NCBI GenBank assembly: GCA_001804805.1
Contig: MHBH01000069.1
Coordinates: 1-64,000 of the forward strand
Length of the DNA stretch: 64,000 bases
From: Lentisphaerae bacterium GWF2_49_21
GTDB taxonomy: Bacteria > Verrucomicrobiota > Lentisphaeria > Victivallales > GWF2-50-93
Direction of reading: 5' to 3'
Made by a program: the position numbers and the translations under genes. Numbering within the stretch: the stretch's first letter is position 1; each line of letters starts with the position of its first letter. The notes beneath the pieces were generated by a model. It saw nothing but the letters and a program-made list of their open reading frames with translations, did not search any database and was not told where the DNA came from. Of this stretch, positions 1-64,000 are shown in pieces.

Positions 1-1355
1 GCCGGTCCATCGTATGAGTAGCCCTGGCTCTCCCAGGAACCCGGTATTGAGATTATATCCCATGACTTGTCATCAAAGTCAGGCTTGTTCCAACCGAGCT
101 CCAGTCCGTATCCCAGGCTGTCCCTTTTGCTTTCCTCGGTATCTTTTTTAAAGACTGACTTTGTTCCGTCGGGACGTTGATCATCCAACTTGAATTTCCA
201 TAGACCTGCGAGAGATATCGGCTGTCCTTCCGCGGCCACCTGGAAAGCGCCCGCCTGAAAGTCCGCGAAAAGGATTTTACCGGGCTTTTGAAGCTCATGG
301 TTGCCATATCCCAGCACCAGCGCGTCCGCAAATGAAGGATCGCTTAATTCCTGGGGCGTGTTACCGTGTCCGGCATTTCTGGTAAATGCGGAAAACGGAA
401 GGATTACCTTTTTCCAGTCGCCCGCCTCCACAAAGACCCTGGCGCTGTAACTTGTTCCTCCTCCATTCTTCCAGCGGATCTTCCCCTGGTTCAGCTTTAC
501 CTGGATCTCCCCGTTAATCGCACTCTTATACCAGAATGAAACATAGTCGTATCCCTTTTTCTTCCAGTCAGACCCCTTCTCTCCGTTCTTCAGGTAGTAA
601 TCGACATATTCCTGCGAGTTGGGATACCAGACATCCATTACAACCGCGTCGCCGCCCTTGTATGCGCCGCGCTCAACTCCCATCTTAGGCCTGGTATCGC
701 TCGTGCCCTCGTCCCTCCAGCCGTATTCCCAGCGCTTGTCCTCCAGAAGCCCATCCTTCAGATCCTGGGTAAGCGACAGCTTCATCGGTTCAGTCATCAT
801 GCCCCCTGACTTAACGGCGCCGAAAGGGGCAAACCGCTGAATCGAAAAGCTGCCGTCATTCAATCCGCCCTCCTTATACCAGTCGGCGATGCAGACCGCA
901 ATTGAGTTTTCGGATCCGAACTTGATCTTTTCCCTCGGCACCTTAAAGACAAAATGCGGACCGAACCCTTTGACCTCGGCAACTTTCTCGCCGTTGAAAT
1001 AAACTTCGCCGCGGTCATCGGGACGGCCAAGGTTGAACAGCAGCGCGTCATCCTTCCAATCCGCAGGAATCAGCACTTTCTGGCGGTACCAGGCGACACC
1101 GTCATAATTGTAGCCCTGGGTTTCCCAGGATGAGCCAACTTTTATGGTCTTCCAGCCCGAGTCATCATAATCAGCTTTTTCCCAGCCCTCCTTCAGGCCG
1201 GTTCCGTCTTTCTCCTTGTTGTCAACCTGGAACAACCAGGCCCCGTCAAGACTGATGGAATCGCCATTTGCGGTGAAAGGTTTAAGCTCCGAAGCTCCTG
1301 CGAAATCCGCAAGCAGCAACAGTGTCGCCACCAGTATCAGATTGACTTTTCTCAT
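1..1355 (-). CDS. Secreted glycoside-hydrolase-like protein, paralogue of the next gene (3' end outside window)
   Basis: The reading frame is open from an ATG at 1355 (GGAGG Shine-Dalgarno 4 nt upstream) to the window edge, so only the N-terminal ~450 residues are seen. It opens with a signal peptide (MRKVNLILVATLLLLADFAG). A GH2-type sugar-binding jelly roll follows (about residues 30-150, with motifs such as SLDGAWLF and WYRQKVLIP), then a CBM11/CIA30-like beta-sandwich (about 185-375), then the start of a second jelly roll (SLAGLWKF onward). The domain order matches the gene at 1395-5555, so the two are tandem paralogues in one operon behind the GntR regulator. The role is inferred to be binding or cleavage of a polysaccharide outside the cytoplasm. 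Any catalytic domain would lie beyond the window, so activity cannot be judged. Confidence 0.8.
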   Translation of the reverse strand, partial: MRKVNLILVATLLLLADFAGASELKPFTANGDSISLDGAWLFQVDNKEKDGTGLKEGWEKADYDDSGWKTIKVGSSWETQGYNYDGVAWYRQKVLIPADWKDDALLFNLGRPDDRGEVYFNGEKVAEVKGFGPHFVFKVPREKIKFGSENSIAVCIADWYKEGGLNDGSFSIQRFAPFGAVKSGGMMTEPMKLSLTQDLKDGLLEDKRWEYGWRDEGTSDTRPKMGVERGAYKGGDAVVMDVWYPNSQEYVDYYLKNGEKGSDWKKKGYDYVSFWYKSAINGEIQVKLNQGKIRWKNGGGTSYSARVFVEAGDWKKVILPFSAFTRNAGHGNTPQELSDPSFADALVLGYGNHELQKPGKILFADFQAGAFQVAAEGQPISLAGLWKFKLDDQRPDGTKSVFKKDTEESKRDSLGYGLELGWNKPDFDDKSWDIISIPGSWESQGYSYDGP

Positions 1356-1394
1356 TATTCCTCCTGTTTATAAATTTCCAGCACCGCTGAAAAT

Positions 1395-4300
1395 TCATTT
1401 GACTAGATAGCTGTCCAGCTCCATCGGGCCGGCATCGACATCAAATACCAGGCTGCCGTCCTTCAACTGCGCCTGCATTGGCTTGCCACTCACAAGATCG
1501 GTCACCGTCTCCGCCCCTTTCCAATCCCCCGGGATGGAAACTGCGAACTTCGCAGGCCTGTATCCCTTGTATACGACACCGACATATGTTCCGTTCCTCG
1601 ATGGATAAGTCCTGACTTTCACGTCAGGATTTTCATTTTTCACAACGGTTCCTTTTGTCGCCGGGAGCGCCAGGAAAGCCTGTGCAAACCTGCGGTGCGC
1701 ATCAATGAATCCGCGTCCATAAGTATAGGTCGTGCATGTTATGACATCCGGATCTCCGTGGAAGCAGCACAGTACTTCCTCCGCCATCGAGAATGCCGGG
1801 CCTGCAGGCGTCATCTCGCACGACTCATGGTTGTGACCCTGCACATTCCATCTCTGCTTCTCCTCGTAGTTGTACATGTTGCACATCGCCAGTCCGTCGC
1901 CGGTCTGGAAATAATTAATGTAAGGATCATTGTCGGCAAGATATCTCCAGTGGATCGGCGCGAAGAAAACCATGCCCTTGACATTCCTGTACAGTTCCAT
2001 CTGCACCTTGTCGTGCTGGAGCGGCATCTTCTTAAGCATGTCGAGGTAGTCCGCATCCTTGTACTGCTTCCTGAGCTCGCTCCTCTTGCCATGGAATTCA
2101 GCTGACTTGTTGACGTCGTACATGTCGGTCCAGTCCTGTGGCTTGTTGGTGGCATTATTGCTCAGGCCAAGGTTCCAGCCGTCCTCGTCCCAGTTATAAT
2201 AGAAAAGCTTCAAATCAGGCCTTATGGCCTGGAGCTTCGCAATGATCTTCTTGTGGAACTCAAGTCTCTTCTTGTGCCACCAGTCCTGGTACCGCTTCGC
2301 GATCTCTCCCTTGGCGGCCCATTCGGAATATGGATTTGCCGGGCCTTTCTCCTTCTTCTTCTTTGCAGCAGGAGCCTTCTTCGCATCCTTGGCCTTGGCA
2401 TCGGCCTTTGCCTCAGGTTCCGGTTCATCCTTCTCAAAATCAGGAAGCTTGGTTCCAGTCTCCTTGCAGAACAGCTTGACATCCTCCTCTCCATAACTTA
2501 TGACCATGCGGTCGTTCCTCATGCGCCAGAGCATTCCGGAAATCTGCGGATTATCCTTTATCTTCTCGGTGACAAGCTCGTCGATGATAGTCGAAAATTC
2601 ATCCCATGTTGCAGGATTCAGCAGGTTTGCGCCCCAAGTCGCAAAACGCCCGACTCCGGACTTGTTGCCGTCCGGACCGATTGCGATCGCCTCCTTGGGG
2701 AGAGTGGAACTTCCGCCATATTCGACTCGTGGCATTATCTTTATTCCGACCTTCGCTGAAGCCGCCAGGAATTCATCCCAGGTCTTTGCGGTCTGGCCTT
2801 CAGGAAGTCCTATGAATGGAAACAGCGGATCCTCCTGCCTGAATCCAAGTTTCGTGGGCCAGAAGGCCATGCTGGCCCATTTCTGGATCACCGGGCTGAT
2901 CATATTAAGGCCTATGAATTTCGCATGTTTCATCACGTCTTCAGGGAAAGCTTCCGGCTGCCTCTCCCAGTCGGCCATAAGCACTCTCTGAGGCATGCCT
3001 TCGGGCAGATTTATCTTCGGGTAATATTTCTCTACGTCCTTTATCTCATATAGTTTCACCCTTGCAGCCGCAGGCCCGCTCTGATAATGAGGGACGTAAA
3101 TCCTTGATGGCGCCATCATGAAGAACCAGAAGCCGTGCTCCGTGGTTGTCTTTCGGTTTCCGAGATAGCCATAGTCCTTCTCGTCCGGGAAGACAAGATT
3201 GTCGTACCATTCGTATTTTCCGCTGAGAGGATAATTATCGATCGGATCATCAGGTCCGGCCCCGGTCTTGAATCCAGTGCCCTGGTAGTTCCTGCCGGCC
3301 TCGATGCTCATAGGAACATAACGGGTCTTGTCCTCGGGATACTCTATCCTTAGTATATACGCCCCGTGCGGAGTTATCTTCCCGCGCCCGACACGGTAAC
3401 CGAACCATTCGTTGTTGTCCGCCTGCCGGTATTTCCTGCCCTGGAACTCCTCGACCGTAACACCTTTCACCCACGTACAATATGCCTTGCGCCCGACCCA
3501 GCTCTCGCTGATCCCGCCTTCCTTGTAGGGATGCTCATCCTGCGATGGATCGACAGAGCAGTCGATCTCGTCGACCAGCTTCAGCTTCCCATATGGAGTA
3601 TCCTCAAATTTTTCCGCGAGCGCTGGAAGGGAAAGGTTGTCGCGGGATTCATAGCATAACTGCCGCCTGAGTCCGGCATCAGCAATCACAAGTCCATCCT
3701 TGCTGTCCCGGATCTGCACCGAGTAATCGAACTTCTCGGAATAGAAGAGCTGGCGCGATTCCTCCTTTGAAAGGCTGACGACTGCAGAAAGCATCCCGTC
3801 CTTCTCATTTCCAAGATCAATAGAACCTTCCTTGAGCTTCCTGTGGAAATAATCGATCAGCACATAGTCCACCTTCAGCTTCTTGTCGGCAGTCACCATG
3901 GAAGGAACTTTAAAGACAATGTCGTAAATCTGCCCAGGTTTTGTACCCATGTCGAACTTTTCCGGGACCGCAGGCGTTCCTGAAGAAGTTCCTGCATTGC
4001 AGACATAGACACCTGAGAAAACCGGTGCCATCTCGAAGAGGCCACCGTCAAATCCGCCGCCCTGCGCCTTATCGAAAATCCTGACCGCTATCGTATTCAG
4101 CGCCCCTGGCCTGACCATCTCAGCTGGAATTTGACCGCAGAGGACCTGTCCAATCTTCTCAGTCTTAGCTATAGGCGTTCCGTTAAAGAACAATTCACCA
4201 GTATCATCAGTCTTGCCCAGATTAATGTCGATCGGAAGCTTCTTCCATGATTCCGGGATGAAAACCTTTGCACGGTACCAGCCCACACCGTCATACTTGC

Positions 4301-5555
4301 TGAATTCCTTCTCCTTCTCCCAGTTGTCGCTCGCCCAGAGATGCACCCATGACGAATCGTTGAAATCCGGTTTCTCCCATCCTTCCTTCAATCCGACATC
4401 GTCCTCATCCTTGTTGAAAAGCCATACGCCTTCGAGGCTGATCCCGGAAGCCTCCGATGAACAGCTGTATGGGCCGACCGCGAAGTCCGCAAAAAGGATT
4501 TCACCGCCTTTCTTCAGCTCGTTGCCCCTGTATCCGATGTGGAAGGTGTTTAAGCCGGCAAGCGAATCCAATGTCTTGAAATCCTTCTTTATCCCGGTGC
4601 TGAACTGCGAGAACGGCACCACGACCTTGGTCCATTCGCCCGGCTTGACAAAAACCGTAGCATGATAGTTTGTGCCCTTGCTGGTCCAGCTCCAGTTGCC
4701 AAAGCTCAGTCCGACCTTTATCTCGCCTTCGGCCTCCTTGGACTTATAATAGAAGGAAAGATACCTGTAGTTGTTCTGCTTCCAGACATCGCCGTTGGCT
4801 GAGGCCGGAAGTTTATAATCGATGAATTCCATGCTTGAATTCGGATACCAGATCTCGACGCCCAGAGCGTTCTTCCCGTTGAACACGACCTTCTGCGCGC
4901 TGAGCTTCGGCCTCGTGTCGGCCGTCCCCTCGTCGCGGCAGCCGTACTTCCAGCTCTCCTTGTCGAAAAGTCTTGAAAGCGAAGCGTCGGAAGTCATGAA
5001 GTCCAGCTTCATCGGTTCTGACTGCTGCTGCGGGATCTGCCTGAATTCCCCGTAGCGTGCGATCTTCGCCTCGCCCTTGAATATTCCGCCGTCCATGTAG
5101 TTGTTGGAGACTTTGACGGCCAGCACGTTCTTCTCACCGGCCCTGACAAGTTCCTTGTCGATCTTGTACACCCTCTGTTCGTTGAAATGCTGGTTGGACG
5201 TTGCGCCGATCTTCTTTCCATTGAAATACGACTCGTCCGCATCGTCTATGCAGGGAAGCTTTATGAAGAGGTTATCGCCCTTCCAAGAAGTGGGAATATC
5301 GAACGACAGCCTGTACCAGGCATCCCCCATGTATGGCATGCCCAGCGAACTCCATGACGCCGGAACCTTGATCTCCTTCCATGAGCTGTCATTGAATTCA
5401 GGCGCAAACCATTTGTCGGCGACGCCCTTCTTGTCCTTGTCGAATGAGAACATCCACTTCCTGCCGGCAAGGAGATCGAGCGATGTCGCATCCTCGGCGG
5501 AAAGAGCACAGGAAATGACCAGCAGCAGGACCGACGAGAGAAAAACTTTTTTCAT
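1395..5555 (-). CDS. Large secreted glycoside-hydrolase-like protein, GH2-type jelly rolls plus putative TIM-barrel
   Basis: About 1387 residues. The ATG at 5555 is preferred over the in-frame ATG at 5561 because GAGG lies 6 nt upstream of it and it forms an ATGA overlap with the stop of the upstream regulator. A signal peptide (KKVFLSSVLLLVISCALS) is followed by a GH2-type jelly roll (about 30-165), a CBM11/CIA30-like domain (about 190-370) and a second GH2-like jelly roll (about 375-525). The C-terminal half (about 860-1330) looks like a divergent alpha-amylase/GH-like barrel (MADWERQPEAFPEDV, GMLWRMRND, FYYNWDEDGWNLG). I cannot name its GH family or catalytic pair. A Lys/Ala/Glu-rich low-complexity insert interrupts this half at about residues 1040-1075. 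The likely role is extracellular glycan breakdown under control of the coupled GntR regulator. Confidence 0.8.
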   Translation of the reverse strand: MKKVFLSSVLLLVISCALSAEDATSLDLLAGRKWMFSFDKDKKGVADKWFAPEFNDSSWKEIKVPASWSSLGMPYMGDAWYRLSFDIPTSWKGDNLFIKLPCIDDADESYFNGKKIGATSNQHFNEQRVYKIDKELVRAGEKNVLAVKVSNNYMDGGIFKGEAKIARYGEFRQIPQQQSEPMKLDFMTSDASLSRLFDKESWKYGCRDEGTADTRPKLSAQKVVFNGKNALGVEIWYPNSSMEFIDYKLPASANGDVWKQNNYRYLSFYYKSKEAEGEIKVGLSFGNWSWTSKGTNYHATVFVKPGEWTKVVVPFSQFSTGIKKDFKTLDSLAGLNTFHIGYRGNELKKGGEILFADFAVGPYSCSSEASGISLEGVWLFNKDEDDVGLKEGWEKPDFNDSSWVHLWASDNWEKEKEFSKYDGVGWYRAKVFIPESWKKLPIDINLGKTDDTGELFFNGTPIAKTEKIGQVLCGQIPAEMVRPGALNTIAVRIFDKAQGGGFDGGLFEMAPVFSGVYVCNAGTSSGTPAVPEKFDMGTKPGQIYDIVFKVPSMVTADKKLKVDYVLIDYFHRKLKEGSIDLGNEKDGMLSAVVSLSKEESRQLFYSEKFDYSVQIRDSKDGLVIADAGLRRQLCYESRDNLSLPALAEKFEDTPYGKLKLVDEIDCSVDPSQDEHPYKEGGISESWVGRKAYCTWVKGVTVEEFQGRKYRQADNNEWFGYRVGRGKITPHGAYILRIEYPEDKTRYVPMSIEAGRNYQGTGFKTGAGPDDPIDNYPLSGKYEWYDNLVFPDEKDYGYLGNRKTTTEHGFWFFMMAPSRIYVPHYQSGPAAARVKLYEIKDVEKYYPKINLPEGMPQRVLMADWERQPEAFPEDVMKHAKFIGLNMISPVIQKWASMAFWPTKLGFRQEDPLFPFIGLPEGQTAKTWDEFLAASAKVGIKIMPRVEYGGSSTLPKEAIAIGPDGNKSGVGRFATWGANLLNPATWDEFSTIIDELVTEKIKDNPQISGMLWRMRNDRMVISYGEEDVKLFCKETGTKLPDFEKDEPEPEAKADAKAKDAKKAPAAKKKKEKGPANPYSEWAAKGEIAKRYQDWWHKKRLEFHKKIIAKLQAIRPDLKLFYYNWDEDGWNLGLSNNATNKPQDWTDMYDVNKSAEFHGKRSELRKQYKDADYLDMLKKMPLQHDKVQMELYRNVKGMVFFAPIHWRYLADNDPYINYFQTGDGLAMCNMYNYEEKQRWNVQGHNHESCEMTPAGPAFSMAEEVLCCFHGDPDVITCTTYTYGRGFIDAHRRFAQAFLALPATKGTVVKNENPDVKVRTYPSRNGTYVGVVYKGYRPAKFAVSIPGDWKGAETVTDLVSGKPMQAQLKDGSLVFDVDAGPMELDSYLVK

Positions 5556-6712
5556 ATGCATCCTCTTGTTTTTACCAGTTCAGGTTCAATCTTGACGAGC
5601 TGCGCCTTTCCGGAACCCGATCTGTATTTTCTTGAATTAAGAAGCTCAAACATCCTTCTTCCTGTTTCAAAATTGCGTTTGTCGATCGTGACAAACGGCA
5701 CGGACTTCTCCCAGGCAAACTCCTCGCACTCATCGTAGAAATTGTCATATCCTGCCACAAGGACATCCTCCAGCGGATCAATCTTGAAAAGCCTGCATGC
5801 GGCCGCCACCGGATAATAGTCGCTGTCGGCTGTGACGATAATCGCATCAACCCTGTTCCTGCCGGTAAGATACTCGGCAAGATAGCCCGCATACTGTCTT
5901 GTCCTCTTGTCGAAAACCTCGCGGCTTCCCTTGACCCTGTCCTCAAGCCCCTTGACATGCACGGGGGGAAGAAGCGCCAGCTTCTTTTCGCGTATCGCCT
6001 TTTCAAAGCCCCTGTTCCTGTCCTTGAGCCAATAGGTGGACTCAGGAGCCGTCCATAGCCTCAAGATCCTCTTCGCGCCGGAATCAGCAAGATGCCTGGC
6101 GAGAAGATAACAACCTTTCTCCTGATCGGCGATCACCCTGTCGAAATATGAAAGGCTATCGCCTCCTCCGTTTACGACGACGGGAAGCCCTTGCGCTTCT
6201 GCAAACTTAAATCCATCTGAATAATTGGCATCATCTGATATGCTGTGCGACACAAGCACGCCAAACGGATTCATTTCAAAGACTTTCCTGTAGCTTCCGT
6301 CCTTGATGTTCTTTTCATTGAAGAACATTGTGTTCAGACCGTACGCCCTGCATGCGTTAATCACGCCGGCCTCAACAGCCCACATCAACCCGCTTTCTGC
6401 ATAGACGGCCGGATCATTGGAGAGCTTGCTTAGCATTATGCAGGTCTTGGCCAGGAAAGAGGTCTCGATGATTTTGTCCTCGAAGGTCGAGATCCTGCAG
6501 GTGTTGCGTACGCTCTTTATGAATCCATCCCTTTCGAGTTCGGCGAGAGCCGTCCGCACCGTCCCCCTGGAGACACCGTATATCTCGGCGATCTTGAATT
6601 CAGTCGGAAGCCTCTCACCGTTTTCGATCCGCTTCTTCTGGAGAAGGGATTTAAGCCCGCGCACGACCTTCATCTTCGGCGAATCGTATTCCATCGACAT
6701 CTGTTTTTTCAT
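5552..6712 (-). CDS. GntR-family transcriptional regulator with LacI-type sugar-binding sensor domain
   Basis: An N-terminal GntR winged helix (LPTEFKIAEIYGVSRGTVRTA, read as LPTEF...RGTVRTALAELERDGF) is followed by a periplasmic-binding-protein-like effector domain (motifs PVVVNGGGDSL, VDAIIVTADSDY, VLVAGYDNF). This is the AraR-type architecture common in carbohydrate regulators. The longest frame begins at 6757, but a consensus promoter places the transcript start near 6740, so that ATG would be untranscribed. I chose the ATG at 6712; 6724 is the alternative. The stop overlaps the start of the downstream glycosidase-like gene (ATGA), implying translational coupling and local control of that operon. 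The ligand is presumably a released sugar and is unknown. Confidence 0.85.
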   Translation of the reverse strand: MKKQMSMEYDSPKMKVVRGLKSLLQKKRIENGERLPTEFKIAEIYGVSRGTVRTALAELERDGFIKSVRNTCRISTFEDKIIETSFLAKTCIMLSKLSNDPAVYAESGLMWAVEAGVINACRAYGLNTMFFNEKNIKDGSYRKVFEMNPFGVLVSHSISDDANYSDGFKFAEAQGLPVVVNGGGDSLSYFDRVIADQEKGCYLLARHLADSGAKRILRLWTAPESTYWLKDRNRGFEKAIREKKLALLPPVHVKGLEDRVKGSREVFDKRTRQYAGYLAEYLTGRNRVDAIIVTADSDYYPVAAACRLFKIDPLEDVLVAGYDNFYDECEEFAWEKSVPFVTIDKRNFETGRRMFELLNSRKYRSGSGKAQLVKIEPELVKTRGCI

Positions 6713-6746
6713 GTGAAACCCCATATGGCCTTGAACATCCCGCGCT

Positions 6747-6775
6747 ATATTATACAATTATTATACAATTGTCAA
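6747..6775 (-). promoter_or_regulatory. Sigma-70-type promoter with overlapping ATTGTATAAT direct repeats
   Basis: On the minus strand TTGACA (6770-6775) is separated by 17 nt from TAATAT (6747-6752), or by 15 nt from TATAAT (6749-6754). The spacer and -10 region hold two copies of ATTGTATAAT, 11 bp apart. This is probably the promoter of the GntR-glycosidase operon. The repeats are a plausible site for autoregulation, but binding is inferred. Confidence 0.7.
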
Positions 6776-6933
6776 GTGCATATATTTGCAAATTGCAAAA
6801 ATATACCAATTGACTATTTATTGTCCATATGCCTCCCTGTTGCATTTTCAGCGTTCACGGGTTAATTTTAGGAGTTGTCTTTTAATAGACAGGTCTTGAA
6901 AATCGGAAATCATCAATCATAAACGGAAATATC

Positions 6934-7770
6934 ATGATTATCATCGAACCCCACATCCATATGTATTCCAGGACTACCGACGACTACCAGCGCATGTACG
7001 ACGCAGGCATCCGCGCCTGTCTGGAACCTTCGTTCTGGCTCGGCACCAACCGCAGATACGCCGGAACTTTCTTCGACTACTTCAGCCTGATACTTGATTT
7101 CGAGACCGTACGCGCAAAGAGATTCGGCATCGACCATTTCGCAGCGGTCTCCGTGAATCCCAAGGAGGCGGAGAACACTACACTCGCCTTCGAGGTCATT
7201 GCCGGAATGGATGAATACCTCGATCATCCGCGTTGTGTCGCAATGGGGGAGATAGGATTCAACAACATCAACAAGAAGGAAGAGGAAGTCTTCGCAAAAC
7301 AGCTCAGTATCGCACACAAAAGGAATATGCCCGTCATAATCCATCTCGCACATTTCGAGAAGGTGAAGGCCATCAAGTGGACAATAGACGTAATCAAAAA
7401 CGAGAAGATTCCTGAAATACTCGTTGAAATTGACCATAATACCGAGGATTCGATGCCCTTCGCCAGGGAGACAGGATGCTACACGGGCATGACGGTCTAT
7501 CCGATCTCCAAGCTCACTCCTGAAAGGGTATCAGGACTGGTAAGGCAGTTCGGAAGCGAACGTATGATAATCAACAGTTCCGCCGACTGGGGCATATCCG
7601 ATCCGCTGAGCCTGGTCAAGGTCTGCGACTTCATGAAGAAGGACGGACATCCTGAAAAGACTATTTCCTCAATCCTCTTCGACAATCCAAACAGGTTCTA
7701 TTCGCAGTCGCCGAAATGGAAGCCTGATTTCAGCCTGAAACCAATTGATCCGCATCAGTTCCAGAGATGA
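6934..7770 (+). CDS. TatD-like metal-dependent hydrolase
   Basis: A 278-residue protein with the amidohydrolase/TatD pattern: an N-terminal HIH metal motif (residues 7-9), a glutamate in MGEIGF (near 104), a histidine in PVIIHLAHF (near 137), EIDHN (near 165) and a late aspartate in NSSADWG (near 214). TatD proteins are cytosolic metal-dependent nucleases or phosphoesterases. This one diverges from canonical TatD around the N-terminus (TTDDYQRMYDAGIR, EPSFWLG) and looks more like the TatD-family hydrolases found in ebo-type clusters, although no other ebo gene is nearby. The substrate is unknown. The stop codon lies inside a perfect hairpin. It is monocistronic by spacing, divergent from the GntR regulator. 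Confidence 0.75.
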   Translation: MIIIEPHIHMYSRTTDDYQRMYDAGIRACLEPSFWLGTNRRYAGTFFDYFSLILDFETVRAKRFGIDHFAAVSVNPKEAENTTLAFEVIAGMDEYLDHPRCVAMGEIGFNNINKKEEEVFAKQLSIAHKRNMPVIIHLAHFEKVKAIKWTIDVIKNEKIPEILVEIDHNTEDSMPFARETGCYTGMTVYPISKLTPERVSGLVRQFGSERMIINSSADWGISDPLSLVKVCDFMKKDGHPEKTISSILFDNPNRFYSQSPKWKPDFSLKPIDPHQFQR

Positions 7771-7798
7771 ATTTTGCAGCTTGCGCTGCAAAATTCAT
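7767..7798 (+). terminator. Terminator-like hairpin overlapping the TatD-like stop codon
   Basis: A perfect 14-bp stem (7767-7780 with 7785-7798) and a 4-nt loop. The TGA stop of the hydrolase gene lies in the left arm. There is no T-run, so this could be a weak terminator or an mRNA-stabilising hairpin. Confidence 0.5.
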
Positions 7799-7877
7799 GA
7801 AATATTTCAGACATTTCTTGAATTGAGATTTTCACTTCGAGCTTGTTTCGGATTTCGAGTTTCGTGCTTCGAATTTA

Positions 7878-8573
7878 ATGCGCCACAATTATATGCAAAA
7901 AACAAATATGCCGGATAGTATCATGAGGACAAGAAAAAAAAGACTTGCCGCATTTGAAAGGATCGACATCTATCCTGTCATCTCCTCGGAATTCTGCGGG
8001 GGGAGAAGTCCGACATATGTCCTCGGACAAATCGCCGAAGGCGGCGCCAGGATCGTACAGCTCCGCGAAAAGAATAAAACCAGCAACGAGATCCTCAGGA
8101 TCGCATGCGAATTTCGCAGGATCTGCGGCGAGCATGGCATGCTCCTAATCATGAACGACCATGTCGACATCGCCCTTGAGAGCGGTGCGGACGGCGTACA
8201 TCTCGGGCAGGACGACATGCCATTGAAGGAAGCGCGTAAGGTTGCGCCGGAACTCCTTCTGGGCTGCTCCACGCATTCCAGGGAGGAGGCCCTGAAGGCG
8301 CAGGACGAAGGAGCCGACTACATAAACCTGGGCCCCATTTTCGCCACACAGACAAAAAAAACAGGTTATCAGCCTCTAGGAACGGAAATACTCAAGACTG
8401 TTCCGCCTCTTCTCCACATCCCGTTCACTGTAATGGGCGGCATCAAGGAGAGGCACATCACCGGACTTGCAGCCATGGGAGCTACCAGGATCGCCATGGT
8501 CACCGAGATTACAACTGCGGAAAATATATCCATGAAAGTCCGGACTCTCATAGGCTTGTTTGGAAAACAATAG
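7878..8573 (+). CDS. thiE: Thiamine-phosphate synthase
   Basis: ThiE condenses the pyrimidine (HMP-PP) and thiazole phosphate moieties to thiamine monophosphate in the cytosol. The 231-residue protein shows the family signature throughout: VQLREK (60-65), IMNDHVDIALESGADGVHLG (91-110), GCSTHSREEA (129-138), YINLGPIFATQTK (148-160) and VMGGI near 194. The first ~20 residues precede the conserved fold, and ATGs at 7908 and 7923 are alternative starts. None has a strong Shine-Dalgarno sequence. No other thiamine gene and no recognisable TPP riboswitch is adjacent, so this is an isolated thiE. Confidence 0.93.
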   Translation: MRHNYMQKTNMPDSIMRTRKKRLAAFERIDIYPVISSEFCGGRSPTYVLGQIAEGGARIVQLREKNKTSNEILRIACEFRRICGEHGMLLIMNDHVDIALESGADGVHLGQDDMPLKEARKVAPELLLGCSTHSREEALKAQDEGADYINLGPIFATQTKKTGYQPLGTEILKTVPPLLHIPFTVMGGIKERHITGLAAMGATRIAMVTEITTAENISMKVRTLIGLFGKQ

Positions 8574-8711
8574 ATTTTATTACTACAACTTGATTTCGTA
8601 TTTTCATCAAATAGATTATGTGGCACATTTCATGCTTTAAGTCTTTGTGGGTGACTCTATTTAATCACAATGGACAACGTCAGTTAATATTTACCAACGG
8701 AGACGTTTATA

Positions 8712-9836
8712 ATGATAAGCATCCAGGGCGATCAGGTCAATGTAAGCGCCAAGAAGACAATTGACGTGACCAAGGAGCTGAACAAGAAGGCGCCGGATCC
8801 GGTCACGGAGCCCACCACCGCCATACAGAACCATCCCGTGCTGTCATGCTTCTATCCTGTCGGTTCCTCCTGGCAGAAAAAGGAATTCATGGCTGGAAAA
8901 TCCAAGATTTCCATAACCGAAGATCCGCACAATTCAGATATCCCGATAGGCATTCCAAACGTACAGAACATCAGCATCTCCCTCCAGAAATTGCTGTCCG
9001 AATGGTATGTAATGGAATCGAGCAATTCAAACATATTGTCCATCAATGGAATACCCGGCCACCAGGCCATACTCAAGGCAGGCTCCAAACAGCTGGTCTT
9101 CGTCGACAAGACGCCGTTGATCTTCATTTATGCCAGACCCGGGACCGCCGACACCAAAACCGAACACCCCTCCGGCAAACCCGAAAAGGGGGAGTTCTCG
9201 CTTCTCTTCGAACAGTCCACAAATGAATTCAGGTTTAAAAAGGACAAGCACTATATCCTCGGCCCGAGTGAATTCTGCGACTTCAAGCTCCAGAATGAAA
9301 ACGCATGGGCGACCATCTTCCAATACAGGAACTGTAATTATCTCCGCGTAATACACGGCCCGGCGAACAGTCCAGAGGCGCCTGTGACGGTCGACGGCAT
9401 CAGCGCCGAAACTCCGCTTCCTCTTTTCGACGACAGCAAGATAACTGTTGGCAAGCATGTGCTCTTCTACCATACCGAGCAGGACTTCAACATCGCCAAG
9501 CATGAGTTCGCATTCAATCCGGAACACGCGTCCGAGAAGCTCTGCCTGCTCTGCATTGATGAAAACACCTCTGAGAAATACAGTTTCGCCCTGCCCCCGG
9601 CAGGCAAGGCCCTCTACATCGGCAGGGATTCGCACTGCGAGATCCACATCGACAGCAAGGACGTCTCCAGAAAGCACTCACAGGTCATAATGTACGAACG
9701 CTCAGCCCTCGTCTTCGACTGCTACAGCACCAACGGCACCTTCGTGAACGGCGAGAAGATCGCAAAACGAATGCTGCATCCCGGCGACATGGTCACCTTC
9801 GGCGATACACGCTTCATGTTCTGCTATCTGGACTAG
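8712..9836 (+). CDS. FHA-domain protein with one canonical and two degenerate FHA-like units
   Basis: A 374-residue cytosolic protein with no membrane segment. The C-terminal part (about 295-372) is a canonical forkhead-associated domain: YIGRDSHCEI, DVSRKHSQV and STNGTFVNGEKI match the Gly-Arg, Ser-x-x-His and Asn-Gly phosphothreonine-binding motifs. Two upstream stretches (about 60-140 and 180-260) have FHA-like strand patterns and spacing (ILGPSEFCDFKLQNE, VTVDGISAETPL) but lack the Arg/Ser-x-x-His residues. They are probably degenerate repeats. FHA proteins read Ser/Thr kinase signals, but no kinase or phosphatase gene is in the window. Confidence 0.75.
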   Translation: MISIQGDQVNVSAKKTIDVTKELNKKAPDPVTEPTTAIQNHPVLSCFYPVGSSWQKKEFMAGKSKISITEDPHNSDIPIGIPNVQNISISLQKLLSEWYVMESSNSNILSINGIPGHQAILKAGSKQLVFVDKTPLIFIYARPGTADTKTEHPSGKPEKGEFSLLFEQSTNEFRFKKDKHYILGPSEFCDFKLQNENAWATIFQYRNCNYLRVIHGPANSPEAPVTVDGISAETPLPLFDDSKITVGKHVLFYHTEQDFNIAKHEFAFNPEHASEKLCLLCIDENTSEKYSFALPPAGKALYIGRDSHCEIHIDSKDVSRKHSQVIMYERSALVFDCYSTNGTFVNGEKIAKRMLHPGDMVTFGDTRFMFCYLD

Positions 9837-9946
9837 GATTGGATTGGATGAATGGACGGGTGGATGACTTGGATGATTGGGTTAATATATATATCTCCTG
9901 AGTAGAGATTTCTCTTCCTATCAACTGACCACTGACAATTGATTTT

Positions 9947-11617
9947 TCACGGCTTGACGTCCTTGGCTTCCGTTGCGGGAACTTCCTTCAATGCCTCTGA
10001 TGCCGTGGCTGCAGGCTTCGGTTTCGGCAGGATATGGCGCTTGAAATCAAACAAGGTTACAAAAATCATCATCCCTATGAGAAGGACCACGAAGACTATG
10101 AATATCGGCTTTATCATCGCCTCCGGCACGGGCTTGCCCCCCCTAGCAGATTCGATTATCGCAAGGACTATATGCCCTCCATCGAGCACTGGTATGGGGA
10201 AGAGGTTGATCAACGCCAAGCTGAAAGTTATCATTACAATAATATATATCGCCTGGATGAGATGGCCGTGGTAGACCGCCTTGCCGATGATTGCAAAAAT
10301 GCCCACTGGTCCGCTCATGTGTTTCGGACTGAGCGTGCTGCTGTTCTTCCAGAATAAATTACTGGCCATGCCGCGGAGCGACTTGTACGTCATGTCGATC
10401 ACGTCGGCAAACTGCTGAAGGGGATTGGGGAAGTTGTAGAAAACCTCTTCGACTCCTATTGTAAATTCCTTCGCAGGCTTCGCCGTCACCTTGATAATCT
10501 TCTCCTCTCCGCCACGGGTCACGGTAAATTCCATTTCAGCGCCTTTGCTCTGCTGCACCATCGACGAGAACATTTCAGGGACGGTCAAGGTCTTTCCATT
10601 TATCTTCTGGACGGCATCTCCTGGTGCGAGGCCGGCCTGCGCCGCCGGGGAACCGGGTATGATTTCACCAAGGACTATTGGCAGGGGCTCGGAATTGTAC
10701 TTCACTCCAATCCTGTATATGCCAGCCAGCTTCTCCTCCTTGGCAACAATGTCCTTGACATCAAAGACATTCCCATGCCGGCTGATCGTGAAAACCATCG
10801 GGCGGCCAGCCGAATCATTTATCTTCTGGTAGAACTCATCATATCCGCTGAGCTCGGCACCGTCGACCTTGAGCACCACGTCATTCATTTTGAGTCCCGC
10901 CTTCTCGGCCGGAGATTTTTTTATCGGCACAAGAACTACAGGAATTTTCGGGAAGAAGTACGGATATGCGATGCCTTCCTCGGGCATGACCTTCTTGTTG
11001 GCGACAGGCAGATATTTGATCTTCATCTTTTCGCCACCGCGCCTGATTCCAAGCTCAACATCGCCGACAGTGAAAAGTATCTTGCGGATTATGTCATTCC
11101 ATGTCGAGCGGAAGCTGCTGCCGTTGACAGTTTCGACTATGTCGCCCTTCCTCAGTCCCGCCTTGAATTCAGGACTTTCCTCGGCGACGAATGCGACTTC
11201 GAACGATGTCATCTTCGGCGTATCCATCGGTATCCCGTGAAGCCAGATGATCATGCCGAGCGCGAGACCGAAAAGTATATTGAAGAAAGGGCCGGCAAAA
11301 GCAGTGACTATCTTGTCCAGCGGAGTTGCGGGCGGAAGAGGATTTCCGTTTTCATCCTTGGGCTGGCCGCTGGCATCAATCTGAGGAAGGTCGACATATC
11401 CTCCAAATGGAATACAGCCTATCCTGTATTCGACGCCTTTGTACTTGTAGCCCCATACCTTCTTGAAACCTAATGAAAAGGCTATGATGTGCATCCCGCG
11501 CCACTTCGCCGCAAGGAAGTGCCCGAGTTCGTGCACGAAAATGCACAGCCCGAAAAATATCAGGACGAACAGCCACACATATATGTTGAACAGAGCAGAA
11601 GCAAGAAAATCAATCAT
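9947..11617 (-). CDS. rseP: RIP/site-2 membrane metalloprotease (RseP-like) with extra PDZ domain
   Basis: Intramembrane zinc protease of the M50 family. HELGH (29-33) sits in the first transmembrane segment and a C-terminal LDGGH motif supplies the third zinc ligand. Membrane segments lie at the N-terminus, near 105-125 and at about 450-530. Between them are three PDZ-like repeats (around 150-205, 230-300 and 315-385: GLRKGDIVETVNG, GLKMNDVVLKVDG, GLAPGDAVQKINGK). At 556 residues it is about 100 longer than E. coli RseP, explained by the extra PDZ repeat. It lies downstream of dxr, as in many Gram-negative bacteria, but 243 bp separate them. The likely job is regulated intramembrane proteolysis of an anti-sigma factor or signal-peptide remnants. 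Confidence 0.92.
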   Translation of the reverse strand: MIDFLASALFNIYVWLFVLIFFGLCIFVHELGHFLAAKWRGMHIIAFSLGFKKVWGYKYKGVEYRIGCIPFGGYVDLPQIDASGQPKDENGNPLPPATPLDKIVTAFAGPFFNILFGLALGMIIWLHGIPMDTPKMTSFEVAFVAEESPEFKAGLRKGDIVETVNGSSFRSTWNDIIRKILFTVGDVELGIRRGGEKMKIKYLPVANKKVMPEEGIAYPYFFPKIPVVLVPIKKSPAEKAGLKMNDVVLKVDGAELSGYDEFYQKINDSAGRPMVFTISRHGNVFDVKDIVAKEEKLAGIYRIGVKYNSEPLPIVLGEIIPGSPAAQAGLAPGDAVQKINGKTLTVPEMFSSMVQQSKGAEMEFTVTRGGEEKIIKVTAKPAKEFTIGVEEVFYNFPNPLQQFADVIDMTYKSLRGMASNLFWKNSSTLSPKHMSGPVGIFAIIGKAVYHGHLIQAIYIIVMITFSLALINLFPIPVLDGGHIVLAIIESARGGKPVPEAMIKPIFIVFVVLLIGMMIFVTLFDFKRHILPKPKPAATASEALKEVPATEAKDVKP

Positions 11618-11752
11618 CTGAACATTTCCAAGTTTAAGATTTCAAGATTCCAACTTTTGTCGGGCAAAATTATATTCCGGCATTCTAGTTTGTTCGTAGT
11701 CAAGCCCGTGAGGGCTGTAACTTGATTACAAGATGATACATGTCTTACGACA

Positions 11753-11792
11753 GTAAATATTCACTGAAGTATGTTCTTCAGCGAATATTTAC
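11753..11792. repeat. AT-rich hairpin between dxr and rseP
   Basis: An imperfect 16-bp stem: GTAAATATTC..CTGAA pairs with TTCAG..GAATATTTAC, with one mismatch and an 8-nt loop. The same 10-bp arms occur as a tight palindrome at 63947-63967, suggesting a dispersed element. It may also attenuate transcription from dxr into rseP. Confidence 0.55.
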
Positions 11793-11860
11793 ATCTAATA
11801 AATCATAAAAAGAGTGCTTTTGCATTTTATTTTTAGTACGGATTAAGTAAACGACATAGT

Positions 11861-13012
11861 TTACTGAATACGTACCGCCGAAGCAGTATCCCGAGCCCAT
11901 TTGTCGGCTGATAGAATAGCATCAAGTGACGGACGGTCAAGCCTTTTATGATAAGACATCGTTTTTTCAATAATGTTCCAGATGTCGGTAAATCTTATCT
12001 CGGATTTCCTGAAACGCTCGACGGCCACTTCGTTGGCCGCATTCATCACAGCAGGCATGGTTCCGCCTTTTTCCAGCGCCTCATAGGCGAAATCCAGCGC
12101 CGGAAAATTCCTCCTGTCGGGCTCCTCGAACGACAGTCCTGCGAGCTTCGCAAAATCAAGAGGCTTCAGCGAGCCGGCATGCTTCACGGGATATGTAAGC
12201 GCATACTGTATCGGGAACCTCATGTCCGGTTCGCTCATCTGCGCAAGGACGGTTCCGTCTATGAACTCCACCATCGAATGTATCACCGACTGCGGATGTA
12301 TCACCACGTCTATCCTGTCGCCGGGAACATTGAAAAGCCATCTCGCCTCGACTATCTCGAGCGCCTTGTTCATCAGCGTCGCAGAGTCGATCGTCACTTT
12401 CGGGCCCATGTCCCAGACAGGATGTTCGAGCGCGGACTTGCTGGTCGCGGATCTCATCCGTGAAATCTTCATTCCCCTGAACGGCCCGCCGCTCCCCGTA
12501 AGGATGATCCTCCGGACATCTTCAGGCTTCCTGCCTTCGATACACTGGAATATCGCACTGTGCTCGCTGTCGACAGGCAGGAACTTCACCTTCCTTTTGC
12601 GGACTTCGCGCATGACAAGTTCTCCCGCCATCACAAGGACCTCCTTGCTGGCGATCGCAATATCCTTCCCGGCCTTGACTGCTTCGAGGACAGGAACAAG
12701 CCCGCCTGTACCGACAATCGCGCAGAGGACAAGATCGGCCTCGGGCAGGAGTGAAAGCTCGAGGACGCCTGATTCACCGGAAAAAACCTTGCAGCCCCTC
12801 GGGGCCCTCCTGCGGAATTCTTCGGCCTTGCCTTCATCGGCGACAGCGACATATTTGCATTTAAGTTCGCGCGCCTGCGCCTCAAGCAGCCTGATATTGC
12901 TGTTCGCGGCAATTCCGACAACTTCCAGTTCATCGGAAAGATGCCTCACAACGCTGAGCGCATTTCTCCCAATCGAGCCGGTGGAACCGAGAATTATTAT
13001 CTTTTTCTTCAT
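11861..13012 (-). CDS. dxr: 1-deoxy-D-xylulose 5-phosphate reductoisomerase
   Basis: Dxr converts DXP to methylerythritol phosphate with NADPH, the committed step of the MEP isoprenoid pathway. The 383-residue protein has the N-terminal Rossmann motif ILGSTGSIGRNAL (7-19), the metal/substrate motifs PVDSEHSA and TGSGGPFR, WDMGPKVTIDSATLMNK (around 217-233) and HPQSVIHSMVEF. Length is normal. It starts only 39 bp after the stop of the four-gene secreted-protein operon, so it may be cotranscribed with it, and precedes rseP. Confidence 0.96.
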   Translation of the reverse strand: MKKKIIILGSTGSIGRNALSVVRHLSDELEVVGIAANSNIRLLEAQARELKCKYVAVADEGKAEEFRRRAPRGCKVFSGESGVLELSLLPEADLVLCAIVGTGGLVPVLEAVKAGKDIAIASKEVLVMAGELVMREVRKRKVKFLPVDSEHSAIFQCIEGRKPEDVRRIILTGSGGPFRGMKISRMRSATSKSALEHPVWDMGPKVTIDSATLMNKALEIVEARWLFNVPGDRIDVVIHPQSVIHSMVEFIDGTVLAQMSEPDMRFPIQYALTYPVKHAGSLKPLDFAKLAGLSFEEPDRRNFPALDFAYEALEKGGTMPAVMNAANEVAVERFRKSEIRFTDIWNIIEKTMSYHKRLDRPSLDAILSADKWARDTASAVRIQ

Positions 13013-13051
13013 GGCATCATCCGAATTGAATATCGAATGTCAAATTCTGAA

Positions 13052-15214
13052 TTATTCCTTCATCACTACTTCCACAGCCACAGCAGTAAGTTCGCCTAAC
13101 TCTACCTTTTTCAGTTCGTCCGCTGTGAGAATCTTCCTGAGGCGGTCGTCAACTGGATATGACTTGGTATTTTCATTCTGCTTGATAGATTCAGACAATG
13201 CGGGGAATTTACCGCTAATCTCCAAAAGTTGAGCATCCTTCTTGTAAACATAATTCAGTCCATGATATTCTGCAACCTCGGATGCTGCACTCAAATCCAT
13301 AGGATCCTTGAATGAATGCCTGTATTCCATGTGCGAACCAGGTTTGCCGGTAAAAATAAAAAGGAGTCCTTTGCTCTTGTCAATGATCCGAGTGGATGCG
13401 AGCCCGCTCTTGCATTCCTTGTCACCGAGTTTCAGGTAAGTGTCGTCTGTCACGCAGAAGCCGTTGAACTCGAACGACACCTTATTTCCCTTTGCATATT
13501 CTGGCAGCCTGGGATCACCAACTATGCAAATCCTTGCCGACGAAGGAAGTCTAACTTTACCTGAAGGGAGAATCACCCTCTGCCATTCATCAGCTTTCAG
13601 TTCAACGGCAAAGAACTGGCAGCCCTTCTCGCTTTCTACATAAAACAGCAATGTTATTTTCCTTAGCGGCGAAGTCTGCTTCGCCGCATATTTAGACGCA
13701 GCCGGAAGGGAAGTGTCCAGCTGCGGATAAATCCGTGGATAAACCCAGAAACTGAATTCACGGTAATTCTCCGGCACTCCTCCGAGGAGCAGATTTGCGC
13801 CATCTGCTGCGTATGTCTTGCCGCCAGGATATGAAATTTCGACAAAATCGCTTTTTTTGTCGTAGGGTATTATTCCTTTTATCCCGCCGATGTCTCCTTT
13901 CGTAGCATCGACTGCTTTAATCGAGCAAGTCCGACTGCTGTGGACTGAATTCAAACTGTCCGTATTTCTCAATGAGACAATAACGTCTGTAGAATTAGGA
14001 CGTTTGCCTACAACTACAGCAACACCTCTCATGAAGACCGGCGATGTTGCCTTTTTATACGTGAAATCTAAAGATTCAATCTTGGTCTTGCCGGATTTTG
14101 TCAGTTTAAGAATGAGATTCTCCTTGAAATTGACCTCCTTTTCATAAAAACCGGAGATTATGTCAGTTTTCTCCTTTTCAGTTTTAAGTTCCGGGAGATC
14201 CGGATATCTTTCTTTTAGTTTCTCCGGAATAATTCCCCGGATTATTTCAATCTCTGTCTCTCCTCCCCATGGGATCGGAAGAAGAATCCTAACATCTTTT
14301 CCGATGGGATCCCGGCTGGCAATAGCCAGGACGGCAGTATAGTCGCCGCACAGGACGGAAGTCCAGTCCGTGAAAGGCGATACAAAGGAATCGCTGTTGA
14401 CGGGCGTAATGTTGCAGGGCAACGTGCCAGATGCATTCTTAAAGCAATTCATCATTTTCATTGCAGCGAAATAAACCGGGAGAGGCTCTCCGGAGACCGG
14501 ATCAAACATGTTTCCAGATAAAAGCCCTCGGAATGATTCAGCCCTTGCGCCATCATCGACCGCCTTTATCATTTCATATTCCGCCAGTATGATAAGCTTT
14601 CTTTGGAATTTCTCACCGCCGGAGGAAAGATACTTGATATCCTCGGACAACTTAGCAAGACGTTTTTCAGCCTCTTCTCCCACAGGGGGAGTATTACTGG
14701 CATCGGAAAGATATGAAACCTTAAAAAAACTGCATTTAAATACGGCCTTCTCGCTAATCCGAATCTGGATGACGTTGCTTCCCTTCTCAACATATGAGGA
14801 AGGAACAAAGGCAGTAAATTCCACAGTATGTCCAACGAATGCCTTCCGGTAAATACTACGCTCGTTGAAGAGAACTTCGAAAGTGGGAATATCGAGTGAG
14901 CCTTCCAGCCTTTCGAGAACAGCCATGCAGTCAATGAGAATGTTTTTCGCCTCCAAGCCATCCAGGAAGACCGCTGCCCGCTGCCCCGCCTTTAAAACTT
15001 CTGGGAAATCACTCTCCTTCCTGACTTGGATCGTTTGCAGAGTCCCAGTAGACGAGTCCTTTCCTGATTCCAGAGCGGTATTCTTCCCATCAACCGAGCT
15101 AACTGCCTTCTTTTCAAGACAGGAATAGGAAAATATGTCGGCGGAATAACCGCCAATGCCTGTGTAGAAGAACAACAGGAGAAATATCATCGAGGGTAAA
15201 GGAACAAAATTCAC
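13052..15214 (-). CDS. Exported protein of unknown function (operon gene 4 of 4)
   Basis: A 720-residue protein with an N-terminal hydrophobic export segment (PLPSMIFLLLFFYTGIGGYS). I do not recognise a family. The predicted content is mostly beta. Residues ~60-170 resemble a jelly-roll binding module, and ~490-620 look like a CBM11/CIA30-like sandwich (FSFWVYPRIYP, ELKADEWQRVILPSGKV, FEFNGFCVTDD), comparable to modules in the glycosidase-like genes at the left edge. The C-terminus (LRKILTADELKKVELGELTA) is helical. The start overlaps the preceding stop by 4 bp (ATGA), so translation is coupled to the upstream gene. An extracytoplasmic role, possibly glycan or surface binding, is an inference. 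Confidence 0.6.
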   Translation of the reverse strand: MNFVPLPSMIFLLLFFYTGIGGYSADIFSYSCLEKKAVSSVDGKNTALESGKDSSTGTLQTIQVRKESDFPEVLKAGQRAAVFLDGLEAKNILIDCMAVLERLEGSLDIPTFEVLFNERSIYRKAFVGHTVEFTAFVPSSYVEKGSNVIQIRISEKAVFKCSFFKVSYLSDASNTPPVGEEAEKRLAKLSEDIKYLSSGGEKFQRKLIILAEYEMIKAVDDGARAESFRGLLSGNMFDPVSGEPLPVYFAAMKMMNCFKNASGTLPCNITPVNSDSFVSPFTDWTSVLCGDYTAVLAIASRDPIGKDVRILLPIPWGGETEIEIIRGIIPEKLKERYPDLPELKTEKEKTDIISGFYEKEVNFKENLILKLTKSGKTKIESLDFTYKKATSPVFMRGVAVVVGKRPNSTDVIVSLRNTDSLNSVHSSRTCSIKAVDATKGDIGGIKGIIPYDKKSDFVEISYPGGKTYAADGANLLLGGVPENYREFSFWVYPRIYPQLDTSLPAASKYAAKQTSPLRKITLLFYVESEKGCQFFAVELKADEWQRVILPSGKVRLPSSARICIVGDPRLPEYAKGNKVSFEFNGFCVTDDTYLKLGDKECKSGLASTRIIDKSKGLLFIFTGKPGSHMEYRHSFKDPMDLSAASEVAEYHGLNYVYKKDAQLLEISGKFPALSESIKQNENTKSYPVDDRLRKILTADELKKVELGELTAVAVEVVMKE

Positions 15215-16641
15215 TTCAGCGGTTCCTTGAAAGTGGTTTCATCTATCTTTACCGTCGGAAGCTTCTCGATGTCGATGCCCGGCATGTAAGGCGTGCAGTC
15301 CTTCTCGTCGTGGACTCTGAAGAGGGGATAGAAACTACGTTTTTTCAGCTTCTCCTCATAGCTCGCAATGGTGAAACCATGCCAATATTCATCTTTAGAT
15401 ATGTCGTTCCAAATAATATGCTTAAGGCACACATTCGTTTGTGCGATGCCTGCCAACAGGGAATCTTCTCCTTTGCTGGGATATGCATATATGCCGCCAG
15501 GAGATTTTTTCAGACGATATGTGTCTTCCTTGCATTTCCCTTTCATCCGGTCGTCAGGATTAAAAAGAAACCCACCGATATAGCAGTAAATTTCCCCGTC
15601 GAATTCCAATGACGCATAGTAGAGCACCTGAAAAGTTTTCTGATTGTTTTTCCTCATCCAATTTGGCCACGATACTTCACGCCCGCTATCCGGTAATTTT
15701 ACAATTTCTTCCATTGGTGCCGTATATGTCCCGTAAAGCTCTCTCCTGATGTAGTCCACGGGATTCTTGTCCGAAATGCCATCCTCCAGCGGAGCGCCTA
15801 TGTTGGAAATGATGATCGGCTTTTCAAGAACCTTGACAAGGCCAGCCTTCAATAGCTCTTTAAAATTTCCCTGATTTATCTTTCCCATCAGGCGATACTT
15901 TCGCATTAAATCTTCCTTCGAATAATATTTAGAGTATGAGTCCATAAATTCTTGGATGTCCTGCTTCCTCGCCTCCTCAAGTTTATTTTCAAGGTTAATC
16001 TTTTCTTTTTTCTCGAGCATTTTCTTCTTCAGGTCGAGATCTTTATCCAAGTTGCGGCAGGAGAGGAAGACTTCCAAATCCAGCAAGTTTTCCAGATTTT
16101 TATCTTTATAACCCAACTCGACCTTCCACAAATTTCCGGTCTTTCTCAGATAAATCACCCTCTTGAAACCTTTCATCATCGTGATACGGGTGTCTCGATC
16201 AACCACAAAGGGGTCTTCTCTTGGTTCCTCCCCCGAAACAACGGCGAAAAAAGCAAGACTGGGATCAGCCTTAGAATGTCCGGCGGAGACAATTTCCATT
16301 GTCTCCCAGTATTTCGCATAGAGGCTGAACCATTCGTAGAACTTGCGGACATCTTTGGCATCGGCCTTTGCATCGAACAAGGATGAAAACGCCTTCTCGT
16401 CCTGCAGCTTCGCATTTACGAAGAGGGCCTGGACTGTCTTTGCAGGCTCAGCTTCCCACGGATACTTTTCTTCGTTGTTCTTGATCGTTATGAGACAGTT
16501 GAAAAAGTCAGACACGTCAAGCCGCGCCCTGACGTCCCAGTCCTTCCCATAGTCATAGTCTTCCGCCTTGGGAGAAAAAGTGGGGAGAATTGAAAAAATC
16601 CCTGCAAGGCAAAGGTAAAGCAATATTCTTTTCATTGTCAT
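15211..16641 (-). CDS. Exported protein of unknown function (operon gene 3 of 4)
   Basis: A 476-residue protein with a signal peptide (MKRILLYLCLAGIFSILP). No recognised domain. The middle contains a highly charged helical stretch (LKKKMLEKKEKINLENKLEE, about 205-225), flanked by beta-rich parts; a region near 85-175 could be an NTF2/SnoaL-like fold (FYEWFSLYAKYWETMEIVS then FKRVIYLRKTGNLWKVEL), but that is speculative. Its start and stop both overlap the neighbouring genes by 4 bp, so it belongs to a tightly coupled exported-protein operon. Confidence 0.6.
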   Translation of the reverse strand: MTMKRILLYLCLAGIFSILPTFSPKAEDYDYGKDWDVRARLDVSDFFNCLITIKNNEEKYPWEAEPAKTVQALFVNAKLQDEKAFSSLFDAKADAKDVRKFYEWFSLYAKYWETMEIVSAGHSKADPSLAFFAVVSGEEPREDPFVVDRDTRITMMKGFKRVIYLRKTGNLWKVELGYKDKNLENLLDLEVFLSCRNLDKDLDLKKKMLEKKEKINLENKLEEARKQDIQEFMDSYSKYYSKEDLMRKYRLMGKINQGNFKELLKAGLVKVLEKPIIISNIGAPLEDGISDKNPVDYIRRELYGTYTAPMEEIVKLPDSGREVSWPNWMRKNNQKTFQVLYYASLEFDGEIYCYIGGFLFNPDDRMKGKCKEDTYRLKKSPGGIYAYPSKGEDSLLAGIAQTNVCLKHIIWNDISKDEYWHGFTIASYEEKLKKRSFYPLFRVHDEKDCTPYMPGIDIEKLPTVKIDETTFKEPLK

Positions 16642-19100
16642 TCCTCCTCGCCGATATATTCAAGCTTGGCATAGGGTGTCCTTGTTGCCTCAAAAACTTT
16701 TTCGAAATCAAGTTTTTTCAAATCTTCCTTTGTCAACTTTTCCGTTATCTCGACGAACTTTAGATTTTTATCCAGATACTCGCCGAGATATTTGTCTTTT
16801 TCAACCTCCTTGATTATACTATTCTTTTTTTCTATTATCAGGTAATGATATGCACCATAGTCATAAAGGTTGTAGCGTAAACCTGTTTTAGAATTCACAT
16901 GGCCGAGTTCGAAGGATCTGCCGTTGGCATCTGTCATATTGAGATATTTCCTCTCAAAATCGGCCTTCCAGTAACCCTTGACGTCACCGCTGGCGGCCAA
17001 TGTGAATTTCATAGGAACCTCAAGTTCAAGGTCCGCTGGGATCACTCGCAAGATTTCAATCAATGCATCCTTGTAGGTCATTTTCTCCCCGAACTTCTTG
17101 CTCCAGAATTCATCGAAGGAGATTACGACGCTTGCCTGAGAATTTTCGCCTATGCTGGCATCTCCATTTTTCCTGATGTTTTCAAGGTTCGTACCGAGGT
17201 ACTTGGAAACGTCATAGCAGGGATAGTGGTGAGCAAACTGGCTATATTTCACATCTCCCTCTATTCTAACCAGAAGTTCGCCCTCCGCCGTAATTCCGGA
17301 GGTCTTTTTAAGGGCCTCACTCAAAAAAGCACCTATGTCTCCTTTTATATCAGGAAGAGGAATGCCAGGGGGGGTATCCGGGATCAGATCGAGTTTACAT
17401 GCTTTCATAATCGCATCTGCGAGATATTTCATCGCATCCGCCTTTTTATCGATAATATCCTTGCCGGCCTCAGATTTTATTGCCCAGTTGTTCTTATGAC
17501 TTTCGCAGATTACCGGCATAGTGTCATGTCTGTGGACTTTGCAGTTGTGCTCAGCTTTAATATTATGTATGACAAACTCATCATAACTTCCCTTAAATTC
17601 GATTTTTTCACTAAAATTGATCATCCACGAAAGATACTTCCCCAGATCACTGTCAAGTTTATTGGAAACCATCTTCATGAATTCTATGTAGAATTTACTT
17701 CCCTCCATCCACTTCTGCAGATCGAATGCGGCACCTTTAACATCTGTGTAGTTCAATTTTAATCCTCCATTGGGCCCCGCGATCAACCAAAACTTCTCTT
17801 TTGCGTTGTCTTTGTTCCATTCATCTTTGCTGTCTCCCCATTCGGCTATAAGAGAGTAATATTGGCATCTGTCCACGATTCGCCTGGGGATTTTATAAAT
17901 ATTTTCTCCACCGGCGATGGTGTCGGAATATATCTCTACAGTACGGTTCCCTTCATCTTTGAGATAAAGCTTGAAAGGCAGTTCGTCAGGGTAATTCTCC
18001 GGATGGCAGGTAAATCTTATTTCCGCATTCTTGTCCAGGCATCCGAATGTTTTTGGAAGATTAATATCACGGTATAGGTATTTACGGTATAGCTTGTTAT
18101 TCCAGTCTATGGTGTTCTTTATCTCGCAGATTCCATCTATCTTCACTCGCAACTCCGCCAAGTCAATGGTGAAATCATCCTTCGCTTCATACTTCTCTTT
18201 TGAAGACGCTGTGATAACGATATTCCCAAGATCTTCGAATGGGGGATGGTCTGTTTTAAGAGAAATGACCCCCTTAGCATCAACTGTCACGTAATCGGAA
18301 CCTTCAGATACAGACCATGTCACGCTGTCTTTTTTGTAAGAATCGCCTGTGAAGGCAGTATGCGCCAATACGTCATAACCATTCAATTCTTCCCATTTTG
18401 AAATAAGACCATAATGTTCTGTAAATAAAATTTTATAGATAGTGAGAACCGATATGTCATAATGTTCTGATGGATTGCTACGACTTCTTCCTGTGACAGT
18501 ATATTGTCCGCCGTGCTCAAGATAAACATCGCTGTTGGGGCCGAATGACAGCTCAGCTTTGCCGGATGCCGTCTTTGCAACGCCCATTCCGGATACGAGC
18601 CAGTCGCTTGACTGCCATTGTATATTATTATAGTCATTAAAGACAAAGGCCGCAAATACGACACCGGTATCCTGATTCCACACAATGTCTGCCGTCTCTG
18701 GAAAAATCCTGTATAGATTGCAGTGCCCATCTATGGTGAAAGTCGGAACCGGCCCGTTTCCCTCCCCTTTCACAATTTTGCCTTTCAGCGTCGCGGGGAA
18801 AAGCGTCGGTGCCTGCTTATAATTCCCAACCGTCCCTTTAGCCTTCGCATACTTCAGTCCGGTTGAATATTCCGATATCCATTCACCGCCCGGTCCAACT
18901 TTTTCCATCCATGCGCCTATTATTTTCCAGTCATCCACGGCATGCCCAGACATCTCGAATGAATTTTCCATCGAACTCTTGAATTCGACGCTCTTGCTGG
19001 CTCCGCCCCACAGGCCACCGGCGTCCTTTTCTTCTACTCCAGCTGTTCGAAAGCAGAAAAGTATTGCAAAAATACAGCACAGATAACAGAGTTTCCTCAT
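16638..19100 (-). CDS. Exported protein with Big_2-like segment, unknown function (operon gene 2 of 4)
   Basis: An 820-residue protein with a signal peptide (RKLCYLCCIFAILFCF). Most of it is unassigned. Residues ~245-315 (VTWSVSEGSDYVTVDAKGVI followed by ITASSK) resemble a bacterial Ig-like Big_2 domain, typical of surface-exposed proteins. A later segment has several Cys and His residues (HNCKVHRHDTMPVICESHKN) that could bind a metal. The C-terminus is charged and helical (VEITEKLTKEDLKKLDFEKV). Translation is coupled by 4-bp overlaps to the TPR gene upstream and to the 476-residue protein downstream. Function is unknown; periplasmic or cell-surface localisation is inferred. Confidence 0.6.
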   Translation of the reverse strand: MRKLCYLCCIFAILFCFRTAGVEEKDAGGLWGGASKSVEFKSSMENSFEMSGHAVDDWKIIGAWMEKVGPGGEWISEYSTGLKYAKAKGTVGNYKQAPTLFPATLKGKIVKGEGNGPVPTFTIDGHCNLYRIFPETADIVWNQDTGVVFAAFVFNDYNNIQWQSSDWLVSGMGVAKTASGKAELSFGPNSDVYLEHGGQYTVTGRSRSNPSEHYDISVLTIYKILFTEHYGLISKWEELNGYDVLAHTAFTGDSYKKDSVTWSVSEGSDYVTVDAKGVISLKTDHPPFEDLGNIVITASSKEKYEAKDDFTIDLAELRVKIDGICEIKNTIDWNNKLYRKYLYRDINLPKTFGCLDKNAEIRFTCHPENYPDELPFKLYLKDEGNRTVEIYSDTIAGGENIYKIPRRIVDRCQYYSLIAEWGDSKDEWNKDNAKEKFWLIAGPNGGLKLNYTDVKGAAFDLQKWMEGSKFYIEFMKMVSNKLDSDLGKYLSWMINFSEKIEFKGSYDEFVIHNIKAEHNCKVHRHDTMPVICESHKNNWAIKSEAGKDIIDKKADAMKYLADAIMKACKLDLIPDTPPGIPLPDIKGDIGAFLSEALKKTSGITAEGELLVRIEGDVKYSQFAHHYPCYDVSKYLGTNLENIRKNGDASIGENSQASVVISFDEFWSKKFGEKMTYKDALIEILRVIPADLELEVPMKFTLAASGDVKGYWKADFERKYLNMTDANGRSFELGHVNSKTGLRYNLYDYGAYHYLIIEKKNSIIKEVEKDKYLGEYLDKNLKFVEITEKLTKEDLKKLDFEKVFEATRTPYAKLEYIGEEE

Positions 19101-20980
19101 TGGATTTTTCCTTTATTTTTAATGAAATCTTCCAAGCTCTGGGTATAACCGGAGCCTGGGAATGACTCCTTAAGTTTTGCAAGATACTTTTCCGCCTCAT
19201 TTTCATTGCCGGAGCGCATGTTCGCGTACCCCAGCCTGAAGAGCGCCTTGTCCCGGAATCTTCCGTCGGGGAAAAGCTTCAAGTACGATTCAAAGAGCGT
19301 GGCAGCCTCCTTCGCACGGTCAGCATCGGCATGGCAGTAGGAGGCCAGATAAATCATCGCAGTCCCGGCGATCGGCGTCTTCCCTCCAAACTTCATAGCG
19401 TCGGAAAGCATTTTCTCAGCCTCCTTCGAGCGGTCTCCGCAGGCTGCAGTTCCGATAAGGGCGATAGCCCTTTCACAATCATCGTTCCTGGGCTCGTCGG
19501 CAATCTGTCTAAAATACTTCTTCGCCACATCAAATTTCTCGATCAGGTAGTTCAGTTCCGCGTAGGAGCAGAGCAATTTGTTTTTGCCTTTCAGATATTT
19601 TTTCTCCTCCACCGAGAAGACCATGTATCCGACGTTGCATGCCGACTCCAGCCGCCAGAGCGCATTTGGTATGTGCTTAGCATCGAGCATAGCCAAATCC
19701 TTACTTATCGTCTTGATTTGCAGGAAGCATTCCCTGGCCTTGTCGGTCCGTCCTGCTACCAAATGCAGGAATCCGGACCATGTGAGGCATTCTCGCTCTT
19801 TCTCGTCCCTCAGCCATGGCGCATTTTTAATGTCTATAATCTCCTTCGCTCCCTGTTTCCTGTAGGTGGTCCGAAACCACTCATCAAGGCCGATCAGGGG
19901 GCCCACCGGAGAAGAAATTATGGAAACCTTATCCGACACCGTATAAAGATCAATGGAATCTTTCTGTTCGCGAGCCAACTGGAAAAAGTCCAGAGCCTGG
20001 GAATAATATTTTCGGGCAGCATCGGCATCCAGATCCTTCTCCAATGAAATTTTCCCGAGCCTCATAAGCGCATCGCCAAAATAAACACTCTTTGATTGGC
20101 GCTTTATAAAATCTTCAAGAACTTTCTTTGCCTCATCTGTTTTTCCAATTTCGGAAAAACAATCGGAATATGTCAAGTGTATCGCCTGTTCACATAATGT
20201 TCTGGGATACTTGACCAATAAATCCCTGCATGCGGTCATAGAAGCCTCATATGATTTTTCATCATAAAGAGTCCTTGCCTTGACATACAGGGCATATTCT
20301 TCTCCGTATTCCGCCTCGAGAAGTTCTATGGAAACTAGGAAAAGGAGCTCATCAATCTTCGGTTTCAGCTGCTTATAGTCCCGATTGCCATCTGTAAGTT
20401 TGGCATCCCCTTCTGACACCTTCCCTTTTTTCTCTTTCAGATAGGCTTCAGCTGTTTCTAATGCCTTCCTCAGGTACATGTCAGCCTTGCTGAACTCATT
20501 TAGATCAAAAAGTACAGCTCCGTATTTGTATTGGCTCCGGGCCTTGTCTATACCTTCCGTATTGTTTTCGGCATAATCTAGCATCTTAAAGGACTCGCGG
20601 ACGGATGGCTTGTCCCTGTCGGCGGCCTTGCAATGGGCGGCTTCGAGGAAGGCTTTCAGATAGGACGATTTGAAGGGAAAGGTGCTGTTCTTGCTTATCC
20701 TGTCAAAGTCTGAGCAGTCGCTGACGGCTTCGAGAGCCTTGTCGATTTTCTTCTCGTCCCTGTACGTTTCTGAAAGCAGCGCCTTGGCATCGAACTTTGT
20801 ATCGCTGTCCTTCTTTTCTCGTGCGAACTTCGCGATCTCGGTAATGCCCTTTGAACGGTTTTTTTCAGAACTTAAAAGCTTTACAGCTTCAACAAATGGC
20901 TGGTTAGCAGAAGGCTTGTCTTCGGAATTAACAGAAAAAGCGCAGGAAATTAAACTCGTCAGTATGAGAACTTTAACCAC
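19097..20980 (-). CDS. Exported TPR-repeat protein (operon gene 1 of 4)
   Basis: A 627-residue protein starting at a GTG with GGGGG 8 nt upstream; the overlapping ATG is followed at once by a stop. After a short signal peptide (VKVLILTSLISCAFS) the protein is nearly all helical TPR/Sel1-like repeats, e.g. ARSQYKYGAVLFDLNEFSKA, ALMRLGKISLEKDLDADAAR and FRLGYANMRSGNENEAEKYL near the C-terminus, the last resembling outer-membrane assembly TPR modules of the YbgF/BamD type. It is the first gene of the operon and probably a periplasmic scaffold for the products encoded downstream. Confidence 0.75.
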   Translation of the reverse strand: MVKVLILTSLISCAFSVNSEDKPSANQPFVEAVKLLSSEKNRSKGITEIAKFAREKKDSDTKFDAKALLSETYRDEKKIDKALEAVSDCSDFDRISKNSTFPFKSSYLKAFLEAAHCKAADRDKPSVRESFKMLDYAENNTEGIDKARSQYKYGAVLFDLNEFSKADMYLRKALETAEAYLKEKKGKVSEGDAKLTDGNRDYKQLKPKIDELLFLVSIELLEAEYGEEYALYVKARTLYDEKSYEASMTACRDLLVKYPRTLCEQAIHLTYSDCFSEIGKTDEAKKVLEDFIKRQSKSVYFGDALMRLGKISLEKDLDADAARKYYSQALDFFQLAREQKDSIDLYTVSDKVSIISSPVGPLIGLDEWFRTTYRKQGAKEIIDIKNAPWLRDEKERECLTWSGFLHLVAGRTDKARECFLQIKTISKDLAMLDAKHIPNALWRLESACNVGYMVFSVEEKKYLKGKNKLLCSYAELNYLIEKFDVAKKYFRQIADEPRNDDCERAIALIGTAACGDRSKEAEKMLSDAMKFGGKTPIAGTAMIYLASYCHADADRAKEAATLFESYLKLFPDGRFRDKALFRLGYANMRSGNENEAEKYLAKLKESFPGSGYTQSLEDFIKNKGKIQ

Positions 20981-21118
20981 TACATGCCCCCTATGCCATA
21001 ATCTTCATCAGCCACAGGATAAAATCTTTACAACAGCCAATACAATAGTTTTTACACTCAAAAAATCAAATGGGTTATGGAGATATCTTGAATAACTGTT
21101 CTTGAGAAAGATGTCATC

Positions 21119-22297
21119 TCAAACCTTCTTCACGGTCGCTCCTTCACCGATTCCACAGATGATCGTCTCGGTGTCTTTTCCTGTCCTGAGCTTGAACGCG
21201 GACCTGATCCTGTCGCAGTACTTCTCCGCCTGCTTGTCCTCGACAAGGTGTATGCTGATCCCTCCGAACCCACCGCCGCTCAGGCGCGCCCCGATGCATC
21301 CGGGAATGGACTTGGAGAGCTCGACAAGATAATCGAGTTCCGGACAGCTGTTCTCGAAATTCTTCCTTGAACTCTCGTGCGATTCGTAGAGGAGCTTTCC
21401 AAAAGCAACGACATCTCCGTCGTCAAGAGCCTTGACTCCCTGGACGACTCTGGTGTTTTCGCCGACGATATGCAGGGCGCGCAAATAGTCAATCCTGTCC
21501 ATGAGCCCCTTTTCCTTCTCGAGAAGTTCCAGTGACACATCGCGCAGCGCCTTGACCTTAGGGTGTTTCTTCTTGATTGCAGCAACCGCCTTCTCACAGC
21601 TCTGCCGCCTTACATTGTAGTCCGAATCGACAAGGTCATGCTTGACCATCGAGTTAGCCACGACCAGGACATAGCCCGCATGGAGCTTTACGTTTCTTAT
21701 GACTTCGACAGTGCGGAAGTCGCAATAGATGAGGGAATCCTTCTTCCCGAAGATGGAACTGAACTGATCGAGCAGACCGCTTTTGATCCCGATATAGTTG
21801 TTCTCGCTCCCCTGCCCTATGCGCGCCCAGTCCGGGGAAGAGAATTCGATTCCGAACGCCTTGCTGAACGCGTAGCACGAGGAGACTTCGAGCGCGGCCG
21901 AACTGCTCATGCCGGCAGAAAGCGGGACTGTGCTTGTCACGACCGCGTCGAACGCACCGATATCCTTACCGCGTTTGCGGATTTCGCAGATGACGCCTTT
22001 GACGTAGTTCGTCCAGTCGCCCTTCACAGCCTTGTCGATCTCGTCAAGATTGAATTCAACTGGCTTGTCGCCTTTCTGATGACTGCTGAACAAGCGGCAC
22101 TTCTTCCCTTTGACGGACTTGAGCGCGACCTCGGTGGACTGGTTGACGGCGGCGCTCAGGACAACGCCCTCGTTGTAGTCGGTGTGGTTTCCAAGTATCT
22201 CGAGACGGCCCGGTGCGCGTGCAAAAACTTCCGGCTTGCTTCCATAGACTTTTTCGAACAGTTCGATCGTCTGTTTTTCAGTATTGGTTTTATTCAT
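21119..22297 (-). CDS. galK: Galactokinase
   Basis: GHMP-family kinase that phosphorylates galactose at C1 (Leloir pathway). The 392-residue protein carries the galactokinase signature APGRLEILGNHTDYNEG (28-44), the ATP-binding loop PLSAGMSSSAALE (around 125-137) and the C-terminal GHMP motif GARLSGGGFGG. Length is normal. No galT, galE or galactose regulator is next to it. It is divergent from purA across 199 bp. It probably handles galactose released by the saccharolytic loci, which is an inference. Confidence 0.95.
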   Translation of the reverse strand: MNKTNTEKQTIELFEKVYGSKPEVFARAPGRLEILGNHTDYNEGVVLSAAVNQSTEVALKSVKGKKCRLFSSHQKGDKPVEFNLDEIDKAVKGDWTNYVKGVICEIRKRGKDIGAFDAVVTSTVPLSAGMSSSAALEVSSCYAFSKAFGIEFSSPDWARIGQGSENNYIGIKSGLLDQFSSIFGKKDSLIYCDFRTVEVIRNVKLHAGYVLVVANSMVKHDLVDSDYNVRRQSCEKAVAAIKKKHPKVKALRDVSLELLEKEKGLMDRIDYLRALHIVGENTRVVQGVKALDDGDVVAFGKLLYESHESSRKNFENSCPELDYLVELSKSIPGCIGARLSGGGFGGISIHLVEDKQAEKYCDRIRSAFKLRTGKDTETIICGIGEGATVKKV

Positions 22298-22408
22298 CGG
22301 CTTCCCCTGTATTTAAAGATGTATTGAAGACACAGAAGATACAAAGCAAACTCATTTTTTTCCACCCTGCAAGAACTTAATTTCACAAATTTAAGGCTGC
22401 TTGCAGGC

Positions 22409-22437
22409 TTGACATTTACATCTGAAATACTTATTGT
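22409..22437 (+). promoter_or_regulatory. Candidate promoter of purA
   Basis: TTGACA (22409-22414), 17-nt spacer, TATTGT (22432-22437), about 60 bp before the purA start. The -35 box is consensus and the -10 box weak. Confidence 0.45.
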
Positions 22438-22484
22438 AGTCAACTTGCCGGTATAACAAATAAGAACTATTAAGAACAATATAA

Positions 22485-23771
<1,287 letters not shown>

Positions 23772-23777
23772 AGGTAG

Positions 23778-23798
23778 GGCGGTTTCGCCGAAACCGCC
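23778..23798 (+). terminator. Hairpin downstream of purA
   Basis: GGCGGTTTC (23778-23786) and GAAACCGCC (23790-23798) form a perfect 9-bp stem with a 3-nt loop, 7 bp after the purA stop. It lacks a T-run. Confidence 0.5.
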
Positions 23799-23838
23799 GC
23801 CTTAAGAACAAACGATTCAGCGAACCGACAAGGAAAAC

Positions 23839-23992
23839 AAAAGAACAGCTCTTGCGAGCTTGATCCTCCTTCGCCATATGAGCTACGGAGGACAGGCTAC
23901 AAACAAATTCCATACTGTTTTATTATTCGTTTGTAGCAGGTCGCGCCATAGCTTCTTAGCGACGGCGGATTAATGCCGCAAGGCATGTTCTT
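23839..23992. repeat. Composite intergenic repeat, family D with nested family A copies
   Basis: The left end (23839-23863) is identical over 25 bp to 33363-33387 (core AACAGCTCTTGCGAGCTTGA). The right end (CGCAAGGCATGTTCTT, 23977-23992) resembles CGCAAGACGTGTTCTT at 33433-33448. Two copies of hairpin family A lie inside, at 23864-23897 (diverged) and 23944-23968. The 235-bp interval between purA and the next gene is almost all repeat; I see no gene in it. Confidence 0.65.
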
Positions 23993-24006
23993 GGAATTTT
24001 ATATAA

Positions 24007-24804
24007 ATGACAAAACTGGAACCAGGCAAAGCCACCATCTGCATTGTGAACTACAAGACCGAGGAGCTCACGCGCCTCTGCCTGCGGAGCATCCGCAGAT
24101 TCACAAGAGACTATCCCTACGAGGTCGTCGTGGTCGACAACGATTCTGGCGATGCATCATTGGACTATCTGCGTTCGCTCTCCTGGATAAAGCTGATCGA
24201 ACGTCCAGGACAGGTCATGAAATCCGGTTCATGGGCGCACGGCACCGCCCTCGATCTAGGTCTTGACGCCGCCCGGACTGAATTCTTCGTCGCGATGCAT
24301 TCGGACACATTCGTCCATAAGGCCGGATGGCTTCCGTTCCTTGCGGATCTCGCAAAACAGGACATTGCATGCGCCGGCGGCGGCAAGCTCGAACTCACGC
24401 CCAAATGGCAGTTGATCCTCAAGGATGCAACAGACATAAAAAAATGGCTCAGGCAGATCAAGGGCGACACCAGGCTCCGATTCTATGTCAGGACAATCTG
24501 CGCACTTTACAGGACCGAGATCCTCAGGAAGGAGAATCTCCGTTTCTCGATGGGCGTGGACGAGGGTTTTACCTGTGGGAAACAGCTTTACTACAAACTG
24601 CTTGAACACGGACATGGCACAGTGGAAGTCTCCGCGCTCAACATGTCCGAATATATATTCCATCTCGCCCATGCGACCATGGTGCTGAATCCCGAATTCA
24701 CAGTAAAGGAACGCACTGGAAAAAAATGCCGAAGGGAGCTCATGAAAGTCCTCAATTCGCCCCTCGCCAAAGAAATACTTGCTGACTCAGGCCTAGACAA
24801 ATAA
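24007..24804 (+). CDS. Family 2 glycosyltransferase
   Basis: A 265-residue GT-A-fold glycosyltransferase. The nucleotide-binding N-terminus reads TICIVNYKTEELTRLCLRSI (7-26) and VVVVDNDSGDAS (40-51). The DxD-equivalent is MHSDTF (near 97-102). There is no membrane segment. The acceptor and sugar donor cannot be told. It is likely to act in surface polysaccharide or glycoconjugate assembly. The gene follows a repeat-filled gap with no clear promoter. Confidence 0.85.
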   Translation: MTKLEPGKATICIVNYKTEELTRLCLRSIRRFTRDYPYEVVVVDNDSGDASLDYLRSLSWIKLIERPGQVMKSGSWAHGTALDLGLDAARTEFFVAMHSDTFVHKAGWLPFLADLAKQDIACAGGGKLELTPKWQLILKDATDIKKWLRQIKGDTRLRFYVRTICALYRTEILRKENLRFSMGVDEGFTCGKQLYYKLLEHGHGTVEVSALNMSEYIFHLAHATMVLNPEFTVKERTGKKCRRELMKVLNSPLAKEILADSGLDK

Positions 24805-24888
24805 ATCTGGTTTTCCAACTCGTAAAAAGTGGTTTCGGCAGTAGATTATGAGTTGCGTAGTTTCAATTTCTTAAGAGGAGGACATCAC

Positions 24889-27800
24889 ATGAAAAACCTT
24901 GTTGTCTTATTGCTCGCACTATTTTCCCTTATCTCATTTCCTGCGATGGCACAGTATTCCACCGACGAAGGAAATGCCGCCAGGACCCTCTGGCTGAAGG
25001 GTTTCGACGTCTTTGAAAAGGCCGAATCCGCCGAGAAGGTCGGCGACAAAAAGAATTCCGTTTCGCTATATAAGGAATCACTCTCCTACTTCCAGAAGGT
25101 AAAGACACAATATCCTAAATGGAACAGCGCACTCGTCGAATACAGACTCAAGATATGCGACAGGAAGATCCAGACACTCACTGCAGAACCAGCCGCCCCG
25201 GTGGCTGTTCGAACGCCGGCTGCGCCTGGAAAAACGCCTGCCCCCGTCTCCGCCGCCGATTCCGAGAAGGAGCTGAAACAGCTCAGGGAGAGGCTCAGCC
25301 TTGCTGAGAAGGCGCTAAGGGACACACAGAAACGCCTCGATCTTACGCTAATTTCCCTCAACGAGGCCAGGAAGGAGGCCGCTCTCGGTATCAAGTCGAA
25401 GGAGGAGATCCAGGATGTCATCAAGGAGAAGAATGATCTCGAGAAGAAGACAGCCCTGCTTTCCGAAGAGCTGAAAAGGCTCCAGGAGGAGAAGGACAAG
25501 AAGGTTGACGATTCAAAAATAAACGAGAAGCTTGATGCCGAACGGAAGAATGCCCAGAAACTCAAGGATGACAATGCCGCGCTCCTGGCAAAGAACGATG
25601 AATTGAAGGCTCAGCACCAGAAAGTGGCTTCCGATAAGATGGAGCTTGATTTCAAAGTGGCCAAGATCACGGAAGTGCAGAAGACTTTCGATGAAAAGAT
25701 AGCGACCGCATCCAAGATCGTCGATGACCTTTCCGCCAAGCTGAAATCCTCCGAAAAGCTCAGGACCTCCGCTGAATCTGACTTGAAGGATCTGCAGGCC
25801 AGGTTCGAAAAGCAGAAGCAGGAAAATGACGGGCTTTCCAAAAAGCTCAAGGAAATTGCCGGGAATCCGGCCTCCAGCGAACTCGCAAAGCAGCTGCAGT
25901 CCGACAATGAGAAACTGAAAAAGGAACTCGAAGGAGTCAATACCATCCTCACCAGGGAGACACTTGAAAAGACAAAGCTGTCCGACGAGAAGAAGGAGAT
26001 CTCCGCGAAGCTTGAAAAGGTCGAGGCCATACTCATTGATGCAAAAAAGCAGAACACGCAGTATTCATCCGAGGTTGAAAAACTCAGGAAGAAGGTCTCT
26101 GAAACCGATTCCGTTGCAGCAACCTACCAGAAAAACATCACCCAGCTGTCGGAGGAGAACAAGACTCTGAAGAACGAGGTGCAGTCTCTCGCAGGCGGTC
26201 TTGACAAGCTCTCCAAGAAGGAGAAGGATTACACGGAGCTATCAAGGCAATACGCCTCGCTCGAGGAGAAGAGCAAGAAGATGGAGGAGTCCGCGGCCGT
26301 GCTGCAGAAGGACAGGGAAATCCTCAAGGCATCCATGGAAAAGGAGAAGCTGGAACTCCAGGAGAAGCTTGAAAAGGGCAGGAAGGAAGCCGAGGAGCTC
26401 AATAGGAAAGTCAAGGATCTCGCTGAAAACCCGGTGGCTGGCGCCCTCGCAAAACAGCTGCAGGTCGAAAACGACAAGATGAGGAAGGATCTCGAAGCGC
26501 TTGCCGCAAATGCCGAGAAGGAAACACTTGAGAAGAAAAAGCTCGCGAAGGACGTGGACAGCATAAGCAAGAAGGCCTCTGAATCAGAAGTAGCGCTTGA
26601 ATCATCACGGAAGAACACCACAAGGATATTTGACGAGAACAAGGCCCTTAAAACGCAGCTCGAGGCGCAGGCGAAGCAGATCGAACTGACAAAAGCCGAC
26701 AACGAAAATGCCAGGAAAGACCTTGCCAGGAACGCTGAATTAGCCAAAAAATACCAGGATCTCCTGAAGACAAACGCTGAAAATTCAATAAAGAATGCTG
26801 AGCTTGCGAAGATGAACTCCGAACTTGCCACCAAGCAGGCTGAATTGGTAAAGAGCATCGAAACGGCTTCCAAAGAAAGAGATGACCTGAAGGCGAAAGC
26901 AGATTCACTCGCATCCGGAATCGGCAAGAAGTCCGAATCGCTCTCCAAGAAGGAAGATGATTATATGCAGCTTGCAAAGCAGTACACCTCCCTCGAGGAA
27001 AAGAGCAAGAAGATTGAAGAGTCCGCTGCCGCGGTGCAGAAGGACAGGGAAATCCTCAAGGCATCCATGGAAAAGGAGAAGCTGGAACTCCAGGAAAAGC
27101 TTGAAAAGGGCAGGAAGGAATCCGATGAGCTCAACAGGAAAGTCAAGGAGCTTGCTGAAAACCCCGCCTCAAGCGCTCTCGCAAAACAGCTGCAGGTCGA
27201 AAACGACAAGATGCGCAAGGAGCTGGAAGCACATGCCGCAAATGCTGAGAAGGAAACACTTGCGAAGAAAAAACTGTCCACGGAAATGGACGGCATATCC
27301 AAGAAGGCCGCCGAGGTGGAAGCCTCGCTTGAGTCGTCACGGAAGGACACAACAAGGATCTTTGACGAAAACAAGGCCCTTAAAACACAGCTCGAGGCGC
27401 AGTCGAAGCAGATCGAAGCTACAAAGGCCGACAATGAGAATTTCAGGAAAGATCTTACCAAAAATGCAGAAATCGCCAAAAAATACCTGGAACTCATAAA
27501 AACAAACAATGAAAGTTCAATTAAGAATGCTGAGCTGGCGAAGGCGAATGCAGAACTTGCCACCAAACAGGCTGAGCTGGCAAAAGGCATCGAGACCGCC
27601 TCCAAGGAAAGAGATGACCTGAAGAAGAAGGCCGACTCCCTTGCTGCCGAAATCAGCAAGAGCTCAGAGCTTCTCTCCAAAAAGGATGGGGAGCTGAAGA
27701 CAGCCCTCAAAACCACTTCTTCGGTAAAGACTCTTGATGATGTCAGGAAGCAGCTGGCATCCAAGAACGACGAGATTGCAAAGCTCGCGGCACAGGCGAA

Positions 27801-28551
27801 GGAACTGAAGGAGAAGGCTGAAGCCGCCGAACAGGTCCGCATTGAAAGGGATGATTTCAAGACCAGGCTTTCCCAGAAGATTGCAGAGGTTGAAAACCTG
27901 AAGAAGACAAATACCCAGATCAAGGCTGAAAAGACTGTCACCGTCGAAAAAATTGTCAAGGAACCTGTGCAGGTGAAAGGTAAGCCGATCAATGAAGAGG
28001 AGATCAAGATGCTCGTCAAGGCCGGAGACGAGGCTGACAAGAAAGGCAACAAGGAGGCCGCAATATGGCATTTCGAGAAGGTGCTGTCGACGGATCCTGA
28101 GAATCAACAGGCCCTTTCAAAACTCGCCTTCATTTATTCAGACCGGGGCGATGATGACATGACCCTCAAGTATATCGAACGCTCTCTCTGCTACCAGCCC
28201 TATGATGTCCAGAAGCTCCTCATTGCGGGATTCGCATATATCCGCAAAGGCGAATATTATCTTGCACTCGGAGTCCTCAGCCGCGCGGCCGCACAGGATC
28301 CCAAGAATCCCGAACTCCAGAGATATCTCGGGGTCGCCTGCAGCAATCTCGGCTGGGTGGAAGCCGCTGAAAAACAGTTCAAGACTGCATTCGACCTCGA
28401 CCCCAAGTCCTCCGAATCGGCCTTCAACCTTGCAGTCCTCTATGCCACATGCGAAAAACCGAAGATGGACGAAGCGAGGAAGTGGTACAAGAAAGCCAGG
28501 GAACTCGGAGCCGAAACCGATCCCGGCATGGAGAAACTCTTCAAGGAGTAA
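24889..28551 (+). CDS. Giant exported coiled-coil protein with C-terminal TPR domain and internal duplication
   Basis: The ATG at 24889 is preferred to the one at 24829, because AGGAGG lies 8 nt upstream and a clean signal peptide follows (MKNLVVLLLALFSLISFPAM). The mature protein (about 1200 residues) starts with a short conserved helical module (WLKGFDVFEKAESAEKVGDK...YPKWNSALVEYRL) and a Pro/Ala linker. A coiled coil of about 850 residues, rich in Lys, Glu, Leu and Ala, follows, then four TPRs at the C-terminus (YSDRGDDDMTLKYIERSLCY onward). Two ~244-residue segments of the coiled coil are close copies, and a third, diverged copy lies upstream. It is likely a periplasmic or envelope-spanning structural protein. 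No partner is evident. Confidence 0.8.
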   Translation: MKNLVVLLLALFSLISFPAMAQYSTDEGNAARTLWLKGFDVFEKAESAEKVGDKKNSVSLYKESLSYFQKVKTQYPKWNSALVEYRLKICDRKIQTLTAEPAAPVAVRTPAAPGKTPAPVSAADSEKELKQLRERLSLAEKALRDTQKRLDLTLISLNEARKEAALGIKSKEEIQDVIKEKNDLEKKTALLSEELKRLQEEKDKKVDDSKINEKLDAERKNAQKLKDDNAALLAKNDELKAQHQKVASDKMELDFKVAKITEVQKTFDEKIATASKIVDDLSAKLKSSEKLRTSAESDLKDLQARFEKQKQENDGLSKKLKEIAGNPASSELAKQLQSDNEKLKKELEGVNTILTRETLEKTKLSDEKKEISAKLEKVEAILIDAKKQNTQYSSEVEKLRKKVSETDSVAATYQKNITQLSEENKTLKNEVQSLAGGLDKLSKKEKDYTELSRQYASLEEKSKKMEESAAVLQKDREILKASMEKEKLELQEKLEKGRKEAEELNRKVKDLAENPVAGALAKQLQVENDKMRKDLEALAANAEKETLEKKKLAKDVDSISKKASESEVALESSRKNTTRIFDENKALKTQLEAQAKQIELTKADNENARKDLARNAELAKKYQDLLKTNAENSIKNAELAKMNSELATKQAELVKSIETASKERDDLKAKADSLASGIGKKSESLSKKEDDYMQLAKQYTSLEEKSKKIEESAAAVQKDREILKASMEKEKLELQEKLEKGRKESDELNRKVKELAENPASSALAKQLQVENDKMRKELEAHAANAEKETLAKKKLSTEMDGISKKAAEVEASLESSRKDTTRIFDENKALKTQLEAQSKQIEATKADNENFRKDLTKNAEIAKKYLELIKTNNESSIKNAELAKANAELATKQAELAKGIETASKERDDLKKKADSLAAEISKSSELLSKKDGELKTALKTTSSVKTLDDVRKQLASKNDEIAKLAAQAKELKEKAEAAEQVRIERDDFKTRLSQKIAEVENLKKTNTQIKAEKTVTVEKIVKEPVQVKGKPINEEEIKMLVKAGDEADKKGNKEAAIWHFEKVLSTDPENQQALSKLAFIYSDRGDDDMTLKYIERSLCYQPYDVQKLLIAGFAYIRKGEYYLALGVLSRAAAQDPKNPELQRYLGVACSNLGWVEAAEKQFKTAFDLDPKSSESAFNLAVLYATCEKPKMDEARKWYKKARELGAETDPGMEKLFKE
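26265..27700 (+). repeat. Tandem in-frame duplication with 732-bp period inside the coiled-coil gene
   Basis: Corresponding points such as GAGCAAGAAG recur at 26271 and 27003 (732 bp, 244 codons). Long stretches of DNA are identical or nearly so, for example the segment starting AAGGACAGGGAAATCCTCAA. Being frame-preserving, it lengthens the coiled coil by a whole unit. Confidence 0.85.
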
Positions 28552-28648
28552 ATCTCAGCCACAAAGGCACAGAGGCACAAAGTAGCTCGGACATATCGGC
28601 TCGAATTTAAATGCTAATCTAAGCCAGGCTGACACGATTCAGGCAAAC

Positions 28649-29335
28649 ATGCTCAAGACAATAGCAAAATATATCGTAATAGGACCGTTTCTTTGTCTCA
28701 AGAATTTCAACAATCAAACACTTCACTCTGTCATCTGGAGCGCTGTACAATGGATCGATATCCTGAGTGCTTTTGCATTGCTGGCAACTGTGCTTGCATG
28801 GTTGTTGAGGAAACGCAGGTGCACTAAACTGGATCGCTGGGAAAATCTCCTGCTTCTGTGCTCTGCCATTCAGCTGTTGATCTTAATCTACCTCGCTATC
28901 ACCAATCATATCTGGTTCAATGGTTCATTCCTCGATACCGTGCTTCAATTCATTCGGAGAGTAGCTTCTGAAACAACGCTATGGTGCTGGCTAATCATGG
29001 TCGTCCTGCTCATCCGTGCAAGAATGAAGAATACCGGTCTTTACTGGCAAGCCGCAACACCCATAGCAATACTTGTCGTCTTAGGTAACACCTATGCTTT
29101 TTTCAACGAACACATCATCGTCAGAATACTGGGTTGTGGGTGCAACTTCAACAGTTTCAACGCTAACGACTTCAGCGCATTCTTCTTTGCCATACTGCTG
29201 TTAGCAGTTCTGGCCTTTCTAGCATATGTGTCATCAAAGCTTAAACTCCGAATCCGTTTCCTCTATTTGATTCTTGGTATTCCCCTAATAACACTGCTAG
29301 CATGGTGCAGGCTAATGTTATCCCAATGGCTTTGA
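28649..29335 (+). CDS. Multi-spanning membrane protein of unknown function
   Basis: 228 residues with five or six hydrophobic segments (about 28-50, 65-85, 108-122, 133-150, 175-196, 203-222). No family is recognised. The frame is open with good hydrophobic periodicity but the Shine-Dalgarno sequence is weak (AGGCAAAC region). Only a short space with CACAAAGGCACAGAGGCACA-type repeats separates it from the coiled-coil gene. Confidence 0.55.
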   Translation: MLKTIAKYIVIGPFLCLKNFNNQTLHSVIWSAVQWIDILSAFALLATVLAWLLRKRRCTKLDRWENLLLLCSAIQLLILIYLAITNHIWFNGSFLDTVLQFIRRVASETTLWCWLIMVVLLIRARMKNTGLYWQAATPIAILVVLGNTYAFFNEHIIVRILGCGCNFNSFNANDFSAFFFAILLLAVLAFLAYVSSKLKLRIRFLYLILGIPLITLLAWCRLMLSQWL

Positions 29336-29405
29336 ACAGATGATTGATCATTTTATGAGCGAATGATTTATTGATTCGTCCATCGAAAGGCGAATCTTTC
29401 GGAGT

Positions 29406-29423
29406 GCGCGGTGTCAGCCGCGC
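29406..29423. repeat. GC-rich hairpin resembling the retron msr hairpin
   Basis: GCGCGG and CCGCGC arms around TGTCAG. The flanks and stem (GTGCGCGGTGT...GCCGCGCTT) match the candidate msr hairpin at 33574-33592 read on the minus strand. It may be a dispersed repeat. Confidence 0.5.
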
Positions 29424-29466
29424 TTTGGGATTATAAAAAGCAATTCCGTTTATTAAAAAATAAAGA

Positions 29467-29495
29467 AATCACAGGCAAGATGCCTGTGTTACATT
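29467..29495 (+). repeat. Intergenic hairpin repeat, family B, copy 1
   Basis: 29 bp with a CACAGGC...GCCTGTG stem. It matches 42647-42675 at 25 of 29 positions and ends in the same TNACATT. Confidence 0.7.
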
Positions 29496-29497
29496 TT

Positions 29498-29524
29498 ATA
29501 ATTCCGGGCGCAGACCGGAATTAT
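29498..29524 (-). terminator. Hairpin over the stop codon of the retron helicase gene
   Basis: ATAATTCCGG (29498-29507) and CCGGAATTAT (29515-29524) form a perfect 10-bp stem with a 7-nt loop. The TAA stop of the helicase is inside the stem. This probably marks the end of the retron operon; there is no U-run. Confidence 0.5.
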
Positions 29525-32247
29525 TTCCAGACTGACTTCAGCTTTGCGCGGGCGTCCTGGATGGATTGCTTCTTGCTCTTCGCCTCCGCCAGTACATTCT
29601 CGCCCTCGCCGCGTTTTGCGAATATCGCACGGCCCGGCGACACGTGCAGATTCCATTTGTCGCTGAACAGTTCCGCCTTCATCTTTGAATCCGCAAAACA
29701 GGACGGGAGCGGATGATAGACGGCGATCTTGGTTTCCTTCGTCATCACGAACTTCTTCAGGATTTCAGGAAGCATCTTCGAAAGCCAGTTGTCCTTGCGC
29801 AGCTGTTCCCAGCGCGGAATTATGTAGCGCTGATCATTGAGCGGCCTGAAAAGCTCGTCAATGCATGTCGAGAACAATTCGATGTCTGACTCGTCCTTGC
29901 TGTCCAGGAATATCCTGAAATAATTGTCGGCGCGTCCCGTGATCTTCATCTTGGAATCCCTTTCCTTGAGCATCTCGATTGCTTTCAGCCCCTCAAATAC
30001 GGCAAGGCAGATGTTCTTGATCTTTTCCGAGGTTTCAAGTTCATAGCCGCGCATCTTCCGCAAAGTTCCTGAAACTGCAAAATTCGCAAATGAGTCGTCC
30101 GCCTTGATCTCAAGAGCCTTGATCCGCCGGTTCTCATAAGGTTCGCCTATCCTCCAGTTCTTGCGGGCCTTCATGCGCTGATGGCATCGTTCGAGCATTT
30201 CCGCGTTGAAGATGTGCGCGTTCAATGCGACATCCTCCGGACCTGCCTCCGTCAACGCCGGATGAATGTGCCCAAGTCCGTATTCAATCGCACCGTCATC
30301 GCAGATCCCGTAATAGTTCGAATGCTTCTTTGAGAACCTCGAGTAATCGCTCAGTCCCTTTTCAAATTCCGGAGCCATGCAGACCACATCCCAGATGTTC
30401 GAAGTCTTTTCCGGCCATCCGGGATCGAGCCTTATCGCCCTGCCACGGAGCTGGTTGACAGTCATCTCCGTCGCCGCATTCGTCAGATCGATCAACGTGT
30501 TGGCCGTAAGCGAATCCCATCCTTCTCCGAGAAGACCACGTGTCCCGACAAGACATCGCGTCACTCCCTTCTCGAACAAAGAAGTGATCATTGAAACATA
30601 ATTCCCGGTGTTCCAATCCCTGCCGGAACCGTGTATCCGGTAAAATCCGCCATCAAGCTCTGTTGTCAGATCCGCTACCAGGTTTCTTTCCTTGAACCAT
30701 TTTGAAGCCTCCTCCAAAAACCGTGCCAGGAGATCATCATCTACGATCACGGATTGCCCTGTCACAAGGATCGGATCGAGCACGTCCACGCAATGATTCG
30801 ATGTCAACGTCCGCATCGCTGACACAGCCCCTCCTGACTCTTCGGTCAGCAATTCTGACACTTCCTTTGCGACAATCGCACTTGACCTCTCGAAGTCAGC
30901 GATGACCAGCACTCTTATTTTGACATCCTGATTCTTCAGCTCCTCTGCAAGTATCTCGACAAGGGCGTCCATCTTGGATTTCGACAGGGCGAGGACGCGG
31001 CTGACGGTCGACTGGCAGTTGCGCAGTCCTTTTTCCGTAAGGATATATCCCAATGGACGGAACGCCGCCGACAGCTGCGAATAAAGCTTCCTGTCGTCAT
31101 CGTTCTGGCTGACCAGAAGATATTTTGAAGCGTAGCGGCCTGCGAGATCCGCATTTTCCTCCAAAGAAAGTGTTCCGCCTGCGAAGTTCGCAAGTCCTCG
31201 CGGAACATCTCTGCCAAGTTTCTTGAGATATTTTACCGCCTCGGAAATGAAGACGGAGCGTTTTCTCAAGGTGCTGGTCATTGAGTCCTCGGGAATCCCT
31301 TCCAATTCTCCGGCAAGCCAGCTGGAAAGAGTTTTCCCTGAATGTTTCTCCAGCGATTCAAGGACTTCAGAAAGGTTCGACGAACAGTTGCGGACATAGT
31401 CCAATTCATGTTCGGCAGGTCTCGTGAAATAAACAAGATCCTGATAGGGCGCAAGGGCCCCGTCCCTCACGAATGCCGGAGTCTGCAGGCAGTAGTCAAT
31501 GTCGCCGAGAAGTTCCTTGTGAAGTTCAATCTCCCTGTCAGCAAGATCCTCGGAAGAAGGAGGAGTGGCGGTGAGACCGAGGATGCGCGGCTTGTCAAGA
31601 GTCTTCACCAAGGCAAGCGCGACCTGCGCCCAGTATCCGACCAGATGATGGCATTCGTCGAAGATCAGGACCTTGACGCCCCTGTCCTTGAAGAACGACA
31701 TCAGCCTTGCGGAATCTTCGTTTACCATGGAATCCTTTTCACCGCCATTCGCATTGAAGCGCTTCTGCTTCCATCGGCGCATCAGTGAAAGATAGAATCG
31801 CTCAGGGTTGTTCTGTTCGAAATCTGCCAGCCATGCATTTGTAGATTTCTCATCTTCGCCTTCATCAACTAGCATCTTGCGCCATTCGGAAAGTAGCAGC
31901 AGCCTGTTCTTCTCATCCAGATCCTTAGTCCGGGCAAGCGACTGATAGGTAAGGACGGTCACAGGCATCTTGTCGGAGGGTTCCACGGACGCTATGGGAA
32001 GGCCATCGTCCGCGAGGAAATATTTCGTCTTTTCAATCCACTGCCGCTGGATTGCAGTGGTCGGCGCAAGAACAAGTACCGGCACATTCATCTTCACGGC
32101 GACCATGAGTCCGACAAGGGTTTTCCCGGAGCCTGGCGGGCTGACAATGTAGAGTTTGTCCTCATGGGCCTTGTCACCAAAGACAAGATCTATGATCTGC
32201 TTCTGCGAATTCCGCGGAACGAGGGAACATTTACATTTGGACAACAT
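29521..32247 (-). CDS. SF2 DExH-box helicase, putative retron effector
   Basis: A 908-residue superfamily 2 helicase/ATPase. Visible motifs are I SPPGSGKT (36-43), II DECHH (197-201), III LTATPP (225-230), V GTRGLLGEGWDS (568-579) and VI QLRGRAIRL (599-607). The last ~290 residues are unassigned and contain YFRIFLDSKDESDIE and FRPLNDQRYIIPR; I see no clear nuclease motif. The ATG directly follows the stop of the reverse transcriptase (TAGATG), so the two are one transcriptional unit. By position it occupies the effector slot of a retron. Whether it acts alone, e.g. by unwinding invader DNA, or triggers abortive infection cannot be told. The RecG/RadD-like and restriction-helicase families are alternatives for its origin. 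Confidence 0.85.
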   Translation of the reverse strand: MLSKCKCSLVPRNSQKQIIDLVFGDKAHEDKLYIVSPPGSGKTLVGLMVAVKMNVPVLVLAPTTAIQRQWIEKTKYFLADDGLPIASVEPSDKMPVTVLTYQSLARTKDLDEKNRLLLLSEWRKMLVDEGEDEKSTNAWLADFEQNNPERFYLSLMRRWKQKRFNANGGEKDSMVNEDSARLMSFFKDRGVKVLIFDECHHLVGYWAQVALALVKTLDKPRILGLTATPPSSEDLADREIELHKELLGDIDYCLQTPAFVRDGALAPYQDLVYFTRPAEHELDYVRNCSSNLSEVLESLEKHSGKTLSSWLAGELEGIPEDSMTSTLRKRSVFISEAVKYLKKLGRDVPRGLANFAGGTLSLEENADLAGRYASKYLLVSQNDDDRKLYSQLSAAFRPLGYILTEKGLRNCQSTVSRVLALSKSKMDALVEILAEELKNQDVKIRVLVIADFERSSAIVAKEVSELLTEESGGAVSAMRTLTSNHCVDVLDPILVTGQSVIVDDDLLARFLEEASKWFKERNLVADLTTELDGGFYRIHGSGRDWNTGNYVSMITSLFEKGVTRCLVGTRGLLGEGWDSLTANTLIDLTNAATEMTVNQLRGRAIRLDPGWPEKTSNIWDVVCMAPEFEKGLSDYSRFSKKHSNYYGICDDGAIEYGLGHIHPALTEAGPEDVALNAHIFNAEMLERCHQRMKARKNWRIGEPYENRRIKALEIKADDSFANFAVSGTLRKMRGYELETSEKIKNICLAVFEGLKAIEMLKERDSKMKITGRADNYFRIFLDSKDESDIELFSTCIDELFRPLNDQRYIIPRWEQLRKDNWLSKMLPEILKKFVMTKETKIAVYHPLPSCFADSKMKAELFSDKWNLHVSPGRAIFAKRGEGENVLAEAKSKKQSIQDARAKLKSVWK

Positions 32248-33294
32248 CTAAAGATTTTCCAGGATATTCTTAAGTTTTGCGGCCTGTTCGGGATGGACCG
32301 GCTTCATGAAGGCGGCGTGTCCGAGGAGGAAGGCGATCATTTCATCGTCAGGCTTTTTCTCCTGCGACTGCTTATGCACCATCGCCCGGATTATCCTCCT
32401 GGCCTTACGCGGGACAGAGACTTTGGTATTGACATTCAAGCCTAGGACTTTCTGGCGGGAACCGCTGCGTCTGATGAAGGTTTTCTCATCCGCCACTGCA
32501 AATCCCTCTTTCTGGACTATCTCCTTGAAGACCTTCAGGAATCTCAACATTCTCCCATCACCGGAAAAAACAAGGTCGTCGGCATAGCGTGTATAATTGA
32601 TATTATGTTTCCTGCAGAGTCCTGCAAGGCGTGAATCAAGACGCTTACATACGATGTTGCTGATCGCAGGACTTGTCGGGGCACCCTGCGGAAGTTTCTT
32701 CTGATAACAGCATAATCCTGCGAGCAGGAACGCCTGCTTCTTTGCGATCCCATAGGCCTTGAACATTCCCGCCACCCTCTTGAACGAAATCGTTCCAAAG
32801 AAATCGCGGAGGTCGATTGACAGGACGATACGCTTCCCGACATGCGGTTCCGCGGCGCTGAAAATGGTCCTCCCTTTCACGAAACCATGTGCGGCAGGAT
32901 GGATTTCGATCTGTTCAAGCATTCTTGCAAGTATCCGTTTCTGGATGAACTTGAGTATCGGGGCAGGAACGGAAATTATCCTTGGCGCCTTGCCTTCCCG
33001 TGGAATCTCCTTCTGCTTATACATTTCCTCGGATTTGATTTTACTTAGTACAAATCCCGCCAGAGACGGATCTATCCGGAGCCAGTATGGGAAGAGCGCC
33101 GCAGACAATGTGGTCTGTTCGGCATCATCCTTGTTCTTTTTCAACGATGGCGGAACCGTAAAGGATTTTGGAAGCTTTGTTCCAGGGATACATAAAGTAC
33201 CAGAATAAGTCTTCCATGGACCGAGGATCTTCTCGACCCGGCCATAATTGTATTTGTGGGATTTTTTCCCGAACAGCCAATTCAGCAACCCCAT
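32248..33294 (-). CDS. Retron-type reverse transcriptase
   Basis: 348 residues, the size of a stand-alone retron RT. RT motifs in order: PRIISVPAPILKFIQKRIL (104-122), AHGFVKGRTI (135-144), motif A SIDLRDFF (159-166, catalytic D161), motif B LPQGAPTSPAISN (201-213), catalytic YADD (237-240) and the C-terminal block VLGLNVNTKVSVPRK (283-297). The two retron-diagnostic blocks are present but altered: NAxxH reads SAAEPH (146-151) and VTG reads VLG (283-285). GGAGG lies 5 nt before the ATG. The structured RNA at 33466-33621 is upstream on the same strand, where a retron msr-msd should be. No maturase or endonuclease domain argues against a group II intron, and no DGR repeat is seen. Confidence 0.93.
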   Translation of the reverse strand: MGLLNWLFGKKSHKYNYGRVEKILGPWKTYSGTLCIPGTKLPKSFTVPPSLKKNKDDAEQTTLSAALFPYWLRIDPSLAGFVLSKIKSEEMYKQKEIPREGKAPRIISVPAPILKFIQKRILARMLEQIEIHPAAHGFVKGRTIFSAAEPHVGKRIVLSIDLRDFFGTISFKRVAGMFKAYGIAKKQAFLLAGLCCYQKKLPQGAPTSPAISNIVCKRLDSRLAGLCRKHNINYTRYADDLVFSGDGRMLRFLKVFKEIVQKEGFAVADEKTFIRRSGSRQKVLGLNVNTKVSVPRKARRIIRAMVHKQSQEKKPDDEMIAFLLGHAAFMKPVHPEQAAKLKNILENL

Positions 33295-33362
33295 GACAAC
33301 CTCCGGGAATCGGTAAATTCCAAAATTCAGATTCCAAAATTCAAACAGTAATAAGAATAAAT

Positions 33363-33448
33363 AAAAGAACAGCTCTTGCGAGCTTGACTACCAACAGGCT
33401 CCAAATTGCTTGAATATGTTTGTAGTCAACGTCGCAAGACGTGTTCTT
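33363..33448. repeat. Inverted-repeat element, family D, between retron RNA and RT gene
   Basis: Imperfect ~30-bp inverted arms (AAGAACAGCTCTTGCGAGC on the left, CGCAAGACGTGTTCTT on the right, with TTGACTAC and GTAGTCAA inside) and a loop of about 25 nt. The left 25 bp are identical to 23839-23863. It would form a long hairpin in the RT leader, about 70 nt upstream of the RT start. Confidence 0.7.
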
Positions 33449-33465
33449 CATCTTATGAATAGTGC

Positions 33466-33621
33466 GACGGAGCGGCAGTTTTTACTTGTCAACCATATGG
33501 CATAGCCATTTATAGTCCATGGAGATTAAAAAGAATTTTTAATCTCCTTGGACTAAGCCGGGTAGTAACGCAAGCGCGGCGAAACACCGCGCACGATCTA
33601 AAAATCTACTGCCGCTCCGTC
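33466..33621 (-). ncRNA. Candidate retron msr-msd RNA
   Basis: Read on the minus strand, 5' to 3': a1 GACGGAGCGGCAGT (33608-33621); a hairpin GCGCGG-TGTTTCG-CCGCGC (33574-33592), the likely msr stem-loop; a 20-bp stem with one mismatch and 3-nt loop (33513-33555), the likely msd; a small hairpin ATGGC-TAT-GCCAT (33497-33509); and a2 ACTGCCGCTCCGTC (33466-33479), perfectly complementary to a1 over 14 nt. The 156-nt length, the order, and the position upstream of the RT match known retrons. The msr loop UGUUUCG resembles the UUU-containing loop of the Ec86 msr. Possible branch guanosines are at 33606 and 33598, both in a UAG context just 3' of a1. msDNA production is inferred. Confidence 0.85.
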
Positions 33622-33627
33622 AAGACT

Positions 33628-33636
33628 AATATAGCA
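33628..33636 (-). promoter_or_regulatory. Extended -10 promoter of the retron RNA
   Basis: Minus-strand TGCTATATT fits the TGnTATAAT extended -10 pattern. It predicts initiation near 33621, exactly at the 5' end of a1. No good -35 box is visible. Confidence 0.5.
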
Positions 33637-33734
33637 CTGTCCATTCAAAATTCCCTAAAGAGCTGGCAACCTCGGCAATTTGCAGTAACTTTTAATGTGC
33701 ATGAACTAATATGCCCTTCACAGGGATAAAGCAT

Positions 33735-33802
33735 GTTGGAGTACAAGCTTCAGCTTGAGAAATTCAATGAAGACAAAGACAAGCTAAAGCTTGTACTCCA
33801 AC
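33735..33802. repeat. Long inverted repeat upstream of the membrane glycosyltransferase
   Basis: 23-bp arms (33735-33757 and 33780-33802, core GTTGGAGTACAAGCTT) with one mismatch and a 22-nt spacer. No T-run and no flanking duplication seen. It lies outside the retron RNA, between divergent transcription units; function unknown. Confidence 0.65.
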
Positions 33803-33863
33803 GAACATTGACGCAACACTCGGTTTATTTGCTGTTGCAAACCGTCCAAACAGGTAACCAGTA

Positions 33864-35585
33864 ATGATTAGACTAGACAGCAAGGCAAAAAACATCTGTG
33901 TCTATCTGATACCTCTCACAGCGGCACTGCTTGCCAGGATCATCCTATTCTCCAACTGGCTTGAATCACCGTTCAGATACTACCATAAGATCTCCGGATT
34001 GGATATGAAGACGGTACTGGCCTTTGCCGAATCTTTCTGCCATGGAGGCGCTGAATTTTCAAATTACAAATTCTTCTACTGGACAATCTTAACGGCTGGC
34101 GGCGGCATCACGGCGCTGATCGCATGCCAGTATCTCCTCGGGATATTGACGGCCCTGCTGATAACGTTCATAACCCTCGGGGTATTCAGGAACAGGACCG
34201 CAGCTGTAATCTCCGGAACTTTTGCAGCTCTCTATTCGCCGGAACTGATGTATGAAAGCATGACGCTGATCGAGTCCGTATTTGTCTTCACGTCAGCACT
34301 TTCCCTTGCGGCTATTGTCAGGCAGTCCCAGAAGCCGGATTCAAAAGCATGGCTCTTCATCGCAGGCTTCGCAGCGGTACTGCCCTCCCTTGGCAGATTC
34401 TCAGGGATCCTCTGGACACTCTGCGCAATCGTGTTCGTAATCTGGATGAATCTCCGGCATGCCCGGAAGACCACGCTCAGGATTCCGACGGCCCCCATCT
34501 GCATACCTCTCATCGGACTTGTCGCCGCACTGCTCCCTGTGACAATATTCAATGCCATCACCGTATCAAGCTTGAATCCGATCCCCGCCCTTCCCCGCTC
34601 GGGTTATGTGTTGAAGGCAGGTGCCGACGTCAATTTCACGAGCCATTCCACTCCGCCAAATCCGGCCAGGTCCGGCAGCTCGGGAATAACCCGGAAAGCC
34701 GGTAATTATGCGGAAAAATTCCTGTCACTGTTCAAGGCATATGAAATCCCCGACAATCTGAACTACTATTTCGTCAGGGAATTCCTCAAGCCGTTGAATC
34801 ATCTTGCAGGACCGCTGTTCCTGCTGCCTTTCGCCTCGCTCGGTATTCTTATTTTATTATATCAACGGAGGTTCAAAGGAAGAACGGGACTTCTTTTCCT
34901 GTATCTGATAGCCTTCGCCATTCCAATGACAGTCTTCATCCCATTTGGGAGATACAGGCTGATCCTGCTTCCAGTATTCTGCGCATCCGCAGGCTATGCG
35001 ATTGTCTTCATATTGAGCAACGTCCAGCATTTCCAGAAAAAATATGTTACCGTCCTTGTCCTGACCGCGGCATACTCGGTATTATTCTTCTTCGCATCGC
35101 CAAGTTCAATAAACCTGCGCGCCGAAGATTTTGTCGGATATGGAAATGCAATGGAGATTGCCGGCGGATATGACAGCAAGGCAATAAGCGACTGCTTCAG
35201 GACGGCATACGACATGAATCCATCATCGGCATCCGCAGTCATCCATTACGCCAACAGCCTCATGAAGAATTCAGAATTCAAAGAAGCGGAATCCGTACTC
35301 GGAATCCTGCTCAAGGACAATCCCTCGAATCCGACGGTTGCAATCAATTATGCTTCATCTCTTCTCGGAACGGGAAAACCGGCGGAGGCGGAGAAACTGC
35401 TGAAGGGGATTCCAGAACCCGAATCCAGAAACGGCAAGGTAAACTACTACTACCAGCTTGGCGAGAGCCGCAGGATGCAGGGAAGGAATTCCGAAGCCAG
35501 GCTCTGCTATGAACTTGCCCTGCTCTATTCCGACACAGACGCCCAGAAGAATATCGTCATGAAGGTCATGAAAGGGATGAAATGA
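33864..35585 (+). CDS. Polytopic membrane glycosyltransferase-like protein with C-terminal TPRs
   Basis: A 573-residue protein. The N-terminal ~400 residues hold about nine to eleven transmembrane segments in the style of the GT-C/PMT (ArnT-like) family, with a periplasmic first loop (FSNWLESPFRYYHKISGLD) and a later conserved arginine motif (FIPFGRYRLILLPVF). The C-terminal ~150 residues are TPR-like (ASAVIHYANSLMKNSEFKEA, NPTVAINYASSLLGTGKPAE). Such proteins transfer sugars from lipid-linked donors to protein or lipid at the outer face of the inner membrane. Acceptor and donor are unknown. It is divergent from the retron. Confidence 0.75.
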   Translation: MIRLDSKAKNICVYLIPLTAALLARIILFSNWLESPFRYYHKISGLDMKTVLAFAESFCHGGAEFSNYKFFYWTILTAGGGITALIACQYLLGILTALLITFITLGVFRNRTAAVISGTFAALYSPELMYESMTLIESVFVFTSALSLAAIVRQSQKPDSKAWLFIAGFAAVLPSLGRFSGILWTLCAIVFVIWMNLRHARKTTLRIPTAPICIPLIGLVAALLPVTIFNAITVSSLNPIPALPRSGYVLKAGADVNFTSHSTPPNPARSGSSGITRKAGNYAEKFLSLFKAYEIPDNLNYYFVREFLKPLNHLAGPLFLLPFASLGILILLYQRRFKGRTGLLFLYLIAFAIPMTVFIPFGRYRLILLPVFCASAGYAIVFILSNVQHFQKKYVTVLVLTAAYSVLFFFASPSSINLRAEDFVGYGNAMEIAGGYDSKAISDCFRTAYDMNPSSASAVIHYANSLMKNSEFKEAESVLGILLKDNPSNPTVAINYASSLLGTGKPAEAEKLLKGIPEPESRNGKVNYYYQLGESRRMQGRNSEARLCYELALLYSDTDAQKNIVMKVMKGMK

Positions 35586-35633
35586 TCCTGGGGCAGGACT
35601 GCATGGAAAAATCCGAGATGGCAGGAACCATAT

Positions 35634-37259
35634 CTATTTAACCTTTATATTCCTGATCCACAAGACAGCTTTCTTTTCAGGCTTGCCGGAAGGCGGCCCG
35701 ATGACAAAGCTGAGACCTGTGGCGGGACCGTGCCATTTACCATCACCGGCACCGCCCCAACTCTCATACTTCACGATCTGGGCATTCTTTTCCACAATGT
35801 ATGCCGCTTTAAGATCGATCTTCTGCCAGTCGGAGGACTCCTTGAGCTTAAGATTTATCTGATGGCACTGTCCGCTTTTGTCACCTATCCTGACGCATAT
35901 GGCCGAAGCATTCGGGTATTTGACATCAAAGCTCAATTCGCTCAAGTCGAAATCCTTCAGCTGGGATTTCGCCTCCACGTATAACCCGCCCTTGGTGAAA
36001 TCGCCCTCCAGCTTCAAGGCGTCCTTTTCCGTCTTGTCAATGCTGAGCTTCCCAGTTGCTCCTGGAAATTCCTGGCCGTTGTCGAAAAGCCAGCCATAAT
36101 TTTCCACCGACTTGTCGGCCATCATATTTATCTCGCCGCCCTTTTTATCGTCCTTCTTGTCATCCTTGTCTGCCTTATCCTTCTTGTCCGGCTTGGTTTC
36201 CACCTTGACCGGAGGCGGAGGTTCAGGTTTTTCCACCTTTGTTGCACCGGAGACAGAAATGTCGGAACCAGTTTCGGATGCTCTCTGATCATCAGAGCTG
36301 CCAGTGGCTGAAAGGAAGACGAAAAGATTTACCGACTCCAGATTATCCTTGTCCTTGATATCAAACTTGAATGTGTATTCCCCGTCGGTCGAGACAGGCT
36401 GAGGCTCAGCACTTGCATAAACTCCGGCATAGATCCTGCCGGTCGTACGGCAATGGAGTTCTGCGCACAGCTTGGTCGGAGACTTAAGCCCGACAAGCCT
36501 GACCGTTGCGTCCATTGACTGTCCGATGCTGAGTTTTTCCGGATAAGAAATGGTACACCATTTAGAGGTTTTAGACTTGATCCCGTCGGTCCTGGCTTCA
36601 GCTTTTGCCTCTACCGCCTTTCCCTCATCAGGCTTCTTCAATCCATCATCGGATTTTGCCTCAGCCTTGGCCGCATCGACTTTGCCCTGATCGAATCCGA
36701 GAGCGCCTTCCGGCGGAATCTTGGAGGGAGAAGTGAATGGCCCGTCGACTTTCACGAGCGGAACAAGCAGTTCATCCGACTTGTTCTTCCCAAGCGTGAA
36801 ACGCAGGACAAATTCCAGTTTCTCATTGAATGCAGGAAGCTGTACTTTGAAAAGTAAAGTGTAAATCCTGTCTGGAGCTGTATTGAGAAGCTCCCATTTG
36901 TTGTAGTCATAGTCATTGTCGCCCTCGCGCACGGCAATACATTTGAACTCGTCCTTCTTTTTATTTACAAGGACGTAGTCGTATATGCTGAGAGTCCTGC
37001 CGGAGTCGAGTTTGACCGTCACTGCCACATATGCCACGTCGGAGGTCATCCTCGACAGTGGTTCATAGGGGCTGACATTCTTGACAACAACTGGAGATGA
37101 GGGATTGTCAGGCATAATCTCGGCCGCAAGGATCGTGCCGGAATGGAAGCGCACGCTGAGAGGCTTCTTCTTCGCGGAATCACCTGCATCCTGTGACAGG
37201 AGAGATGCTGCGACGAGAAAAGCCAGGGACATAATCAGATTTTTCAGCAATATTTCCAT
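35634..37259 (-). CDS. Secreted protein sharing a domain with the GH-A-like enzyme, CBM-like C-terminus
   Basis: A 541-residue protein with a signal peptide (LLKNLIMSLAFLVAASLLS). A domain at about 225-320 (CTISYPEKLSIGQSMDATVR, then ELHCRTTGRIYAGVYASAEP, DGEYTFKFDI, VNLFVFLSATG) is homologous by eye to the first domain of the 1265-residue protein encoded upstream in the operon. A Lys/Asp/Pro-rich linker (about 340-375) leads to a C-terminal beta-sandwich (375-541) with CBM-like features. There is no apparent catalytic motif. It is probably an accessory glycan-binding or surface-attachment protein of this locus. Confidence 0.65.
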   Translation of the reverse strand: MEILLKNLIMSLAFLVAASLLSQDAGDSAKKKPLSVRFHSGTILAAEIMPDNPSSPVVVKNVSPYEPLSRMTSDVAYVAVTVKLDSGRTLSIYDYVLVNKKKDEFKCIAVREGDNDYDYNKWELLNTAPDRIYTLLFKVQLPAFNEKLEFVLRFTLGKNKSDELLVPLVKVDGPFTSPSKIPPEGALGFDQGKVDAAKAEAKSDDGLKKPDEGKAVEAKAEARTDGIKSKTSKWCTISYPEKLSIGQSMDATVRLVGLKSPTKLCAELHCRTTGRIYAGVYASAEPQPVSTDGEYTFKFDIKDKDNLESVNLFVFLSATGSSDDQRASETGSDISVSGATKVEKPEPPPPVKVETKPDKKDKADKDDKKDDKKGGEINMMADKSVENYGWLFDNGQEFPGATGKLSIDKTEKDALKLEGDFTKGGLYVEAKSQLKDFDLSELSFDVKYPNASAICVRIGDKSGQCHQINLKLKESSDWQKIDLKAAYIVEKNAQIVKYESWGGAGDGKWHGPATGLSFVIGPPSGKPEKKAVLWIRNIKVK

Positions 37260-37313
37260 GGAGGACTAATATTGCATTACTTTCCTTTATTGCCAAAACC
37301 GGATGTCGATTTC

Positions 37314-38615
37314 CTACTTTTCCCTCCTGCGATTTGAAGAAGTCCTGCCAAACTCGTCCGCCTTGGCACGATATGCGTTCCACATCGATACCACGAACGG
37401 ATTGGAAAATTTCGGTTTCTCCTCGTCGCACCAGCGGTCGACATATTCGAAAAATTCCTGATGGTTCCAGAGTTCAAGCGCGCCCATGAGACGGGCGGCA
37501 AGCGCTTCACCGCCCCATGTCGGACCGTTAAGCCTCCTGTAGCTTTCAGCCTTGCTACCGTTGTTCGCCCCCTGCCCGAAAGACTCCCATTTATCCGGAT
37601 TGGACTCCTCGTGCTTCACATTGGCTCCGTCGGGCGCGATAGTCCATAATACCTTCTGCCCCTTGAATCCCTTGCCGTAATAAGTCTGCTGATCCTCCTG
37701 GAATGTCGCCTTCACCTTCGCCATGCCGTCGTGTCCGAGCATCAGACCTGCAAATATTATCGGCCATTTACGGCCGGAGTTGTGCCCGCCATTTGCAACC
37801 CAGAGGTCATCATTCGAACGCACAGTTCCATAATAGTCTATTCCTTTCTGAATGAATCTCAGCAGCAGCGTATTATTTTCCCTCTCAGGATCGTCCAGCA
37901 TCAGGACCAGGGCCGTATTGGAAACAACATTCGTGATTTCCCTCCCGTAGTCAGGCATGTTTTCAAGCGGATGCATCTCCCTGTTGACCCATTGCTTCTG
38001 ATGATCGAGCCAAATCCGTTCAAGCTGCCGTTCCAGCCCCTTCACATCAGAAACCAGCTTCGGATTGGGCGCGGCAAGCCCCGGCAGAAGGCTGCGCTTG
38101 ACAGACGACGCGGTAAAAATGTCCTTCCATGTCCCTACATATGCCGGGCGGAAAGCGTCCGCAGGCGGAGCTTTCAACAGGCATGTAAGCACGACTGCCG
38201 TCCTCAAAGGTCCCCGCAGCCCCTGCCCTTCCACCGTATCAGGAGTCTTGTCGCCAACCTTTTCCAGGCTTGCAGTGCTGACAAGCGACTGTCCTGGCTT
38301 CAGCTCCAGTGGAAACGTGGCGCGGAATCCGGCATCATACCAATGGGCCCTGTCGTCATATCCCTGCTTGTCTCCTGCGATCGGATTGACAACCGATCCG
38401 TTCCTGCCAGTGGCCGGCTCCGGAGAAACACTCTTCACAGTTACAGGTCCGACCACCCAGTAATCACCGGTTATAAAACATCCGGATTCGGCAGGTGAAG
38501 CAAAAGTCCATGTGATTCCATACTGCGTCAGGGACAAGACTTTCGCCGGTACGGATTCAGCTGAAAGCAGTCCAGGAATAAAAAGCATTCCCAGGATGGC
38601 TGCCATTCTTGTCAT
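37314..38615 (-). CDS. Conserved secreted protein of unknown function
   Basis: 433 residues from the ATG at 38615, which has AGGG 5 nt upstream; a TTG at 38642 would add nine residues with no ribosome site. A signal peptide (RMAAILGMLFIPGLLS) is followed by a ~130-residue beta-rich part and a helical region with the pattern YGREITNVVSNTALVLML, FIQKGIDYYGTV, WVANGGHNSGRKWPIIFAGL. This resembles an alpha/alpha-barrel of the kind found in polysaccharide lyases, but I cannot assign a family or catalytic residues. It sits between two secreted genes in the GntR-led locus, so a glycan-related role is inferred. Confidence 0.65.
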   Translation of the reverse strand: MTRMAAILGMLFIPGLLSAESVPAKVLSLTQYGITWTFASPAESGCFITGDYWVVGPVTVKSVSPEPATGRNGSVVNPIAGDKQGYDDRAHWYDAGFRATFPLELKPGQSLVSTASLEKVGDKTPDTVEGQGLRGPLRTAVVLTCLLKAPPADAFRPAYVGTWKDIFTASSVKRSLLPGLAAPNPKLVSDVKGLERQLERIWLDHQKQWVNREMHPLENMPDYGREITNVVSNTALVLMLDDPERENNTLLLRFIQKGIDYYGTVRSNDDLWVANGGHNSGRKWPIIFAGLMLGHDGMAKVKATFQEDQQTYYGKGFKGQKVLWTIAPDGANVKHEESNPDKWESFGQGANNGSKAESYRRLNGPTWGGEALAARLMGALELWNHQEFFEYVDRWCDEEKPKFSNPFVVSMWNAYRAKADEFGRTSSNRRREK

Positions 38616-38645
38616 ATAGCCCTTTTTCTGTTTCAACCGCAATTT

Positions 38646-41600
38646 TTACTTCACCAGTGTGAGGAGCCCGAAATGCTTCGGCGACCATCCGGGATATATC
38701 CCGTCGCCCCATTTCATCACTGCCTTCCTACCGGCGCCGTCATTGTCGTTGAGATTTATGGACATCCCGACCTTGGTGCCTATTGCAGGAACAATCCCGC
38801 CCATGTCGGACAAGGGCATCCTGATCTCGTAACAGGTCACGTCCTTCTCAGTCCTGATCGCGATCTCGTATACCGATGAATCCTTGGCAAGTTGTCCGGA
38901 GGTCAGACCACCGCATTTTTCCGCAGGACGGAACAGTGTGGATTTTCCGCTGCCTCCTCCAGGAGCTGCGCTTGAAACATAATAGCAGAAAGCCTTGGAA
39001 TCCGGCGATGCCGTCCTGCCCGGAAGAAACGCAATTACTGCGGAATCATCATCGGTCGTCTTCTCATTCGTGGCTTCCGACCTGTGGACATTGTCCTTGA
39101 CCTCCATCCCTACATAGAGGTTCTTCTCATCCCACGCAAAATATGCGGCACCGGAAAGATTGTCCGCGGACCACTTGTAGGAATCGTCCATCTTCAGCAC
39201 CTGGTTGTCGCCAAACAAAGGTATCGGACACTTCTTGTCCCAGTCGGCGAGATTCCCATCTACGGAGATCGGTTTCGCCAGCTTGTGTGCTTCCGCCGCG
39301 AAATCCGTACCTTCATAGACTGTGAGCCTCATGTTGTCAAAAAGCGCCTGGCCTTTTCCGTTGGCAACCGGCACAAGGCCGAATCCCTTGAGATTCGAAT
39401 CCGCATCGAGATGGCATGCCAGCATCTTCCAACCTCCGGAATTCTGTCCGGCATCGAACACGCTCGGAATATACATTGACTTCCTCGTCCCGTCGGACAT
39501 GATCTTGTCGACATTGCTTCCCGCCTGCATGTCAGTGCTCCATATCCATGCGGAATAGAGATAAATCCGTCCCGGAGGAACATTGTCAAGGCCCTGTGCA
39601 TAATGCTGCCAGCCGGAACCGCCCGTGAATTTCGCGATATATTTACCGAGTCCGACTCCGAGGCCTTCCGAACTTGCCCTCTTCGCATTTCCTGACCATG
39701 TTGCGGAATCATCCGCAGTCTTCCCCGGCTCCTCGAATCCCGAGTTCTTCACGAGATTCCCGAGCATCGACGGTGATATGAGATTGATATTCACAGGCTT
39801 CTCCACGACTGCGAGTTTCGCATCGTCATATTTGAAGACAAGTTTCACAGGATAGAGTCCGTCAGCAAGATCCTTACCGAGCGCCAGAGGAAACTTCAGG
39901 CTCTGCAGTTCGCCTGGCTTCACCTTGAACTGTACAGGCGCCTGAGCCGGCCAGCCGGCCGGAACGAGCGCAGTTACACCGCCTGATACTTCAGCCTTGC
40001 AGATGTTGTTCATCTGGATACTTATCTTTGACTCGGCATTCTTCAGGAATGTCACCGACGAGAACGGCTTCGGCATCTGACCGGCCGTCACCTCGACCGA
40101 AGGAATAAGATATGACTTCAGTGTCTCAAGGTCGCCGCCTTCAACAAAGACTTTCCTCTTCATCAAGGCAAGCTGGGCTATGGCATCGGCAGATTTCACC
40201 TTCGTCTCGTTGCCCTGGTAGTCGCTCACGATGATCTCGGCGCTGCCCACCTTGACAGGTATCGTGGAAGTGTCGGTGTCTTCAGCATAGAAATCGGCGT
40301 CCTTGGACGTTCCGCTGATAGACGCAAGAAACACCGGTTTCCCGTTCTTCTCAAAGAGATGGAACACGCCCTTCTCGTTTATAAAAAATTTTCCGACAGG
40401 TTTCGCATCATGCAGCTTTGATGCCATGACAGCGAGTGTAACAGCAACCGGGCGCGGATTCATGCCGCCCATCATGTATGACCAGTTTCCTGCAGGATCA
40501 CCTTGTCCACCGAAATAAATGATCTTGTCGGCTCCGACGATGAGCTCGTCCGTCCACTGGTCCAGGACCCAGTTGCACTGGTAGTCGGGCTTGATCTTCT
40601 CCTGCAGAGGCACGCCCCATGTCGAAAGACCGTGCGCAGTCTCGTTGTCCCATACTTCAACATGCTTCAGGGCGTTGACCTCGAGATCCTCCCTGGCTTC
40701 GAGTATACCCTGCCCGCTTCCATAATGTATTGAGAGTATGTCGATATATTTGCCAATGCCTTCCTTGAGGAGCGCGATCCTGTAGTTCCTCGGCCAGAGT
40801 CCGCCGGCAAGGAGATTCTTGAATTTCGGATCGACCGCCTTGACGGTCTCGGTGCCGATCTTGCACAACCGCAGATAATCGCCAACCGGATCCTGGCATC
40901 TTTCGCCGGGAACGATCTCGTTCAGCCACTCGAAACCGGTAACCTTGCCCTTCCATCTCTCGGCCATCGCCTTGACAGTGTCCCTCCAGGCATCATCATC
41001 GAACGGCACCGGGAAGAAGGACTGGTTGCACGCCTTGCCTTTCTGCATCCATGCAGGCAGGGCGCAGATACATATCCACGGTTTGATGCCGTTCTTGTTG
41101 TATACCTCTATCGCCTTGTCGTATTTCTCAAGCCGCAGATCGCCTTTTGCAGGGGCAAGATCCTTGAGGCTCATGAACATCCTGCACGAGGTCAGGCCGA
41201 TCTTCGCCGCAGTCTTCGCCATCTCCTCGCTTCCGGGGAACGTCGTACCGAACTTCGTCTCCTTGCCGCCTGTCACAGCCAGCACGTCGGGGATCCTGCC
41301 AAAATAGATGCTCCGCCTGCCCCAGCCGTCAGCCTCGGTCTCCACGAGGAACACGCCTCTCCTGTCGGTCTTTATCTCGATCGCCACCTTCTGTCCCTGC
41401 TTTTCGATCTTGAACGGAACTTTTCCTGACGCCACCTCTTTGCCCTTGGCATCAGTCGCCTTCCATGAGATCTGCTTGTCGGCTCCGGACGAACTTGCAT
41501 CCTTTATGACGGCATTTATCTTCACCGGCTCATTGTAGGCAAACAGGTTTCCAGGCATGTCGGTTTCAAGCGAGTATGACTTTTCAACCGCCTTGAAATC

Positions 41601-42443
41601 AGGTCCGCCTGTCCTTATCTCCCACGGCCAGTCGCCGCCTTCGGCGCTCGTAAATCTTGTTATGCAGAGAAGGCTGTTGTATTCGAGCGACTTCGGCAGC
41701 TTGAAAGTCTTCTCTATGATATTCTTGCCGGGCTTCACTGCCGCAGTGAAGCTGAGTCCGCCATATCCGTTATGCGTCCTCTTCATCGTGTATTTGCCAT
41801 CGGGATTGTCAACCCAGGGGCCCACTGCCATGAACTTTATGCTTGTCGATCCGGTATCTTCCGAAGGATCAAGGTAATATTCGACCTTCACTTTCCATTC
41901 TTCGCCTTCATAGCATCCCTTGTCCTCGCCGGCATCCACATGGATCCAGCTCTTCTTGAATTCAATAGCGGCCATCTTGGCGGTAATCTCCTTCATGTCG
42001 CGCCCGTCTGCCGTCTTGGAGTCGAGAGTCATTGCCGGCCCCCTCGCCTCCACAGTTTTGTTCTTCCAGTCGCCGTCGGGGGCGAGGAACACCAGCATGT
42101 TGAATGATGCCATGCCCTCCTTCGGGCCAAGCTTGTATTTGAATGTATACGCTCCGTCGCCTTTCACTTCCTGGGGCGGAGCATAGTTGTACATTCCACC
42201 GAATTCACCGCCCGCCTTCATCCAATGCAGGTGTGCGCTGATCTTGTTGGGAGTCTGCACGCCCTTGAGATCAAGCTTGATCTGGACCGTCTCCCCAAGT
42301 TTCATGCTGGCTGGATATGTCACGGTACACCAGTCTGCGAGTTTCGCAGTTTTTGTTTCAGCCGCATTCTGCGCGGATCCAGTAAATTGCGTGAGTGCCA
42401 GCGCCATCAAGGCGGCAACAAGAGAAGCAAGCCTGCTCTTCAT
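38646..42443 (-). CDS. Large secreted clan GH-A-like glycosidase with CBM domains
   Basis: A 1265-residue protein with a signal peptide (1-24). Beta-sandwich modules occupy ~32-390; the first (WCTVTYPASMKLG, FKYKLGPKEG) is shared with the 541-residue neighbour. A TIM barrel spans about 395-720, with a putative acid/base in FEWLNE (N508-E509) and a putative nucleophile in VWDNET (E601), the spacing and motifs of clan GH-A (GH39/GH5-like). A jelly-roll carbohydrate-binding module follows (about 890-1030, NLVKNSGFEEPG), then a CBM9/DOMON-like domain (about 1050-1265, VDGNLADWD, NLYVGMEVKDN). The exact GH family and substrate are unknown. It is the first structural gene after the GntR regulator. 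Confidence 0.82.
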   Translation of the reverse strand: MKSRLASLVAALMALALTQFTGSAQNAAETKTAKLADWCTVTYPASMKLGETVQIKLDLKGVQTPNKISAHLHWMKAGGEFGGMYNYAPPQEVKGDGAYTFKYKLGPKEGMASFNMLVFLAPDGDWKNKTVEARGPAMTLDSKTADGRDMKEITAKMAAIEFKKSWIHVDAGEDKGCYEGEEWKVKVEYYLDPSEDTGSTSIKFMAVGPWVDNPDGKYTMKRTHNGYGGLSFTAAVKPGKNIIEKTFKLPKSLEYNSLLCITRFTSAEGGDWPWEIRTGGPDFKAVEKSYSLETDMPGNLFAYNEPVKINAVIKDASSSGADKQISWKATDAKGKEVASGKVPFKIEKQGQKVAIEIKTDRRGVFLVETEADGWGRRSIYFGRIPDVLAVTGGKETKFGTTFPGSEEMAKTAAKIGLTSCRMFMSLKDLAPAKGDLRLEKYDKAIEVYNKNGIKPWICICALPAWMQKGKACNQSFFPVPFDDDAWRDTVKAMAERWKGKVTGFEWLNEIVPGERCQDPVGDYLRLCKIGTETVKAVDPKFKNLLAGGLWPRNYRIALLKEGIGKYIDILSIHYGSGQGILEAREDLEVNALKHVEVWDNETAHGLSTWGVPLQEKIKPDYQCNWVLDQWTDELIVGADKIIYFGGQGDPAGNWSYMMGGMNPRPVAVTLAVMASKLHDAKPVGKFFINEKGVFHLFEKNGKPVFLASISGTSKDADFYAEDTDTSTIPVKVGSAEIIVSDYQGNETKVKSADAIAQLALMKRKVFVEGGDLETLKSYLIPSVEVTAGQMPKPFSSVTFLKNAESKISIQMNNICKAEVSGGVTALVPAGWPAQAPVQFKVKPGELQSLKFPLALGKDLADGLYPVKLVFKYDDAKLAVVEKPVNINLISPSMLGNLVKNSGFEEPGKTADDSATWSGNAKRASSEGLGVGLGKYIAKFTGGSGWQHYAQGLDNVPPGRIYLYSAWIWSTDMQAGSNVDKIMSDGTRKSMYIPSVFDAGQNSGGWKMLACHLDADSNLKGFGLVPVANGKGQALFDNMRLTVYEGTDFAAEAHKLAKPISVDGNLADWDKKCPIPLFGDNQVLKMDDSYKWSADNLSGAAYFAWDEKNLYVGMEVKDNVHRSEATNEKTTDDDSAVIAFLPGRTASPDSKAFCYYVSSAAPGGGSGKSTLFRPAEKCGGLTSGQLAKDSSVYEIAIRTEKDVTCYEIRMPLSDMGGIVPAIGTKVGMSINLNDNDGAGRKAVMKWGDGIYPGWSPKHFGLLTLVK

Positions 42444-42646
42444 TCTATCCTCCCCGTTATCGTTAAATTTAATGATTGCATGATTTGACGATTTAGCGAT
42501 TTGATTGAAAATTAAACCTGCCTATCCCCCTGACACCCAACTTCAAACCTCTATTTTCCAAGATAATGTGGTACAGACGCGTGCCTTGGCGAAGTTTCCC
42601 AGTGAAGCCAGGTCCCGCCTGTAATTCTCTTTTGTTTTTCATTCTT

Positions 42647-42675
42647 AATCACAGGCGAGACGCCTATGTCACATT
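42647..42675 (+). repeat. Intergenic hairpin repeat, family B, copy 2
   Basis: 29 bp, 25 identical to 29467-29495, with an AGGCG-aga-CGCCT stem. It lies in the 280-bp gap between regulator and enzyme genes. The rest of that gap shows no gene. Confidence 0.65.
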
Positions 42676-42723
42676 CTTCAAATCCAACTCCCGAACTTCC
42701 GCATTTCCGAACTTCAGAACTTC

Positions 42724-43806
42724 TCAAATATTCACCGCCTTCTTCAATCCGCCGCCGAAACTGGTGGATTCGCGTATTATGATCTCGGGCTTGATCCTTA
42801 TAGCCTTATCAACTTCATTCCCAGAGAAAATCTGATTGGCGACTTCAAAGGCCTTGAGCCCTATCTCGTTGATCGGCTGTCTTATGCTGGTCAGCGACGG
42901 CCTCTGGAACTCGCCCCATGGCAGACCATCGATTCCCATGACCGCCAGCTCTTCCGGAATTTTCCTGCCCGCCTCCAATGCAGCCTTTATAGCGTAGAAG
43001 GCGATCCTGTCGGAAAACGCCAGGACACCATCTATCATCCCCTTCGTCTCGAAGTAGGGTTTAAGCTCCGGAGTGAATTTTTCAAAATCACCGATGCAGG
43101 AATAATACTGCACCGAACATTCGCCTTTCCCCAGCTCCACTATCCCCCGCCTTAATCCGTCGAAACGCCTGTCGGATGTGAAGTCACCGTATTTGCTTGA
43201 AGCCTTGGCCATCGAGAAGGTGACATAGAGGAATTTCCTGCACCCCTTCCTTATCATGAAATCCGCAGCCATCCTGCCGGCCTCGAAGTTGTCAAAATAG
43301 ATCGACGGTCCGACAAGCGGCTCCTCGTACTCCTCAAGCCATATCACCGGAATCTTGTGGGAGGAAATACTTGCTACCCTTTCAGGATTGAGTGCAAGCG
43401 CCGCAACAAGCAGATCGGAAGGATCAAAGTGGTTCTTGGTTATGTTAAAGCAGTTATGAGGGATTATGCAGAGCCTTACATTTATCGCCTTGGACATCGC
43501 AAGGATATGGAACGCCTCGTATGCGGAATACCATATCGGATTGGGCGTCCTGCCGATTTCCTCGACCAGGAAGCAAACCGTCTTGAATCTTGATTTCCTG
43601 AGGGCGTAATTCCCTGAGCCGTGTCTTTTATCGACAAGCCCCTCGGCCTGCAGCATCGAGATAGCCTTGTTGATCGTGAGCTGCGTGGTACCGAGTTTTT
43701 TGGCAAGAGTCCGTTCCGGTGGAAGCCTCGTACCATCAATGTACTCTTCAGTATTTATAAGCTTCCTTATCTCGCTCGCGATATCTTCCGATTTTTTCCT
43801 CTTCAT
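42724..43806 (-). CDS. GntR-family regulator with LacI-type sensor domain
   Basis: 360 residues: a GntR winged helix (LPPERTLAKKLGTTQLTINK at about 27-46, LQAEGLVDKRHGSGNYA) followed by a periplasmic-binding-protein-like domain (PVIWLEEYEEPLVGPSIYFD, GVLAFSDRIAFYAIKAA, MGIDGLPWGEFQRPSLTSIR) ending in the typical REST motif (IIIRESTS). It is upstream of, and on the same strand as, the secreted glycosidase cluster and divergent from the esterase, so it plausibly controls both sides. The effector is unknown. Confidence 0.87.
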   Translation of the reverse strand: MKRKKSEDIASEIRKLINTEEYIDGTRLPPERTLAKKLGTTQLTINKAISMLQAEGLVDKRHGSGNYALRKSRFKTVCFLVEEIGRTPNPIWYSAYEAFHILAMSKAINVRLCIIPHNCFNITKNHFDPSDLLVAALALNPERVASISSHKIPVIWLEEYEEPLVGPSIYFDNFEAGRMAADFMIRKGCRKFLYVTFSMAKASSKYGDFTSDRRFDGLRRGIVELGKGECSVQYYSCIGDFEKFTPELKPYFETKGMIDGVLAFSDRIAFYAIKAALEAGRKIPEELAVMGIDGLPWGEFQRPSLTSIRQPINEIGLKAFEVANQIFSGNEVDKAIRIKPEIIIRESTSFGGGLKKAVNI

Positions 43807-43867
43807 ATGGACAACCTTTCTGAAAAATTACTGATTAAATCAATTAAAGTGAATTATTCAATAATCT

Positions 43868-43895
43868 AAAATATATCAATACATTATCTTGTCAA
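43868..43895 (-). promoter_or_regulatory. Candidate promoter of the GntR regulator
   Basis: On the minus strand TTGACA (43890-43895), 16-nt spacer, TATTTT (43868-43873). The surrounding 150 bp are very AT-rich and contain two imperfect palindromic motifs (TGATTAAATCAATTA near 43830, TGATAAATCAATGATTA near 43960) that could be operators. Confidence 0.5.
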
Positions 43896-44076
43896 TATGT
43901 CATTTTTAAAATATTTCAACTATTTCCTGCAACAAACAATAATGGGCTCGAATCCGCACTTGATAAATCAATGATTAAGTCACATTGCGATATTTCCCCA
44001 TCCTCAATTGTAACCTTTCCCGGGATTCGGTGTATATTAATAAAGTATACTTAAATAAAGGAGCTGAGCTTATCAA

Positions 44077-45069
44077 ATGAACCATCTGAAATTACTGCTT
44101 GCATTTTTAATCGCCGCTTTTTTTACCGCCAGCATCCATGCCGCGGACAAGGACAAGAAAAACAGCACAAAGCTCTCCAAGGAAGATCTGCTTAAGGCCG
44201 CAGCCGAAGGTGTCAAGGTCGTAAAGAATCTTGAATATTCAAAACCACAGGGCAAGTCCATGACCCTTGATCTCTTCATCCCGGAAAATGCGAAGGGCAA
44301 GCTTCCTCTCATCGTATGGATCCACGGCGGTGGCTGGACATCGGGCAACAAGGAGAATCCTCCAGCCCTCCTCTTCATAAAGAAAGGCTACGCTGTTGCA
44401 AGCATAAACTATCGGCTGTCACAGCAGGCCGTATTCCCGGCACAGATCCAGGACTGCAAGGCCGCCATCAGGTTCCTCCGCGCAAAAGCTCCTGAATACA
44501 ATATCGATCCTGACCGCATAGGCGTATGGGGCGGTTCTGCCGGCGGACACCTCGTCGCGCTTCTTGGTGTCAGCAACGGCGTCAAAGAACTGGAAGGCGA
44601 CGGCGGCAATCCAGATGTGTCAAGCAACGTCCAGGCTGTCTGCGATTTCTTCGGCCCGACCGATTTCACGACCATAAAGGAGCTGAGGATGTCGGACGAT
44701 CCCGATATCCAGCAGAAGCTCAAGGAATTCAAACTTGACCACGACGACAATGTGCTCGCAAAACTTCTCGGCGGCCCCATCGATCAGAAGCAGGAGCTCG
44801 CATTGCAGGCAAGCCCGCTTACCTATGTGAAAAGCCTGAAGAACGACAAGAAGGATTATCCTCCCTTCCTAATTTTGCATGGCGACAAGGATCCTATCGT
44901 TCCCGTCGAACAGAGCATCACCTTCCATGACGCGCTCAAAGCTGCGGGCCTTGATTCCACTCTGAAGGTATACAAGGGCGCCAAGCACGGGAATCTCGGC
45001 GGCGACAGCCTGAAACAAGTCGAAGACTTCTTCGATAAAAACCTGAAGAACCTCAAGACCAGGAAATGA
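44077..45069 (+). CDS. Secreted alpha/beta-hydrolase, carboxylesterase of the HSL/acetyl-esterase type
   Basis: A 330-residue protein with a signal peptide (KLLLAFLIAAFFTASIHA). The oxyanion-hole motif HGGGW is at 83-87, the nucleophile elbow GGSAGG with Ser154, and the likely triad is completed by Asp272 (HGDKDPIVP) and His304 (GAKHGN). This is the pattern of BD-FAE/acetyl-xylan-esterase-like enzymes that deacylate plant polysaccharides. An AAAGGAG lies 13 nt before the ATG. It is divergent from the GntR regulator and probably supplies the esterase for the adjacent polysaccharide locus, which is an inference. Confidence 0.88.
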   Translation: MNHLKLLLAFLIAAFFTASIHAADKDKKNSTKLSKEDLLKAAAEGVKVVKNLEYSKPQGKSMTLDLFIPENAKGKLPLIVWIHGGGWTSGNKENPPALLFIKKGYAVASINYRLSQQAVFPAQIQDCKAAIRFLRAKAPEYNIDPDRIGVWGGSAGGHLVALLGVSNGVKELEGDGGNPDVSSNVQAVCDFFGPTDFTTIKELRMSDDPDIQQKLKEFKLDHDDNVLAKLLGGPIDQKQELALQASPLTYVKSLKNDKKDYPPFLILHGDKDPIVPVEQSITFHDALKAAGLDSTLKVYKGAKHGNLGGDSLKQVEDFFDKNLKNLKTRK

Positions 45070-45214
45070 GGGGAACAGCCGAACAACCGAATAACGAATC
45101 TCGAACTCTGAATTTTGAAGTATCGGATTTTTATTCTTTTCTCAGGTGCATTCCGTTTGTAGTTAGGCGTTGTTCGAAAAGGTAATCTCAAAATGTAATT
45201 TGATTTAAAAGTAG

Positions 45215-45315
45215 CACAGACATTCTTGTCTGTGAATGCAAATTCCATTTTCAATCGCAGACCAGCCTTCGCTAAGAAGCTTCCGTCTTCGCTAAGGCTA
45301 CGCCGTGACAGGATG
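45215..45315. repeat. Cluster of hairpin repeats in a 505-bp gene-free interval
   Basis: CACAGACA (45215-45222) and TGTCTGTG (45227-45234) form a perfect 8-bp hairpin similar to family B. Family A sequence with the core TTCGCTAAGAAGC follows at 45268-45280, and a second half copy (CTTCGCTAAGGCTACG) at 45287-45302. Apart from a candidate promoter at 45502-45530, the interval 45070-45574 holds nothing else I can support. Confidence 0.6.
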
Positions 45316-45501
45316 GCGCGGCAAGCAGGAATGTCCGCGTTACCCCCTTTTCGAGCTGGCTCTAGCCAACACCCTGGTCGCCTTAGGCGCCGCCAGAGGC
45401 GGGTAAACATTTTTGCGTGTCTCTTCAATTATCAATAGAGACAGCCAATAATGGCTTAACTACGAACAAATATCACGGAACTCCGCAATATAATCTTTTT
45501 A

Positions 45502-45530
45502 TTGTATTGAATCGGAAAAAGTGCTATTTT
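45502..45530 (+). promoter_or_regulatory. Candidate promoter of the small exported protein
   Basis: TTGTAT (45502-45507), 17-nt spacer, TATTTT (45525-45530), 45 bp before the start at 45575. Both boxes deviate from consensus. Confidence 0.35.
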
Positions 45531-45574
45531 AGGGAAAAGTGAACATACGTATAATAACGTTCTGCAACAATAAA

Positions 45575-45952
45575 ATGAAAAAATATATAATAACATTTGC
45601 TTTCCTTTTGGCATTGAGTCTTCAAGCTGAAACATACAAGGAGTTTTTGGCAAGATTCATTCCGAACAAAGAAATAGCATTGCCCCGGGCTAAAAACCCA
45701 AAAATTAGACTTGAGAAGATTGAAAACGAAAAGATTGAAAACATTACTGTTATTTTCTACAAACGTGACGGCAGCATAGAACAAGAGATAACTGCGACAA
45801 AGGCAACAATTAGCGATCTGGGCAATGGAAAAGCAGAACTGCTTCTTTTTGATGCACTTATCGTAGCAACAGATGAGAAAGGTCAAAATAGAAAGACCAC
45901 AGCAAATCAAATGTCATTTAAATATGAATATCAACCAGTAATAATACATTAA
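45575..45952 (+). CDS. Small exported protein, possibly LptC/LptA-like
   Basis: 125 residues from the ATG at 45575, chosen because a signal peptide follows directly (MKKYIITFAFLLALSLQA); the earlier ATG at 45539 overlaps the likely transcript start. The mature part is a single beta-rich domain (ENITVIFYKRDGSIEQEITA, GKAELLLFDALIVATDEKGQ). Its alternating strands and A-x-x-A-x-I-S pattern resemble LptC/OstA-type beta-jellyroll proteins, but the match is weak. The gene is markedly more AT-rich than its neighbours and is an isolated cistron, possibly acquired. Confidence 0.5.
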   Translation: MKKYIITFAFLLALSLQAETYKEFLARFIPNKEIALPRAKNPKIRLEKIENEKIENITVIFYKRDGSIEQEITATKATISDLGNGKAELLLFDALIVATDEKGQNRKTTANQMSFKYEYQPVIIH

Positions 45953-46097
45953 GAAAAGCAGAACTAACATATGCTGGTGACGGCGTTCCGCCGCCCAGAT
46001 ATTTGAGCGTTGGCCTGGATCCCGTTAGCACCTCCACAGGCACTGAACTCAACACGGCCTACTTAATAGAACTTCTTAAAAATCCGCATATCCATCC

Positions 46098-46126
46098 TTG
46101 ACAGCCCCCGTATGCCGTCATATCTT
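46098..46126 (+). promoter_or_regulatory. Promoter of the lacI-nagB-like unit
   Basis: TTGACA (46098-46103), 17-nt spacer, TATCTT (46121-46126), directly abutting the palindromic operator that covers the expected +1. Confidence 0.65.
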
Positions 46127-46144
46127 ATCTCACACGTGTGAGAT
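46127..46144 (+). promoter_or_regulatory. 18-bp perfect palindromic operator, LacI-type
   Basis: ATCTCACACGTGTGAGAT is a perfect palindrome with a central CG, as in LacI/PurR-family operators. It begins right after the -10 box and ends 17 bp before the regulator's ATG, so autorepression is the simplest reading. Confidence 0.75.
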
Positions 46145-46161
46145 TGCAAAAGGAGATATTG

Positions 46162-47199
46162 ATGATCACCCAGAAGGACATGGCAAGGAAGCTCGGAATA
46201 TCCAGATCGCTGGTTTCCAGGGCGCTGACAGGAACTGCCGCCGACATAGGCGCATCAGAGGAGACCGTCCTGAAAATACGCAGGATGGCAGAGAAATGCG
46301 GATACGTCCAGAACGCCGCCGCTCTCAGCCTCCGCGGCGACTCTTCGATGACGGTCGGTGTCGCCGTCAAGGACTTCACAGATCCTTTCTTCGGAAAAAT
46401 GATTGGTGAGATCCAGTCACTCGGACGTGAACGCGGATTCTCTCTCCTTCTGACGGGATATTCCGAAGGCGGAAATCCGCAGGTTGACATCAATTCCCTT
46501 CTCAGATACCATCCAGATGCTTTGATAATCTGCGGAAGCCATGTGGACCTTTACTGGCTGAAATCATTTATTGCAAAGGGAATCCCGGCTGTCCAGATAG
46601 GCGCAGGAAAAACATATGCCGGACTCAGCCGCGTTGAAATGGACGAAGAATACGGGATGTCACTGCTACTCAATCATCTGAAATCCCTTGGTCACCGCGA
46701 GATTGGATTCATCGGCACCGATTCAGAACCGTCCTTGAACAGGAAAAGGATTCTTGCGAAGTTCGCAACGAGAATGGGCATATCCTTAAAACTCTCTAAT
46801 TCCATCTCAGTAAAGGATCAGGCCGACGCCGGATTCAATGCCATGGAATTCCTCCTGCAACGGGCGGGGAAGAATCTTCCGTCTGCGGTGGTCGCGGCAG
46901 ACGATTTCACGGCACAAGGCGCGCTCAAGGCGCTTCATGAAGACGGACTGTCGGTCCCGAAAGATATTTCCCTGACAGGCGTTGATGACATACCTGCGGC
47001 CTCGCTCACAATCCCTGCTCTGACAACAATCAGATCGCCAATCACCGAAATGGTGCAGGCTGCTTTCTCCCTTGCAGTGGACAAGGCTGCAAACACAAGA
47101 AAACCAAAGTCCCTGAAACTCAAACCCGAATTAATAATACGAGCCTCAACTGTAAAGAATAATCATGTAAATCCTGTTATCCTGTCAAAAATATTATAA
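46162..47199 (+). CDS. LacI-family transcriptional regulator
   Basis: 345 residues. The ATG at 46162 is chosen over 46138 because AGGAG lies 6 nt upstream and the helix-turn-helix then starts at the normal place (MITQKDMARKLGISRSLVSRA, read to TGTAADIG). The PBP1-type sensor follows (VGVAVKDFTDPFFGKMIGEI, LGHREIGFIGT, AVVAADDFTAQGALKALHE, SLTGVDDIP). It lies 15 bp upstream of the nagB-like gene and is preceded by its own palindromic operator, so it likely senses an amino-sugar metabolite or other sugar. The ligand is unproven. Confidence 0.9.
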   Translation: MITQKDMARKLGISRSLVSRALTGTAADIGASEETVLKIRRMAEKCGYVQNAAALSLRGDSSMTVGVAVKDFTDPFFGKMIGEIQSLGRERGFSLLLTGYSEGGNPQVDINSLLRYHPDALIICGSHVDLYWLKSFIAKGIPAVQIGAGKTYAGLSRVEMDEEYGMSLLLNHLKSLGHREIGFIGTDSEPSLNRKRILAKFATRMGISLKLSNSISVKDQADAGFNAMEFLLQRAGKNLPSAVVAADDFTAQGALKALHEDGLSVPKDISLTGVDDIPAASLTIPALTTIRSPITEMVQAAFSLAVDKAANTRKPKSLKLKPELIIRASTVKNNHVNPVILSKIL

Positions 47200-47214
47200 G
47201 AAAGGAAAGTTGAA

Positions 47215-47949
47215 ATGCAAATCACGATCAGCAAGGACAAAATCGAGAACGGTAAAAAGGCCGCATTGAAAGGCGCACAGGCCGTAAAGGACGCCATCGG
47301 GAAGAAAGGATATGCCAACATTATTGTCGCCACGGGCGCGAGCCAGTTCGAAATGCTCGCGGAACTTGTCAAGGCCGACATTGACTGGTCGAAGGTGACA
47401 GCCTTCCATCTTGACGAATACATCGGCGTACCGATCACGCATCCTGCAAGCTTCAGGAAATATCTGAAGGAAAGGTTTGTCGACAAGGTAAAAAATCTCA
47501 AGAAGTTCAATTATGTCGACGGTGACAATCCAGCCCCTGAAAAGGAATGTAAACGCCTTGGAGGCCTCATCGGCAAGGTGAATATTGATGTCGCATTCGT
47601 AGGCATAGGCGAAAACTGCCATCTGGCATTCAACGATCCGCCGGCCGATTTCGACACCGAGAAAGCCTACATCGTCGTGGATCTTGACGATGCGTGCAGG
47701 AAACAGCAGCTTGGCGAAGGCTGGTTCAAGACTTTTGACGATGTTCCGAAGAGAGCGATATCGATGGGGATCAAGCAGATCATGAAGAGCAGGACCATAA
47801 TCTGCACAGTGCCTGACAGCAGAAAGGCCGAGGCCGTGAAATCAACTGTAAAAGGTGAAATCACGAACAAGGCGCCGGCATCGATCCTGAAGAAACACCC
47901 GGACTGCCATCTGTTCCTGGACGAACCAGCGGCATCAAAGCTTGCTTAA
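47215..47949 (+). CDS. nagB: Glucosamine-6-phosphate deaminase family protein
   Basis: A 244-residue NagB/SugarP-isomerase fold protein: FHLDEYIG (64-71, D67 equivalent to the enolisation base) and [13 protein letters not shown] (130-142). NagB converts GlcN6P to Fru6P and ammonia. Compared with E. coli NagB (GNDGHIAFNEP) the catalytic Asp is Asn134, a Gly is Cys135 and the Glu is Asp141, while His136 is kept. It may therefore be a divergent deaminase or isomerase of a related phosphosugar. It is 15 bp behind the LacI regulator (GAAAGG upstream of the ATG) and forms a two-gene catabolic operon with it. Confidence 0.8.
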
Positions 47950-47999
47950 TACCTGTGATGGGCCGATGTAGAAACTGCCGGAAGTACCGCCTTTTTTTG

Positions 48000-48019
48000 A
48001 TGCAGGTAAAATACTGCAT
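48000..48019. terminator. Small hairpin between nagB and tRNA-Pro
   Basis: ATGCAG and CTGCAT arms (48000-48005, 48014-48019) with an 8-nt AT loop. It lies between the convergent nagB and tRNA genes, next to T-runs on both strands, so it may terminate both. Confidence 0.35.
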
Positions 48020-48028
48020 GTGAAAAAT

Positions 48029-48106
48029 TGGTCGGGGCGATAGGATTCGAACCTACGACCTTCTGCGCCCAAGGCAGACGCGCTAGCCAGACTGCGCTAC
48101 GCCCCG
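48029..48106 (-). tRNA. tRNA-Pro (anticodon TGG), CCA encoded
   Basis: A full cloverleaf reads on the minus strand: acceptor CGGGGCG/CGCCCCG (as CGGGGCG 48100-48106 complement and 48033-48039), D stem GCGC/GCGC, anticodon stem TCTGC/GCAGA with loop CTTGGGC (anticodon TGG), T arm GTAGG-TTCGAAT-CCTAT-type, discriminator A and genome-encoded CCA. It lies downstream of dapB on the same strand. Confidence 0.96.
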
Positions 48107-48187
48107 ACAAATCGTTTTTTTCTCAAAAGGGGCAATACATTAGCTTGACTTGTGAATTTAGCAAGTATTGAGAATCCCCTGGATCCA

Positions 48188-48271
48188 TCAATCCGTGAAC
48201 AGCTCCTTCAAATTGAATTCCTTGTAGGGGCCTTTGGCGGCTGGCGGGATCCGGTTCATGGAAAGATACAT
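48188..48271 (-). CDS. Possible 27-residue peptide immediately after dapB
   Basis: The ATG lies one base after the dapB stop, with AAGGAT about 9 nt upstream inside the end of dapB. The product reads MYLSMNRIPPAAKGPYKEFN and ends KELFTD. It could be a coupled small protein, a remnant, or chance. No homologue is recognised. Confidence 0.25.
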   Translation of the reverse strand: MYLSMNRIPPAAKGPYKEFNLKELFTD

Positions 48272-48272
48272 T

Positions 48273-49088
48273 TCATTTATCCTTAAGCCCCAGCACATCC
48301 TGCATGTTGTAGAGGCCGGGACGGGCTTTTGACAGGAATCGGACCGCCTTCAGTGCGCCTTTCACGAACGTGTCTCGGCTCGAAGCCTTGTGGACAAGTT
48401 CTATCCTTTCGCCTTCGGTGGCGAAAATGACGGTATGGTCGCCTACGACGTCTCCGCCTCGGACGGCATGTATTCCAATCTCGGTCTTTTTCCTTTCGCC
48501 GACAATTCCCTTGCGGCCATGGACGGCATTCTTCTCGTATGACAGATCCCTCGCCTTCGCAATAGCTTCGGCAAGACTGACAGCTGTTCCGCTGGGTGCG
48601 TCCTTCTTCTTGTTATGATGCATCTCGACGATCTCGACATCGTAGTCGTCGCCGAGGATCTTTGCGACTTTCGCAGAAAGATCAAAGAGCAGGTTTACCC
48701 CGACGCTCATGTTGGAAGCCATGACGATGCGCCCGCCTTCTTTTACGAGAACAGCAAGAGTCTTTTTGTCGGCATCTGAAATCGCAGTGGTGCCTATCAC
48801 CATGGATGCACCCGCATCAGTTGCGAGTTTCGCATTTTCAATGACAGGCCCGGTGCTGAAATCAATTACGGCGTCGGCGTTCCGGAGAACCGGCTTGATG
48901 TCGCTGCTTATCTGAATGCCGCAGGCGTCTACTCCGGCGACAAGCCCGGCATCCTTGCCTATGAAAGGACTTCCGGAAAACTCAGTAGCTCCGACAAGCT
49001 TCATATCATTTGAACTCAGGACGCGCGATACGAGCAGTCTCCCCATCCGTCCGGCGGCTCCGGCAATTATGACTTTGATCATTGGCAA
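48273..49088 (-). CDS. dapB: 4-hydroxy-tetrahydrodipicolinate reductase
   Basis: DapB reduces HTPA to tetrahydrodipicolinate in lysine/diaminopimelate synthesis. The 271-residue protein has the N-terminal nucleotide motif IAGAAGRMGR (8-17), the substrate motif EMHHNKKKDAPSGTA (with the catalytic His and Lys), and the C-terminal HAVRGGDVVGDHTVIF. Start at 49088 or the ATG six bases later (49082). No other dap gene is adjacent. Confidence 0.96.
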   Translation of the reverse strand: MPMIKVIIAGAAGRMGRLLVSRVLSSNDMKLVGATEFSGSPFIGKDAGLVAGVDACGIQISSDIKPVLRNADAVIDFSTGPVIENAKLATDAGASMVIGTTAISDADKKTLAVLVKEGGRIVMASNMSVGVNLLFDLSAKVAKILGDDYDVEIVEMHHNKKKDAPSGTAVSLAEAIAKARDLSYEKNAVHGRKGIVGERKKTEIGIHAVRGGDVVGDHTVIFATEGERIELVHKASSRDTFVKGALKAVRFLSKARPGLYNMQDVLGLKDK

Positions 49089-49154
49089 ACCTCTAATTAG
49101 TATTATAAAGAAACAAAGTGAAGCATAATATAACCACAGAACACACAGAATACA

Positions 49155-49187
49155 TCCACCGTCGCTAAGAAGCTATGGTGGACAGGC
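49155..49187 (+). repeat. Intergenic hairpin repeat, family A
   Basis: TCCACCGTCGCTAAGAAGC followed by TATGGTGGACAGGC. The CCACC/GGTGG ends pair and enclose the shared core GCTAAGAAGCTATGG. Confidence 0.75.
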
Positions 49188-49246
49188 AGAAATATAAATC
49201 GCAAATCACCCTAAGCAAGAAGTCACATAAAACCTTTAATGGACCT

Positions 49247-49804
49247 TCAGCAAATCGGCAATACAACTTTACCGTACTTCTCATTGATCACTTCGGCCAT
49301 TGCCAGATAAATCGCACTTGCCCCGCACACAATACCTTCCCAGCCGGCCATTCTGCCAATCAAGGAGGATCCCAGCCAGTCACGCGCGGCAAGCATGAAG
49401 AACAGGATGACAAGTGAGAGGAAGACAAACTGCAGGACGCGATTGCTCTTGAAAGTGGCAAACCACATAAAGAGAGTGAATATCCCCCACATGAAGAGAT
49501 ACCAGCCCATGAAAGCTTCAGGTGTCTTGTCCGCCAGTCCCAGCCTGGGAGCCACGATCAATCCTACAAGCGTCAGCCAGAACACGCCATAGGAAACGAA
49601 GGCGGTCAAACCAAAAGTGTTTCCTTTTTTGAACTCCAGTATTCCAGCTATTATCTGCGCAATCCCGCCATAGAAGAGCCCCATAGACAATATCATGGAA
49701 CTGATCTCGAAAAAACCGGCATTGTGGATATTGAGAAGGACGGTTGTCATTCCAAATCCCATTAGCCCCAACGGGGCTGGATTGGCGGTCTGGTTTTCTG
49801 TCAT
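49247..49804 (-). CDS. satP: Acetate/succinate transporter of the GPR1/FUN34/SatP family
   Basis: 185 residues with six predicted transmembrane helices and the family signature NPAPLGLMGFGMTT (8-21), plus GLFYGGIAQIIAGI in helix 2 and a Glu-containing helix end (AGILEF). It probably imports acetate or related monocarboxylates as a proton symporter. Monocistronic by spacing. Confidence 0.92.
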   Translation of the reverse strand: MTENQTANPAPLGLMGFGMTTVLLNIHNAGFFEISSMILSMGLFYGGIAQIIAGILEFKKGNTFGLTAFVSYGVFWLTLVGLIVAPRLGLADKTPEAFMGWYLFMWGIFTLFMWFATFKSNRVLQFVFLSLVILFFMLAARDWLGSSLIGRMAGWEGIVCGASAIYLAMAEVINEKYGKVVLPIC

Positions 49805-49924
49805 TATGATATCTCCTGTTTTTGATTATTAGGATTGTTAATGTACGGCGTCATCTTTTTATGCCAAACACGGAAGATCAATAAAGCACCTACATTCACA
49901 CAAAAAATATCCAAGCATCGGTGT

Positions 49925-52066
49925 TCAAGGCTTCATGAATCCTGAATCCGGATCCAGGACTACCCCCTCATTACCCTTTGGCACGCGCAGCATTTTAAAC
50001 TTGCCTGAGAAGCGATCGGAATATTCCTTCTTCTCTTTCCCCCCCTCCAATATAAGGTAGGTATGGAGCAGGAACTCCTTGCTATATTTATATTTTGCCC
50101 TGTATGGAAGTATGTCATCGGCGGTGACAACGGCCGCAATCTCATAGTCCCCGTCCAAAAGCGCAAGCGAGCCATTGCTGTAGGGATTGAACCTCACGAA
50201 GAATTTCTCCGGTCCGTCATAAAACGCCATCAGGTGGTAGGGAGTTGAATTCTTTATTGCATCCACCGAACAGCCTGCGAGAAGCGACGGCAGCTTGAGC
50301 GACGGCTGCGCCGGTTCCTTGAGCGGCATCCCCTTCACCGTCTCGAATCCCACCTTCATGGCTTCGGCGTGCGCCTCCCTTCCCTTCTCCGTATCTCCAA
50401 GCACGTCGGCCTTCAGGCTCAGCATGAAGGCCCTTTTCATCGGAAAGCCAGTCTTGTAGAATTCAGCGGCGGCATCAAGGCTTTCCACAAGTTTTCCTGC
50501 GAACTCCGCAGGAAGCGACGACTTCCCCTTCATCTCCCCTATGAGAAAAGACGCAAGGCCATACAGCATATTGAAATCCCTGCCGCTCCGCGCCCGCTCT
50601 ATCTTCTCCGCAATATCCTTCTTTATCAGGGCGGCCTCTTCTGATTCCGGATATTCCCTGAGAATAGGACGGAGATAGGAAAAGGCTTCGGAAAACTTCC
50701 CACTTTTAAGAAGGGCAACCCCAAGGCTGCATTTCGCCCCGACATCGGCCTTTACAAAATCCTCCTTCCCTTCGAAAGCAGGCGAATATGCCTTCAGACG
50801 TATCATTTCCTGGAGGGCAAAAATCTGCTGTTTGGGATCCTTTGATTTCTTCTCCAAATCCTTTTTGACATTATCCGGAAGGGCTTCCAATATTTTTCCG
50901 GGACCGAAGCAGTCGCTGGTGAATGAAATATACGAGCCTGCCCTTTCAAACATGACATCCTCGCAGTAGCTGAGCACCCGGTACGGCTCCTGCGTCCCGC
51001 ATATCCGGCGCAGCTTCCCCCGATAAAGCTTGAACAGTTCATCCCAGGCCTTAATGGCTACGGCATATTTTATTTCCGGCGGCCTTCCACTCTTGTCCCT
51101 GGACTTTGCCTCGTTCGCGTAGCTTATTGCCATCTGGAGCAATATTTCCACCTTGTTGTCGAAGTTGCTGTCAGGAGGCAGCCAGCGCAGCTTCCCCTCT
51201 TCCGCAAGCCTGCCCATCTCAAGGAGCGACTCACTCAGCATCCTCTGCCGATCAAGCCAATCTTCGAGACTGATCTTAATCTTGGAATCGCCGGATGACG
51301 AGATCCTGATCGCCGCAGAAAGATATGCTACTGCCAGAAGAGGATCCTTATCGGCCAAGCTTTTCCTGCCCAGTCCCATGAGCTCCTCATAAGTAAATAT
51401 CTTGAGCATCGCCTCCTCGAGTGGACCACTTCTGTATTTCCAGTATGTAATGCTATGTATGTCCTGCACTGCGAAGTCCGCAGCCTTCCTCAGTGCGGCA
51501 TCCGCGGCCTTGGTGTCACCTGCACCCCGTGCCGCTTTCCAGCGCCCCACCAGATATTCGAGTGTCTCTTTCTCAGGAAGTGGAGCTTCTCCGTCAAGCC
51601 ATGCCCTCTCGATCTCTGCGTCTATTTTCGCTGTGTCGCCAGAAGCCATGACTTCCCTGCTCCGTTCAAGGCTCATATCCACAATCCTTCTCTTCATGTT
51701 CGAGACGGCTTCCCTGAGTCTCTGTACAGTATCAGATCCGTCGTGATCTTTTGACTTCGCCAGCATCTCCTTCGCCTGTCCATAGAGCCTGATGGCTTCG
51801 TCCAGGGATTTCTTGTTGCAAGCGTCCTCGAAGAGTTTCATCATGTATGACAGCTCTTCAAGGATCTGTGCCGGTTTTTTCTTCACCTCAACAGGTTTTG
51901 GCGGCTCCAGCGGGCGTTCAGCCTTCTCAGACTGAACCTGTTCCGTGTTTTGCTTCGAGGATGGATTTGGACGGTTCCACAAGGGCATCGTATAGATGAT
52001 GCCGAGGACGGCAAGCATCAGCACCCCGCAGCCAAAAGCATATTTCCTAGTGTCTTCAGTTTCCAT
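49925..52066 (-). CDS. Membrane-anchored TPR-like protein of unknown function
   Basis: 713 residues. One N-terminal transmembrane anchor (FGCGVLMLAVLGIIYTMPLW) is followed by a Pro/Lys-rich linker and an almost entirely alpha-helical periplasmic part with TPR-like repeats (DEAIRLYGQAKEMLAKSKDH, ALLKSGKFSEAFSYLRPILR). The last ~120 residues are beta-rich (LMAFYDGPEKFFVRFNPYSN, LLDGDYEIAAVVTADDILP). No family is recognised. The arrangement suggests an inner-membrane-tethered scaffold. Confidence 0.65.
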   Translation of the reverse strand: METEDTRKYAFGCGVLMLAVLGIIYTMPLWNRPNPSSKQNTEQVQSEKAERPLEPPKPVEVKKKPAQILEELSYMMKLFEDACNKKSLDEAIRLYGQAKEMLAKSKDHDGSDTVQRLREAVSNMKRRIVDMSLERSREVMASGDTAKIDAEIERAWLDGEAPLPEKETLEYLVGRWKAARGAGDTKAADAALRKAADFAVQDIHSITYWKYRSGPLEEAMLKIFTYEELMGLGRKSLADKDPLLAVAYLSAAIRISSSGDSKIKISLEDWLDRQRMLSESLLEMGRLAEEGKLRWLPPDSNFDNKVEILLQMAISYANEAKSRDKSGRPPEIKYAVAIKAWDELFKLYRGKLRRICGTQEPYRVLSYCEDVMFERAGSYISFTSDCFGPGKILEALPDNVKKDLEKKSKDPKQQIFALQEMIRLKAYSPAFEGKEDFVKADVGAKCSLGVALLKSGKFSEAFSYLRPILREYPESEEAALIKKDIAEKIERARSGRDFNMLYGLASFLIGEMKGKSSLPAEFAGKLVESLDAAAEFYKTGFPMKRAFMLSLKADVLGDTEKGREAHAEAMKVGFETVKGMPLKEPAQPSLKLPSLLAGCSVDAIKNSTPYHLMAFYDGPEKFFVRFNPYSNGSLALLDGDYEIAAVVTADDILPYRAKYKYSKEFLLHTYLILEGGKEKKEYSDRFSGKFKMLRVPKGNEGVVLDPDSGFMKP

Positions 52067-52093
52067 CCCACTCCTTTATCGCAAGATAAGATT

Positions 52094-52133
52094 GCCGGCC
52101 AGACCTGCACTGAGCTTGTCGAAGTAGGCCGGC
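52094..52133. repeat. Single copy of a GAGCTTGTCGAAG-type hairpin repeat
   Basis: The core CACTGAGCTTGTCGAAGT is bounded by GCCGGC arms (52094-52099 and 52128-52133). Very similar sequences are scattered in many bacterial genomes; only one copy is seen here. Confidence 0.45.
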
Positions 52134-52175
52134 GCTCCTTCCAATTTCAAGTATCCAGTATCAAGTTACGAATTT

Positions 52176-54200
52176 TCACACAATCTCGACCGGGCATTTC
52201 GGCAGCGAATTTATGAAGGTCTTGCCATAACGCTTGGAGATGATCCTGCGGTCAAGGATGACAATAATACCTTTGTCCGTCTTTTTCCTGATGAGGCGTC
52301 CGACGCCCTGCCTGAATCTCAGCACGGCTTCCGGCAGCGAGTAGTCCATGAACGCCCTGCCCCCTTCCCTTTCAATCTTCTCGCTCCTCGCCTGGACAAG
52401 CGGATGGGTCGGAACGGCAAAAGGAAGTTTTGTTATGATGACATTGCTGAGAGATTCCCCGGGGACGTCTACCCCCATCCAGAAGCTCGTCACCCCGAAT
52501 ATGACCGAATCAATATCATGTTTGAATTCGTTGAGCATGTCCGAGCGGTTCTTGCCTTCGCCCTGGACGAGAAGAGTTATGCCGAGATCCTCGAAAAACC
52601 CCCTCAGCCTTTCGGAACTTCTTTTCATGGTGTCGTAGCTCGTAAAAAGAACAAATGCCTTCCCATGCGTCATCTTTATGTAGTTTTCAATCTCATCGCA
52701 GGCTGAACCAAGATAGTTCTCTTCGTCCGGAAGGGGCATGCTCTTTGGAATATATATCTTCACCTGGTTCTCATAGTCGAACGGCGTGTCAAGCACGTCC
52801 TCGGTGCCGTTGTCAAACCCGATCCTGTTCCTGTAATAATCGAGTTTGCCGGCAACTGACAGCGTGGCGCTCGTGAGAACGACCGGAAGTTCGCCGTTGA
52901 AAAGTATCTTCCTGAGGATCTCGCCGACATTGAGAGGCGCCGCGTAGAGCTGGATGTTCATCTCGCTCCTGCCGCCTTTTTCGATCCAGTAGACATGGTC
53001 ATCGAGCCGCATCGCCACGAAATCCGATATTGCGAGCCTGTAATATTCGCATCTCAGGAGCATCGCTGAAAGCTCCTGGCTCAAGTTGTCATCTTCATCC
53101 TCATCCAGCTCCTTGAGATATTCATTGAGCCTGTGCTCCAGATGCCCTATCTTCTCGGAAAGGATGTCCGTGATGAAATCAGGCTGCTTGATCCTGATCA
53201 CGTTGTCCTGGTAGCCGGCCGCGAAGTCCCTCACCTTTTCGAAGAATATTTCAGTTGCATCCATAAGTTCAGCAACCTGGCCCCTCAGCTTGAGCTCCTC
53301 CTCCCCGGACCTCATCAGCAGGCCCTTTCCCCTCTGCGGGTCGAAGAGCCTCTTCAGACAGAGCCTGACACCTGAGCTGGAAACATGGAGTCCGAGATGC
53401 TGTGCGGCTTCGTCCTCGAGAGTGTGCGACTCATCCAGGACGAGCGCCCCGTAGACCGGCAGAAGGCTCATTTCAAGGTTCTCGGAGCTTTTGATCTTCA
53501 GATCAGTGAAGAACAGCGCGTGGTTTGAGACGATGATGTCGGCAGTATCCCATTTTTTCCTCGCCCTCCAGTAGAAGCATCTCTTGAAATATGCGCACTT
53601 GGGTTTCGAACAGTTGCCGGTTTCGCTGCAGATGTAGTCCCAGCATTGCGGATCAAAGGGAAAATCTATTTCCGAACGGCTCCCCTCCAGGGCCTTCTCG
53701 GCCCAGAGGGCTATTTTCTCGACATCGGACCGCATGGAATCGGCCGGCAGGTATTCAGAATGTTCGCCTGCTATCAGGGCAAGCCGCCGTCTGCAGATGT
53801 AGTTACCCCTGCCCTTTGCAAGCGCGACGGAGAACTGCACGTCCATGATCTTCTGCAGGAGGGGCAGATCTTTTTCAACAAGCTGTTCCTGGAGGCTGAT
53901 CGTCTCCGTGCTGACGACAAGCGGTTTACGGAGTTCGAGGGCGCAATAGATCGCTGGAACCAAGTATGCAAAGCTTTTTCCGACTCCGGTCGGCGCCTCG
54001 ACGCAGAGGTTTTTCTTTTCCGCAAAAGCAGCTGCGACCTTCCGCGCCATCTCCTCCTGCTGGGGCCGCCTTTCATAGGCCGGCCCTCCGAGTTCCGCAG
54101 ATTTCAGCAGTGGAGTGCTGTCTGAAAAAAACGCTTCCGTGGACGGGACTATCCCGCTCTGCACTTCAAGCTCGGTGCTTTCCCCCAATGGCATTATCAT
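52176..54200 (-). CDS. dinG: DinG-like ATP-dependent DNA helicase (XPD-type, Fe-S)
   Basis: A 674-residue SF2 helicase of the XPD/DinG group. Walker A is APTGVGKS (69-76). Four cysteines suited to a 4Fe-4S cluster are C136 (YICRRRL), C197, C202 and C208, with an extra C191. Further motifs are the DESH box (256-259), a later VLTSATLS and the C-terminal GVGRLIRKKTDKGI. DinG helicases unwind 5'-3' and resolve R-loops and damaged DNA. There is no exonuclease domain at the N-terminus. Two ATGs compete (54200 or 54194). Confidence 0.9.
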   Translation of the reverse strand: MIMPLGESTELEVQSGIVPSTEAFFSDSTPLLKSAELGGPAYERRPQQEEMARKVAAAFAEKKNLCVEAPTGVGKSFAYLVPAIYCALELRKPLVVSTETISLQEQLVEKDLPLLQKIMDVQFSVALAKGRGNYICRRRLALIAGEHSEYLPADSMRSDVEKIALWAEKALEGSRSEIDFPFDPQCWDYICSETGNCSKPKCAYFKRCFYWRARKKWDTADIIVSNHALFFTDLKIKSSENLEMSLLPVYGALVLDESHTLEDEAAQHLGLHVSSSGVRLCLKRLFDPQRGKGLLMRSGEEELKLRGQVAELMDATEIFFEKVRDFAAGYQDNVIRIKQPDFITDILSEKIGHLEHRLNEYLKELDEDEDDNLSQELSAMLLRCEYYRLAISDFVAMRLDDHVYWIEKGGRSEMNIQLYAAPLNVGEILRKILFNGELPVVLTSATLSVAGKLDYYRNRIGFDNGTEDVLDTPFDYENQVKIYIPKSMPLPDEENYLGSACDEIENYIKMTHGKAFVLFTSYDTMKRSSERLRGFFEDLGITLLVQGEGKNRSDMLNEFKHDIDSVIFGVTSFWMGVDVPGESLSNVIITKLPFAVPTHPLVQARSEKIEREGGRAFMDYSLPEAVLRFRQGVGRLIRKKTDKGIIVILDRRIISKRYGKTFINSLPKCPVEIV

Positions 54201-54344
54201 AATTTTTTAGCTCTTAAATTAAGTTTCCCGCTTGAGATTGCCGGTAAATAAGTTAACCTATTATTTTACGTTGAAACCGGATAATGGACATTCATTTCCA
54301 ATTTCAAATGCACAATAATTGAAATCATCACAGGAGCAAGAACA

Positions 54345-55526
54345 ATGTTTAAAAAGTTTCTAATTTTATCAGCCGCACTGTCAATCATACTTTCCTCAAG
54401 CGTACAGGCGCAGGTGCGGGTAGTCAAGCCTGAAAGAACCAGCAATCCCAAGCTTATGTACAAGGCCGTCGCCGGAAATCCGGAGCTTTCCAAACTCATC
54501 GCCTCGGATCTCAAGCTCTGCGGCTGGTTCGACCTTGTCGACAGCGGAGCTGAATACTTCATCACCGGCGCGGCAGCCGGCACTCAGGTCCAGATGACCG
54601 TCTCAAACGGAAACGGGACGAGCCTCTTCGCACTAAATTCATCTGTCAATCCCCAGAACCTCAGGGACTCGTCGCACAAGACCGTCGACGCGATCCTAAA
54701 GAAAATGTTCAACATCCCGGGAATCTGCTCTTCAAAGATAGCTTTCGCCGGGCAGACTCAGGTCGGCAAAAAGGAGATCTTCATCTGCGACTTCGACGGC
54801 TACAATGTCGCCCAGCTGACCAACAACAACAGCCTTTCCGTGGAACCCGACTGGATCCCTGGAAGGAATGAGATCGTCTATACCCTGTATTCAAAGATGT
54901 TCACGGACATTGTCGAGCTTGACGTCGCTTCAAAACGCTGCCGCAGGCTCGCGCAGTTCCCGGGACTCAATGCTGGAGCCGCAGTCTCGCCAAACGGAGG
55001 TGTCGTCGCTCTCATCCTCAGCCGTGACAACCAGGTCGAGCTCTATATAAAATCGTTCGCAGGGAAGGAATTCCAGAGGCTCACAAACAGTGCAAGTGTA
55101 GAAGCCTCGCCATGCTGGTCTCCCTCCGGCGACAAGCTCTGCTTCGTATCCGACTTGGGTGGCAAGCCGGGGCTTTATATAATGGGTGCACGAGGAGGAA
55201 ATCCCGTGCGACTGTCAACTCTTGGTACCGAGGCTGTTTCTCCAAGCTGGTCCGATGACAACAAGATTGCGTATTCCGCAAAAATGGGGAATTATGCAAT
55301 AGCCGTGCTCGATCTGAATGGCAAGGAACCCAGCAGGACCGTTGTGAACGCCGCAGGCGACTGGGAATCCCCGAGCTGGGCGCCCGACAACCGCCACGTG
55401 GTCTGTTCAAGGACTCTTGGCGGTAATTCATCCTTATATGTCATAGACACATGGACAGGCAAGGCAAGACAGCTGCTCGGTGGCAAGATGAACATCGTCC
55501 TCCCGAGCTGGTCGGGAATCAGGTAA
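54345..55526 (+). CDS. tolB: TolB-like periplasmic beta-propeller protein
   Basis: 393 residues with a signal peptide (FKKFLILSAALSIILSSSVQ). The N-terminal alpha/beta domain (about 25-135) is followed by a six-bladed propeller with WD-like TolB repeats: FICDFDGYNVAQLTNNNSLS, VEPDWIPGRNEIVYT, ASPCWSPSGDKLCFVSDLGG, SPSWSDDNKIAYSA, ESPSWAPDNRHVVCSR. It is part of the Tol-Pal envelope system, which maintains outer-membrane integrity, implying a Gram-negative envelope. No tolQRA or pal gene is in the window. Confidence 0.9.
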   Translation: MFKKFLILSAALSIILSSSVQAQVRVVKPERTSNPKLMYKAVAGNPELSKLIASDLKLCGWFDLVDSGAEYFITGAAAGTQVQMTVSNGNGTSLFALNSSVNPQNLRDSSHKTVDAILKKMFNIPGICSSKIAFAGQTQVGKKEIFICDFDGYNVAQLTNNNSLSVEPDWIPGRNEIVYTLYSKMFTDIVELDVASKRCRRLAQFPGLNAGAAVSPNGGVVALILSRDNQVELYIKSFAGKEFQRLTNSASVEASPCWSPSGDKLCFVSDLGGKPGLYIMGARGGNPVRLSTLGTEAVSPSWSDDNKIAYSAKMGNYAIAVLDLNGKEPSRTVVNAAGDWESPSWAPDNRHVVCSRTLGGNSSLYVIDTWTGKARQLLGGKMNIVLPSWSGIR

Positions 55527-55581
55527 GATTGAAACGGAGAACCGGTGAGCCTGAGTAACGGCGTGTCGGAGAAACTGAGAA

Positions 55582-55613
55582 TCCGCCTTCGCTAAGAAGC
55601 TATGGCGGGCAAG
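55582..55613 (+). repeat. Intergenic hairpin repeat, family A
   Basis: TCCGCCTTCGCTAAGAAGC then TATGGCGGGCAAG. CCGCC pairs with GGCGG. It shares the GCTAAGAAGCTATGG core with the copies at 49155 and, inverted, 23944 and 59519. Confidence 0.75.
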
Positions 55614-55707
55614 TCGGCGAAGATTCAGGAAAACCATGGCGCGGAAAAAATCTTGTCGGAGTCCAAACTTTAGTTTGTCTTAATATTCAAGCCTTAATTT
55701 TTCCTAC

Positions 55708-56598
55708 ATGAAAAATCCTATACAAAAAGTTCGTCCCAAGCTTCCTCCATGGATCCGGGTGAAAGTTTCGGCTGGGAGCAGCAGGGAGGAAGTCGAATCC
55801 CTGATTGGACGCTACAAGCTGAACACCGTCTGCCGGAGCGCAAGATGCCCTAATCTCTGCGAATGCTGGCACAAACGCACCGCAACCTTCATGATCCTCG
55901 GCAGCGAATGCACGAGGAACTGCACGTTCTGCGCCGTAAATCACTCTGAAAAACCTGCCCCTCCCAAAAGAGATGAACCTGCGAAACTCGCAAAGGCCGC
56001 AAGAAAAATGAATCTCGGATATGTCGTAGTCACAAGCGTGACCCGAGACGATCTCCCTGATGGAGGAGCTTCGCAGTTCGCCGATACGATCCGCAGACTC
56101 AGGAAGGAAATCCCCGGAGTGAAGGTTGAAGTGCTGACACCAGATTTCAGAGGAAATACTGCAAGCCTTGAAAAAGTGATAGATGCCGGACCTGACGTAT
56201 TCAACCACAACCTTGAAACCGTTGAGCGTCTGACGAAGGAGATCAGGAGCGGAGCCAACTTCAGTCGTTCCTTGAAGGTGCTGGAGAAAGCTTATACACT
56301 AGGAAAAGGCCGGGTTGCGATAAAGTCAGGGATTATGGCCGGTCTTGGTGAGACGGACTCCGAGATCGAGGAGACAATCCGCGAAATCCGCAGAACTGGC
56401 GCTGAAATGCTCACTGTCGGCCAGTATCTCCCCCCTTCCGTGAAGCACAGGCCGCTTAACCGTTATGTGACACCTGCAACATTTGAAAAGTGGAGGCGTT
56501 TCGCGGAGAAGCTTGGATTCAAGAATGTCGCAAGCGGACCTCTTGTGAGGAGCTCATATCACGCGGAAAACCTGTTCCGCAAGGGGACGGCCCGGTAA
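55708..56598 (+). CDS. lipA: Lipoyl synthase
   Basis: Radical-SAM enzyme that inserts two sulfurs into protein-bound octanoyl groups. The 296-residue protein has the auxiliary-cluster motif C42-x4-C47-x5-C53 (VCRSARCPNLCEC) and the radical-SAM motif C68-x3-C72-x2-C75 (CTRNCTFC). VEVLTPDF and the C-terminal RSSYHAE motif, whose serine ligates the auxiliary cluster, are also present. Length is typical. No lipB or lplA gene is adjacent. Confidence 0.97.
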   Translation: MKNPIQKVRPKLPPWIRVKVSAGSSREEVESLIGRYKLNTVCRSARCPNLCECWHKRTATFMILGSECTRNCTFCAVNHSEKPAPPKRDEPAKLAKAARKMNLGYVVVTSVTRDDLPDGGASQFADTIRRLRKEIPGVKVEVLTPDFRGNTASLEKVIDAGPDVFNHNLETVERLTKEIRSGANFSRSLKVLEKAYTLGKGRVAIKSGIMAGLGETDSEIEETIREIRRTGAEMLTVGQYLPPSVKHRPLNRYVTPATFEKWRRFAEKLGFKNVASGPLVRSSYHAENLFRKGTAR

Positions 56599-56720
56599 CC
56601 GTATTTTAGAAATCTTTATTTTTTTCAACTTTTCCATCTCTTCCACAAGGATTTTTCCCGTTTGCATAATATATTTGTGTTTTGGGCGTCATGCATTTCA
56701 TTTTTTACAGGTGATAGGCG

Positions 56721-58295
56721 ATGAACAGCATCCTATTTTTTCTGATATTCATAATCCTCATCCTCGTAGTATGGGTGATCTACCAGCACACAAGAGTGAT
56801 CATAACGAACAGGATCTGCTATGACCAGTCGCGCCAGATAGCGAAGGAAAGGGAGGCGACGGCGGCCATCCTGGGCCTCAGCGGCAAAGCCATAACTTCA
56901 GAAGACCTCAGCGACGAGACTTTCCTCACCCACTTTGTCGAATATGCACAGAGGTCCATCAGGGGCATAGGGGCGGCAATTGTAACAGCTTCGGACAATG
57001 ACTCATTCAAGGGATGCGCGGTATCCGGGACATTCCCTCCTCTGAAGGATGTACCGGCGCAGGTCGAGCAGCAGCTCCTCGCACATCCGAAAAAGCACAC
57101 GGACTTCATAAAGGAGATCAAGATCCCCCTTTCCATAAGCCAGCTCGAGGAGCAGTGCAAGGATAAAAATTACGTCATGTTCACTGACCAGGTCCCTTCC
57201 GGTTTTTCCGAGAATTTCAAAAAGCTAGCGCCAAGGATATTGATGTCACCGATCCTTGTCCACTCGAAGATCTTCGCCTGTACCATAGTTGTTTCCAGAA
57301 ACGAATTCGATGAACACGTACTGACTGAAAAAGACGGGGAATATCTTGTCCGGCTCAATGAAATCGCATCCCTCAGCCTTGAAGCCATACGCCTCTTCCG
57401 CGAACGCAGGCAGTACGAGGAGAAACTGAGGACGGCCAAGGAGGAGGGAATGCTCCAGGTCTCCACTGGAATCATCCACAACATCGGAAACGCCGTGACG
57501 GTCGCCAAGCTTACGGTCCTCGAGCTCCAGGAGAAGAATCCGGGAAATACCGAGCCGCCGGAATCATTCATACTTAAAGAGATCATACCGAACTTCAGGA
57601 AGGAAGTTGACAAGGGGGATATCCAGAGGTTCCTGAAGGAGGACAAGTCCGGGCAGCAGTATTTCGATATCATCTCCGAACTCCTCAACCACATCAACAA
57701 ATCGCGGCTTGAGACCATCAAGCTGCTTTCCTCGCTATCCAACAAGCTATACCATATCAGCGAGATCATCGAGCTCCAGCAGAGGTTCATGGGCGAACTC
57801 GGTACGGAGAACATGTCCTCTCTCGCACCTGTCATCGAATCATCCGTCAAGATATTCGAGGAGACCTGCAACAAGAAGGGCGTGTCCATAAAAATGACCC
57901 TTGACGACAAGACTCCGCAGGTGCTCATCGATCCTTCAATGATGACACAGGTGTTCATCAACCTCATCAAGAATGCAGTCGAGGCGATTGAGAGCGAAGG
58001 TGAAACCAAGAAGCAGCATATCCTTGAAATCATACTCAAGATGGAGAAGATTGAAAACAACCAGATGGTCGTCGTCGAAGTCAAGGACAACGGTCCGGGA
58101 ATTCCCGACAATGTCCGCGACAAGATATTCAGCTTCGGATTCTCGACCAAGGACAAGAACAAGGCCTCAAGGGGCTATGGACTGCACTCCTGCATGGACA
58201 CCGTGAAGAAATACGGCGGTACAATCACCCTTGACAGCAAGCTCGGAGAAGGTTCGACATTCAAGATCGCCCTGCCCGTGAGCGAGAGGCACTGA
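56721..58295 (+). CDS. Membrane-anchored sensor histidine kinase
   Basis: 524 residues: one N-terminal transmembrane helix (5-21), a GAF-like region (about 65-230), an H-box STGIIHNIGNAVTVA with candidate phospho-acceptor His253, and a HATPase_c domain with N box VFINLIKNAVEAI, G1 DNGPGIPDN, F box FSFGFSTK and G2 RGYGLHSCMDT. No receiver domain or response regulator gene is adjacent, so it is an orphan kinase. The AEC transporter gene starts 2 bp after its stop, so the two are probably cotranslated and functionally linked. Confidence 0.9.
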   Translation: MNSILFFLIFIILILVVWVIYQHTRVIITNRICYDQSRQIAKEREATAAILGLSGKAITSEDLSDETFLTHFVEYAQRSIRGIGAAIVTASDNDSFKGCAVSGTFPPLKDVPAQVEQQLLAHPKKHTDFIKEIKIPLSISQLEEQCKDKNYVMFTDQVPSGFSENFKKLAPRILMSPILVHSKIFACTIVVSRNEFDEHVLTEKDGEYLVRLNEIASLSLEAIRLFRERRQYEEKLRTAKEEGMLQVSTGIIHNIGNAVTVAKLTVLELQEKNPGNTEPPESFILKEIIPNFRKEVDKGDIQRFLKEDKSGQQYFDIISELLNHINKSRLETIKLLSSLSNKLYHISEIIELQQRFMGELGTENMSSLAPVIESSVKIFEETCNKKGVSIKMTLDDKTPQVLIDPSMMTQVFINLIKNAVEAIESEGETKKQHILEIILKMEKIENNQMVVVEVKDNGPGIPDNVRDKIFSFGFSTKDKNKASRGYGLHSCMDTVKKYGGTITLDSKLGEGSTFKIALPVSERH

Positions 58296-58297
58296 AA

Positions 58298-59362
58298 ATG
58301 GAGACTCTTGGCCTGTTCTACTATTCCGCCCAGGCTATATTCACAATCGTTTTGATGTCCATAGGCGGAGTCATTCTCGCAAAATTCAAGATACTGGACA
58401 GCAGTTCGCTCCAGACGCTTAGCAAGGTCATATTCCATCTCCTCCTGCCGTGTATGCTTTTCGCGAGCTTCACAGAAAAAATAAATTTCGCCAAGCTCAT
58501 GGAGCTCTGGGTGCTTCCTGTGACAGGCGTGATCTTCATCGTCACCGGCCTTGCCCTGGGCACCCTGGCTGTCAGGATGATCAGGATAAGCCCGGAATAC
58601 AAGAGCGTAGTAACGGCCACATGCGGTTTCGGGAATGCAATGTATCTCCCGTTCCCCCTTGTCATAGCAATCTGCACCATATTCCCGGAATTCAACAAGG
58701 AACCTGAGCTTCAGGCAATGGGAATCATCTATGTGTCGATGTTCGTGATCGCCTTTTCTCCAATGATGTGGACAGTCGGATACAACATCCTCGGAGAAAA
58801 GTCGCACAGCTCCCTGAAGGTCTCGGATTTCATCACTCCTCCTGTCTGGGGAATCATTGCCGGACTCATCGCCGCAAGCATCCCTTCGATAACGCTCTCC
58901 TCCGGGAACGTCTTCTCATTGAGAGCCGCCCTCTGCGATTCTTCCGGCTTCCTCCATCCGGTGTTCACCACCTGCGTGAGCCTTGGAAATGCAGTGGTGC
59001 CATGCGCGATGATCGTGCTCGGTGGAAGCTTCGCACTAAGCCCGCTGGCGAAGCACCTCGACTTCAGGCCTGCCGTGATCGTAATAGCCGTGAAGCTGAT
59101 AATCCTTCCGGTCCTCGCAATAGCCTACATAAAGACGCTCATGCATTTCAACCTGATTCCTCATGGCAAGGCGCAGGACACCCTTCTCGCGCTGGTGATG
59201 CTCATCCAGTCCGCCGTGCCCCCTGCGACAAGCCTCATCGTAATAAGCTCGCTCCAGAAGAAGAATGTCGATGAGATGGGCTCCCTGCTACTCTGGCTCT
59301 ATCTGACATCCCTGTTGACGCTTACTATATTCATTGTAATCGGCATGAGGATTTTCCAATGA
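58298..59362 (+). CDS. AEC (auxin efflux carrier) family transporter
   Basis: 354 residues with ten predicted helices in two five-helix halves. Family features are SIGGVILAKFKILDSSSLQT and KVIFHLLLPCMLFASF near the N-terminus and VMLIQSAVPPATSLIVISSL in the second half. Members export or import organic acids such as malate or malonate; the substrate here is unknown. It is coupled to the upstream sensor kinase, which may regulate or sense the transported solute (inference). Confidence 0.88.
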   Translation: METLGLFYYSAQAIFTIVLMSIGGVILAKFKILDSSSLQTLSKVIFHLLLPCMLFASFTEKINFAKLMELWVLPVTGVIFIVTGLALGTLAVRMIRISPEYKSVVTATCGFGNAMYLPFPLVIAICTIFPEFNKEPELQAMGIIYVSMFVIAFSPMMWTVGYNILGEKSHSSLKVSDFITPPVWGIIAGLIAASIPSITLSSGNVFSLRAALCDSSGFLHPVFTTCVSLGNAVVPCAMIVLGGSFALSPLAKHLDFRPAVIVIAVKLIILPVLAIAYIKTLMHFNLIPHGKAQDTLLALVMLIQSAVPPATSLIVISSLQKKNVDEMGSLLLWLYLTSLLTLTIFIVIGMRIFQ

Positions 59363-59471
59363 TATTTTCTTTATGTTGCAGAGGCAACTTAAAGAAAATA
59401 TAATTTTTCAAAGAATACCAGGCCATAAGCCTATTCTGCATTATATTATTGGAGCTGATTGCATGACTGCT

Positions 59472-59500
59472 CTCAACGGAGCGCCGGTCTCCAGACCGGC
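59472..59500 (+). repeat. Intergenic hairpin repeat, family C, copy 1
   Basis: CTCAACGGAGCGCCGGTCT followed by CCAGACCGGC. GCCGGTCT pairs with AGACCGGC. It is related to 60296-60323. Confidence 0.65.
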
Positions 59501-59518
59501 TCCCCTATGCCGACCTGG

Positions 59519-59551
59519 CTTGTCCCGCCATAGCTTCTAAGCGACGGCGGA
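59519..59551 (-). repeat. Intergenic hairpin repeat, family A
   Basis: Inverted copy. On the minus strand it reads TCCGCCGTCGCTTAGAAGC then TATGGCGGGACAAG. One substitution in the core relative to the 55582 copy. Confidence 0.75.
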
Positions 59552-59621
59552 AGGTCGGCGTTCATCTGCATCAATGCAATTGCCCAATCGAATTTTTGCA
59601 AAACATGGAAAGGAACCGGAC

Positions 59622-60266
59622 ATGTTCATCTTCAGGAAAAACAAGGCTCTGCTTGAACAATACACCAGCTATCTGTCACTCTGTTCCGAGACACTCGTCT
59701 TATTCCGGGAGGCAATGGAACATTCATTCAAGAACGGGCTCGATGAGCATTTCGACGTCCTTGCGGCAAAGGTCCACGAGAAGGAATCTGACGCCGATGA
59801 TACACGCAGGCTGATCGAATGCACCATGTATGAACAGTCCCTGCTTCCGGAATCCAGGGAGGACCTCCTCGACATAATTGAAAGGATCGACATGATCCCG
59901 AACTGCGTGGACCATCTTGCAACACTGCTTACAATCCAGAAGATTCCTGTCCTGCCAGTACTCAAAAACGACACCATGGAGCTCCTCGGCACTTCGCTCG
60001 AGGCGTTCAAATACACCAGGGAGGCCGCCCTTGACAGCCTTATGAAAATGGAGAAGATAAAGGAGCTCCAGGCATTGATTGGCGACAACGAAAGCATCGG
60101 TGACAGGCTCGAACACAAGATGATACGAACTGTATTCGCCATGGACATCAACACCGGTGACAAGCTAGTACAAAAGGACATGATCAATCAACTTGGCGAC
60201 ATCTGCAACTTGTGCGAGCACGTAATGGACCGGATCGTCATATGCAGCATTAAACGAAAACTGTAA
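59622..60266 (+). CDS. DUF47/PhoU-like phosphate-transport accessory protein
   Basis: 214 residues from the ATG at 59622 (AAGGAA 7 nt upstream); the ATG at 59574 has no ribosome site. The all-helical DUF47 pattern is clear: FRKNKALLEQYTSYLSLC, VHEKESDADDTRRLIECTMY, LLDIIERIDMIPNCVDHLAT, LGDICNLCEHVMDRIVI. DUF47 proteins pair with PiT transporters and modulate low-affinity phosphate uptake, and a PiT gene follows 126 bp downstream. Confidence 0.9.
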   Translation: MFIFRKNKALLEQYTSYLSLCSETLVLFREAMEHSFKNGLDEHFDVLAAKVHEKESDADDTRRLIECTMYEQSLLPESREDLLDIIERIDMIPNCVDHLATLLTIQKIPVLPVLKNDTMELLGTSLEAFKYTREAALDSLMKMEKIKELQALIGDNESIGDRLEHKMIRTVFAMDINTGDKLVQKDMINQLGDICNLCEHVMDRIVICSIKRKL

Positions 60267-60295
60267 CTTGATACTTACAACATGAAATATGTGCT

Positions 60296-60323
60296 CTCAA
60301 AGGAGCGCTGGCCTCTGGCCGGC
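60296..60323 (+). repeat. Intergenic hairpin repeat, family C, copy 2
   Basis: CTCAAAGGAGCGCTGGCCT followed by CTGGCCGGC. Same frame as 59472-59500 with compensatory changes in the stem. Confidence 0.6.
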
Positions 60324-60392
60324 AATTGATTTGATTGAATTGGTTAAAAAATCGGAGATTGGAAATCGGAGATTGGAAATCGGCAATCAAAA

Positions 60393-61400
60393 ATGTTCAG
60401 CCATTACATACAATATATCGGATGTGTCTTCATGGGCTGGGGCCTGGGCGCCAACGACTCCGCAAATGTCTTCGGCACAGCCGTCAGTTCAAGGATGGTC
60501 AATTACAGGATCGCCATACTTTTGACAGCACTCTTTGTAATGCTCGGTGCGATCATAGGAGGAGAACCCGGAATCGTCACCCTCAGCAAGGAGCTCAGGA
60601 AGGATACAGCCTTCACCGTCAAGAATGAAACTGATATCGCAAAGGCCGACAGGAAAGCGCGGAGAACAGCGGTCGTTGTCACATTCGCCGCCGCATTCAC
60701 CGTAATCATTCTCACCGTCGCCAAGATGCCCATTTCCACCTCCCAGGCAGTAGTAGGAGCTATAGCCGGCGTCGCAGTCCTCCAGCGCTCCCTTGATATT
60801 GGAAGCCTCCTGAAGATCATTGCCTGCTGGCTTGGAACTCCATTGGGGGCAATGCTACTCACATTTATTTTCTACTATGCATTCAGGGGGCTGATCAGAA
60901 AACTCACACCATCCGTCTTCGTATATGATCCTATCATGTCGTTGCTCCTGATAATCTGCGGATGCTACGGAGCATACGCCCTTGGAGCGAACAATGTGGC
61001 TAATGTAAGCGCGATCTTCGTGGGACACAACATGCTGACAATGTCCGAGGCTAAAATATTCGGCGGGATAACGATCGCATTCGGAGTCATCACATATGCA
61101 AAGCCAGTTATGATGACAGTCGGCAAATCGATCGTAAAGCTTGGCGCTTTCGATGCGCTCATATGCGTGCTTTCACATGCCGTGACAGTGCATGTCTACG
61201 CCCTGATAGGCGTACCTGTCTCCACAACACAGGCCATCGTTGGATCTGTCATAGGCATAGGAATTATCAAGGGCGGGCAGACAATAAACTACAGGACTCT
61301 TGCGCGCATCAGCCTCGGCTGGTTTGCAACCCCATTCATGGCGGCCCTGCTGTCCATACTCCTCTATTTCGCAGCGAACCTATATTACATTCCGGAATGA
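60393..61400 (+). CDS. pit: PiT-family inorganic phosphate transporter
   Basis: 335 residues, about ten helices, with the two inverted PiT signatures GLGANDSANVFGTAVSS (17-33) and ALGANNVANVSAIFVG (around 196-211), plus STSQAVVGAIAG and STTQAIVGSVIG. It imports phosphate coupled to cations. It forms a pair with the DUF47 gene upstream, although a family C repeat lies between them. Confidence 0.93.
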   Translation: MFSHYIQYIGCVFMGWGLGANDSANVFGTAVSSRMVNYRIAILLTALFVMLGAIIGGEPGIVTLSKELRKDTAFTVKNETDIAKADRKARRTAVVVTFAAAFTVIILTVAKMPISTSQAVVGAIAGVAVLQRSLDIGSLLKIIACWLGTPLGAMLLTFIFYYAFRGLIRKLTPSVFVYDPIMSLLLIICGCYGAYALGANNVANVSAIFVGHNMLTMSEAKIFGGITIAFGVITYAKPVMMTVGKSIVKLGAFDALICVLSHAVTVHVYALIGVPVSTTQAIVGSVIGIGIIKGGQTINYRTLARISLGWFATPFMAALLSILLYFAANLYYIPE

Positions 61401-61626
61401 GGAACAACTCCAAGAAGTCAATTCATCTTGTTCTTGCGCATCACTACAAGTCTTCCATATGCACACGCTGAAGTGAAGTTGACATCAGGCCACTGCATGG
61501 CTATACAGTATAAACGGTTTCCAACAGGGTCAGAATTGAACCCGTAATTGCAAGTCACCTGATTCTGCGCCACTGGCGGAATTGATGTTATAGTCATAGG
61601 GATTATCATATCCAGTAAAAATCCAA

Positions 61627-63285
61627 TCAGTGCAGGATGGAAGGTCCGGCACGAGGGCCGCCCCCGCCGCCGCCCCAGTCGTCGCAGGTATCCTCGTTGG
61701 TGGTCAGGACGGCGGTTGCGTTGCCAGAAGCGTCATAGGAATATGTGTGCCCCATCTGGAGCCAGCCGGCACCAGTCGGATTGGAAGTGGGATCATAGCG
61801 CGTGGTCGGGACTGTCGAGACATAGCTCTTATTGAAACCTTTGCTTCTCCACTCCACGTCATTGAGCTTCTGGAGGCATGCCAGATAATAGGCGCCTCCC
61901 GCCGGCGGAGAACTTCCGGGATTGTCGATGTCACTCACTGTTGCCGCCCATTTCAGGAACTGGAACAGGGTGTATTGATCCTCGTTGAAAGGATCATAGA
62001 GTCCGGTTGGATCCTGCATTGCAATCGGGATAAGTCTCGACTTGTCGAAGACAGGAAGCACCATTTTTGCCACATAAGGGGGAATCCCTTCAGCAAGACG
62101 TCCGAGAGGTTTTGCAAGCGCCGAACAATAGACTTCTGAAACCTCTGCGGTGGAGGTCTCCAGCCAGGTACCGGAAGGACCGCTGACCTTGTAGTTGCTG
62201 GACATCACAGTCGGTTCGGCACGGCATGTCATCTTGGCGACAGCGCCGCCATAGGTATAATCCGGCATCAGCGGTGCTCTCAGATAAAGGCCGTCCGTCC
62301 ATTCCGAAGAAGGCGTGCTCTCCCAGCTCGACTCATAAATACACCATTTCACGTATGGAAGCGTATAATTGATGCCGTCAGTGTCATTGGAATCAGTCTT
62401 GTCATACCCGTCTGAAACGGTCATTCCTCTTTCCGGCGCTTCCGCTCTAAGTGTGGATTCCGCCAGATTAAAAGGTTCCAGGTCTCCGACGGCTGAATAT
62501 TCGATGAAGATCGGGGAATATTCGCATTCCTCCGTAAATCTGCCTGTATTTTCCACGATTGAAACCTGCCACCATGTTCCGGAAAACGGGTAATTCTGGA
62601 TGAGGGAACTCAGAGTGCCATAACACCAGTATTCTGCTGAGATCGCACGGTATAGCCCCAGGTCCATCAACCATGAATTCGGTGTGATCTCCGGAAGTGT
62701 CGCAAAATCGGCGTTCGGAGCGGCGGCAATGCCCCCCTGTCCTGAATTTACGGCCTCGATCATGTCCTGATACGCCCATCTCCAGGAATAATTTTCAATC
62801 TCCTGGTTGATGCCGGCGGTGGAACCGTAATAATCCTCATTCTCAAGATTATCAATATGCTGGCTGACAACTGCAGTGTAGTGATCAACCGGATTCATGC
62901 CATTGTTCTTCGCCGCCTGCTGCGCAGCACCGAATCCTATCATTGGTCCGACAAATGATACTCTTGCCTGCATCTCAGTTATAAGTTCAGACTTTTCAGT
63001 AATGACATCCGGAGTATCATCGCCGAACGGCTCGAGATCAGTTACAAGGACGGTACAGGCCTTGACCATGTTGAGTTCGCCGATGAGATTAAGGCTGTGC
63101 CTCTGCCAGTTGGCAGCAGTAAGCGCTGCGGCATCGGCGGCATTCTGCGTCTTGACCTTCACCCGGATTATCGAATGGAGATCGAACAGGAAAAGGATGG
63201 CTATAAGGAGGATGAGGACGGCTATGACCCCGAGGATCATAGTCTGTCCCTTCTCAGAATTCCCACGATTTATCTTTTTCATCAT
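61627..63285 (-). CDS. TadG-like pilus-assembly associated protein
   Basis: 552 residues. The N-terminus (EKGQTMILGVIAVLILLIAILFLFD read as GQTMILGVIAVLILLIAI, then VKVKTQNAADAAALTAANW) is the putative Flp pilus-assembly TadG/Tad N-terminal domain: a single membrane segment followed by the NAADAAALT motif. The large extracytoplasmic part is unassigned and ends in a Gly-rich tail. GGAGG inside the end of the upstream gene precedes the ATG, and the two frames are 8 bp apart, so they form an operon. A G5 run at 61661-61665 suggests a possible frameshift: the alternative frame extends the protein by about 45 residues to 61530. Confidence 0.75.
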   Translation of the reverse strand: MMKKINRGNSEKGQTMILGVIAVLILLIAILFLFDLHSIIRVKVKTQNAADAAALTAANWQRHSLNLIGELNMVKACTVLVTDLEPFGDDTPDVITEKSELITEMQARVSFVGPMIGFGAAQQAAKNNGMNPVDHYTAVVSQHIDNLENEDYYGSTAGINQEIENYSWRWAYQDMIEAVNSGQGGIAAAPNADFATLPEITPNSWLMDLGLYRAISAEYWCYGTLSSLIQNYPFSGTWWQVSIVENTGRFTEECEYSPIFIEYSAVGDLEPFNLAESTLRAEAPERGMTVSDGYDKTDSNDTDGINYTLPYVKWCIYESSWESTPSSEWTDGLYLRAPLMPDYTYGGAVAKMTCRAEPTVMSSNYKVSGPSGTWLETSTAEVSEVYCSALAKPLGRLAEGIPPYVAKMVLPVFDKSRLIPIAMQDPTGLYDPFNEDQYTLFQFLKWAATVSDIDNPGSSPPAGGAYYLACLQKLNDVEWRSKGFNKSYVSTVPTTRYDPTSNPTGAGWLQMGHTYSYDASGNATAVLTTNEDTCDDWGGGGGGPRAGPSILH

Positions 63286-63293
63286 AAACCTCC

Positions 63294-63932
63294 CTATTCT
63301 CCGGAAACCAGATAATCGTATGCGTGGTTCGCGAGGTTCGATGTACCACCAACATCTATTGACTGGCCCACTGTATCAAATATGATCCTGTTCCTGTCAA
63401 ACAGATCAAGGAACGGGAACGGATAATTATGGAAAGTGACATCTGTCTGCACCGATCCTGAAAGCAGTTCCGAATTGGAATTGGACAGAGTGGTGTTCGG
63501 TGTAGAAACATCGGCATCAAAATACATATAGCCATACTGTGTATAATCATTTTCACCGCCCCAATACTCATATTCCAGCCACCTTACGCCGGCAATGTAG
63601 TCGGGAATCATGAGTTCTTCGGAGGCGAACTGCGACATCGGTGAACCGAATGAATCATTGTCAGGATCAGTAATCTTCCCCGAAGCTCCGATCGCGCCGA
63701 CACGCGAGCTGCGGTCCTGGAGGTAGTCTGCGAATCCTACGCAGTAGGACCGTGCGGTGCGGAAAGCGGAATAGTCGGTAAGAAGGGTCGCCACGGCAAG
63801 ATGGAAGATCTGGAGCAGCCCTATGAGGAGGATGAATATGATAATGGAGCAGAGAAGGGACTCCAGGGCGCTCTGCCCGCTTGCATCGCTGCAGGCTTTT
63901 CGGAGAAATTTCAATGCTCTTTTTTCTATCAT
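63294..63932 (-). CDS. TadE-like pilus-assembly associated protein
   Basis: 212 residues from the ATG at 63932 (AAAGGA 8 nt upstream); the longer frame to 63998 would read through a palindrome. The N-terminus matches TadE: GQSALESLLCSIIIFILLIG with one transmembrane segment and the conserved Glu within it, then a short extracytoplasmic beta-rich domain (WLEYEYWGGENDYTQYGYMY). TadE/TadG proteins accompany Flp/Tad pilus or type II secretion-like machines; the rest of the cluster is presumably upstream, beyond the window. Confidence 0.7.
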   Translation of the reverse strand: MIEKRALKFLRKACSDASGQSALESLLCSIIIFILLIGLLQIFHLAVATLLTDYSAFRTARSYCVGFADYLQDRSSRVGAIGASGKITDPDNDSFGSPMSQFASEELMIPDYIAGVRWLEYEYWGGENDYTQYGYMYFDADVSTPNTTLSNSNSELLSGSVQTDVTFHNYPFPFLDLFDRNRIIFDTVGQSIDVGGTSNLANHAYDYLVSGE

Positions 63933-63946
63933 AACCCAGTTCCTTT

Positions 63947-63967
63947 GTAAATATTCTGAATATTTAC
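63947..63967. repeat. GTAAATATTC palindrome
   Basis: A perfect palindrome of 10-bp arms around one base. The arms are identical to those of the hairpin at 11753-11792. Confidence 0.55.
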
Positions 63968-64000
63968 TTTCCACTCGACTTCTAAAGTTGGAGTTCACAG

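Follow-up and report, generated by a model that had tools for sequence, protein, structure and literature searches.

The window, a 64,000-nt stretch of the genome of Lentisphaerae bacterium GWF2_49_21, carries on its minus strand a structured non-coding RNA (ncRNA), the gene of a retron-type reverse transcriptase (RT) and the gene of a large SF2 helicase, in this order (Table 1). Retrons are bacterial systems that reverse-transcribe a small RNA into DNA, in most cases as an alarm against phages, and they are sorted by their effectors. The element of the window is almost certainly a retron, and it probably represents a real, undescribed type that is linked to a helicase. A preliminary description of the RNA had recognized its main elements; the short hairpin at 33497-33509, the linker that precedes a2 and is partly conserved, and the helicase gene downstream were not part of it.

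Table 1. Features of the ncRNA-RT-helicase locus, with positions in the window.
Feature	Position	Strand	Evidence
SF2 helicase (XPB/Hef/RadD-like), 908 aa, proposed effector	29521..32247	-	Pfam ResIII 3.9e-18; fold
Retron-type RT, 348 aa; YADD, region X AAEPH, region Y VLG	32248..33294	-	Profiles; solved structures
a2 arm, ACTGCCGCTCCGTC	33466..33479	-	Inverted-repeat search; cognate pairing test
17-nt linker before a2, AUGGUUGACAAGUAAAA	33480..33496	-	AGUAA in 5/6 ncRNAs
Short msd hairpin AUGGC-UAU-GCCAU, 5 bp	33497..33509	-	GGC-NNN-GCC in 6/6 ncRNAs; 5 pairs in three-member comparison
msd hairpin, 19 pairs and one mismatch, 3-nt loop	33513..33555	-	Fold; inverted-repeat search
msr hairpin, GCGCGGUG-UUU-CGCCGCGC	33574..33592	-	Fold; core GCGGUGUUUCGCCGC identical in 6/6 ncRNAs
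Favoured branch guanosine, within UUUAGAU	33598	-	UUUAGAU invariant in 6/6 ncRNAs
a1 arm, GACGGAGCGGCAGT	33608..33621	-	Complementary to a2 (14/14); five relatives re-pair
Extended -10-like box, TGCTATATT, putative ncRNA promoter	33628..33636	-	6 nt before a1

The complementarity of a1 and a2 that had been reported (14/14, 128 nt apart) is recovered by an inverted-repeat search, in which 33466-33479 and 33608-33621 match over 14 nt at 100%. This is the only perfect 14-mer inverted repeat with a gap of 50-250 nt in the 64-kb window, and only two of 40 simulated sequences of equal dinucleotide make-up contained any such repeat. The predicted fold of the ncRNA has an energy of -76.6 kcal/mol, compared with -39.2 (sd 3.8) for shuffled sequences (z = -9.9). 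Read on the minus strand from 33621 to 33466, the RNA consists of a1, the UUUUUAGAU stretch, the msr hairpin, the long msd hairpin, the short hairpin, the linker and a2. The proposed retron order a1-msr-msd-a2 is borne out, with the RNA lying on the same strand as a retron-type RT and ahead of it, and the layout agrees with the published list of retron features: a1/a2 arms of ~8-30 nt, one or more msr hairpins, an msd hairpin and an ncRNA located upstream on the RT strand (PMC6868368).

Several details of the earlier drawing are revised. At the apex of the msr hairpin, where a UGUUUCG loop had been described, a UUU triloop capping a GC-rich stem of 8 bp is the better reading. The msd stem, given as 20 bp, does span 20 positions (33513-33532 against 33536-33555, 95% identity), which form 19 pairs and one A-A mismatch. 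The linker between the short hairpin and a2 would be the expected start of the msd template. Two guanosines had been put forward as branch residues; 33598 is favoured as the candidate because it lies in the invariant UUUAGAU, whereas 33606 is not conserved. The branch guanosine of retrons is conserved, lies close to where a1 ends on its inner side and mostly belongs to a TAGC motif or one of its variants, of which TAGA, CAGA and others are known (PMC6868368), and the TAG within UUUAGAU resembles this consensus and its variants. The extended -10 box at 33636-33628, from which the transcript was said to start, is present; it is identical in the relative L155 and similar in L075 (TGATAAATT) and L077 (TGATATACT), but weak in L076 and L163, and no -35 element or two-box sigma-70-type promoter was called at the ncRNA. 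The suggested comparison with retron ncRNA families yielded nothing at the Rfam gathering threshold, the permissive matches being noise.

A covariance model was built from the three closest ncRNAs (those of the window, of L075 and of the genome GWF2_50_93) and run over 137 genomes of the order. One further member was retrieved, L163, whose RT and helicase are 54% identical to those of the window. The more distant ncRNAs score 92 (L077), 76 (L163) and 49 bits (L076), despite largely rewritten a1/a2 and msd stems. In the window, the model gives 188 bits on the minus strand and 57 bits on the plus strand, the latter being expected since the RNA is palindromic. Together with the RT strand, the element order, UUUAGAU and GCGGUGUUUCGCCGC, these scores support the direction that had been assigned to the element. 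The ncRNA occurs in one copy per genome and, among the 137 genomes, only in members of the RT lineage. Six weak matches near sibling RTs, located just upstream on the right strand, contain long hairpins only, lack the core motif and were rejected as members.

Plain MAFFT alignment mis-registers the rewritten stems, and RNAalifold on such an alignment kept only 16 pairs. It was replaced by a structure-anchored model and by a test of cognate against non-cognate pairing. Among the three close members, eight pairs have changed on both sides and are still paired, a number reached by one of 500 shuffles; six of them belong to the msd helix. When the partner is slid by 1-3 columns, the share of paired cells falls from 98% to below 50%. 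The msd hairpin is retained in rewritten form in L077, L076 and L163. Pairing of a1 and a2, whose loss in homologues had been named as grounds for refutation, is kept in all six members, with compensatory changes. When every a1 was paired with every a2 in silico, each a2 paired most strongly with its own a1, with a single near-tie between the window and GWF2_50_93, which share one a1 sequence. UUUAGAU, the core GCGGUGUUUCGCCGC of the msr hairpin and the GGC-NNN-GCC hairpin are invariant throughout the six ncRNAs.

The RT is recognized by Pfam RVT_1 (1.8e-25), by the PADLOC model RT_XIII (3.6e-88) and, above its cut-off, by the NCBIfam model retron_St85_RT. Its scores against retron profiles and solved retron RTs far exceed those against other classes of RT. 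In the PDB it matches the RT of retron Ec86 (Eco1; E 2.6e-39), and the window and Ec86 have the same arrangement of a1/a2, msr and msd hairpins. The two differ in partner and in ncRNA sequence; the window adds a third, short hairpin, and UUUAGAU replaces the usual TAGC. Regions X and Y of the window RT (AAEPH and VLG) deviate from NAxxH and VTG, while those of L076 read NAEQH and VTG. Substitutions at these sites are also known from validated retrons (PMC6868368).

Relatives of the RT were sought in the genomes of the phylum and in the GTDB collection. The close ones all belong to Lentisphaerota: L074 (GWF2_50_93, 84% identity), L075 (80%, on a contig that stops within the RT), L077 (56%) and L076 (54%). 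In a tree of 95 RTs, the window and its relatives form one clade (support 91/84) on a long stem, with no close relatives outside the phylum. The retron with RT and helicase appears, so far, as a small lineage confined to Lentisphaerota. Both genes evolve under purifying selection (dN/dS 0.07-0.11 for RT and helicase alike). Two more RTs are encoded in the window's genome, at L053 7800-8708 (G000 C39) and L055 6612-7484 (G000 C81); upstream of the former, L053 ~200-2200 translates to repetitive motifs resembling a CRISPR array.

Although RT_XIII is the best PADLOC model for this RT and its relatives, an assignment to type XIII was rejected. The clade scores 280-297 bits on this model, compared with 538 bits for genuine type XIII RTs, and it is nearest to type XIII in the tree, yet distinct. 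Type XIII RTs are ~500-600 aa long, as opposed to ~350 aa here. Genuine loci (L107, L084 and L116) encode WGR/HEAT-ARM and SWIM proteins, none of which lies beside the window RT, and their upstream regions lack the core motif of the window ncRNA; the partner here is instead a helicase downstream of the RT. The lower RT_XIII score, the absence of type XIII partners and a helicase without a matching effector model led us to file the locus as a retron of no catalogued type.

In all five loci where this could be assessed (window, L074, L076, L077 and L163), the first conserved gene downstream of the RT encodes the helicase (~910 aa). Order and orientation of the pair are kept at 54-85% identity, and in the window the start codon of the helicase comes immediately after the stop codon of the RT, leaving no intergenic gap. 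Pfam identifies ResIII and DEAD domains. The AlphaFold model is fairly confident (mean pLDDT 83), and its best solved relatives are XPB, Hef, RIG-I/MDA5 and RadD. The core motifs and fold are shared with XPB, Hef, RadD and PADLOC PbeA, from which the protein differs by its length of 908 aa, a helical insert, a conserved C-terminal part and its being co-encoded with an RT. Modelled alone, at lower confidence, the C-terminal ~270 residues gave no solved match at E < 0.001, and no nuclease or other toxic domain was recognized by Pfam or, for the C-terminus, by fold.

None of the retron effector models of PADLOC 2.0 matches the helicase, and its relatives P0005 and P0006 gave nothing at 1e-10. A DNA helicase acting as retron effector was found neither in PADLOC 2.0 nor in the literature searched, the main retron classification (10.1093/nar/gkaa1149) and census lying outside its scope. 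Among the neighbouring ORFs checked, no other catalogued defence gene was recognized. Homologues of the helicase are widespread in genomes without an RT, so the helicase can live alone. Several stand-alone relatives (L039, L040, L042 and L060) have apparent transmembrane segments in their C-terminal half, which the retron-linked ones lack, and the L060 protein is encoded downstream of an MmeI-type restriction enzyme. Matches in viral contigs are remote and without a window-type RT; those in plasmids are also remote, and the single plasmid neighbourhood read has no RT. Both were set aside.

The genome GWF2_50_93 provides a split member of the family. No ncRNA lies upstream of its RT-helicase pair. 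An intact copy is located on another contig, with the same -10 box and an msd stem that is rewritten but paired. This copy lies beside the orthologue of window gene 33864-35585, with a pilin gene coming after it, and the RT is now preceded by an efflux pump gene. In the window's genome, the orthologues of pump and pilin are adjacent (C32:50108-54331; L178, G000 C32), so that the two junctions look like the products of one reciprocal rearrangement. One inferred breakpoint separates ncRNA from RT and the other pump from pilin, with the rearrangement sites at L051 8380-8608 and L157 9902-10116. The split may be an assembly error, although REP elements occur at the RT-side junction and are absent at the ncRNA-side junction, which makes a misjoin at a shared repeat less likely. 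The retron of GWF2_50_93 is apparently split by nature, and its ncRNA, though recoded, retains its fold. That the RNA has stayed intact though unlinked from its RT speaks for selection on the RNA itself. In GWF2_50_93 only, ~270 nt with two strong hairpins lie between RT and helicase (L051 9690-9968; L004 2583-2856).

These elements are likely to form a three-part retron of ncRNA, RT and helicase, in which an msDNA would hold the effector. With comparable confidence, the helicase is regarded as the partner or effector of the retron. An RNA of ~156 nt would start at a1 and fold through a1/a2 pairing. The RT is expected to bind the msr hairpin, to prime from the 2'-OH of G33598 and to copy the msd from the a2 side to about 33556. 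The predicted product is a branched msDNA of ~75-80 nt that carries a short and a long hairpin, corresponding to the plus strand at ~33480-33556. RT and msDNA would then complex with the co-encoded SF2 helicase and restrain it. Phage infection might disturb the msDNA or the complex, by which the helicase would be freed or activated; it could then act on DNA by translocation or unwinding, possibly with host nucleases, and halt phage growth or kill the cell. Such holding is expected by analogy with characterized retrons, which mostly restrain a toxic effector (PMC12548924, PMC13405049), and we give this sequence of hold and release an even chance of being correct. The chances are similarly balanced that the locus defines an undescribed retron type, with an XPB/RadD-like SF2 helicase effector lacking a recognizable nuclease and including a natural split form with its ncRNA in trans.

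Tentatively, the helicase might instead serve the retron as a sensor or processing motor, remodelling msDNA or loading onto phage DNA, and interfere with DNA directly without release of a toxin. The DNA translocase fold seen in XPB, Hef and RadD and the lack of a visible nuclease or toxin domain are consistent with such a role, and single-protein helicase defence such as Hna exists (PMC13381803). The prevailing habit of characterized retrons, holding a toxic effector in check (PMC12548924, PMC13405049), speaks against this option, while the present observations fit both readings.

It is unlikely that the helicase is independent of an otherwise genuine retron and travels with it as a neighbour that acts alone in defence or repair. 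A precedent is offered by Retron-Sda1, where a retron RT and ncRNA also lie beside an uncatalogued neighbour; its HipA/DUF3037 partner defended without RT or ncRNA, and the system has been discussed as a new type in the making (PMC12548924). Its RT lineage (type III-A1-like) and its partner are both unlike those of the window. The homologues that occur without an RT in many genomes, one of them beside the MmeI-type enzyme, would also suit an independent gene. Against it stand the conserved order and orientation of the pair in all five loci at 54-85% identity, the lack of a gap in the window, and the fact that RT and helicase stayed together in GWF2_50_93 when the ncRNA was separated. That the structure is no retron RNA at all, but a palindromic mobile element or an mRNA leader upstream of the RT, as REP-type palindromes in the same intergenic region and the GWF2_50_93 copy away from its RT might suggest, is highly improbable given its single copy per genome, its restriction to the RT lineage among the 137 genomes, the retron element order, the covariation, the invariant branch motif and a displaced copy that is explained by rearrangement rather than transposition.

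If confirmed, the three-part retron would guard or steer a DNA-translocating motor, unlike the catalogued enzymatic or membrane effectors. The six ncRNAs provide a compact RNA model backed by covariation, together with a new RT to test for DNA production, and the split copy amounts to a natural experiment on the need for linkage between msr-msd RNA and RT.

The surroundings of the locus contain other repeats. A pair of REP-like palindromes lies inverted between a2 and the RT (33367-33391 on the minus and 33422-33446 on the plus strand). The unit consists of GTAGTCAA, a hairpin and TGTTC. The window's genome has ~194 copies of it, which frequently form inverted pairs separated by about 50 nt and whose hairpin stems covary; a reversed control pattern gave none. 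Upstream of the ncRNA, a 23-nt inverted repeat (33735-33802; 96%, 22-nt gap) is unlike the REP elements. A prepilin-like protein that carries an N-terminal methylation motif has 149 matches in the same genome (G000), which is a large expansion of pseudopilin-type proteins.
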